Shown: positions 1-29,251 of the stretch, one piece after another | How positions within the stretch are numbered: position 1 is the first letter of the stretch | Layout: the number at the start of each line of letters is the position of its first letter | DNA from: a virus | IMG/VR virus record: IMGVR_UViG_3300034101_000185 | Span: 1-29,251 of that record | Reading direction: 5' to 3' (one strand) | Length of the DNA: 29,251 nt | Made by a program: the position numbers and the translations under genes | The notes under the pieces: model-generated | Databases searched by the model: none | The model's input: the letters and a program-made list of their open reading frames with translations, nothing else | Told to the model about the DNA's origin: nothing

Positions 1-127
1 AAAGAACTACAAAGGCAAGTAGATACTTATTGCGATACCCAAGATTTAAACGCTATAAGCGACAAGAAGATAAAAAAGACCATCCAAAACCTTCATATTG
101 CAATGGGGGTTAAGATGGCACAAATTG
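1..127. repeat. Terminal direct repeat, left copy (circular assembly overlap)
   Basis: These 127 bases are identical to 29125-29251. The reading frame of the minor head protein gene continues without a break across the join. A 127-base exact overlap is what a de Bruijn assembler with k=127 leaves on a circular or circularly permuted molecule, so it is best read as an assembly artefact marking completeness and not as a biological terminal repeat. Confidence 0.93.
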
Positions 128-816
128 CCGAGAAGAACGTATCTAAGTCTGTTAAAGGATATTACGGACCAGAGGAGTTTAAGAGTAAGCAAACGGATTT
201 ATTTACTTATGTTATGTTGACTTACCTTGAACTAAAAGGCTTAGATAACATAGCAGCAGAGATAACTCAAACAACTAAAAACCAAATTCAACAATACTTG
301 ATGAAGTCGGTTGAAGAAGGGTTGACGATGCAAGAAACAATAAAGCTATTAAGAAAAGCTGGGATAACAGATTACAGAGCGGAGATGATAGCAAGAACAG
401 AAACAGGCAGAGCAGCGAACATTGGCTCAATGGTTGGCACGGCTGCAACTGGACTTGTAACTATGAAAGAGTGGATAGCAGCGAGGGATAACCGAACAAG
501 ACGTGTACCAAGAGATATGTTTGACCATTATCACATGGACGGAATAAAAGTACCTTACGATGAAAAATTTAATGTTAAAACTAAGAATGGAGGTTTTGAG
601 CAAATGTTACATCCTTGCGACCCAAGTGGAAGTGCTGGCGATGTTATCAACTGCCGTTGTACGTTAGGTTATGAAGCAGTGCGAGGTGAAGATGGCAAGC
701 CTAAAACGTTGCAAAATAACCCGCCAAGAGGAGATATGGGGTTGGTATGGAATTTAATAAATAACGTTGCTTTGATGCAAATATCTAATTTAATAAGAGA
801 TTTGTTAGCAGATTAA
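1..816 (+). CDS. Minor head (head morphogenesis) protein, Mu F / SPP1 gp7-like, 3' part
   Basis: This is the 3' part of a gene that begins at 29059 and crosses the circular junction; the complete protein is about 293 residues. Near the C-terminus (full-length residues about 226-242) is the family signature HPCDPSGSAGDVINCRC, with its DP and NCRC core, preceded by a helix-rich region containing IARTETGRAAN. This is the pattern of the phage Mu gpF / SPP1 gp7 head morphogenesis family, a minor capsid protein that associates with the portal during prohead assembly. The position between portal and prohead protease supports this. A start at 103 (ATG) is possible only if the junction is ignored; the upstream ATG at 29059 overlaps the preceding stop by one base, which is typical of translational coupling. 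The family call is firm; the exact role is inferred from relatives. Confidence 0.88.
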   Translation, partial: KELQRQVDTYCDTQDLNAISDKKIKKTIQNLHIAMGVKMAQIAEKNVSKSVKGYYGPEEFKSKQTDLFTYVMLTYLELKGLDNIAAEITQTTKNQIQQYLMKSVEEGLTMQETIKLLRKAGITDYRAEMIARTETGRAANIGSMVGTAATGLVTMKEWIAARDNRTRRVPRDMFDHYHMDGIKVPYDEKFNVKTKNGGFEQMLHPCDPSGSAGDVINCRCTLGYEAVRGEDGKPKTLQNNPPRGDMGLVWNLINNVALMQISNLIRDLLAD

Positions 817-834
817 AAAAAATTAATAACTTTG
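801..834 (+). promoter_or_regulatory. Bacteroidota-type promoter before the prohead protease
   Basis: TAACTTTG at 827-834 matches the -7 consensus TAnnTTTG. TTTG at 801-804 lies 22 nt upstream and fits the -33 element. Only 4 nt (ttat) separate the -7 element from the ATG at 839, so the transcript may start at the start codon itself. Confidence 0.68.
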
Positions 835-838
835 TTAT

Positions 839-1582
839 ATGAGTAAGATTGAAAACAAAAGCTACAATGATATGATTTTGGACATAGAGCCAGAATCAAG
901 AACAGTAAAAGCGTGTTGGTCAAGGATTGGTAACGTGGATTTGGATAACGATATTATCGTTGCTGAAGCGTTTACTAAGACTATCAAAGAACGTGGACCA
1001 AAAGGCAAGAATATGATTTGGTCTTTAGTAGATCACAAAGCAGACATGGCACACACTTTAGGTAAGCCTAAAGAGTTATATATCGAAGACGATATGCTTG
1101 TTGCGGTTACCGACTTAATAGAAACTGAATGTGGCGAAGATGCTATCAAGTTATATGAAGCTGGTTTAATCAATCAACACTCAATTGGTTTTAGTACGTT
1201 AAAGTCCGATGTTAACCAAAAGACTGGAGTGCGTACAATTACCGAATTAAAACTATATGAAGGCTCGGCGGTTCTTTGGGGTGCAAACCCAGAAACTCCA
1301 ACATTGGGTTTCAAGGGTGAGTTCAAAGAAACTAAAGAGAATTTATCTATGAGATTAGAAAACTTAATCAAGGCATTTAGAGGTGGAACATTTACAGACG
1401 ACACCTTTGCTTTGATGGAGATTCAAATAAAACAAATACAAGCTGAATTATTGGCTTTGGAAATTACTGAAACAATCACTCAACCCGCTGAAGCAGTTGA
1501 GCCGACACCAGTTGTTGAAGAAAATAATAACGAAGAAGTATTAAAGGCAATTAAACAATTTAACAATCTATTTAAAAAGTAA
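839..1582 (+). CDS. HK97-type prohead protease
   Basis: A 247-residue protein of the caudoviral prohead protease family (U35/S78, herpes-protease-like fold). This enzyme cleaves the scaffolding part of the capsid protein during head maturation. The likely catalytic histidine is H66 in SLVDHK and the likely catalytic serine is S115 in NQHSIGFS; both sit in the usual motifs. The strand-rich core ends near residue 160 with GSAVLWGANPETP, after which comes a low-complexity, Glu/Thr/Pro-rich tail (about 200-235) that probably acts as a linker or scaffold-like segment. It lies directly upstream of the major capsid protein, two bases apart, as in HK97. The length is slightly above that of many relatives because of the tail. 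Confidence 0.9.
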   Translation: MSKIENKSYNDMILDIEPESRTVKACWSRIGNVDLDNDIIVAEAFTKTIKERGPKGKNMIWSLVDHKADMAHTLGKPKELYIEDDMLVAVTDLIETECGEDAIKLYEAGLINQHSIGFSTLKSDVNQKTGVRTITELKLYEGSAVLWGANPETPTLGFKGEFKETKENLSMRLENLIKAFRGGTFTDDTFALMEIQIKQIQAELLALEITETITQPAEAVEPTPVVEENNNEEVLKAIKQFNNLFKK

Positions 1583-1584
1583 AA

Positions 1585-2676
1585 ATGGAAAATTTAATCA
1601 ATGAAATGGCTGAGAACCTAAAAGGTTTTCAAGCTAACGCAGAGGCTCAAATTAAAGAGGTGGCTGCGCAAGTAACTGTTGTAAAAGACGAGTTACAAAA
1701 ACAAATTGACGGACAATTAGCTGCACAAAAGAAAGCTGCTAAGAAAGAAGTTAAATTTATGGATGAAGTTATCTTAGAAAAATTAGATGGTAATTTCGAC
1801 GCAATGGAGAAGTCATTAAAGACAAATGGTAAATTCCGTTTAGATTTAAGCGACGTTAAAACAATGACTTTAAGCGGTAACTTAACTGGTGATTCTCAAG
1901 CGTCTTATGCTCCGAACCCAGCTATCCAACCAGCACAATCTTTAAATTTTAGAGATTTGATCCCTACTGTTAGAAGCGAAACTGGATTGTATGTTTACTA
2001 TCGTGAGAACGCTGGTTTAACTAACAACATTGCTGCTCAAACTGAAGGTTCAAACAAAGGTGAGAACGATTATAGCTTAACAGAGGTTAAAGTTGTAAAC
2101 GATTATTTAGCTGGTTTCTCTACTTTCTCTAAGCAAATGTTGAAGTCTTTACCATTTATGACACAGACTTTACCAAGAATGTTACAAAGAGATTTCTTCA
2201 AGGCTGAGAACGCATCTTTCTTTGGAACTGTATCTGCTGCTGCAACTGGTTCAACTACAACTGCTGAAACTAACGATTTGTTAGCGTTAATCGATTACAT
2301 CGGTAACCAAAAGAGTGCAAACTTCGTTTCTTCTTATGCTTTAGTTAGCGACAAGCAAATGGCTCGTTTATTGAAGGCTACAATTGCTGCTGGATATTTC
2401 CCTGGCAATGGTTCAGTTGTTGTTTCTCCAAATGGTGGAATGACAATCTGGGGTACTCCAATTATCTCTGCTTCTTGGGTAACCGATGACAAAGTATTAA
2501 TCTTTGATTCAAGCTACTTAGAAAGAGTTGAGGTTGAAGGATTGGCTATCGAGTTCTCTTATGAGAATGGCGAAAACTTCCAAAAGAACTTGGTAACTGC
2601 TCGTATTGAGTGTTACGAAGACATCAACTTAATGTTATCTACATCTGCTATCTATGCAGACTTCGGTAACGTATAG
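1585..2676 (+). CDS. HK97-fold major capsid protein
   Basis: A 363-residue protein. Residues 1-75 are charged, Ala/Gln/Lys-rich and likely coiled-coil, matching the N-terminal delta (scaffolding) domain that the prohead protease removes in this family. From about residue 90 the sequence has the HK97 capsid pattern: the N-arm, LNFRDLIPTVRSETGLYVYYREN, then aromatic/Ala-rich helices and the P-domain segment WGTPIISASW. It ends in a strand-rich region with VTARIECYEDINLM. Codon use is noticeably more regular (many GCT, GTT, ACT codons) than in its neighbours, as expected of a highly expressed gene. It is followed immediately by a strong terminator. The cleavage site cannot be placed from sequence alone. 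Confidence 0.92.
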   Translation: MENLINEMAENLKGFQANAEAQIKEVAAQVTVVKDELQKQIDGQLAAQKKAAKKEVKFMDEVILEKLDGNFDAMEKSLKTNGKFRLDLSDVKTMTLSGNLTGDSQASYAPNPAIQPAQSLNFRDLIPTVRSETGLYVYYRENAGLTNNIAAQTEGSNKGENDYSLTEVKVVNDYLAGFSTFSKQMLKSLPFMTQTLPRMLQRDFFKAENASFFGTVSAAATGSTTTAETNDLLALIDYIGNQKSANFVSSYALVSDKQMARLLKATIAAGYFPGNGSVVVSPNGGMTIWGTPIISASWVTDDKVLIFDSSYLERVEVEGLAIEFSYENGENFQKNLVTARIECYEDINLMLSTSAIYADFGNV

Positions 2677-2699
2677 TTCTAAAGGTTTAGTAAATAATG

Positions 2700-2727
2700 A
2701 CCCCTACCTATTCGGTGGGGGTTTTTT
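2700..2727 (+). terminator. Rho-independent terminator after the capsid gene
   Basis: A 9-bp stem (ACCCCTACC at 2700-2708 with GGTGGGGGT at 2714-2722, one T-G wobble) closes a 5-nt loop (TATTC) and runs into six T's at 2722-2727. It ends the packaging/head transcript right after the major capsid gene. Confidence 0.9.
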
Positions 2728-2743
2728 ATTGGAATAAATTAAG

Positions 2744-2751
2744 TAATTTTG
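2744..2751 (+). promoter_or_regulatory. Promoter -7 element for the connector/tail operon
   Basis: TAATTTTG matches TAnnTTTG perfectly and lies between the capsid terminator and the next ATG (2764). I find no TTG at the usual -33 spacing; the terminator T-tract occupies that place. It would restart transcription for the tail genes. Confidence 0.6.
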
Positions 2752-2763
2752 TAAAAAAAGGAT

Positions 2764-3306
2764 ATGTCTTATTCTAATTATATTAATGACTTTAGTGCGG
2801 TTCCAGTAGCACCAATAGTTGAACCAGTTACTTTAGCAGAGGCAAAATTATATTGCCGTATTACAACAAGTGCTGAAGATACTTTGATTACTTTAATGAT
2901 TACACAAGCAAGAGAAGCTATCGAAGTGGCAACTGGATTGAGTTTGATACCGAAAGACATCACTACATATTTTAGCAATGTAAGTGGCAATTTTGATATT
3001 CCTTTTGGACCAGTTGACATTGCGACTTTTGATTTGTTTGATATGGAGCAAGATGCCTTAGAGATTACAGGAACAAACCTACAATTAATAGGCAATCAAT
3101 TCCCTAAGTTAGTTTTTCCAAGATATGTAAACTTAAAAGCTACTTATAGAGCTGGTTATACAACCATTCCTAAAGACCTTAAATTAGCCATATTAGATCA
3201 AATCTCTTATGACTATGAGAATAGAGGCTTGGATAGTGATACTGGTATTTGTGAGAAGTCTTGGAAAGCGTGTCAAAGATGGACAAGATTAAGCCCAATA
3301 TTATAA
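2764..3306 (+). CDS. Head-tail connector, HK97 gp6-like
   Basis: A 180-residue protein resembling the phage gp6-like head-tail connector (DNA-packaging) family, which forms the ring below the portal. Supporting segments are PVTLAEAKLYCRI near residue 20, an early helical pair (EDTLITLMITQAREAIEVATG), a strand region with FPRYVNLKATYRAGYTTIP, and a closing helix LKLAILDQISYDYENRG. This order is characteristic of the family. It begins the second structural operon behind its own -7 element, and the next gene starts one base after its stop. Family assignment is from the motif order and gene order. Confidence 0.82.
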   Translation: MSYSNYINDFSAVPVAPIVEPVTLAEAKLYCRITTSAEDTLITLMITQAREAIEVATGLSLIPKDITTYFSNVSGNFDIPFGPVDIATFDLFDMEQDALEITGTNLQLIGNQFPKLVFPRYVNLKATYRAGYTTIPKDLKLAILDQISYDYENRGLDSDTGICEKSWKACQRWTRLSPIL

Positions 3307-3307
3307 T

Positions 3308-3649
3308 ATGAAATTAGGTAAAGCGAAAGCAAACTATATTGATGCCAACACGATGACCCGTGAGGTTGGAATCTATGCTCCAACAAGGACAAGTGATGGT
3401 CAAGGTGGCTTCACTACCACATTTGCCCTACAAAGCACAGTTTGGGGCGATTTAAGACCAGATAATCAAAATCGTGCAATAGATGACTTGGAATTGCAAT
3501 TTGACCAAAGGAATAGGCTCTATATTCGTTTTGGGGTTAACATAAACGATTCCTACGAAGTAGAGGTTGAAGGACATAGATTTACAATACATTCCATTAA
3601 GAACGTAGAGAACCAAAATAGGTTCTTGGAGTTAATAATTTATAAATAA
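3308..3649 (+). CDS. Head closure protein, SPP1 gp16-like head-tail joining
   Basis: A 113-residue, mostly beta protein. It resembles phage head-tail joining proteins (SPP1 gp16 type), which seal the connector once DNA is packaged. Evidence includes IYAPTRTSDGQGGFT near residue 25, the WGDLRP turn, RNRLYIRFG and the final EVEGHRFTIHSIKNVENQNRFLELI, matching the small beta-barrel layout of this family. The start is one base after the preceding stop, and the stop overlaps the next start as TAATG, so the three connector genes are probably co-translated. Confidence 0.8.
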   Translation: MKLGKAKANYIDANTMTREVGIYAPTRTSDGQGGFTTTFALQSTVWGDLRPDNQNRAIDDLELQFDQRNRLYIRFGVNINDSYEVEVEGHRFTIHSIKNVENQNRFLELIIYK

Positions 3650-4191
3650 TGGCTGGCTTTACTTTTGACATAGGCAACTTATCGGATGTGTTAAAAAAAC
3701 TTGATACTTTAGATGCTAAGGTGCAACAACAAGTAAAGGATGAAATTAACGCTTCAGCTTTAAATATTCAATCTGGAGCAAAGAGATTAGCGCCCGTTAA
3801 CTTTGGTCAATTAAGGAATAGCATTTACTTAAAAGAGCGAAAAGTTGAAAAGGGGATTGTTTATACAGTTGGTTCAAATGCATCTTATGCTCCTTATGTA
3901 GAATTTGGGACAGGTGGCAAGGTAAGCATACCAGCTGGATTTGAGGACTTGGCAAGTGGGTTTAAAGGTAAAAAGGCTGGTACTTTTAAAGATATGGTAC
4001 AAGCTTTGACATTATGGGTAAGAAGAAAGGGAATCGGTGGAGGCAAAGACAAGTCAATAGCTTATGCAATAGCTTTAAGCATATTAAGGAAAGGGATGCG
4101 TCCTCAACCTTTTTTAATACCAGCGTTTCAAACAGAGAAGCCAAAATTGATTAAGAATATATTAAACGTATTGAAGAATGTTAAATCCTAA
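3649..4191 (+). CDS. HK97 gp10-like tail completion protein
   Basis: A 180-residue protein of the HK97-gp10_like family, which caps or completes the tail end joined to the head. The N-terminal helix (DVLKKLDTLDAKVQQQVKDEI) leads into GAKRLAPVNFGQLRNSI and then SNASYAPYVEFGTGG, the family hallmark. A glycine/lysine-rich stretch follows (KGKKAGTFKD, RRKGIGGGKDKS), and the C-terminal part has RKGMRPQPFLIPAF, also typical. Its start overlaps the preceding stop by one base and its end overlaps the next gene by 14 bases. Confidence 0.87.
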   Translation: MAGFTFDIGNLSDVLKKLDTLDAKVQQQVKDEINASALNIQSGAKRLAPVNFGQLRNSIYLKERKVEKGIVYTVGSNASYAPYVEFGTGGKVSIPAGFEDLASGFKGKKAGTFKDMVQALTLWVRRKGIGGGKDKSIAYAIALSILRKGMRPQPFLIPAFQTEKPKLIKNILNVLKNVKS

Positions 4192-4585
4192 TATTGAGAT
4201 AAAGAAGTGGTTTTATACCAACTTGACAAGTGCAAGCGGATTGGTAGTTTACGATGGCTTTGCTCCAGATGGTGCGGGTGACGAATATATTGTTATGACT
4301 GGTAGGACATCAAGCCAAGATCAAGGCAAAGCAGGTTATACAAATAGTATTAGTATCACAGTTGATATTATTACAAAAAATGCTAACTTTGGTTATAAAC
4401 GTGCTGAAGCAATAAGCGACTTAGTCTTGACTGCAATAAATTCCGATACCAATATAACATTGGCAAACGGATTCACGGCATCAAGTTTAAGTGTTGAAAG
4501 TGTAAGAAACTTAGACGGCTTAAACCCTTTAGATAACGTTTTTAGAGTATTGATAACTTATAACATTATAATAACACAAATTTAA
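4178..4585 (+). CDS. Tail completion protein, gp17/DUF3168-like
   Basis: A 135-residue protein in the position where siphophages encode the DUF3168 / gp17-type tail terminator, which stops tail tube growth and joins the tail to the head. The sequence fits: an N-terminal helix, then VVYDGFAPDGAGDEYIVMTG, a strand-rich core (SISITVDIITKNANFGYKRAEAISDLV) and a final strand VFRVLITYNIIITQI. Sequence similarity in this family is always low, so gene order carries part of the weight. It overlaps the previous gene by 14 bases. Confidence 0.68.
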   Translation: MLNPNIEIKKWFYTNLTSASGLVVYDGFAPDGAGDEYIVMTGRTSSQDQGKAGYTNSISITVDIITKNANFGYKRAEAISDLVLTAINSDTNITLANGFTASSLSVESVRNLDGLNPLDNVFRVLITYNIIITQI

Positions 4586-4596
4586 AATTAAATAAA

Positions 4597-5037
4597 ATGC
4601 CAGAAACAAAAGTAAGCGGTAGAGATTATATCCTCTTAGCAGACATTGACAAAAACGGATCATTCAAGCCAGTAGCTTGTTTGACTACCAACTCAATTAC
4701 ATCAACTTTGGGAACAATTGATGCAACTTCAAAATGTGGAGATGAATACACTCCAAATCAATCATTCAATCAATCTATTGAGTGTGAAGGTTTTGCTATT
4801 GATGAAACAGGTAGTCCAGCTAAAGATAGCTACCAACAATTGTATGCTGCTCACGCAGCACAAACAACTTTCCCAATTAAGATGGGTAAAGCAGTTCCAG
4901 CATCTGGAGATATTACATATAGCGGTACTGTATTTATTAGCAATTTTGGTGTAAACGCAGCTGATAAAGACGATGTTAAATTTACTGCAACATTTGTAGT
5001 AACTGTACCACCTTTGACACAAACTGAAACTGCATAA
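4597..5037 (+). CDS. Major tail tube protein
   Basis: A 146-residue, strand-rich protein with few charged helices. It sits between tail completion and the G/GT-like chaperones, where the major tail tube protein always lies in siphophages. It begins with GRDYILLADIDKNGSFKPVACLTTNSI, the usual N-terminal strand leading to an 'A-C-x-T' strand in TP901-1-type tube proteins, and continues with the polymer-forming strands ITYSGTVFISNFGVNA and VKFTATFVVTVPP. A 10-base gap separates it from the gene before. The call rests on fold pattern and position. Confidence 0.8.
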   Translation: MPETKVSGRDYILLADIDKNGSFKPVACLTTNSITSTLGTIDATSKCGDEYTPNQSFNQSIECEGFAIDETGSPAKDSYQQLYAAHAAQTTFPIKMGKAVPASGDITYSGTVFISNFGVNAADKDDVKFTATFVVTVPPLTQTETA

Positions 5038-5050
5038 TAAATAAAAAACT

Positions 5051-5425
5051 ATGTTCGAATTTAAGACTAACAACAAAACAATCCACCTAAAGTGGGGTAC
5101 TTGGGCAATGCGTGAGTTTACTAAACAAAACGATATCGGTATTGACGAGTACTTTAAAGTTCTTTCAACGGCACAAACAAGTTTAGACGTAATTGTCCAG
5201 CTTGTTTATATTGGGTACAAATCTGCTTGTGTAAGTAATAAGCAAGAGATTGAATATACAATAGACGATGCTTGCGAATGGATTGATGAAGTGGGTTCTA
5301 TTTTTAACGAAGAAGGTCAAATTATTGACTATTTAAAATATATCGTTGAAAGTACAGTCCACACCATAACAGGTGTAAAGAAAGAAGAAGAAAAAAAAAA
5401 GCCTAACAAAGCTAAGCTGGGATGA
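5051..5425 (+). CDS. Tail assembly chaperone, gpG-like
   Basis: A 124-residue protein just before the tape measure gene, the position of lambda G and its relatives. These chaperones bind the tape measure protein before tube assembly and are not part of the virion. It starts TNNKTIHLKWGTWAMREFTKQ, a strand and helix pattern common in Bacteroidota relatives (KTIHLKWGTWAM...), and is acidic and helical after that. The C-terminus is a Lys/Glu run (KKEEEKKKPNKAKLG) encoded by a ten-A tract, and the TGA is at 5423-5425. The tract is the likely frameshift site that extends a fraction of this protein into the frame at 5379-5723. Confidence 0.78.
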   Translation: MFEFKTNNKTIHLKWGTWAMREFTKQNDIGIDEYFKVLSTAQTSLDVIVQLVYIGYKSACVSNKQEIEYTIDDACEWIDEVGSIFNEEGQIIDYLKYIVESTVHTITGVKKEEEKKKPNKAKLG

Positions 5426-5723
5426 TATCTTAGTTAAAGCTGCGGAGTGCGGAATAAGACCAAATGAATTTTGGGACATGACTTGGAAGGACTTCTCCAT
5501 TATCGTTTTAGGTAAGGAAAGAAACGAGTTAAATGAATGGGCGAGGACAAGAAACCTCGCCTATATTATATACTTAAGTTCTACAACCGAGAAAACCCCT
5601 AAAAGTATGAAGTCTTTTTGGAGCATTCCAGAGTTAGATCAAGCGGATGTTTACGAAGAAAGGGTGATGATAACTGACGAACAACTGGCAAGAACACTTA
5701 AATTGTACGGAGTAAATAAATAA
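5379..5723 (+). CDS. Tail assembly chaperone extension, gpT-like (reached by +1/-2 frameshift)
   Basis: This frame is open from 5379 to the TAA ending at 5723. Its coding-like part begins right at the A10 tract and reads SLTKLSWDDILVKAAECG, then IRPNEFWDMTWKDFSIIVLG; the 'W-D-x-I...G-x-x-P-x-E-F-W-x-M-T' pattern is what lambda T-like extensions look like. The first in-frame ATG is only at 5478, in the middle of this motif, so independent initiation there would lose the conserved N-terminal half. Translation is best explained by slippage from the 5051 frame, giving a G-GT fusion of about 223 residues. The gene ends two bases before the tape measure ATG. The fusion is inferred; the frame relation is observed. 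Confidence 0.75.
   Translation, partial: RKKKKKKSLTKLSWDDILVKAAECGIRPNEFWDMTWKDFSIIVLGKERNELNEWARTRNLAYIIYLSSTTEKTPKSMKSFWSIPELDQADVYEERVMITDEQLARTLKLYGVNK
5391..5435 (+). other. Programmed frameshift site (A10 slippery run with downstream hairpin)
   Basis: Ten consecutive A's (5391-5400) follow GAAGAAG and precede GCC. The 5051 frame reads AAA AAA AAG here, while the downstream frame is +1 (equivalently -2) from it. A weak hairpin begins 9 nt later: AGCTAAG (5410-5416) pairs with CTTAGTT (5429-5435), including one G-U, around a 12-nt loop. Ribosomal slippage and RNA polymerase slippage on the A run would both give the fusion. Confidence 0.65.
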
Positions 5724-5725
5724 AG

Positions 5726-7582
5726 ATGGCAGAACTTTTAGATTTAAATATTAATATTGGTGCAAATACTACGGACTTTGAAAGTTCACTACAAAAAGCC
5801 CAAAATCTATTAAGACAATTTGAAGCTGCCTTAAAGAAAGCTACCAACGTTGGTGAGATTAATTATTTGAATAATCAAATTAAGAATCTTAATGCAACAA
5901 TTGGTGCTTTAGGTCAACAAATGAATAAGGTTGGCAGACCAGCTGGTGATGCAACAAATTCTTTAATGAACTTATCAAGGGTTGCGCAAGATGCTCCTTA
6001 TGGATTTATAGGTATTGCAAATAACTTAAACCCCTTATTAGAATCGTTCCAAAGGCTACAAAAAGAGAGCGGTAGTTCCGCAAATGCCTTAAAATCAATG
6101 GTAGCTGGTTTAACAGGTCCAGCTGGTATTGGTCTTGCTTTGGGAGTTGTATCTTCTTTAGCCGTTACATTTGGTAAAGATATTGCTGCGTTCTTTAAAG
6201 GTCCAACTGAAAAACTAAAGGAATTTAGAGCAGAATTAGCAAAGATTTCACAAGATTTATACAAAGTAGTTGGAGAAGCACAAGCAAATAGAACAATCGG
6301 TTTAAATTTAGTAAGTGTAATTGCTGGTGGAACTGCTGCTCAGCAAGAAGAAGCATTAAAAAAATTAAAAGTATTATATAGAGATAGCAAAGATATTCAA
6401 GCATTAAAAATTGGTGCTGATACTACATATATGACTCATTTAGTCAATATGGCATCAAAGCAAGAAGAATATAATGCTAAAGAAAAAAATAATGCACAAG
6501 CATTAAATATTATTTATGATAATCAAAAGAAAGTAATAGACGAAAGAGATAAGGCTTTAAAGGCTGTTAAAGGAGATATTGTTACTGGTGGTGGGCCTGG
6601 AGGGGGTGCTTCTGTTGTAACTGAAGAACAACAGATTCAAAGTATAAAAAATAAGTACAATCCAATTCTAAAAGAATTAGAAAAACAAATTGTATCTGCT
6701 AAAACTAAAAACTTAGAATTAGTTACTGCTTTATCTGTATTTGAAACTCCAGATGTTAAAGGTGGAACTAAAAAAGAAGGTTCTTCTCCTATTGTAAACT
6801 ATGCAAGAGAAGAAAACAAAGCACTAAATTTAGAGTTAGCCAAGATGAATGCTTTAAGGGAGAAGATGAAGCAAATAGGTTTAGAGCCTTTGCAATTATT
6901 TGAATTACCATCGGATGCAAGAGCAGCAGAAAAGAAAAGACAAGGATATTTTCAAGGTAGAGAAAAGGATTTATTAGAACAATCAAATCAAAGTGGATTT
7001 GGTGCTTTAATGCAAGGGATGTATAAAAAGGATAAAAGTAAAATTGAGGAAGAAGATGCAGAAAAGAAAAGATTAGAAGATTTAACAAAGTCGTATCAAG
7101 ATTTTGCCTATACAATATCTGGAAGTGTAACAAATGCTTTAATGGGGATGTACGATGCAATGCAATCTGGTCAAAGTCCACTACAAGCAATTGGAGATAT
7201 GTTTGCTAATATAGGTAGACAAATAGCTGCTGCGGTTATTCAAGCATTAATATTTCAAGCATTATTAGAAGCGTTCCCAGCTTTAAAGGGTGCTTTTACT
7301 GCGATGGGTTCTGTAAGTAGCGGTAAAGGTCTTGGCGGTTTATTAGGACTTGCAAGTGGAGGTATTGCAACTGGTCCAACATTGGCAATGATTGGTGAGG
7401 GTAGCGAAAGCGAAGCAGTATTGCCATTGAGTAAGCTTGGCAATATAATGCAAGGTTCTTTTAATGCTGGTGCAATGAATGGGAATATTATGGGACAAAA
7501 TGGTCAATTTGTATTAAGAGGTCAAGACTTGGTTTTGGCAATGCAAAGGTCTAATTCTTCATTAAATATAATTAGGGGTTAA
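5726..7582 (+). CDS. Tape measure protein
   Basis: A 618-residue protein, long and helix-rich, lying right after the G/GT chaperones. Residues 10-75 are coiled-coil (FESSLQKAQNLLRQFEAALKKA). A hydrophobic Gly/Ala segment lies near 120-150 (VAGLTGPAGIGLALGVVSSL), as in most tape measures, where it may help DNA cross the membrane. A central Gly-rich hinge (GGGPGGGA, about 288-296) is followed by a Lys/Glu coil. The C-terminus has the lambda gpH-like pattern ALMGMYDAMQSGQSPLQAI, then GGIATGPTLAMIGEGSESEAVLPLSKL. At roughly 0.15 nm per residue, the tail would be about 90 nm. It overlaps the next gene as TAATG. Confidence 0.93.
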   Translation: MAELLDLNINIGANTTDFESSLQKAQNLLRQFEAALKKATNVGEINYLNNQIKNLNATIGALGQQMNKVGRPAGDATNSLMNLSRVAQDAPYGFIGIANNLNPLLESFQRLQKESGSSANALKSMVAGLTGPAGIGLALGVVSSLAVTFGKDIAAFFKGPTEKLKEFRAELAKISQDLYKVVGEAQANRTIGLNLVSVIAGGTAAQQEEALKKLKVLYRDSKDIQALKIGADTTYMTHLVNMASKQEEYNAKEKNNAQALNIIYDNQKKVIDERDKALKAVKGDIVTGGGPGGGASVVTEEQQIQSIKNKYNPILKELEKQIVSAKTKNLELVTALSVFETPDVKGGTKKEGSSPIVNYAREENKALNLELAKMNALREKMKQIGLEPLQLFELPSDARAAEKKRQGYFQGREKDLLEQSNQSGFGALMQGMYKKDKSKIEEEDAEKKRLEDLTKSYQDFAYTISGSVTNALMGMYDAMQSGQSPLQAIGDMFANIGRQIAAAVIQALIFQALLEAFPALKGAFTAMGSVSSGKGLGGLLGLASGGIATGPTLAMIGEGSESEAVLPLSKLGNIMQGSFNAGAMNGNIMGQNGQFVLRGQDLVLAMQRSNSSLNIIRG

Positions 7583-9792
7583 TGGCATATCAAATCAAAT
7601 ATAGAATCACGGCAGCAACTAAATCGGATGTTACAAGTGTAGTAAATATTTATGAAGATGGCTACGCTGGTTCAATAATAGAATATCCTTGTATTGGTTT
7701 GCAAATTCAATACATTCCAAGAAGTGACGATACATTTGAGCCTATTTATGTTAGTACTTTAAACCTTGCAATTGATGTTACGGATAACGTAGCAAATATG
7801 CCTGACTTTACTACATTAAATGACAGAAAGTACTTTGTAAGGGTTTTAAGTGGTGCTAATATAGATTGGCAAGGATGGATTTTGAGTGAGAACGTTCAAT
7901 ATGTTTTTTCAACTGGTAGAAAGGAATTAGCTTTTACTGCTATTGATGGATTGGGTATGCTTGAAAAAATACCTTTTTTTATAAGCAATAATACTACATT
8001 GGTTGACATATTTAAGGCAATATTTTATGTAAAGACTGCGTTATTAAAGTTACAATATCCTTTGGAATATGATATTGTAAGCGGAGTAAGTTTTTACGCT
8101 GACGGGATGGATAACAGAACAGATGACCCAAATGCAGACACATTGGGTCAAACATATATAAATTACGCAACATTTGTTAATGATAATCAAGAAGCAACAA
8201 ATTGCCTTGATGTATTAACAAAGATTGTTAAGTCTGTCGGCTCAAGATTATTCCAAGCTAAGGGCAACTTTTACATAGTACCTTTAACTCAATTTGCGCA
8301 AAGTTCTTATTATGTTACTATTTACAATAGTGATGGTACACTATTTGACGATGCGGTTTATAGTACAACAGGTAACATTCAAGGGTTTACATCGAATACA
8401 AGCGGTTTATATTTTGTAGATAATAGTCAATTCAAGCTAATTAGAAAGGGATTTAATAAGATAAGATTTGATAAAGTAATTGAATATCCTAATAACTATA
8501 TTACTAACTGGGATTTAAAGAACTATACAGTTGTAAGCCCAACAGTAGGTGATGCGTTTTCTTGGAATGAGCAAAGGTTTGTTGACGGCAAAATTTATAT
8601 AAAATCATACCCAGAAAGAAGTTATAACTCTTTTATCATGGAGTACTCAATTGCAAGTCCTTATACTGCAATAGTAAGCCCATTAAATTTGCCTAAAGTA
8701 AATTCAAGCGATGTATTAAAGTTAACTATGGATGTGGCGGGATTGGGAGTTCCCGCAAGTGGACCAGATGCCTTATTTATACTTAAGATATTAGTTAATG
8801 GCGGCGCTGCTGGTTCGGTATTTTTAGATGATAATGAGCAATGGGTAAGTACAACTTTTAACGACCATTATTATTATTTCCCTTTTGATTCAACAAAGCC
8901 TAAAGTTAATTTAGATTTGACAATGCCATTGCTACCAATAGGAGGGGATTTAAGTATTGATCTTATAATATGTGACGCATCGGCTCCTTATTGGAAGTCA
9001 ACTGTTGGCTCTATTGAAGCGAGTAACTTTCAATTATCGGTTGAAACATACTTTAAGCAAGTAACTACTGAAAGTTTTATAACTGATTCAAACGAGTATG
9101 TTTTAGATATTGACCTTCCTTTAGGCTTTAATGATATTAACGATGGGTTCTTTAGTTATAGAGGTTTTTTAAGCGATTCGACAAAATTAAACTTAAAGAA
9201 TTGGTACAGACAAGAATACCCAACAGATGTTTATAGAAGTTTAAGCGAATTAGTAGTTAAGCAATACTCAAACTGCTTAAATAAAAATATTATTAATTTG
9301 GATGCATCTTTTATGAGTATGCAAACGAGTACTGGTAGATTTAGCGGTGCAATGAGAATAACCGCAACTGACACAGACCCAGCACAAATAACTGTTGCTA
9401 ATAAAAAATATATAATAGGAAATTCAACATTGGATTTACCTAACGATGTTATCACGGCTACTTTATTGGATATTAACCCAGATAATATTGAAACAACAAT
9501 GACAACAGTTTACGATAGCAATAACTTACCAACGGAGGTAACGGGTTTTGCTCACCTTAGATCAAATGGTTATATAACTAAGGAGGCTGCTCTTGCTGCT
9601 CCTTTAACAAGTAACATTGTTTACTTAGAACAAGCTGGAGTTCCGTCGGTTGGCGACTTCTTCTACCAAAGCGAGTTCTTAACTGTTGGATTCAATGGTG
9701 CGAATATATGGTGGAAGGTTTTAGTTACGGACACTTACGCTCAAGCATATAGAATAAGCGGAGCGGGTGAAATATTAGAAACATTCGGATAA
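7582..9792 (+). CDS. Putative tail tip / baseplate hub protein
   Basis: A 736-residue, strand-rich protein immediately after the tape measure, where siphophages encode the distal tail protein and tail hub. The N-terminal 140 residues look like a distal-tail module: YPCIGLQIQYIPRSDDTFEP, then a beta region and YFVRVLSGANIDWQGWILSE and ELAFTAIDGLGMLEKIPF, the latter resembling hub proteins of Bacteroidota phages. The middle contains several likely jelly-roll or carbohydrate-binding-like domains (about 330-500) without a motif that I can name. I see no catalytic signature. A combined distal-tail and hub role is inferred from size and place. A promoter element lies just after it. Confidence 0.7.
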   Translation: MAYQIKYRITAATKSDVTSVVNIYEDGYAGSIIEYPCIGLQIQYIPRSDDTFEPIYVSTLNLAIDVTDNVANMPDFTTLNDRKYFVRVLSGANIDWQGWILSENVQYVFSTGRKELAFTAIDGLGMLEKIPFFISNNTTLVDIFKAIFYVKTALLKLQYPLEYDIVSGVSFYADGMDNRTDDPNADTLGQTYINYATFVNDNQEATNCLDVLTKIVKSVGSRLFQAKGNFYIVPLTQFAQSSYYVTIYNSDGTLFDDAVYSTTGNIQGFTSNTSGLYFVDNSQFKLIRKGFNKIRFDKVIEYPNNYITNWDLKNYTVVSPTVGDAFSWNEQRFVDGKIYIKSYPERSYNSFIMEYSIASPYTAIVSPLNLPKVNSSDVLKLTMDVAGLGVPASGPDALFILKILVNGGAAGSVFLDDNEQWVSTTFNDHYYYFPFDSTKPKVNLDLTMPLLPIGGDLSIDLIICDASAPYWKSTVGSIEASNFQLSVETYFKQVTTESFITDSNEYVLDIDLPLGFNDINDGFFSYRGFLSDSTKLNLKNWYRQEYPTDVYRSLSELVVKQYSNCLNKNIINLDASFMSMQTSTGRFSGAMRITATDTDPAQITVANKKYIIGNSTLDLPNDVITATLLDINPDNIETTMTTVYDSNNLPTEVTGFAHLRSNGYITKEAALAAPLTSNIVYLEQAGVPSVGDFFYQSEFLTVGFNGANIWWKVLVTDTYAQAYRISGAGEILETFG

Positions 9793-9797
9793 TTGAT

Positions 9798-9805
9798 TAA
9801 ATTTG
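9798..9805 (+). promoter_or_regulatory. Promoter -7 element, 4 nt before the next ATG
   Basis: TAAATTTG is a perfect TAnnTTTG and is followed by 4 nt (taat) and the ATG at 9810. No TTG is found at the proper -33 spacing, so strength is uncertain. The spacing is the same as at 827-834 and 23665-23672. Confidence 0.52.
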
Positions 9806-9809
9806 TAAT

Positions 9810-10955
9810 ATGGCAGCAGTAATTGGTAAGAATATAATGCTTTATAAAAAAGAAAGCAACGCAACATTTTATATGAATGGGTCTATCCCTGTAACTACAA
9901 TTGCGGGTACAAACTATAAACAATTTAGTCCAACTAATAATTTAGAAGCTGCTTCTAACTTTACTAAGACGGCAGACGGAATAGTTTGTGGATTTATAAC
10001 GGATGTTGCCACAACAACAATACCAGCTGGTACTTGGACTTTTAATGCTTTTGCATCTATAACTGGCGATTTAGTTGGCGACCCAAGATTTTACTATCAT
10101 ATCTACAAATACGATGGCACAACCTTAACATCAATAGGAACAACAAATAGTATATTCTTTACTCAATTAGCAGTAAGACAATATACTCAAACATTTGCCT
10201 TCCCACTTACAACTTTATTATCAACTGAAAGGATTGTTATACAAGTTGTTGCAAGTCAAATTAGTACAAAGACAATGACCTTTTATACACAAGGAACAAA
10301 CGTTGCTTCGGTTGTAACTACAATCCCTTTGAACATTCCTTTTGCTTGTTCTACAAATGCAACCTTCTCGGTTACAGTGGATCAAAAAGAAGTTACAAGT
10401 CAATCGAGTGCTTGGTATCGTGAGTTTAAGAACGATGTCGCTAACTGGAGTTTAACTTGCGATGGGTTAATTACTTTAAGTGGGTATGGTTATAATCAAA
10501 TGTTACAAATACAACAACTAAGGCAATCAATAGGGGTTGACTTTATTATTGACAATGGAGTAAATGGTTTAAGTGTAATAACGGGAAATGTTAATTTAAC
10601 CTCTTTACAAATAAACGCTCCTTATAAAGAAGTAGGTACTTATAGTGTAAGTTTACAAGGTACTGGTGCTTATGGATTGACTGGAACGTCTGCTGCAAGT
10701 GGCGGGGTTATTATAAGAGGCGGTTCGGTATCGACTAAAGGATATACTGCGGCTGGTGGCGAAACAACACTTACTTATACTGATTTAATCGGCAAAGCTG
10801 CGTTGTATGTGTCAAGAGGCGGTATTGATGTTCAAGATATACTTTCAACAGGAACTCCAGTTGGTGAGCAAGTTAAGTGGGTCGAGTCCTCTGGAGTATT
10901 GACTTTTAGCAGAGCGTTAGAAAGTGGCGAATATGTAAGGTTTTTAGCACAATAA
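9810..10955 (+). CDS. Tail protein with tail-tube-like domain split by an insertion
   Basis: A 381-residue, strand-rich protein. It begins VIGKNIMLYKKES and resumes around residue 180 with PFACSTNATFSVTVDQKEVTSQS, then SSAWYREFKNDVANWSLTCDGL. Read together these match the pattern of TP901-1-type tail tube proteins (GKxxxLY...iAcsT...s.s.e..e.Ts..s..W......W.i...Gl). The intervening 150 residues look like a separate beta-sandwich. The C-terminus (about 300-381) is a small independent beta module. It probably forms a tube-like ring or decoration at the tail tip, since the main tube protein is at 4597. No relative with a known function is recognised with certainty. Confidence 0.55.
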   Translation: MAAVIGKNIMLYKKESNATFYMNGSIPVTTIAGTNYKQFSPTNNLEAASNFTKTADGIVCGFITDVATTTIPAGTWTFNAFASITGDLVGDPRFYYHIYKYDGTTLTSIGTTNSIFFTQLAVRQYTQTFAFPLTTLLSTERIVIQVVASQISTKTMTFYTQGTNVASVVTTIPLNIPFACSTNATFSVTVDQKEVTSQSSAWYREFKNDVANWSLTCDGLITLSGYGYNQMLQIQQLRQSIGVDFIIDNGVNGLSVITGNVNLTSLQINAPYKEVGTYSVSLQGTGAYGLTGTSAASGGVIIRGGSVSTKGYTAAGGETTLTYTDLIGKAALYVSRGGIDVQDILSTGTPVGEQVKWVESSGVLTFSRALESGEYVRFLAQ

Positions 10956-10965
10956 AAATAATAAG

Positions 10966-13611
10966 ATGAGCAATCAAATAGTAATAAGTTCGGGTGCAAA
11001 AGTTAGAAACTTAAGCGGAGTGTTAACGGGTACGGCTGGCATAGTTAATGCTTTAGGTATTAACGTTGCGAATGGCATCCCACAATTAGATGGAAGCGGT
11101 AAGATATTAGTATCTCAATTGCCTAACTCTGTAATGGAGTATAAAGGTACTTGGAACGCTGCGACTAACACTCCAACTTTAGTTAACGGAACAGGAAATC
11201 AAGGCGATGTTTATTTATGTAATGTTGCTGGAACTGTAAACTTTGGTGCTGGTCCTATTACTTTTGCGGTTGGAGATCAAGCTATTTATTCGGGTACTAT
11301 ATGGCAAAAGGCTGGAGGTTCAACGGGTACTGTTACAAGTGTTGCGGTTACTGAAACTGGAGATGCTTTGACAATAACTGGTTCACCGATTACGACAAGC
11401 GGAACGATTAACATAGGCTTTGCTGGAACGAGTGGACAATATGTAAATGGAGCGGGTGGGTTGACTACATTCCCAAGTTTGGCTGGTTATGTAACTGCGG
11501 TTACTGGAACTGCGCCAGTTGTTTCAAGCGGTGGCACAACTCCAGCTATTTCAATGCCAGTTGCTACGGCTTCTGTCGATGGATATTTAGATAATGCAGA
11601 TTGGACAACTTTTAACAATAAGCAAAACGCAATAACACTAACTACAACTGGCACTTCTGGTGCTTCAACGCTTGTAGGTAGTACTTTAAATATCCCTAAT
11701 TATTCAACTGATTTAAGTGGATATGTACCATACACAGGTGCAACAACAAACGTAAACTTAGGTACACATAGTTTAAGCGCATACGATTTAATTGTTAATC
11801 ATACAAGCGGAAGCGGTACGGCTGCATCAATTACTAAGGGCGGTAGTGGCGAGGCTTTAACTGTTGTTAAGTCAAGCGGTAGTGGCAACGCTGCAAGTAT
11901 TACAGGCGGTGTTACTTTACTTGATGAATTACATTTAACAACTGATTTGGCAGATGCTTACATAGCAAGTGCAGCAACTTGGAACGCAAAGCAAAACGCT
12001 ATTACTTTAACTACAACAGGGTCAAGCGGTGCTGCTACTTTAGTAGGTGCAACTTTAAACATTCCCAACTATGGTTCTGCTTTAAGCGGTTACGTTCCTT
12101 ATACTGGAGCAACGGCTAATTTGGACTTAGGTGTTTATGGAATTACATCTGGTGGCATATCATCAAATGGTATTGCAGTATCACAATCTGGAGCAATTAG
12201 TGCGCCAACTGGTGCAACGACTATAAATGGTTCAAGTAATGGAATTAGAATAAATCCATCGACAAGTTCATCTAATACATTTTCATTCCCTACTTCAGCT
12301 ACAAATACATACACTTTCCCAAATGCAACAGGAACTATTGCGTTAACAAGTGATTTAGGTGCTTACTTACCTTTAACAGGTGGAACTTTAACAGGTGCAT
12401 TAAACATTAATTTAGGTAGTGGAACGGGTTTAAATGTTGCTTCGGACTTAGTAATATTTAGAGCAAGTACAGGTTTTGGTAGTCCAAGACAAATAACTTT
12501 AGCTGCTGGTAATGGTGCGACAACTTATTTAGAAGCAAAAGGATATGGTGCAAACTATATTACAGACTTTGGAATTAGAACTTACAATGCTTCGGGTACT
12601 GCCTTTGAGGTATTCTTTGCAACAAGTGCTGGGAATGTTGGAATAGGAACTACAAGTCCTGCTGCAAAATTATCAATCGCAAATCCTTCTTGTGTTGTGG
12701 ATATTACTTCAACAACATCAACTTCGTTTAATGGTTTAGAATTAAAAAATGGTAGCGGTTCATTTTATGTAGGTCAAGATAATAGTGCTGGTTCTTTTTA
12801 TGGTGGTGCATCTTATGCGGGTAGTTTATATGTTAGTGGGGCATATCCATTAATAATGTTTACAAGCGGTACGGAGCGTATGCGTATCACAAGCGGGGGT
12901 AATGTTGGAATCGGAACGAGTAGTCCAAGTAATTTTGATGGCGTTAGTTTTACTGGTCCATTCTTAGATGTTGCTGGTATAATGCAAATAAAAGGCACAT
13001 CATCTAATACAATTGCTGGTTTACAATTTGGTGGTACTACTTTTAGAAAGGCATTAATTTATTCTACAATAGGTACTGAAGACCCTGCTTTAATATTTGC
13101 AACGGCTTCAAGTGGAAGTAGCAGTAGTGCAGCCGAACGAATGAGAATCACATCGGGGGGTACTGTATTAGTTAACGCAACTGCAGTACTTGATGCAAGT
13201 GCAAGATTCCAAACTAATGGAAATGTTTATTTAGGTAACCAACCAGCAGGTGCAGGAACAGGTACATTAAAATATAATGCAGTTACAGGTTTAGTTTTAT
13301 ATGATGCTTCAGCAAGAATTTATAAAAAAGATATTATTGATTTAGAATATGGTTTAGAAAGTATTTTAAAAATGCAACCTAAAAAATATAAATGGAAATC
13401 AAATAATGATACTGATTTAGGATTTATTGCAGATGAAATGTATGAAATAATACCTGAAATTGTTTTTATGGCTAACAATAAAGTAAATCAAACAGGTCTT
13501 AAAGATGGTGAGCCAATGGGTATAAACTATGATAGATTAATACCAATCTTAGTAAAATCCATACAAGAACAACAAGCACAAATAGAAGAATTAAAAGCTA
13601 AAATAAAATAA
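10966..13611 (+). CDS. Tail fibre with C-terminal S74 intramolecular chaperone
   Basis: An 881-residue fibre rich in Gly, Ser, Thr and Asn with short repeated strands, typical of trimeric beta-structured fibres that bind the cell surface. Residues about 219-266 and 342-389 are near-identical copies (NAITLTTTG...LNIPNY...SGYVPYTGAT). The later region carries the fibre motifs VGIGTTSP, ERMRITSGG and VGIGTSSPS. The final 100 residues form a Peptidase_S74 chaperone: ARIYKKDI holds the likely Ser782/Lys787 catalytic pair five residues apart, followed by KMQPKKYKW, LGFIADEM and a C-terminal coiled coil. In this family the chaperone trimerises the fibre and then cuts itself off. It likely determines host range. 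Confidence 0.9.
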   Translation: MSNQIVISSGAKVRNLSGVLTGTAGIVNALGINVANGIPQLDGSGKILVSQLPNSVMEYKGTWNAATNTPTLVNGTGNQGDVYLCNVAGTVNFGAGPITFAVGDQAIYSGTIWQKAGGSTGTVTSVAVTETGDALTITGSPITTSGTINIGFAGTSGQYVNGAGGLTTFPSLAGYVTAVTGTAPVVSSGGTTPAISMPVATASVDGYLDNADWTTFNNKQNAITLTTTGTSGASTLVGSTLNIPNYSTDLSGYVPYTGATTNVNLGTHSLSAYDLIVNHTSGSGTAASITKGGSGEALTVVKSSGSGNAASITGGVTLLDELHLTTDLADAYIASAATWNAKQNAITLTTTGSSGAATLVGATLNIPNYGSALSGYVPYTGATANLDLGVYGITSGGISSNGIAVSQSGAISAPTGATTINGSSNGIRINPSTSSSNTFSFPTSATNTYTFPNATGTIALTSDLGAYLPLTGGTLTGALNINLGSGTGLNVASDLVIFRASTGFGSPRQITLAAGNGATTYLEAKGYGANYITDFGIRTYNASGTAFEVFFATSAGNVGIGTTSPAAKLSIANPSCVVDITSTTSTSFNGLELKNGSGSFYVGQDNSAGSFYGGASYAGSLYVSGAYPLIMFTSGTERMRITSGGNVGIGTSSPSNFDGVSFTGPFLDVAGIMQIKGTSSNTIAGLQFGGTTFRKALIYSTIGTEDPALIFATASSGSSSSAAERMRITSGGTVLVNATAVLDASARFQTNGNVYLGNQPAGAGTGTLKYNAVTGLVLYDASARIYKKDIIDLEYGLESILKMQPKKYKWKSNNDTDLGFIADEMYEIIPEIVFMANNKVNQTGLKDGEPMGINYDRLIPILVKSIQEQQAQIEELKAKIK
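11620..12132 (+). repeat. Internal tandem-type duplication in the fibre gene
   Basis: Bases 11620-11763 and 11989-12132 align without gaps at an offset of 369 bp (123 codons). The encoded segments are almost the same, while third positions have diverged, so it is an old domain duplication and not a recent copy. Confidence 0.8.
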
Positions 13612-13612
13612 T

Positions 13613-13939
13613 ATGAAATATTGGTACATTAATCAATTAGACTGCGTTCCACAAGACGGATCATTAACAGACTTTGTAGTCGTAGCACATTGGAATCGTA
13701 ACGCTAAAGAAACAATAAACGGAGTAGAATACTTTGCTTCTGTCTATGGCGCACAATCATTCTCAAAGGATGATGTTACAAACTTTATCCCTTACGAGGA
13801 CTTAACTTATGACATTGTTTGTGGCTGGTTAGATGCTTCAATAGATGTAGAGGCTTTAGACCTTAATTTAGATGCTCAAATAGAGAATCAAGTTAACCCA
13901 CCGATTGTAGTACTTCCGCTACCTTTTACAAATCCGTAA
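13613..13939 (+). CDS. Conserved phage protein of unknown function
   Basis: A 108-residue protein starting one base after the fibre gene's stop. It begins MKYWYINQLDCVPQDGSLTDFVVVAHW and continues NGVEYFASVYGAQSF, a compact alpha/beta pattern with no membrane segment. The C-terminus is acidic, then hydrophobic and Pro-rich (NPPIVVLPLPFTNP). Similar short proteins follow tail fibres in Bacteroidota phages. Being coupled to the fibre, it may be a fibre accessory or assembly factor, but nothing in the sequence shows that. Function unknown. Confidence 0.7.
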   Translation: MKYWYINQLDCVPQDGSLTDFVVVAHWNRNAKETINGVEYFASVYGAQSFSKDDVTNFIPYEDLTYDIVCGWLDASIDVEALDLNLDAQIENQVNPPIVVLPLPFTNP

Positions 13940-13957
13940 TTAAATTGAATATTTAAC

Positions 13958-13965
13958 TATATTTG
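13958..13965 (+). promoter_or_regulatory. Promoter -7 element before the lysis region
   Basis: TATATTTG matches TAnnTTTG and lies in the only sizeable gap (13940-13982) between the fibre operon and the lysis genes. The -33 element is not evident. It would drive the small membrane protein cluster. Confidence 0.58.
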
Positions 13966-13982
13966 TATATAAAATAAAAACT

Positions 13983-14126
13983 ATGATACAATTAACAACA
14001 GAACAAATCAAAGAATTAGAAGCGTATTTAATGGAAATCCCAGCAAAGTTTGCCAACCCAATTTTAGGGTTCTTAGGCAAAATTGCACAAGAGCAAAACC
14101 CACCACAAGAAGTAAAAGAAGACTAA
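13983..14126 (+). CDS. Small acidic protein, unknown
   Basis: A 47-residue protein: MIQLTTEQIKELEAYLMEIP, then AKFANPILGFLGKIAQEQN and a charged tail. It is a plausible pair of amphipathic helices with no transmembrane stretch. It directly follows the 13958 promoter element with an A-rich leader and is followed without a gap by the next ATG (TAA then ATG at 14127). The coding-like codon use and tight coupling argue that it is real. The function is unknown; its place suggests a role in the lysis region or in fibre assembly. Confidence 0.68.
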   Translation: MIQLTTEQIKELEAYLMEIPAKFANPILGFLGKIAQEQNPPQEVKED

Positions 14127-14300
14127 ATGGTACATAATAGCAATCAATCGGACTTATTAACTATTCTTAGCGGTACAACCGCATTTATTAGTGTTGTAAA
14201 TGTGCAGCCAGTAGTTAGTCTTATAGCGAGTTTGATTGCTATTGTTTCGGGTTTATTTGCTATTCGATATTACATCAAGGCAGCTAAAAGATTTAAGTAA
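14127..14300 (+). CDS. Small two-helix membrane protein, holin candidate
   Basis: A 57-residue protein with two likely transmembrane segments, about residues 10-27 (LLTILSGTTAFISVVNV) and 29-49 (PVVSLIASLIAIVSGLFAIRY), and a basic C-terminus (IKAAKRFK). Size, topology and basic tail are those of class II holins, which form the inner-membrane lesion. It is placed ahead of the endolysins. The stop TAA shares its last A with the next ATG. Another holin candidate is at 15745. The holin role is inferred from topology only. Confidence 0.65.
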   Translation: MVHNSNQSDLLTILSGTTAFISVVNVQPVVSLIASLIAIVSGLFAIRYYIKAAKRFK

Positions 14301-14848
14301 TGTATAAGAATATAGTAATAGCGGTATTGGTTATTATTGTACTTCTTTTTATAAAGGATAAATCTTCATACATAGGACAACCATCGGTTGTTATAGATAC
14401 TGACACAGTTTACCAACAGAAAACTTTTACTAAGTACATCAAAGGGAAATCAATCCCTTTTGTCGTTTTAGACACAATCTACAATATTGACGAGGTTCAC
14501 GATACAATTACCATCGTTAAGGAGTACAACCAAGCTAAAGTATATTCCGATACTATACACATTGACTCTTTAGGATACGCATACATTCAAGATACTATCT
14601 CACAAAACAAGATACAAGGCAGAGGCTTTAGTGCAAATTTTAACCTTCCGACTATAACAATTACCAAAGTAATTACTCCAAAGCCTAAGAAAGAGGTTTA
14701 TTTGGGTATTTTAGGCGATTTAAGAGCATTTGACAATAAAGTAGGGTTAGGACTTGGCTTAGGGTATAAGACGGCTAAAAACGGCTTATTTACAATAAAC
14801 GCAACTACTAATCATTATTCATTGGGTTATTATATAAAACTATTTTAA
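14300..14848 (+). CDS. Membrane-anchored periplasmic protein, unknown (spanin-like candidate)
   Basis: A 182-residue protein. Residues 4-19 form one transmembrane anchor (NIVIAVLVIIVLLFIK). The following 110 residues are Thr/Asp/Ile/Val-rich, with repeated D-T-[IV] motifs (DTDTVYQ, LDTIYNI, HDTITI, SDTIHID, IQDTIS) suggestive of an elongated, periplasmic beta or mixed structure. The end (YLGILGDLRAF, then VGLGLGLGYKTAKNGLFTINA and YSLGYYIKLF) alternates like beta-barrel or outer-membrane hairpins and ends in Phe. Such an inner-membrane anchor plus outer-membrane-like end would suit a one-protein spanin. That is a hypothesis. Similar proteins occur in Bacteroidota phages without known function. 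Confidence 0.7.
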   Translation: MYKNIVIAVLVIIVLLFIKDKSSYIGQPSVVIDTDTVYQQKTFTKYIKGKSIPFVVLDTIYNIDEVHDTITIVKEYNQAKVYSDTIHIDSLGYAYIQDTISQNKIQGRGFSANFNLPTITITKVITPKPKKEVYLGILGDLRAFDNKVGLGLGLGYKTAKNGLFTINATTNHYSLGYYIKLF

Positions 14849-14849
14849 A

Positions 14850-15119
14850 ATGGCTTTACCTGTATCGTTTAAAGACTTCGCTAAGAATCCTGTTGTAGCT
14901 ACTTTATTTATCGTTCTATGTGGAATATCTGCATTGTATATTGATGTACGTTCTACGTTTAAAGACCAGATCACAAGTCAAGCGGTTAAGGTGCAAAAAT
15001 TAGACGAAAAGGTAGATATTATGCAAGTGGCATTAAGAAGATGCGATTCATCTTTGGCATCTGCAACGGCAAAGTTAAGCACTCTTGAAAGTTTAGGTAA
15101 AATTCAATCAATTAAGTAA
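14850..15119 (+). CDS. Rz-like i-spanin candidate (TM plus coiled coil)
   Basis: An 89-residue protein with one N-terminal transmembrane segment (about 15-31, VVATLFIVLCGISALYI). A likely periplasmic coiled coil follows (AVKVQKLDEKVDIMQVALRR, then SSLASATAKLSTLESLGKI). This is the layout of inner-membrane spanin subunits such as lambda Rz, which link to an outer-membrane lipoprotein to fuse the two membranes at lysis. The next gene begins at its stop (TAATG) and carries a signal peptide with a possible lipobox, as expected for a partner. Sequence similarity to known spanins is not something I can confirm. Confidence 0.65.
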   Translation: MALPVSFKDFAKNPVVATLFIVLCGISALYIDVRSTFKDQITSQAVKVQKLDEKVDIMQVALRRCDSSLASATAKLSTLESLGKIQSIK

Positions 15120-15445
15120 TGAAATACTTATTATTTATATTTTTAATGGGATGTACGGCATCGGCTCAAAACCAAAGCGAGGAAACAAAAGAAGATATAG
15201 AGTTCCAAAAGTTAATGAATAAGGTAACTCAAACGAATGATCTGTCGGTACAAGTACAAGCAAAGGCGAGTAAGAAGGAAGCGGAATTGGTACAAAAGGC
15301 AGTTGAAACTATTAAGGAATTAAAAAGTGAAGTTACAATATTAAAAACGGAATTAAACGATGTCAAAGCAACTTTGGATAGTGTTAGCAATGATTCTGGT
15401 ATCAGTTTCAAGCTACTCGCAATACCCAATAATAAAGAAAATTAA
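15119..15445 (+). CDS. Secreted coiled-coil protein, possible lipoprotein (o-spanin candidate)
   Basis: A 108-residue protein with a short signal peptide (KYLLFIFLMGC). C12 could be lipidated (L-M-G-C, an imperfect lipobox), or signal peptidase I could cut after ASA in GCTASAQ, a common Bacteroidota site before Gln. The rest is a continuous charged coiled coil (KEAELVQKAVETIKELKSEV, then TILKTELNDVKATLDSV). It follows the Rz-like gene by a one-base overlap. Its last 86 bases also code, in another frame, for the signal peptide of the next gene. Role inferred; a plain periplasmic coil protein remains possible. Confidence 0.65.
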   Translation: MKYLLFIFLMGCTASAQNQSEETKEDIEFQKLMNKVTQTNDLSVQVQAKASKKEAELVQKAVETIKELKSEVTILKTELNDVKATLDSVSNDSGISFKLLAIPNNKEN

Positions 15446-15743
15446 ACAAGATTCGGTTGTTATTATGACCATTGAGCAAGGCAAAGAGATAAACGCTTTG
15501 TATTTAGGTTATAACAAGACAATAGATTCATTAAAAATTAAAACAAGATATTATGATTCAGCAATTAATCAAATTAGTAAAAAGCAAGATACAATCAACC
15601 TTTACAGATTTCATATCCAAAATACTAAACCAGCCACAGGAATCGACCAAGAGTTCAAGCAAACGTTCGAGAAAGAAAAAGCAATAAATCGGCTTTGGAC
15701 TTTAGTATTGTTTATGTCATTAGTACTTATTAAAACACAATAA
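15360..15743 (+). CDS. Secreted/membrane protein with N-terminal signal and C-terminal TM
   Basis: A 127-residue protein. The N-terminus is a classic signal sequence (MSKQLWIVLAMILVSVSSYS, probable cut before QYP). The middle is a Lys/Asp-rich, helical stretch (KEINALYLGYNKTIDSLKIK). A C-terminal hydrophobic segment (about 109-124, INRLWTLVLFMSLVLIKTQ) likely anchors it in the inner membrane. The start lies 86 bases inside the previous gene in a different frame, an arrangement seen with overlapping spanin genes. The frame of this gene is kept open and hydrophobic in the overlap, which supports its being real. The function is not known. Confidence 0.65.
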   Translation: MSKQLWIVLAMILVSVSSYSQYPIIKKIKQDSVVIMTIEQGKEINALYLGYNKTIDSLKIKTRYYDSAINQISKKQDTINLYRFHIQNTKPATGIDQEFKQTFEKEKAINRLWTLVLFMSLVLIKTQ

Positions 15744-15744
15744 A

Positions 15745-15975
15745 ATGAAATGGATAGCAAATTTATTATCGGATGAAAGAGGTTCAATCAGCACTAAAAG
15801 GGTAATCGCTTTAATAAGTGCTTTGTTTTTATGTATTACTTTATTGGCTAATTCTTTTAGCCACGTTGAAGTAGCACCAAGCGACAAACTTGTGGACTGT
15901 GTTATGGCTATTTGTATAGCTGCAATGGGTACAAGTACTATTGATAAATTCTCAACTAAGAAAGATGCCGAATAA
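15745..15975 (+). CDS. Small membrane protein, second holin candidate
   Basis: A 76-residue protein with two likely transmembrane helices, about 21-39 (RVIALISALFLCITLLANS) and 49-66 (KLVDCVMAICIAAMGTST). The N-terminal segment LSDERGSISTKRV is a recognisable feature of a small family in Bacteroidota phages and prophages placed near endolysins, often listed as holin-like. It has a short charged tail and overlaps the next tiny gene by 11 bases. With two holin-like proteins in the cluster, one may be an antiholin. The role is inferred. Confidence 0.68.
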   Translation: MKWIANLLSDERGSISTKRVIALISALFLCITLLANSFSHVEVAPSDKLVDCVMAICIAAMGTSTIDKFSTKKDAE

Positions 15976-16048
15976 CGAAAAACGAGCTTTGATTATTGGC
16001 TTTACCTTTTGGATAATATTTTTAACTTATTTTATATATAACGTATGA
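15965..16048 (+). CDS. Very small single-TM protein
   Basis: A 27-residue protein: MPNNEKRALIIGFTFWIIFL, then TYFIYNV. One transmembrane helix covers about residues 8-25, with a charged N-terminus. It overlaps the previous stop by 11 bases and the M15 peptidase start by an ATGA. It fills the space between the two genes exactly, supporting expression. Short membrane peptides like this occur in lysis cassettes as regulators of holins. No function can be assigned. Confidence 0.5.
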   Translation: MPNNEKRALIIGFTFWIIFLTYFIYNV

Positions 16049-16509
16049 AACTATCAGCACATTTAGACCTAAGCGAGGTTATTCGTAGCGAATCAGCTAA
16101 AAGAAACGGCATTAGTAATATGCCTATTGCTTTACATATTGAGAACTTTAAGCTATTAGCAGAAAAGGTATTTGAGCCAATTAGAACGCACTTTGGATGC
16201 CCTATTCATATTTCAAGCGGTTACAGAAGTGCAGAATTAAATAAATGTATTGGCGGTTCTTTAACAAGTCAGCATTGTTCTGGTGAGGCAATAGATATTG
16301 ATATGGATGGATCACCAAGCGGTGTAACTAACAAAATGGTATTTGATTACATAAAGGACAATTTATCATTTGACCAGCTTATTTACGAGTTCGGAGATAG
16401 CAAAAATCCAGATTGGGTCCACGTTTCTTATGAATCAACTGGCAAACAAAGAAAGCAAGTATTAAAGGCAGTAAGGGTTAATGGTAAAACAACATACCAA
16501 AACTACTAA
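16045..16509 (+). CDS. M15-family peptidase endolysin (D-Ala-D-Ala / L-Ala-D-Glu type)
   Basis: A 154-residue zinc peptidase of the Peptidase_M15_3 type that cuts peptidoglycan stem peptides. The zinc ligands are visible: H77 and D84 in SQHCSGEAIDID (H-x6-D), and H126 in DWVHVS. The conserved HISSGYRS motif (55-62) precedes them. The N-terminus begins with a charged helix and HLDLSEVIRSESAKRNGI, the common Bacteroidota phage form. It lacks a signal peptide, so it should need a holin to reach the wall. The start overlaps the stop of the 27-residue gene (ATGA), and the next gene starts two bases past its stop. Confidence 0.9.
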   Translation: MKLSAHLDLSEVIRSESAKRNGISNMPIALHIENFKLLAEKVFEPIRTHFGCPIHISSGYRSAELNKCIGGSLTSQHCSGEAIDIDMDGSPSGVTNKMVFDYIKDNLSFDQLIYEFGDSKNPDWVHVSYESTGKQRKQVLKAVRVNGKTTYQNY

Positions 16510-16510
16510 A

Positions 16511-17113
16511 ATGATAAGCAAGAAAGCTATTGAACTAATAATCAAACACGAGGTCGGAGGTCGAGCCGTTTACGAGAAGCGTTATCAAAAGCCTATTTGG
16601 GCTGGTGGTGATTCTGGAGTAACGATTGGCTTAGGTTATGATTGCGGTTATGTAACCGAAAAGCAATTCTTTATTGATTGGGACGGGTTAAATTTAAACT
16701 TTCTTAATGCGCTAAGAAAAGTTATAGGCATAAAGGGCGAGGCGGTTAAGCCAATGCTTAGAGGGGAAATTCTACAAGTAAGGATTTCGTACAATTTTGC
16801 ATACGATGTATTCGTTAATAAGTCGCTACCTAAATATTACGCTTTGACTAAAGCAATATATCCAGAACTTGATACGTTAAATGAAGATACAAGAGGTGCG
16901 TTGGTTTCTATGATCTATAATAGGGGAAATAAATTAGAAGGCGATAGGAGAAAGGAAATGAGAGCGATAGTTGACCTTGTTGCTAAAGCTGACTACGAAG
17001 GCATAGCTGACCAGATAGAGCGAAGTAAAAGACTCTGGGAGAATGTAGGCTTAGATGGGCTGGTAAAAAGGCGAGAAGAAGAAGCAGACTTGATATTAAA
17101 CTCACTAACCTAA
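16511..17113 (+). CDS. Phage lysozyme-like glycoside hydrolase (second endolysin)
   Basis: A 200-residue protein from the ATG at 16511; an upstream ATG (16481) would add ten residues that overlap the M15 gene and is less likely. It resembles T4-type/pesticin-like lysozymes. E14 in IIKHEVGG is the likely catalytic acid. GVTIGLGYD (36-44) follows at the right distance and corresponds to the T-x-G-x-G-H motif of lysozymes. Further conserved parts are RGALVSMIYNRG and VKRREEEADLI near the C-terminus. It cleaves the glycan strand while the M15 enzyme cuts peptides. There is no signal peptide. The exact glycosidase family is not certain. Confidence 0.8.
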   Translation: MISKKAIELIIKHEVGGRAVYEKRYQKPIWAGGDSGVTIGLGYDCGYVTEKQFFIDWDGLNLNFLNALRKVIGIKGEAVKPMLRGEILQVRISYNFAYDVFVNKSLPKYYALTKAIYPELDTLNEDTRGALVSMIYNRGNKLEGDRRKEMRAIVDLVAKADYEGIADQIERSKRLWENVGLDGLVKRREEEADLILNSLT

Positions 17114-17122
17114 AATAAACCT

Positions 17123-18160
17123 ATGACAACAACAAAAAAAAGAGAAGGCAAAAAAACCACAATGAGTGGGCAAATAGTTTTAGACTATTTAGCCAAATAC
17201 CCTCAATGGATGCCGTCTAATACTTTAGCCTCTTTGATTATGAAGGAGCAAAGCGCACACTTTGACAATCACGAGAACGTGCGCTACTTAATAAGATATT
17301 ACAGGGGTAAGGCTGGGGATAAAATGGCAAAGGGTAAGAACACACAATACATAGAAGATTTTAAACGCACTTCATCAAACTTTGTGCAACCGCCAACTTG
17401 GGTTGACGAAAAGATTGTTTATTGTTTGCCAATAGGAATTAAGAAGATGGGTTTCATAAGTGATTTGCAAGTACCATTCCACGACCCAAAGGCAATTGAT
17501 GTTTGCTTTAAATACTTAAACGAACAAAAGATTGATTCATTATTTATCAATGGAGATTTGGTTGACTTTTATCAATTGAGTGACTTCCAGAAAGACCCAA
17601 GAGTAAGAAAGTTTGACGAGGAGTACGAGGCTATTATTGAGATGCTTGGATTTATAAGAGCGACATTCCCTTTGATACCTATTTACTATAACTTAGATGC
17701 AAACCATGAGTTTCGTTATGAAAGGTATATGAGAACCAAAGCACCCGAGTTATTAGGGTTGAATGGTAAGTTTGACATTGAGGAAATCTTAATGCTAAAT
17801 ACTTTTAACATTATCCCGATTAAGAATATAGATCACGTTAAGTTCGGCAAGTTACCTATCATTCACGGAGATACAACATTTAGACGTGGAAGCGGAGTAA
17901 ACCCAGCTAAGACACTTTACGATAGGGTTAAGCAGTCGGCAATAGCTTCTCACGTTCACCAAGTACAATCTTACACAACAAAGAATCAATTTGACGAAGA
18001 AGTCTTTACTTGCTGGACGACGGGACACTTGATGCATCCTAACGTGGAATATTGCAAGCACGTCGATAATTACTCACAAGGCTTTGCCATATTAGAGAAG
18101 GATGTTGAAGGTTACTACTCGGTCCAAAATAAAAGAATATATAAAAACAAAATTTTCTAA
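17123..18160 (+). CDS. Calcineurin-like metallophosphoesterase with N-terminal HTH-like region
   Basis: A 345-residue protein. Residues 14-65 look like a helix-turn-helix-type segment (YLAKYPQWMPSNTLASLIM), and residues 106-320 form a metallophosphoesterase. Metal-binding motifs are FISDLQVPFHD (D114, H120), NGDLVDF (D145), LDANHE (N194-H195), PIIHGD (H248) and SHVHQ (277-279). Two differ from the common form: GNHE is ANHE and the GHxH histidines appear in SHVH. The ATG at 17162 would trim 13 Lys-rich residues and is an alternative start. It follows the lysozyme by 9 bases and is late in the operon. The substrate is unknown; DNA or nucleotide phosphates are plausible. Confidence 0.85.
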   Translation: MTTTKKREGKKTTMSGQIVLDYLAKYPQWMPSNTLASLIMKEQSAHFDNHENVRYLIRYYRGKAGDKMAKGKNTQYIEDFKRTSSNFVQPPTWVDEKIVYCLPIGIKKMGFISDLQVPFHDPKAIDVCFKYLNEQKIDSLFINGDLVDFYQLSDFQKDPRVRKFDEEYEAIIEMLGFIRATFPLIPIYYNLDANHEFRYERYMRTKAPELLGLNGKFDIEEILMLNTFNIIPIKNIDHVKFGKLPIIHGDTTFRRGSGVNPAKTLYDRVKQSAIASHVHQVQSYTTKNQFDEEVFTCWTTGHLMHPNVEYCKHVDNYSQGFAILEKDVEGYYSVQNKRIYKNKIF

Positions 18161-18161
18161 T

Positions 18162-18353
18162 ATGAGATACCCTAAAAACTTTGCAAAATTGACAACGATA
18201 CAACAAGAGCAATGGTTAGTTGCTAAACTAATTGAACTCCACCAGTTAGAACAAGACATCAAGTTAACCTTAGGTAAAATAAGAGGTGGCGAGAAACTTA
18301 TATTCAAAGAGATTGACAGACCAGACTTAGCTTTATTAAAAGATGAAGATTAA
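18162..18353 (+). CDS. Small helical protein, unknown
   Basis: A 63-residue protein (MRYPKNFAKLTTIQQEQWLV...LLKDED). The ATG at 18162 lies one base after the phosphoesterase stop. A longer frame starts at 18102 but would overlap that gene by 59 bases, so the shorter start is preferred. It is likely two to three helices (EQWLVAKLIELHQLEQDI; KLTLGKIRGGEK). It overlaps the HExxH gene by 11 bases. No family recognised. Confidence 0.68.
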   Translation: MRYPKNFAKLTTIQQEQWLVAKLIELHQLEQDIKLTLGKIRGGEKLIFKEIDRPDLALLKDED

Positions 18354-18612
18354 GATTATATATCGCAAATTAGGTAGGGAACAAGCGCACGGCATTGCTG
18401 AAAGTGACGGAGTCGTTTATATAGACTCACGGCTAAAGGGCAAGAAGCAGCTTGAAATCCTATTGCATGAGTGCTTGCATATACTTAACCCAATGGACGA
18501 AGAAGAAGCCATTATAGAGAAAAGCGTAACTTTATGTAAGGTTCTTTGGCAACAAGGATACCGAATGGTAGATAACTCTAACGATACTCCATTGCAAGAT
18601 GGTTCTAAATAG
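18343..18612 (+). CDS. Small HExxH zinc-protease-like protein
   Basis: An 89-residue protein with a zincin motif HECLH at residues 42-46 (EILLHECLHIL) and acidic residues 53-60 that could give the third ligand. The N-terminal half is beta (IKIIYRKLGREQAHGIAESD, then GVVYIDSRLKGKKQLEIL), as in ImmA/IrrE- or SprT-like minimal metalloproteases. Such small proteins occur in Bacteroidota phages with unknown targets. It is the last gene of the late operon and is followed by a terminator 16 bases later. Protease activity is inferred from the motif and is not shown. Confidence 0.72.
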   Translation: MKIKIIYRKLGREQAHGIAESDGVVYIDSRLKGKKQLEILLHECLHILNPMDEEEAIIEKSVTLCKVLWQQGYRMVDNSNDTPLQDGSK

Positions 18613-18628
18613 TTGTTGGTTCATAGTT

Positions 18629-18656
18629 CCCCAGTCCTAAAAAGCTGGGGTTTTTT
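18629..18656 (+). terminator. Rho-independent terminator, end of late operon
   Basis: CCCCAGT (18629-18635) pairs with GCTGGGG (18644-18650), a 7-bp stem with one T-G, around CCTAAAAA and followed by six T's (18651-18656). Confidence 0.85.
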
Positions 18657-18659
18657 ATA

Positions 18660-18667
18660 TATATTTG
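18660..18667 (+). promoter_or_regulatory. TAnnTTTG element between two terminators
   Basis: TATATTTG lies just past the terminator T-tract and about 27 nt before the next terminator stem. No -33 TTG is present at 17-23 nt. If active it would yield only a transcript of about 50 nt. In this AT-rich spot a chance match is quite possible. Confidence 0.3.
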
Positions 18668-18693
18668 CATTTCATATTGGAGAACTTAGGTTT

Positions 18694-18726
18694 AACCCCC
18701 ATTTATTCTTATTTGGGGGTTTTTTA
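18694..18726 (+). terminator. Second Rho-independent terminator
   Basis: AACCCCCA (18694-18701) pairs with TGGGGGTT (18714-18721) around a 12-nt AT-rich loop, followed by T's to 18725. It backs up the terminator 65 bases upstream and separates the late and early regions. Confidence 0.85.
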
Positions 18727-18782
18727 TGCCATTTATCCTTGTTATTTGCCGTTCATCACATTTATAGAAAATAATTGCTTTG

Positions 18783-18816
18783 TTTGATAAAGTTATAAGT
18801 TTATGCCCTATCTTTG
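18783..18816 (+). promoter_or_regulatory. Main early promoter
   Basis: TTTG at 18783-18786, then 22 nt, then TATCTTTG at 18809-18816: both Bacteroidota promoter elements at proper spacing. It lies directly after the double terminator and 24 nt before the first early ATG (18841), with an A/C-rich leader ending ACCAAT. Confidence 0.75.
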
Positions 18817-18840
18817 ATTTCATAAACCAAAACAACCAAT

Positions 18841-18969
18841 ATGAACAAGCTAAAAACTCCACAAGAGAAAGCAAACGAGCGTTACGCTCAAGAAAGCATC
18901 AAACCGATTTACGCATTTATAATTGTATGCGTGGCATTTATTATTACTGCAATCCTTCAAAACATTTAA
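18841..18969 (+). CDS. Small membrane protein, first early gene
   Basis: A 42-residue protein (MNKLKTPQEKANERYAQESI, then KPIYAFIIVCVAFIITAILQ and NI). The N-terminal half is charged and helical; residues 24-40 form one transmembrane helix. It is the first gene behind the best promoter in the window, with the leader ACCAATATGA also seen at 19995. First-position early phage genes often act on the host, for example by superinfection exclusion, but nothing here shows that. Function unknown. Confidence 0.65.
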   Translation: MNKLKTPQEKANERYAQESIKPIYAFIIVCVAFIITAILQNI

Positions 18970-18971
18970 TC

Positions 18972-19139
18972 ATGACACCGATTCAACTTTACATTAACAC
19001 ACTGCAAACCCAATTAATTAATATGCCAGATGGCTACGTTAGAGAAACAGTTCAAGCCTGTTTAAACTTAGCACAAGGAATTAAAACAATGTATGAAGAC
19101 ACTAATAACAACGTTGGTGAGCCAACAAATCAAGACTAA
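18972..19139 (+). CDS. Small early protein, unknown
   Basis: A 55-residue protein (MTPIQLYINTLQTQLINMPD...NVGEPTNQD) starting two bases after the previous stop. A longer open frame extends back to 18780 with a TTG start, but that would run through the promoter and the previous gene, so the ATG at 18972 is preferred. It is mainly helical with an acidic/polar end. Its last 47 bases overlap the next gene in another frame. No family recognised. Confidence 0.65.
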   Translation: MTPIQLYINTLQTQLINMPDGYVRETVQACLNLAQGIKTMYEDTNNNVGEPTNQD

Positions 19140-19317
19140 TCTACAAACCGAAGCCGACTCAAAAGGCATAACCTTAAGTAAGTTGGTTTATAAAATCCTA
19201 AAACAATATGAGCAAACTAATCTACCAAGAGAAACAACTGAAGTTGCACAAAAGAGCAACAATGCTACTCGAGTTACTAAAGCAAGCACAAGGAAGGCAA
19301 AATCTGTTCGAGGCTGA
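19093..19317 (+). CDS. Ribbon-helix-helix-like small regulator (candidate)
   Basis: A 74-residue protein. Residues 10-40 (SQQIKTNLQTEADSKGITLS, then KLVYKILKQYE) follow the ribbon-helix-helix pattern of CopG/Arc-like DNA-binding proteins: a strand, a helix, 'G-[IV]-[ST]-[LI]-S' turn and a second helix. The tail is basic and Ser/Thr-rich (NNATRVTKASTRKAKSVRG). It overlaps both neighbours (47 and 110 bases), which is a lot, so the start or the reality of one of these genes is less certain. If real, it may bind early promoters. Confidence 0.55.
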   Translation: MKTLITTLVSQQIKTNLQTEADSKGITLSKLVYKILKQYEQTNLPRETTEVAQKSNNATRVTKASTRKAKSVRG

Positions 19318-19504
19318 TCTTGCAGAATGGAGGCGAGGCTTAGACACAACAAGAACAATGATTAGCGAGGAGGACTTGTTAATTAAGATAGCAAGGATGA
19401 ATGACATCCAACGTAGAATACTTAAAAGCTATCATTATTTAATCTTGGACCTTTATACCTTAACCGAAGACTTTATGTTACCAATAAACCTTATACATTT
19501 TTAA
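19208..19504 (+). CDS. Helical protein of unknown function
   Basis: A 98-residue protein that overlaps the RHH-like gene by 110 bases from this start; an internal ATG at 19262 would cut the overlap to 56 bases and keep the helical core. It is Leu/Lys/Arg/Glu-rich (LLELLKQAQGRQNLFEADLA, then EWRRGLDTTRTMISEEDLLI) and likely a helical bundle. The end is hydrophobic. The next gene starts one base after its stop. No recognised family. Confidence 0.6.
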   Translation: MSKLIYQEKQLKLHKRATMLLELLKQAQGRQNLFEADLAEWRRGLDTTRTMISEEDLLIKIARMNDIQRRILKSYHYLILDLYTLTEDFMLPINLIHF

Positions 19505-19505
19505 G

Positions 19506-19943
19506 ATGCGAGAAGTACACAAAACATACATGGCAGAACTTGAGATAGAGGTTTTGCGAGAAAAAAACAAAAGACTAAAGCAAGAGATAAATCAATTAAA
19601 GGATTTATTAGACAAACATTTAAACATAAAAACAATACGAATGGACAAAGAACAACAGAAAGAATATGCGGTACAAATGGCTGAAAAGATTTGCAATTAC
19701 TACCAAATTAATTATGGACAATTAATGTCTAAATATAGAGGCGAAGAAGTTACTTTGGCAAGGCAAATGACTATGTACTTTACTAAGGAAAAAACCGAGT
19801 TAAATGGCGAGGAGATAGCAAAATTGTTTAATAGAGATAGGACGACAGTATTGCACTCAATATCAAAGATTAAAGGGCAACTATCAAACAAGTTTGACGA
19901 CACTATAAAAAAGGATGTTTTCAACTTAAATGTGCTACTTTAA
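19506..19943 (+). CDS. DnaA domain IV-like DNA-binding protein with coiled coil
   Basis: A 145-residue protein. Residues 9-40 form a leucine-zipper-like coiled coil (MAELEIEVLREKNKRLKQEI). Residues 55-125 match the C-terminal DNA-binding domain of DnaA: KICNYYQINYGQLMSKYRGE, then VTLARQMTMYFTKEKTELNG, EEIAKLF and RDRTTVLHSISKI. The last corresponds to the DnaA signature (FGGRDHTTVLHA-x-x-KI), with His changed to Arg. The AAA+ ATPase domain of DnaA is missing. The coil suggests a dimer. It could mark the phage origin, act as a repressor or titrate host DnaA boxes. It lies in the early operon ahead of the annealing protein. Confidence 0.82.
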   Translation: MREVHKTYMAELEIEVLREKNKRLKQEINQLKDLLDKHLNIKTIRMDKEQQKEYAVQMAEKICNYYQINYGQLMSKYRGEEVTLARQMTMYFTKEKTELNGEEIAKLFNRDRTTVLHSISKIKGQLSNKFDDTIKKDVFNLNVLL

Positions 19944-19994
19944 TTTGGTTATTAACACTAAAGTACCTAATTTTAAACTCTAAAACCAACCAAT

Positions 19995-20714
19995 ATGAGC
20001 GAACAACAACTGGCTAAAAAGCCACAACTTTCGTACACGAAAGACCAAGTAGAGTTAGTAAAATCACAGATTGCTCCAGAGGCAACAGTTGACGAACTAA
20101 AACTCTTTTTGTATCAAGCACAACGCACAGGACTTGATGCGTTATCAAGGCAGATTTATTGCATCCACAGAAACGTAAAAACGCAAAACGGATGGACTAA
20201 AAAAATGACAATTCAAACGAGTATTGATGGCTTCCGAGTTATTGCAGAACGTAGCGGTAACTATGGTGGGCAAAGCGAACCAATCTTTGTAGAACAAGAT
20301 GGTAAGTTAATATCTTGTAAGGTTTCAGTATTTAAGTTTAGGGGAGATGTAAGATATGAAGCAGCCGTTGGAGTAGCTTATTGGGATGAATACTGCCAAA
20401 CAACAAACGATGGTAAACCTATGGGTTTATGGTCGAAGATGCCTCACACGATGTTGTCTAAAGTGGCAGAAAGTTTGGCGCTTCGCCGTGCATATCCTAA
20501 TGATTTGAGCGGTCTTTACACTGGAGATGAAATGGCGCAATCGACAGAGGAAACTCCAACCTATATTAAGACGCACGACAACGTAGAGGACTTGGAATTA
20601 GCTATTGATCTATGTATTAATACTACCGAGTTAAGCCAACTTTACGCACTTAATAGCGAACTTGCAACTAAGGATGTAACTAAATTATTTACAAAGAAAA
20701 AAGAATCTTTATGA
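19995..20714 (+). CDS. bet: Bet-type single-strand annealing protein (RecT/Redbeta superfamily)
   Basis: A 239-residue protein of the phage recombination protein Bet family. The core is clear: TVDELKLFLYQAQRTGLDAL, SRQIYCI, MTIQTSIDGFRVIAERSGNY, WSKMPHTMLSKVAESLALRRAYP and LSGLYTGDEM. These are the motifs that line the ssDNA groove in Redbeta relatives. It anneals complementary single strands during recombination and replication. The C-terminus (about 190-239) is a divergent helical tail probably used to contact a partner such as SSB. No exonuclease gene is evident nearby. It has a short leader with the ACCAATATGA motif and overlaps the next gene by ATGA. Confidence 0.92.
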   Translation: MSEQQLAKKPQLSYTKDQVELVKSQIAPEATVDELKLFLYQAQRTGLDALSRQIYCIHRNVKTQNGWTKKMTIQTSIDGFRVIAERSGNYGGQSEPIFVEQDGKLISCKVSVFKFRGDVRYEAAVGVAYWDEYCQTTNDGKPMGLWSKMPHTMLSKVAESLALRRAYPNDLSGLYTGDEMAQSTEETPTYIKTHDNVEDLELAIDLCINTTELSQLYALNSELATKDVTKLFTKKKESL

Positions 20715-20956
20715 CACCATTAAATAAATTATGGGATTTAAGAGAAGCAGTTAAGTTTTGGAATTACAAAGTAGATACAAGCTATCCGCAAAACGCTGCT
20801 GAAATGATTCATCAATTAAATTTAGCTAAGTATAAACTTAAGCTACATAAACAAAAACACTTCCCAGAGTTATTAGAGCAACCTAAAAGGGGTTACATAC
20901 CTTATGAAATGTTGACTGATAAATTTGAAGTATTTGAAAACTATTCAAACGACTAA
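20711..20956 (+). CDS. Small protein coupled to bet, unknown
   Basis: An 81-residue protein starting in an ATGA overlap with bet, so probably translated with it. It is basic in the middle (KYKLKLHKQKHFPELLEQPK), with a helical N-terminal half (LNKLWDLREAVKFWNYKVD) and an acidic end. No motif is recognised. Coupling suggests a role near recombination or replication, which is inference. Confidence 0.7.
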   Translation: MTPLNKLWDLREAVKFWNYKVDTSYPQNAAEMIHQLNLAKYKLKLHKQKHFPELLEQPKRGYIPYEMLTDKFEVFENYSND

Positions 20957-20958
20957 TT

Positions 20959-21129
20959 ATGCCATATTCAACTTGTTGCGGCGCACATACCAACTTTGAG
21001 GAAATAGGAATTTGCCCAGATTGTTTAGAACATTGCGACTGGGAGGAAGAAGAATTAGAAGAAGATTTACAAACAGAAAATCAAATAGATCAAGAACAAA
21101 TTAATAAACACGAAAACTTAAAACAATGA
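20959..21129 (+). CDS. Small zinc-knuckle protein
   Basis: A 56-residue protein, two bases after the previous stop. It begins MPYSTCCGAHTNFEEIGICP, then DCLEHCDWEEEELEED. Cys6/Cys7, Cys19, Cys22 and nearby His/Cys (H25, C26) could bind a zinc ion. The rest is a Glu/Gln/Asn-rich acidic tail. The YSTCCGA...CPDC pattern recurs in short proteins of Bacteroidota phages. The stop overlaps the next start (ATGA). Likely a small nucleic-acid or protein binding module; role unknown. Confidence 0.72.
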   Translation: MPYSTCCGAHTNFEEIGICPDCLEHCDWEEEELEEDLQTENQIDQEQINKHENLKQ

Positions 21130-21398
21130 TTGTATTAAACATCTGCAAAGAGGACATTAACTGGAAGGAAGCTAAGAACGGCAAACACTACGCAAACGTA
21201 GCTACCGACTTCCTAAAAGAACCAGACGAGAAAGGCAACACGCATACAGTTTGGAATAACCAAAGCCAAGAGGAGCGAGCCGAGAAAGCAAAGAAAAACT
21301 ACTGCGGTCGAGGTAAGCAAGTATCTTACAATGCGCCAACAGGTAAAAAAGAATTTGCCGTAAACCAACAAGAAAGCGAGGACGATTTACCATTCTAA
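21126..21398 (+). CDS. Small protein with an SSB-like acidic tail (DDLPF)
   Basis: A 90-residue protein. Its last residues are ESEDDLPF, the same acidic tip (DDxPF) by which bacterial SSB proteins recruit replication and repair partners. The N-terminal part (MIVLNICKEDINWKEAKNGK, then HYANVATDFLKEPDEKGNT) is short and strand-like; it is smaller than a normal OB-fold SSB and lacks obvious SSB motifs. A Lys/Arg-rich middle (EERAEKAKKNYCGRGKQVSY) could bind DNA. It is coupled by ATGA to the zinc-knuckle gene and lies close to bet, so a phage single-strand DNA-binding role is likely, but not shown. Confidence 0.7.
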   Translation: MIVLNICKEDINWKEAKNGKHYANVATDFLKEPDEKGNTHTVWNNQSQEERAEKAKKNYCGRGKQVSYNAPTGKKEFAVNQQESEDDLPF

Positions 21399-21450
21399 AA
21401 CAACCCCCCGTTGGGCGATAACGTTAAGCGCAAATTTAAAACCTAAAACT

Positions 21451-21645
21451 ATGAGCCAAAACCAACAAATTGCAAACTACCTAAATAAAGGTAGAAAGTT
21501 AACCCCAATTGATGCTTTAAACAAGTTCGGATGCTTTAGATTAGCAGCACGAATAGCAGACCTAAGAAACGATGGTATGAATATTAAAACAACCATTGTT
21601 AAACTAAAAAATAAGAAGCAAATAGCACAATATTCGGTTAATTAG
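21451..21645 (+). CDS. HTH_55-like helix-turn-helix protein
   Basis: A 64-residue protein. It matches the short phage HTH_55-type domain: IANYLNKGRKLTPIDALNKF, then GCFRLAARIADLRNDGMNI and a closing strand. The core 'LTPxDALxxFGCFRLAARIxDLRxxG' is characteristic. It may act on DNA near replication genes. It is preceded by a 52-base gap (21399-21450) containing no clear promoter and is followed three bases later by a TAnnTTTG promoter element, so it ends this transcription unit or reads into the next. Confidence 0.85.
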   Translation: MSQNQQIANYLNKGRKLTPIDALNKFGCFRLAARIADLRNDGMNIKTTIVKLKNKKQIAQYSVN

Positions 21646-21647
21646 TG

Positions 21648-21655
21648 TATTTTTG
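21648..21655 (+). promoter_or_regulatory. Promoter -7 element of the kissing-loop leader
   Basis: TATTTTTG matches TAnnTTTG. With the 4-nt spacing seen elsewhere in this genome, transcription would start at about 21660, the first bases of hairpin 1. No -33 TTG is found at 17-23 nt upstream. Confidence 0.6.
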
Positions 21656-21658
21656 TAT

Positions 21659-21735
21659 TAGGTGTTGCAGACCTATTAAGAACTTATTGCCCTTGAGATG
21701 AACTCCTATCTGCAACATAGGAGGGATTTGATAGG
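21659..21735 (+). ncRNA. Structured 5' leader with two hairpins and complementary 7-nt loops (predicted kissing loop)
   Basis: Hairpin 1 is TAGGT-(GTTGCAG)-ACCTA, 21659-21675. Hairpin 2 is CTCCTAT-(CTGCAAC)-ATAGGAG, 21703-21723. The loops (21664-21670 and 21710-21716) are both 7 nt and perfect reverse complements. The arms differ but each is self-complementary, as expected if RNA structure is kept. The same loop bases plus their closing pairs can form a 9-bp duplex instead (21663-21671 with 21709-21717). A third option pairs CCTATC (21705-21710) with GATAGG (21730-21735), close to the ATG at 21748. This could be a cis-regulatory switch or a protein-binding site. It does not look like a riboswitch class that I can name. 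Confidence 0.6.
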
Positions 21736-21747
21736 GCTATTTTATTT

Positions 21748-22482
21748 ATGAAAAGTAATAGTTATTATTTTAGCCACGATTACAATTCGGCTAACGACAC
21801 CAAGATTCTATTTTTAAGGCATCAACTTGGTATGGAAGGTTACGGCATTTATTGGTTTTTGATTGAACAATTAGCAAATGCTGGAGGTAAATTGCCATTG
21901 GAATTGATCCCAGTACTTGCTATGCAAATGCAAACTACCGATGTAAAGGTCAATGGAGTAGTACACAACTTTGATTTATTCTCAATTGCATCTGGTGAGT
22001 TCTACTCGGAAAGGTTGCAAAATCACCTTGCTTTAAGACAACATTTAAGCGATAAAGGTAAATTAGGTGCTGCAAATAGATGGAAAAATGGGGAGGCTAT
22101 TGGGGGTGCCATTGGGGAGGGTAATGCAAAGGAAAGGAAAGAAAAGGAAACTAAAGTAAAAGAAAGTAAATTAAAGTTTAGTAAGCAAACGCTATTTAGT
22201 GAAACTGAATTTTTAGATATAAATAAATTTAAGGCAGCTTTTATTGGCACTCAATATGAAGAAGCTAATTTTACATATTATCACGAAGTAATTAAAAATT
22301 GGTCCGACTCAAACGGCGAAAAAAAGTTAAATTGGATTGCCACCGCAAAAAATTGGATGGCAAGAGATTTAAAAGAAGGCAAATTTGTTCACATAAACTA
22401 TAAACCAAATGCAACAGGAATTAGCAACAATAGTAAACTCTCTTACGCAGAGCGAGAAGCTATTGCACTTAGAAATTTATAA
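21748..22482 (+). CDS. Replication initiator / DnaD-like protein with Lin1244-type (DUF4373) N-terminus
   Basis: A 244-residue protein. Residues 1-95 are the Lin1244/Lin1753-like (DUF4373) winged-helix domain: YYFSHDYNSANDTKILFLRH, then GMEGYGIYWFLIEQLANAGG. A Lys/Glu/Gly-rich linker (about 105-145, AKERKEKETKVKESKLKFSK) joins it to a second helical part (EFLDINKFKAAFIGTQYEEA, then WIATAKNWMARDL), as in DnaD-like replication organisers. It likely binds the phage origin and loads the host helicase. It stands behind the structured leader, pointing to post-transcriptional control. Its last 74 bases overlap the next gene. Confidence 0.82.
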   Translation: MKSNSYYFSHDYNSANDTKILFLRHQLGMEGYGIYWFLIEQLANAGGKLPLELIPVLAMQMQTTDVKVNGVVHNFDLFSIASGEFYSERLQNHLALRQHLSDKGKLGAANRWKNGEAIGGAIGEGNAKERKEKETKVKESKLKFSKQTLFSETEFLDINKFKAAFIGTQYEEANFTYYHEVIKNWSDSNGEKKLNWIATAKNWMARDLKEGKFVHINYKPNATGISNNSKLSYAEREAIALRNL

Positions 22483-23134
22483 CAAACTGTATCCAGACGA
22501 ATTAAAAGTTTATTCTGCTTTAGAAACTATGAGCGTAGGTCGATGCTCACCTATTGAGGTAAAAGAACATTTAAAGACTTGTATTGCCTTAAGCGGATGC
22601 CAAACCCCTACATTAGATCACTTTCAGTTTTTATGCGAATTTGTTATAAAAAACTATTGCAATTATAAACTAAAAGAATTAGGAGTAGCTTTTGAACTTT
22701 ACGCAACGGGCAAACTTTCGGTTGACAAGGCAATAACATTTAACCCCAAGTTCTTTGGAGATGTGATGGCAGCTTATAAGCCGATAGCCGTACAAGTAAG
22801 AAACAAGACTTATACCGAGCCGCCGCCACTAGAGATACCTAAAATTGACGATAATGAAGTAATTGAAGCGTTGTACCAAAATTGGGAGAAGTCGCCTAAA
22901 AGAGGATGGGAGTTGCTTAATACAATGGCTTTTGACATACTATGGAAGCGAAAGGAATTAAACAAGGATAATCTAAGTCCAGAAAAAGCCGAGCAAATAA
23001 AAAATAAGATAATAGCACACTATAAGGTGATGGCTAAAACACCTAAAGATTTGGATAAATTAAATAATGAAATATTTATCAAAAATGAGTGCAAGAGATA
23101 TACTTTATTCCTATTTTTACAAAATAAATTATAG
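22409..23134 (+). CDS. Probable replication partner protein, unknown
   Basis: A 241-residue, mostly helical protein with no Walker motif. It overlaps the Lin1244-type gene by 74 bases, so a later start is possible; the next ATG is residue 42 (MSVGRCSPIEVKEHL), but the region before it is coding-like. Notable parts are YCNYKLKELGVAFELYATGK, then LSVDKAITFNPKFFGDVMAA and YQNWEKSPKRGWELLNTMAF. This 'ELGVAFELYATGKL...F.PKF.gdVM.AY' pattern is found next to DUF4373 genes in Bacteroidota phages. It may be the helicase-loader partner; this is inferred from place only. Confidence 0.7.
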   Translation: MQQELATIVNSLTQSEKLLHLEIYNKLYPDELKVYSALETMSVGRCSPIEVKEHLKTCIALSGCQTPTLDHFQFLCEFVIKNYCNYKLKELGVAFELYATGKLSVDKAITFNPKFFGDVMAAYKPIAVQVRNKTYTEPPPLEIPKIDDNEVIEALYQNWEKSPKRGWELLNTMAFDILWKRKELNKDNLSPEKAEQIKNKIIAHYKVMAKTPKDLDKLNNEIFIKNECKRYTLFLFLQNKL

Positions 23135-23196
23135 CCACCTCAAAAACCAAATATTAATAACCTGATAGTAATTAACTAAACTTGGGGTGGCTTTTT
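23133..23196 (+). terminator. Rho-independent terminator with a long structured loop
   Basis: AGCCACCTCAA (23133-23143) pairs with TTGGGGTGGCT (23182-23192), 11 bp with one T-G, followed by T's to 23196. The 38-nt loop holds an inner imperfect stem, TTAATAAC with GTAATTAA. It ends the replication transcript. Confidence 0.78.
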
Positions 23197-23208
23197 AAAC
23201 TTAACAAT

Positions 23209-23337
23209 ATGAAATCAAAATTTAAACTAACCTGTAATGCGGGTACTTATGAAGCAGACACATTTCTTGCTTTAGTTATTGAAGTATTAAAACATAGATT
23301 CTGGCATCTAAGAACGCACGGCAAATGGATGGACTAA
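23209..23337 (+). CDS. Small basic protein, unknown
   Basis: A 42-residue protein (MKSKFKLTCNAGTYEADTFL, then ALVIEVLKHRFWHLRTHGKW and MD). It begins 12 bases after the terminator T-tract with leader TTAACAATATGAAA, nearly repeated before the next gene (CTAACAATATGAAA). It could be a strand followed by one amphipathic helix with a basic end. No promoter element is visible between the terminator and its start, so it may rely on read-through. Function unknown. Confidence 0.58.
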   Translation: MKSKFKLTCNAGTYEADTFLALVIEVLKHRFWHLRTHGKWMD

Positions 23338-23347
23338 AACTAACAAT

Positions 23348-23467
23348 ATGAAACAATTAACATTTATTTACGAATTACTAAAGTTTACGCTTTTTAGCGT
23401 ACCCTTAGCTTGTTGCATTTATTTAACCGCACATTTATACTTTGAATTAAAACGTTTGATTAAATGA
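23348..23467 (+). CDS. Small single-TM protein, unknown
   Basis: A 39-residue protein (MKQLTFIYELLKFTLFSVPL, then ACCIYLTAHLYFELKRLIK). Residues 12-32 form a transmembrane helix with a basic C-terminus. It has the same leader motif as the gene before (AACAATATGAAA). The stop overlaps the next start (ATGA), supporting translation. Function unknown. Confidence 0.58.
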   Translation: MKQLTFIYELLKFTLFSVPLACCIYLTAHLYFELKRLIK

Positions 23468-23661
23468 CAGGAATAGACAACAACATTGAGGTAAGATTAA
23501 TTTATTTAGATACAAAAGAGGAGATATTATTTAGATCAATAGCAAAGGCGATAAGGGTTTTACATACTGACTACAAGACAATTATGTCAGCAATGAATCC
23601 AGTAAATAAGAAACGATACAAACATAATGACCGACTTTGTGTTGTTAGATTGAAAAAATGA
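23464..23661 (+). CDS. Small NUMOD-like DNA-binding protein (candidate)
   Basis: A 65-residue protein coupled to the previous gene by ATGA. The middle (EILFRSIAKAIRVLHTDYKT, then IMSAMNPVNKKRYKHNDRLC) has the form of NUMOD-type helix-turn-helix modules: 'F-x-S-I-x-x-A-x-[RK]-x-L-x-x-x-x-x-T-I'. Such modules occur in homing endonucleases and as free phage proteins. It ends VVRLKK, and the NinG promoter follows three bases past the stop. Similarity is modest. Confidence 0.6.
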   Translation: MTGIDNNIEVRLIYLDTKEEILFRSIAKAIRVLHTDYKTIMSAMNPVNKKRYKHNDRLCVVRLKK

Positions 23662-23672
23662 CCCTAATTTTG
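23642..23672 (+). promoter_or_regulatory. Promoter of ninG, 4 nt before its ATG
   Basis: TTG at 23642-23644, then 20 nt, then TAATTTTG at 23665-23672. Both elements are at proper spacing. The -7 element is followed by 4 nt (cttt) and the ATG at 23677. Initiation at the ATG would give a leaderless mRNA. Confidence 0.68.
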
Positions 23673-23676
23673 CTTT

Positions 23677-24036
23677 ATGCCATTAATACCTTTACCTAAG
23701 TTGTTAGAGAAAACCCAAAAGGTAGTAAATGCGTATATAAGAAAGCGAGATGAAGGGTTACCTTGTATTAGTTGCGGAAGCTATAATGGTAACCAAGCTG
23801 GACATTACTTTGCAGTTAAAGGATTTAGTGCTTTAAGATTTAACGAATGGAATATCCATTTGCAATGTGCTGGATGCAATATGTTTAAACACGGCAACCA
23901 AGCAATGTACCGAATCGGACTTGTAGAAAGGATAGGTGAAAAGGCGGTAAAAGAGTTAGAGTTTGAGGCGGTTAACAATAGGCTAAAGAAATGGACAAGA
24001 ACTGAATTAAACGAATTAATTGACAGATACAAGTAA
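23677..24036 (+). CDS. ninG: NinG/Rap-like recombination endonuclease
   Basis: A 119-residue protein matching lambda NinG (Rap), a structure-specific nuclease that resolves branched recombination intermediates. Conserved parts are NAYIRKRDEGLPCISCGSYN (Cys30, Cys33), QAGHYFAVKG (H43), LRFNEWNIHLQCAGCN (H61, Cys64, Cys67), FKHGNQAMYRIGLVERIG. The Cys/His residues bind zinc in an HNH-like fold. Shorter than lambda NinG (204 residues), it keeps the catalytic core and a short helical end. It would act with the Bet protein at 19995. It has its own promoter directly ahead. Confidence 0.92.
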   Translation: MPLIPLPKLLEKTQKVVNAYIRKRDEGLPCISCGSYNGNQAGHYFAVKGFSALRFNEWNIHLQCAGCNMFKHGNQAMYRIGLVERIGEKAVKELEFEAVNNRLKKWTRTELNELIDRYK

Positions 24037-24196
24037 CATATTTGAAACGTGCAAAGAGGAGGTTATAGCTGGATATTCTTGCTATTCTTTTGTTATTGAT
24101 GGATGTACCCACTATGTATTTGGCGAAACACAAGAACAAGCATTTGATTATTTAGCAGATTTAATAAACAACTATGGCGAAAGTAAGCAGCAATAA
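24020..24196 (+). CDS. Small protein with TTG start, unknown
   Basis: A 58-residue frame starting TTG at 24020, directly behind an in-frame TAA, and overlapping ninG by 17 bases. It reads (M)TDTSNIFETCKEEVIAGYSC, then YSFVIDGCTHYVFGETQEQA and FDYLADLINNYGESKQQ. There is no ATG, so TTG (or a later weak start) must serve. It fills the gap between ninG and the basic gene, with which it overlaps by 23 bases. The strand-turn-helix pattern (FVIDG...YVFGETQEQAFDYL) looks coding. No family recognised. Confidence 0.55.
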   Translation: MTDTSNIFETCKEEVIAGYSCYSFVIDGCTHYVFGETQEQAFDYLADLINNYGESKQQ

Positions 24197-24296
24197 CAAA
24201 GTCAGCTTTGGCAAAAGACGATGTGGCAAGTACAAAAAGACATCTGGTCCAAAGGACAAGCCAGTTAAAAAGTATGTAAATCAAGGAAGATGTTAA
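24174..24296 (+). CDS. Small, very basic FGKRR-type protein
   Basis: A 40-residue protein (MAKVSSNNKVSFGKRRCGKY, then KKTSGPKDKPVKKYVNQGRC), about a third Lys/Arg. The 'FGKRR-x-GK-x-KK...P-x-KKY-x-x-QG-R' pattern is familiar from tiny proteins in Bacteroidota phages. It is probably a disordered nucleic-acid binder. It overlaps both neighbours slightly (23 bases before; 7 bases into the HNH gene). Confidence 0.7.
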   Translation: MAKVSSNNKVSFGKRRCGKYKKTSGPKDKPVKKYVNQGRC

Positions 24297-24745
24297 AAGA
24301 AATATTTGTTGATATTCAAGGTTTTATAGGAATGTACCAAGTTAGCAATTTTGGTAATATAAAATCCTTTAGAAGAAAAGAACCAATAATATTAAAGCCA
24401 TTTAAAGACACTAATGGTTATCATAGAGTTACTTTATGTGGTAAAGATTATGCAGTTCATAGAATAGTAGCTAATGCATTTTTGCCTAAAATAGAAAATA
24501 AAGACTTAGTTAATCATAAGGATTTAAATAAAACAAATAATCATATAGAAAATTTAGAATGGTGTAATTGTAGAGAAAATGTTACACATTATCATAATTC
24601 AGAAAATCCTTGTGTTCAAATAACAGAAGCAAATACTTATTCGGTTAAAATATATAAGAACAAAAAACAAGTTCATCTTGGTACATTTAAGACATTAGAA
24701 TTAGCTAATTATACATATAAAAATGCAATATCTAAATTAAGATAA
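24290..24745 (+). CDS. Free-standing homing endonuclease: NUMOD4-HNH-AP2
   Basis: A 151-residue protein with three modules. Residues 5-40 are NUMOD4-like (FVDIQGFIGMYQVSNFGNIK). Residues 50-95 are an HNH_3 nuclease: VHRIVANAFLP (H57), LVNHKDLNKTNN (N75, H76, N83-N84) and NLEWCN. Residues 108-148 are AP2-like (YSVKIYKNKKQVHLGTFKTL, then ELANYTYKNAI). These enzymes cut a target and are copied into it. The gene is distinctly richer in A and T, especially TTA and ATA codons, than its neighbours, which suggests late entry. It overlaps the basic gene by 7 bases and the zinc-ribbon gene by one. Confidence 0.9.
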   Translation: MLKEIFVDIQGFIGMYQVSNFGNIKSFRRKEPIILKPFKDTNGYHRVTLCGKDYAVHRIVANAFLPKIENKDLVNHKDLNKTNNHIENLEWCNCRENVTHYHNSENPCVQITEANTYSVKIYKNKKQVHLGTFKTLELANYTYKNAISKLR

Positions 24746-24939
24746 TGAAAAATACTTTAAGTAAAAGAATATACATCTGTAAATGCAAATCCTTAGTTGA
24801 AGGCTATGCTTGGGAAAACGAACTAACTACTATTCAATTTAAGTGCAATAAGTGTGGCAATTTTGTAGGCTTTGAGCAAATAAAAAAGAAGCCAATTATA
24901 CAAATGCCATCAATACGAACACCAACAAAAAACCGATAA
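24745..24939 (+). CDS. Small zinc-ribbon protein
   Basis: A 64-residue protein (MKNTLSKRIYICKCKSLVEG, then YAWENELTTIQFKCNKCGNF). C12 and C14 plus C34 and C37 could hold a zinc ion. The basic end (KKKPIIQMPSIRTPTKNR) suggests nucleic-acid contact. Start and stop each overlap a neighbour by one base (TAATG), so it is coupled to the ParB-like gene, whose own end carries a lone CPNC. The two may work together. Function unknown. Confidence 0.68.
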   Translation: MKNTLSKRIYICKCKSLVEGYAWENELTTIQFKCNKCGNFVGFEQIKKKPIIQMPSIRTPTKNR

Positions 24940-25373
24940 TGAACATCAACGAAATCAAACCTAATCCCAACAATCCAAGAAAGATTGATGCTGATGACTT
25001 TGCAAAGTTGGTTAAGTCTATCCAAGATGACCCAAAGCTATTAGAAGCAAAGCCTTTAATCATAGATGAAAACAATGTAATCTTAGGTGGCAATCAAAGG
25101 TATCGTGCTTGTTTAGAATTAGGCATCCAAGATGTACCTGTTATTAAAATGGCTAACTTAACAGATCAAGAGAAGAAAAAATTACTTGTAATTGACAACA
25201 CTCACTATGGAATGTGGGATATGGATATGTTAGCAAACGATGATTGGTCCGTTAATGATTTAAGCGAATGGGGAATTAATGTTGACTTTCTCGTTCCAAC
25301 CAATGAAGAACCAAAATCAATAGACAATACTAAGAAAGGAACTATTTGCCCTAATTGTGGCATATCTTTGTAA
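24939..25373 (+). CDS. ParB/Srx-type nuclease-domain protein
   Basis: A 144-residue protein. Residues 1-75 are a ParB-like domain: IKPNPNNPRKIDADDFAKLV, then ENNVILGGNQRYRACLELGI, with the GGNQRYRA box at about 50-57. DVPVIKMANLTDQEKKKLLV and NTHYGMWDMDMLANDDWSVN follow, typical of phage ParB-like proteins that precede terminases and often fuse to methyltransferases. The methyltransferase is missing. The protein ends in CPNCGISL, half of a zinc ribbon, so it may be a shortened form. A role in packaging or modification control is plausible but not shown. The stop codons overlap a promoter element. Confidence 0.85.
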   Translation: MNINEIKPNPNNPRKIDADDFAKLVKSIQDDPKLLEAKPLIIDENNVILGGNQRYRACLELGIQDVPVIKMANLTDQEKKKLLVIDNTHYGMWDMDMLANDDWSVNDLSEWGINVDFLVPTNEEPKSIDNTKKGTICPNCGISL

Positions 25374-25392
25374 AATAGTGAAAAAATAGTGA
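25363..25392 (+). promoter_or_regulatory. Promoter element and tandem repeat before the terminase genes
   Basis: TATCTTTG (25363-25370) matches TAnnTTTG and lies in the last codons of the ParB-like gene. TTTG at 25344-25347 is 15 nt upstream, slightly short for -33. Directly downstream, AAAATAGTGA occurs twice (25372-25381 and 25383-25392), 11 bp apart, placing both on one helix face: a possible operator. The ATG is at 25397. Confidence 0.5.
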
Positions 25393-25396
25393 GATT

Positions 25397-25744
25397 ATGG
25401 CGAACATACAAAATTTGACCCCATTTAAAAAAGGAGAAGTTGCAAATCCTAACGGCAGACCTAAAGGAGTTCAAAATAGTAAAACAAGATTATTAAGGTT
25501 GCTTGAGTTGGTGCAAAAGAAGAAGAACCCAATTACTGGAGAAGAAGAAGATTTTACTGTACTTGAATTGATGGATATGCAAATGATTAGCAAGGCATTA
25601 AGAGGCGACCAAAAAGCATACGAGGCAGTAGTTGACCGATTAGAAGGTAAGCCAAAACAAACAACCGACATAACCGCTGACATAAAGGGTAATGTGCAAA
25701 TCACAATAGAGCCAGATGCAGATTGTCAACCAATTAAAGATTAA
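25397..25744 (+). CDS. Small terminase subunit-like protein (DUF5681-type)
   Basis: A 115-residue protein. The N-terminus has the DUF5681-like motif FKKGEVANPNGRPKGVQNSK, common in small terminase-like proteins. The middle is helical (TRLLRLLELVQKKKN; VLELMDMQMISKALRGDQKA), ending in YEAVVDRLEGKPKQTTDI and a strand (NVQITIEPDAD). It lies immediately ahead of the large terminase and overlaps it by 29 bases. Small terminases bind the packaging site and regulate the motor; the assignment rests on the motif and this neighbour. Confidence 0.8.
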   Translation: MANIQNLTPFKKGEVANPNGRPKGVQNSKTRLLRLLELVQKKKNPITGEEEDFTVLELMDMQMISKALRGDQKAYEAVVDRLEGKPKQTTDITADIKGNVQITIEPDADCQPIKD

Positions 25745-26882
25745 GGCTACACCTGTCTTTTATGCCAATAAAAAGGCATACGAGGAAGGTTATCCTATAA
25801 TTTGTAACGAGGGTGGGTCAAGGTCAAGTAAAAGCTATTCGGTTGTTCAACTACTAATACACATTGCATTAAGCAAGCCTAATACAAGAATCTCATTTGT
25901 ATCGCACTCACTTCCACATATTAAGCGAGGAGTTTATAGGGACTTTAAAAACATACTTGAGCAATGGAATATCTGGGATGAAAAGGATTTTAGATATACG
26001 GATTTTATTTACACATTTAAGAATGGATCATACATTGAGTTATTTGGCTTAGAAGACCCAGATAAAGCAAAAGGACCAGCAAGGGATATACTATTCGTAA
26101 ACGAGGCAAACCTTATTAGTAAGGCTTTATTTGACCAGCTTTTGATTCGTACAACAGGACAAGCATTCTTAGACTGGAACCCAGCGGACTTTATCTCTTG
26201 GGTTTATGAAATAGCCGACAACCCAAATAATAAGCGCATCCATTCTACCTATTTAAACAACATAACTAATCTAAGCGAAAGCCAAATAAGAAACATTGAG
26301 CAGTATAAAGATTTGCCCGATGACTTTATGTGGAAGGTTTACGGCTTAGGGGAACGAGGTTCGGCAAAGGAAATTATATACACACAATGGAAGCAATACG
26401 ATGAAGCACCAGATGGAGATGTATTTTATGGATTAGACTTTGGTTACGTTCACCCAGCTGCACTTATAAAGGTTACCCATCACGAAGGACAGAATTACTT
26501 TGAGGAAATAATATACCAAAGCGGATTGACTCTTAGTGATTTATCAAGACTCATTAAAGAGAAGCTACCAGAACGAGCGACAATATATGCGGATGCTGCC
26601 GAGCCTAAGTCTATTGAGGAACTTTATCGACAAGGCTTTAACATTAAACCAGCCGTTAAAGATGTATGGGCTGGGATTGTAAAGATGAAGTCTTATCCAA
26701 TAAACTTGCACTACAATAGCAAAAACCTAAGAAGGGAGTTTATGTCTTACAAATGGAAAAAAGATAAAAACGATAACGTTATCGAGGAGCCAGTAAAGGC
26801 AAACGATGACTTAATGGATGCCTGTCGATATGCCGTGTTTACACATTTAACCAAGCCGAAATTTGAAGTATCGGTATTTTAG
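25716..26882 (+). CDS. terL: Terminase large subunit
   Basis: A 388-residue DNA-packaging motor of the Terminase_3 type. The ATPase half has Walker A GGSRSSKS (33-40), Walker B DILFVNEA (124-131) with the catalytic Glu at 130, and the coupling motif region STYLNN. The nuclease half has D241 in GLDFGY, D293 in IYADAAEP, and NDDLMDACRY (364-372), an RNase-H-like acidic set. The start ATG overlaps the previous gene by 29 bases; this is usual. It cuts concatemers and pumps DNA through the portal at 26918. Headful packaging would fit a circularly permuted genome, but the sequence does not prove it. Confidence 0.95.
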   Translation: MQIVNQLKIKATPVFYANKKAYEEGYPIICNEGGSRSSKSYSVVQLLIHIALSKPNTRISFVSHSLPHIKRGVYRDFKNILEQWNIWDEKDFRYTDFIYTFKNGSYIELFGLEDPDKAKGPARDILFVNEANLISKALFDQLLIRTTGQAFLDWNPADFISWVYEIADNPNNKRIHSTYLNNITNLSESQIRNIEQYKDLPDDFMWKVYGLGERGSAKEIIYTQWKQYDEAPDGDVFYGLDFGYVHPAALIKVTHHEGQNYFEEIIYQSGLTLSDLSRLIKEKLPERATIYADAAEPKSIEELYRQGFNIKPAVKDVWAGIVKMKSYPINLHYNSKNLRREFMSYKWKKDKNDNVIEEPVKANDDLMDACRYAVFTHLTKPKFEVSVF

Positions 26883-26893
26883 GATAATATTAC

Positions 26894-26901
26894 TAACTTT
26901 G
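26894..26901 (+). promoter_or_regulatory. Promoter -7 element before the portal gene
   Basis: TAACTTTG matches TAnnTTTG, 16 nt before the ATG at 26918, in a 35-base gap after the large terminase. The nearest upstream TTTG (26862-26865) is 28 nt away, too far for a good -33. It would raise portal and head gene expression over terminase. Confidence 0.55.
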
Positions 26902-26917
26902 TTTAAAATATACACAA

Positions 26918-28297
26918 ATGGGTTTACTTGACTTTTTTACTAAAAGACAAAAATTATCAACTGTTTTACCTCAAATTCCTTTTAACGGACAAGTAGCAAT
27001 ACAACAAGGGATAATAACTTGGCAAGGTGGCGATAATATTAGTTTTGTTCGTGATGGATATTCAGCAAATGATATTGTTTACTCTATTGTAAAATTAATT
27101 ACAGATAAAGCAAAGCTTGCTCCATTCCACGTTTACAAAGTTGTAGATGAAGTATCTGCTAAAAAGTATAAAGCGTTAATGAGCCAACCAGATAAGATTG
27201 AGAACTGGAAGGATGTGCAAAAGCTACATAAGAAAGCGTTTGAATTATACACTGGTGATGCAAGGTTAAACGAGTTATTAAAATATCCAAATGAAGAAGA
27301 TACTTTCGGTGACTTCGTAGAGTCTTGGTGTTCGTTTAAGTTAATCACTGGTAACTCTTTTATCTATGCAAAGATGATTGAAGGTGGCAACAACGATGGC
27401 AAACCATTTGAGTTGTACGTATTGCCTTCTCAATATATGTACGTGTTAGCAGACATTCAAAACTTCCCTCCAACTATTGCTGGGTATCAATTAAATTATG
27501 GTCCACTATGGAACTTTACTAAAAAGGAAATATTACAAGATAAATACTTTAACCCACAATGGAATACAACAGGCAATCAACTATATGGTCAATCTCCTTT
27601 GATGGCTGCTGCGAGAAACTTAACTCGTTCGAACGAAGCCAAGACAGCAGCAGTTGCTTCCTTCCAGAATGGTGGTCCAGCTGGAGTTCTTTTTATGAAC
27701 GATGATAGGTTCGACCCTATAAGTGGAACACAACAAGCACAAGCACTTAAAAAGGCGGTAAGCGAGAAAGGTGGCTCTGCTAACTTCAATTCTATTGCGG
27801 TTAGTGGCTACAAGGTAGATTGGAAGCAAATAGGTTTAAGCCCTGTTGAATTAGATATTATCGAGAGTGAGAAGTGGGACATGAAAGCACTTTGTAATAT
27901 TTATGGAGTACCTTCTCAATTGTTAAACGATGCAGACAATAAGACTTATAACAACCAAAGAGAAGGCGAGAAAGCATTGACAGTTCGTTGTGCTATTCCT
28001 TTGTTAGTTGGTATTAGAGATAACTTGAATCGTAAACTACATTCCGATTGGGGTTATAGAAATAGTGATATTTATGTTGACTTTGACCCAACTGTTTATA
28101 GTGAATTAGAAGCAAACAAAGCGGAGCAAGTAGAATGGTTAGATAAGGCTTGGTGGATTGCACCTAAGCAAAAGATGGATATTATGGGCTTAGAGATACC
28201 TCCATACATAGATCAAACTGAAATGGAAAAATTATACATTCCTTCAAGTTTACAATCACCAGATGACTTTCAACCCTTAACGCTACCAAATGAATAG
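26918..28297 (+). CDS. HK97-family portal protein
   Basis: A 459-residue portal, the dodecameric ring through which DNA enters the head. Typical features are the N-terminal LLDFFTKR segment, YSANDIVYSIVKLITDKAKL, FVESWCSFKLITGNSFIYAK and YVLPSQYMYV, then YGQSPLMAAARNLTRSNEAK, FQNGGPAGVLFMNDD and the clip/stem helix region. The C-terminal part has LCNIYGVPSQLLNDADNKTY, YNNQREGEKAL and YVDFDPTVYSELEANKAEQV, all characteristic. It is followed by an eight-base overlap with the next gene. The C-terminal Pro/Leu-rich end is variable in the family. Confidence 0.93.
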   Translation: MGLLDFFTKRQKLSTVLPQIPFNGQVAIQQGIITWQGGDNISFVRDGYSANDIVYSIVKLITDKAKLAPFHVYKVVDEVSAKKYKALMSQPDKIENWKDVQKLHKKAFELYTGDARLNELLKYPNEEDTFGDFVESWCSFKLITGNSFIYAKMIEGGNNDGKPFELYVLPSQYMYVLADIQNFPPTIAGYQLNYGPLWNFTKKEILQDKYFNPQWNTTGNQLYGQSPLMAAARNLTRSNEAKTAAVASFQNGGPAGVLFMNDDRFDPISGTQQAQALKKAVSEKGGSANFNSIAVSGYKVDWKQIGLSPVELDIIESEKWDMKALCNIYGVPSQLLNDADNKTYNNQREGEKALTVRCAIPLLVGIRDNLNRKLHSDWGYRNSDIYVDFDPTVYSELEANKAEQVEWLDKAWWIAPKQKMDIMGLEIPPYIDQTEMEKLYIPSSLQSPDDFQPLTLPNE

Positions 28298-28664
28298 CCA
28301 AGAGATTATAGATAAGTTATTTGATTTAAAGGTTGACCTAAAAGCCGACCTTAGCGAGGTTATTGATGAAGTTTACGCAAAGTATCACGATACAGTGAAT
28401 ATGTCTTATAGCGAATTAGAGGCTTGGAGCAAGACGGAATGTTCAAAGTTAGCTTCGTTAGACAGAAGCCCAATAAACCGAAATTTGAGGCTCTTAAGCA
28501 CCAAGAAAGCGGATTGGGGTGCAAACGAGGTAAAGTCTGCTAACAGAACAATTAGCTTTGTTAGTAGAATGAAGAATATGGAGCAAGGGCAACCTGTAAA
28601 CAAAACTTGCCCATCTAAGAGGGATATATCCTTAAAGAACTGGGCATACAATCCAAATAAATAA
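28290..28664 (+). CDS. Conserved phage head-region protein, unknown
   Basis: A 124-residue, largely helical protein overlapping the portal gene by eight bases. The middle and end have a distinctive pattern: SYSELEAWSKTECSKLASLD, RSPINRNLRLLSTKKADWGA, NEVKSANRTISFVSRMKNME and CPSKRDISLKNWAYNP. I recall similar segments in other Bacteroidota phages in this same place, but no function. Being basic and between portal and minor head genes, it could join DNA or the portal; this is not shown. Confidence 0.72.
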   Translation: MNSQEIIDKLFDLKVDLKADLSEVIDEVYAKYHDTVNMSYSELEAWSKTECSKLASLDRSPINRNLRLLSTKKADWGANEVKSANRTISFVSRMKNMEQGQPVNKTCPSKRDISLKNWAYNPNK

Positions 28665-28666
28665 AT

Positions 28667-29059
28667 ATGAATTACGCACAAAAGTTCGTAGAGTTAGCTA
28701 AGCAGTTAATAAGCGAAATAAAGAAAACAACAGGCATCAATCGTAGTGGTATTACACAAGCTGCTTCATTGATTGGTCAAGGCAAAGTAATTAGTTCAAG
28801 AAGTTGGAATCCACCATCTGCAAGTGAGGAAAACGCATACATTGAGGAAAATGGAATGGCTGCTTATGGGAAATGGTTTTTAGGCATTGATGCAAACGCA
28901 GATATGGACACTAAAGAGCATTGGCACTACATTTATACAAGTGATTTTGTAAACGTTGACAGAACTGGACTTATTGCTATTAGACAAAGAGCAGGTCAAC
29001 AAGATCAAACAGATGTATTTAATGCAGCAGGTAAGTTACTTGAAAAATTAGATGCATAA
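28667..29059 (+). CDS. Conserved phage head-region protein, unknown
   Basis: A 130-residue protein. The N-terminus is helical (YAQKFVELAKQLISEIKKTT). A strand/turn-rich middle follows (ISSRSWNPPSASEENAYIEE, then MAAYGKWFLGIDANADMDTK; EHWHYIYTSDFVNVDR), with a final helix (NAAGKLLEKLDA). It starts two bases after the previous stop and its TAA shares one base with the minor head gene's ATG at 29059, so it is coupled to it. No catalytic motif or family recognised. Likely a structural or assembly protein by place. Confidence 0.7.
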   Translation: MNYAQKFVELAKQLISEIKKTTGINRSGITQAASLIGQGKVISSRSWNPPSASEENAYIEENGMAAYGKWFLGIDANADMDTKEHWHYIYTSDFVNVDRTGLIAIRQRAGQQDQTDVFNAAGKLLEKLDA

Positions 29060-29251
29060 TGATTTGGAGCGACTATAAAAAGTTGTATGCAAACGCATTA
29101 AAGACCTATTCGCCTAAGTTCAAAAAAGAACTACAAAGGCAAGTAGATACTTATTGCGATACCCAAGATTTAAACGCTATAAGCGACAAGAAGATAAAAA
29201 AGACCATCCAAAACCTTCATATTGCAATGGGGGTTAAGATGGCACAAATTG
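29059..29251 (+). CDS. Minor head protein, 5' part (continues at window start)
   Basis: This is the 5' part of the Mu F / SPP1 gp7-like minor head gene whose remainder is 1-816. It reads MIWSDYKKLYANALKTYSPK and continues in frame through the repeated 127 bases. The ATG overlaps the preceding TAA by one base. On the circular map the gene has 293 codons plus stop. Confidence 0.88.
   Translation, partial: MIWSDYKKLYANALKTYSPKFKKELQRQVDTYCDTQDLNAISDKKIKKTIQNLHIAMGVKMAQI
29125..29251. repeat. Terminal direct repeat, right copy
   Basis: Identical to 1-127. Removing one copy gives a 29,124-bp circle in which the minor head gene is intact. Confidence 0.93.

Follow-up and report, generated by a model that had tools for sequence, protein, structure and literature searches.

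A phage leader RNA with covarying kissing loops upstream of replication genes, a candidate attenuator in viruses of Bacteroidota-type bacteria

Contacts between the loops of two RNA hairpins occur in several regulatory RNAs, among them the purine and guanidine-II riboswitches, and in the RNA I/RNA II pair of ColE1 the 7-nt loops are fully paired. The pT181 attenuator acts on a gene which we take to be that of the replication initiator. This attenuator combines kissing pairing with an intrinsic terminator in a replication-gene leader, where changes in the loop and upper stem set specificity (PMC3753616). In ColE1 the loop–loop pairing lies beside a replication function and the loops have diversified (PMC9458437). 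Two further systems place a pair of hairpins on one RNA. The putL and putR elements of phage HK022 are RNAs of about 70 nt with two stem-loops on early phage transcripts, putL being located just downstream of its own promoter (PMC9378689), and in the ANTAR dual hairpin the second hairpin overlaps a terminator region (PMC3369931).

The leader described here was found in a viral record of 29,251 bases (IMG/VR IMGVR_UViG_3300034101_000185), analysed as a whole and called the window below, which encodes RecT, winged-helix, Lin1244_N, NinG, ParB-like, terminase, and portal proteins. It is located on the + strand between the winged-helix gene, which ends at 21645, and the Lin1244_N gene, whose ATG is at 21748. 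This first gene downstream of the leader (21748–22482, +) codes for a replication protein of 244 aa (PF14297, Pfam E 1.8e-8), the distant phage homologues of which carry the annotation 'replication initiation protein'. The second gene of the operon (22409–23134, +) has no Pfam match, is well conserved, and is common to phages with differing first genes. At 19506–19943, in the phage replication region, the window also encodes a small protein with the C-terminal DNA-binding domain of DnaA (PF08299) only. In three related loci (L050, L051, and L049) the C-terminal half of the replication protein is near-identical to that of the window protein, and the N-terminal half is swapped for a different Lin1244_N version, a pattern that we read as modular exchange directly downstream of the leader.

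Hairpin 1 (21659–21675) has the arms TAGGT and ACCTA and the loop GTTGCAG (21664–21670); hairpin 2 (21703–21723) has the arms CTCCTAT and ATAGGAG and the loop CTGCAAC (21710–21716). The 7-nt loops are exact reverse complements of each other, as an earlier sequence-only reading of the window had observed. The linker TTAAGAACTTATT (21676–21688), in which AACTTATT is largely conserved, leads from hairpin 1 to the 5' strand of an outer helix (GCCC, 21689–21692), which pairs with GGGC at 21734–21737. This outer helix is the base of a long hairpin that continues with a 3x3 internal loop, a short inner helix, and a 4x4 internal loop, and has hairpin 2 at its tip. The inner helix (AGAT, 21696–21699, with ATTT, 21726–21729) is taken from the minimum-energy fold and is a prediction in the window clade; an equivalent 2-bp helix covaries in the main clade (alignment columns 42–43/71–72). 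Between the outer helix and the start codon lies a U-tract, TATTTTATTT (21738–21747), which appears as T5–T7 in most relatives. In the window clade the complementarity of the loops reaches 9 nt (TGTTGCAGA/TCTGCAACA), a chance extension; most relatives have loop-closing pairs that do not complement each other and a contact of exactly 7. The fold of the window leader is unremarkable (z = -1.1), single-sequence folding being uninformative here, and the proof of the structure is comparative.

Upstream of hairpin 1 we observe a Bacteroidota-type -7 promoter box, TAnnTTTG (TATTTTTG, 21648–21655, +), from which the sequence-only reading had predicted a start at about 21660. Of the 93 unique leaders, 74 have the box 2–5 nt 5' of hairpin 1, and nine more have it at 9 nt. 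In F. psychrophilum the TAnnTTTG box covers -12 to -5 (PMC9723704), a geometry that places +1 on the first bases of hairpin 1; by analogy with flavobacterial promoters, the exact start would be 21660.

A Lin1244_N protein query returned 80 IMG/VR loci, 77 of them with enough upstream DNA. Directly upstream of the homologous gene, 75 of the 77 carry two hairpins with 7/7 complementary loops, in nine loop pairs. Furthermore, we made a covariance model without the loop–loop pairs and applied it to loci fetched with three proteins and DNA patterns. This unbiased model yielded 95 unique leaders (class A), in 93 of which the loops are Watson–Crick complementary at 7/7 positions, with 13 loop pairs and no G–U. 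The only leaders without complementary loops, L346 (937–1023) and L082 (1255–1356), have both lost hairpin 1 by deletion. In L082 the gene is damaged as well, and the bin is labelled Sphingomonadaceae; it is probably mis-binned phage DNA. Permuting loop 2 among the leaders leaves on average 12, and at most 23, of 93 matching, and shuffled loci gave 3 comparable matches in 1.63 Mb.

In a 20-sequence alignment (A3) the loop–loop helix is 100% paired, with both-sided changes in 5/7 pairs. Hairpin 1, the position of which is kept in relatives, covaries in 4/5 arm pairs, hairpin 2 shows both-sided changes in 5/6 pairs, and the outer helix covaries too. The covariation score is 0.64 versus 0.19 in shuffles, with 0 of 500 shuffles reaching 0.64, and covariation is lost when the partners are slid by one base. 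Model-based alignments and direct parsing were used because a MAFFT alignment (A2) misplaced loop 2 of the window clade. Within the loops U2 and A6 are invariant, and positions 3–5 form a variable core. Leaders with the loops GTCAGAT and GTCGGAT are separated by four edits outside the loops, and those with GTACGAG and GTTGCAG are nine edits apart, with three simultaneous compensated changes. As judged from these comparisons, the loops drift freely and the pairing is retained. In the main clade the loop-closing pairs are U–A and A–U and cannot lengthen the contact, so that the contact is no remnant of an inverted repeat.

The mark of an intramolecular kissing contact is that compensatory changes preserve the complementarity of the loops, and the leaders show this. 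The sequence-only reading had predicted that the transcript of the replication gene begins with a kissing-loop RNA and had proposed covariation in homologous leaders as a check; the RNA proved to be conserved, with arms and loops changing in pairs. We regard the hairpins, the outer helix, the loop–loop pairing, and the RNA strand as established by covariation, with very little room for doubt; where the promoter, U-tract, and ATG lie is read directly from the sequence. The strand follows from the G–U pairs, which occupy 88 cells in stem 2 versus 0 of 651 loop cells: on the other strand those of stem 2 would be A–C, and the structure is therefore in the + strand RNA. The same 88 cells speak against an inverted repeat acting at the DNA level, as an origin, a protein site, or a mobile end. 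Such a repeat would account for inverted-repeat loops next to a replication gene, but the arms of the two hairpins differ and each pairs with itself, and the fixed order of promoter, leader, and ATG recurs before other genes. We consider this explanation extremely improbable.

The genes found downstream of the leader include several subfamilies of Lin1244_N, DUF1376-like genes (assigned with E 8e-4 and 5e-5, below the Pfam cut-off), two unassigned families, HNH, DNA methylase, and NUMOD4-HNH. In four loci (L049:2527–2940, L074:2018–3001, L250, and L360:2078–2501) a gene is inserted exactly between the leader and the replication gene, where it occupies the start position of the leader and uses the leader; these inserts are HNH and DNA methylase genes, that of L360 being without identification. 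Some contigs contain a second leader copy, with the loops GTGAGAT/ATCTCAC, upstream of NUMOD4-HNH homing-endonuclease-like genes (L022:3936–4026, L078:4620–4710, L144:7442–7532, and, on the - strand, L233:8527–8617 and L291:1230–1320), as if a mobile NUMOD4-HNH gene travelled with its own leader. Of 40 records searched whole, most have one copy and three have two. Two copies in one genome always differ in their loops, in the few contigs concerned (L144, L078, L022, and L291). Since the leader precedes unrelated genes, it appears to act by position and not on one protein. An autoregulatory leader would always stand before the same protein family, which is not the case among these loci. The differing downstream proteins thus make autoregulation by the downstream protein unlikely and weaken the suggestion of the sequence-only reading that the Lin1244-type protein controls its own level.

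At DUF1376-like loci without a class-A leader we observe other leaders of the same design but unrelated sequence. Class B has the loops ATGCAG/CTGCAT, AGGCAG/CTGCCT, and GGGCAAT/ATTGCCC, a stem TCCCTGATGGG../..CCCATTCAGGGA, and a T-rich tail; class C has GTGTCCG/CGGACAC and GTAGCCG/CGGCTAC, class D GAACGAC/GTCGTTC and GAGCGAC/GTCGCTC, and class E GTAGTGAG/CTCACTAC and GTAGAGTG/CACTCTAC. Each of classes B–E covaries internally and forms contacts of 6–8 bp; in the leader of L466 the contact is 4-bp plus bulged. At least four such sequence-unrelated classes lie about 100 nt upstream of the gene (L458–L477, L538/L539, and L610/L613). Their terminator-like hairpins, most of which have a longer stem than those of class A, precede a T-rich tract and fold with energies of -13 to -25 kcal/mol (z from -3 to -4.6). 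A search for the topology without promoter context gave 529 unique matches, and 199 in 1.41 Mb of shuffled sequence. Requiring the promoter box removes nearly all of this background: 117 of 119 unique matches to promoter, hairpin, kissing terminator-like hairpin, and ATG belong to these families, the leaders of which occupy 202 distinct genomic contexts. One topology in leaders of unrelated sequence suggests a mechanism selected for geometry; shared ancestry and convergence of the classes are both possible.

In all 93 class-A leaders (93/93) the outer helix is followed directly by a T-rich tract and then by the ATG. The helix occurs in covarying versions, including GGCTC/GAGCC, GCCC/GGGC, AGGGA/TCCCT, AGGG/CCCT, GGATC/GATCC, GGGTC/GACCC, and GGTCC/GGACC. 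The sequence-only reading had pointed to a different third helix, CCTATC/GATAGG, as a competitor of hairpin 2. This pairing exists on paper and was rejected as a competing helix: the conserved, covarying helix is GCCC/GGGC, which puts hairpin 2 at the apex of a terminator-like hairpin. A G+C-rich hairpin with a U-tract before a coding region has the sequence features of an intrinsic terminator, a resemblance at the level of sequence. For internal comparison, the window contains a canonical intrinsic-terminator-like site at 18629–18650, CCCCAGTCC..GCTGGGG followed by TTTTTTATAT.

We propose that the leader is a cis-acting 5' RNA, specific to phages, that attenuates their replication operon, a reading in which our confidence and our doubt are about equal. 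Transcription would start on or beside hairpin 1, which would fold first, and loop 1 would pair with loop 2 once hairpin 2 emerges. The outer helix would then close and produce a terminator-like hairpin whose last base pair touches the U-tract before the ATG. With the RNA docked and closed, RNA polymerase would be prone to halt at the U-tract; in read-through RNA the outer helix would lie within the initiation region and keep expression of the first gene low. The hairpin may thus end transcription, block initiation, or both, and the leader probably governs the level of replication protein. Some factor or condition presumably exists that opens the closed form.

Attenuation offers the best explanation for the constant order of promoter, hairpin 1, terminator-like hairpin, U-tract, and ATG in unrelated leaders. 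It is also supported by the resemblance of the leader tail to the terminator at 18629 in the window, and by the departure of the helix and the U-rich start from the A-rich starts of flavobacteria. In agreement with this, the start contexts of the other window genes are A-rich (53% A and 27% T over the final 12 nt), and in F. johnsoniae structure between -20 and +20 and a U at -3 accompany low translation (PMC6847099). Several features weaken the proposal. The class-A helix, with 4–6 bp before the 3x3 internal loop, is weak for an intrinsic terminator, and the U-tract is interrupted (UAUUUU or UCUUUU) in about one-fifth of class A, the window included. The opening step is left without explanation, since the mutually exclusive antiterminator helix of a classical attenuator was not found among the 93 leaders: upstream sequence able to form at least 4 pairs with the outer 5' strand occurs in 17 of 93, which is rarer than in shuffles (40 of 93). 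Finally, a docked 5' structure is also expected of a plain mRNA stabiliser.

Such a stabiliser or insulator would shield the 5' end from nucleases through the docked fold and provide a uniform, unstructured, U-rich start, with neither switching nor termination. Hairpin 1 beginning at the predicted +1, loops that drift freely with their pairing kept, and a leader indifferent to the gene behind it are all compatible with this role. It would need, however, neither a GC-rich helix touching the U-tract nor a fixed position of that helix ahead of the ATG across several unrelated leaders, and the helix sits where structure reduces initiation (PMC6847099). We judge a stabiliser unlikely, though a serious candidate. 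Alternatively, the leader might switch translation only: the outer helix would hide the initiation region until a ligand or protein recognising the docked RNA opens it, and the U-tract would be start context. The 3' strand of the window helix lies at -11 to -14 relative to the start, which is the A-rich contact region of flavobacterial initiation (PMC6847099), and class A, unlike the other classes, has a conserved linker motif, AACTTATT, and conserved bases in the internal loops. U-tracts are, however, atypical as start context in the window genome, and a helix-to-ATG distance that differs by a few bases among leaders fits a terminator more than a tuned initiation site; a purely translational switch therefore seems to us rather unlikely.

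Returning to attenuation, the geometry of the leader bears on whether docking and closure can coexist. Overall, linkers range from 11 to 17 nt, with 85 of the 93 class-A leaders at 13–15 nt, and the stack counted from the foot of hairpin 1 to that of the outer helix spans 30–34 steps. Such narrow ranges of rod and linker would be needless if the two states were mutually exclusive, which suggests that they coexist, and docking would then be favoured as a lock on the closed (OFF) form. On a straight rod, the linker of class A would be pulled almost to its full length, and docking might instead oppose closure.

The loops could also serve to meet a separate complementary RNA, as in ColE1 and pT181, and the sequence-only reading had listed an antisense-RNA target among its options. 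The controlled gene is a replication gene, and the variation of the loops resembles loop-defined compatibility groups (PMC9458437). Each loop, however, finds a perfect complement within its own RNA, and on the opposite strand the promoter consensus TTG-N17-23-TAnnTTTG, the one promoter type searched, occurs in 2 of 202 contexts, below the background of about 4%. These observations weaken the suggestion, and we consider an antisense target very improbable. A more speculative extension of attenuation is that the terminated leader (about 85–90 nt) persists as a stable small RNA whose loops also kiss, in trans, those of nascent sister leaders. Attenuation would then rise with phage copy number, and the loops would define incompatibility groups of co-infecting phages and of the two copies per genome; we hold this to be improbable, if less so than an antisense target. 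Taken together, the interpretation in the sequence-only reading is partly supported: its cis-acting switch stands as the best remaining reading, one that we infer from the leader's design.

The carriers of the leader are uncultured freshwater viruses of Bacteroidota-type bacteria. Among 50,697 records of cultured phages we found no leader-like DNA, and distant 'replication initiation' proteins only. Host genomes were sampled as 396 family, 395 class, and 101 genus members (Bacteroidia, with overlap between samples and reduced-sensitivity filters), and one Chitinophagaceae metagenome bin has the leader, on two prophage-like contigs. As this is the only bin carrying it among several hundred Bacteroidia genomes, Chitinophagaceae are a possible, unproven host family. 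The window has no match at gathering score in Rfam 15, and eight diverse loci searched against Rfam with E up to 5 gave two chance-level matches, both outside the leaders; like the sequence-only reading, we could assign the RNA to no known class. We also found no description of such an arrangement in open-licence papers.

The leader represents a previously undescribed family of RNAs for which the evidence is unusually clean: arms, outer helix, and loop contact are all backed by compensatory change. The family also offers 13 natural 7-bp kissing pairs on similar scaffolds. If attenuation is correct, it would give Bacteroidota phages, which to our knowledge lack Shine–Dalgarno control, a means to meter their replication genes, and would offer a ready-made part for a poorly tooled phylum.

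Among the known systems, purine and guanidine-II riboswitches share the use of loop–loop contacts but have fixed loops, whereas here the loops are free to vary, and the leader has no Rfam match and no three-way junction. The targets of ANTAR combine 3-bp stems with hexanucleotide loops in which A1 and G4 are conserved; our leaders share the two hairpins, the second at a terminator-like region, but their loops are mostly 7 nt (7 in class A), hypervariable, and mutually complementary, and lack the ANTAR loop pattern. The HK022 put RNAs resemble the leader in their two stem-loops and in their place at the 5' end of a phage transcript, at a comparable length (about 75–95 nt for the leader; PMC9378689). 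By this analogy, the folded 5' RNA could make RNA polymerase read through later terminators of the operon. The put RNAs, however, suppress termination in gammaproteobacterial hosts and have no terminator-like helix and U-tract at the start codon, no loop–loop contact is reported in the putRNA structure paper, and a put-like role would leave the terminator-like end of the leader without explanation; we consider it highly unlikely. With ColE1 the leader shares diversified, pairing loops beside a replication function, but the ColE1 contact is intermolecular, between sense and antisense RNA, and RNA II is a primer, whereas the contact here is intramolecular and the RNA is an mRNA leader. The pT181 attenuator comes close in joining kissing pairing to a terminator before a replication gene. 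Its partner is a separate antisense RNA and its antiterminator sequence lies in the first hairpin, whereas in our leader both loops are on one RNA and the contact is made on the terminator hairpin's own loop. Being partly pT181-like but without the defining antisense feature, the leader would form an RNA family of its own and, among leader attenuators, a new variant.
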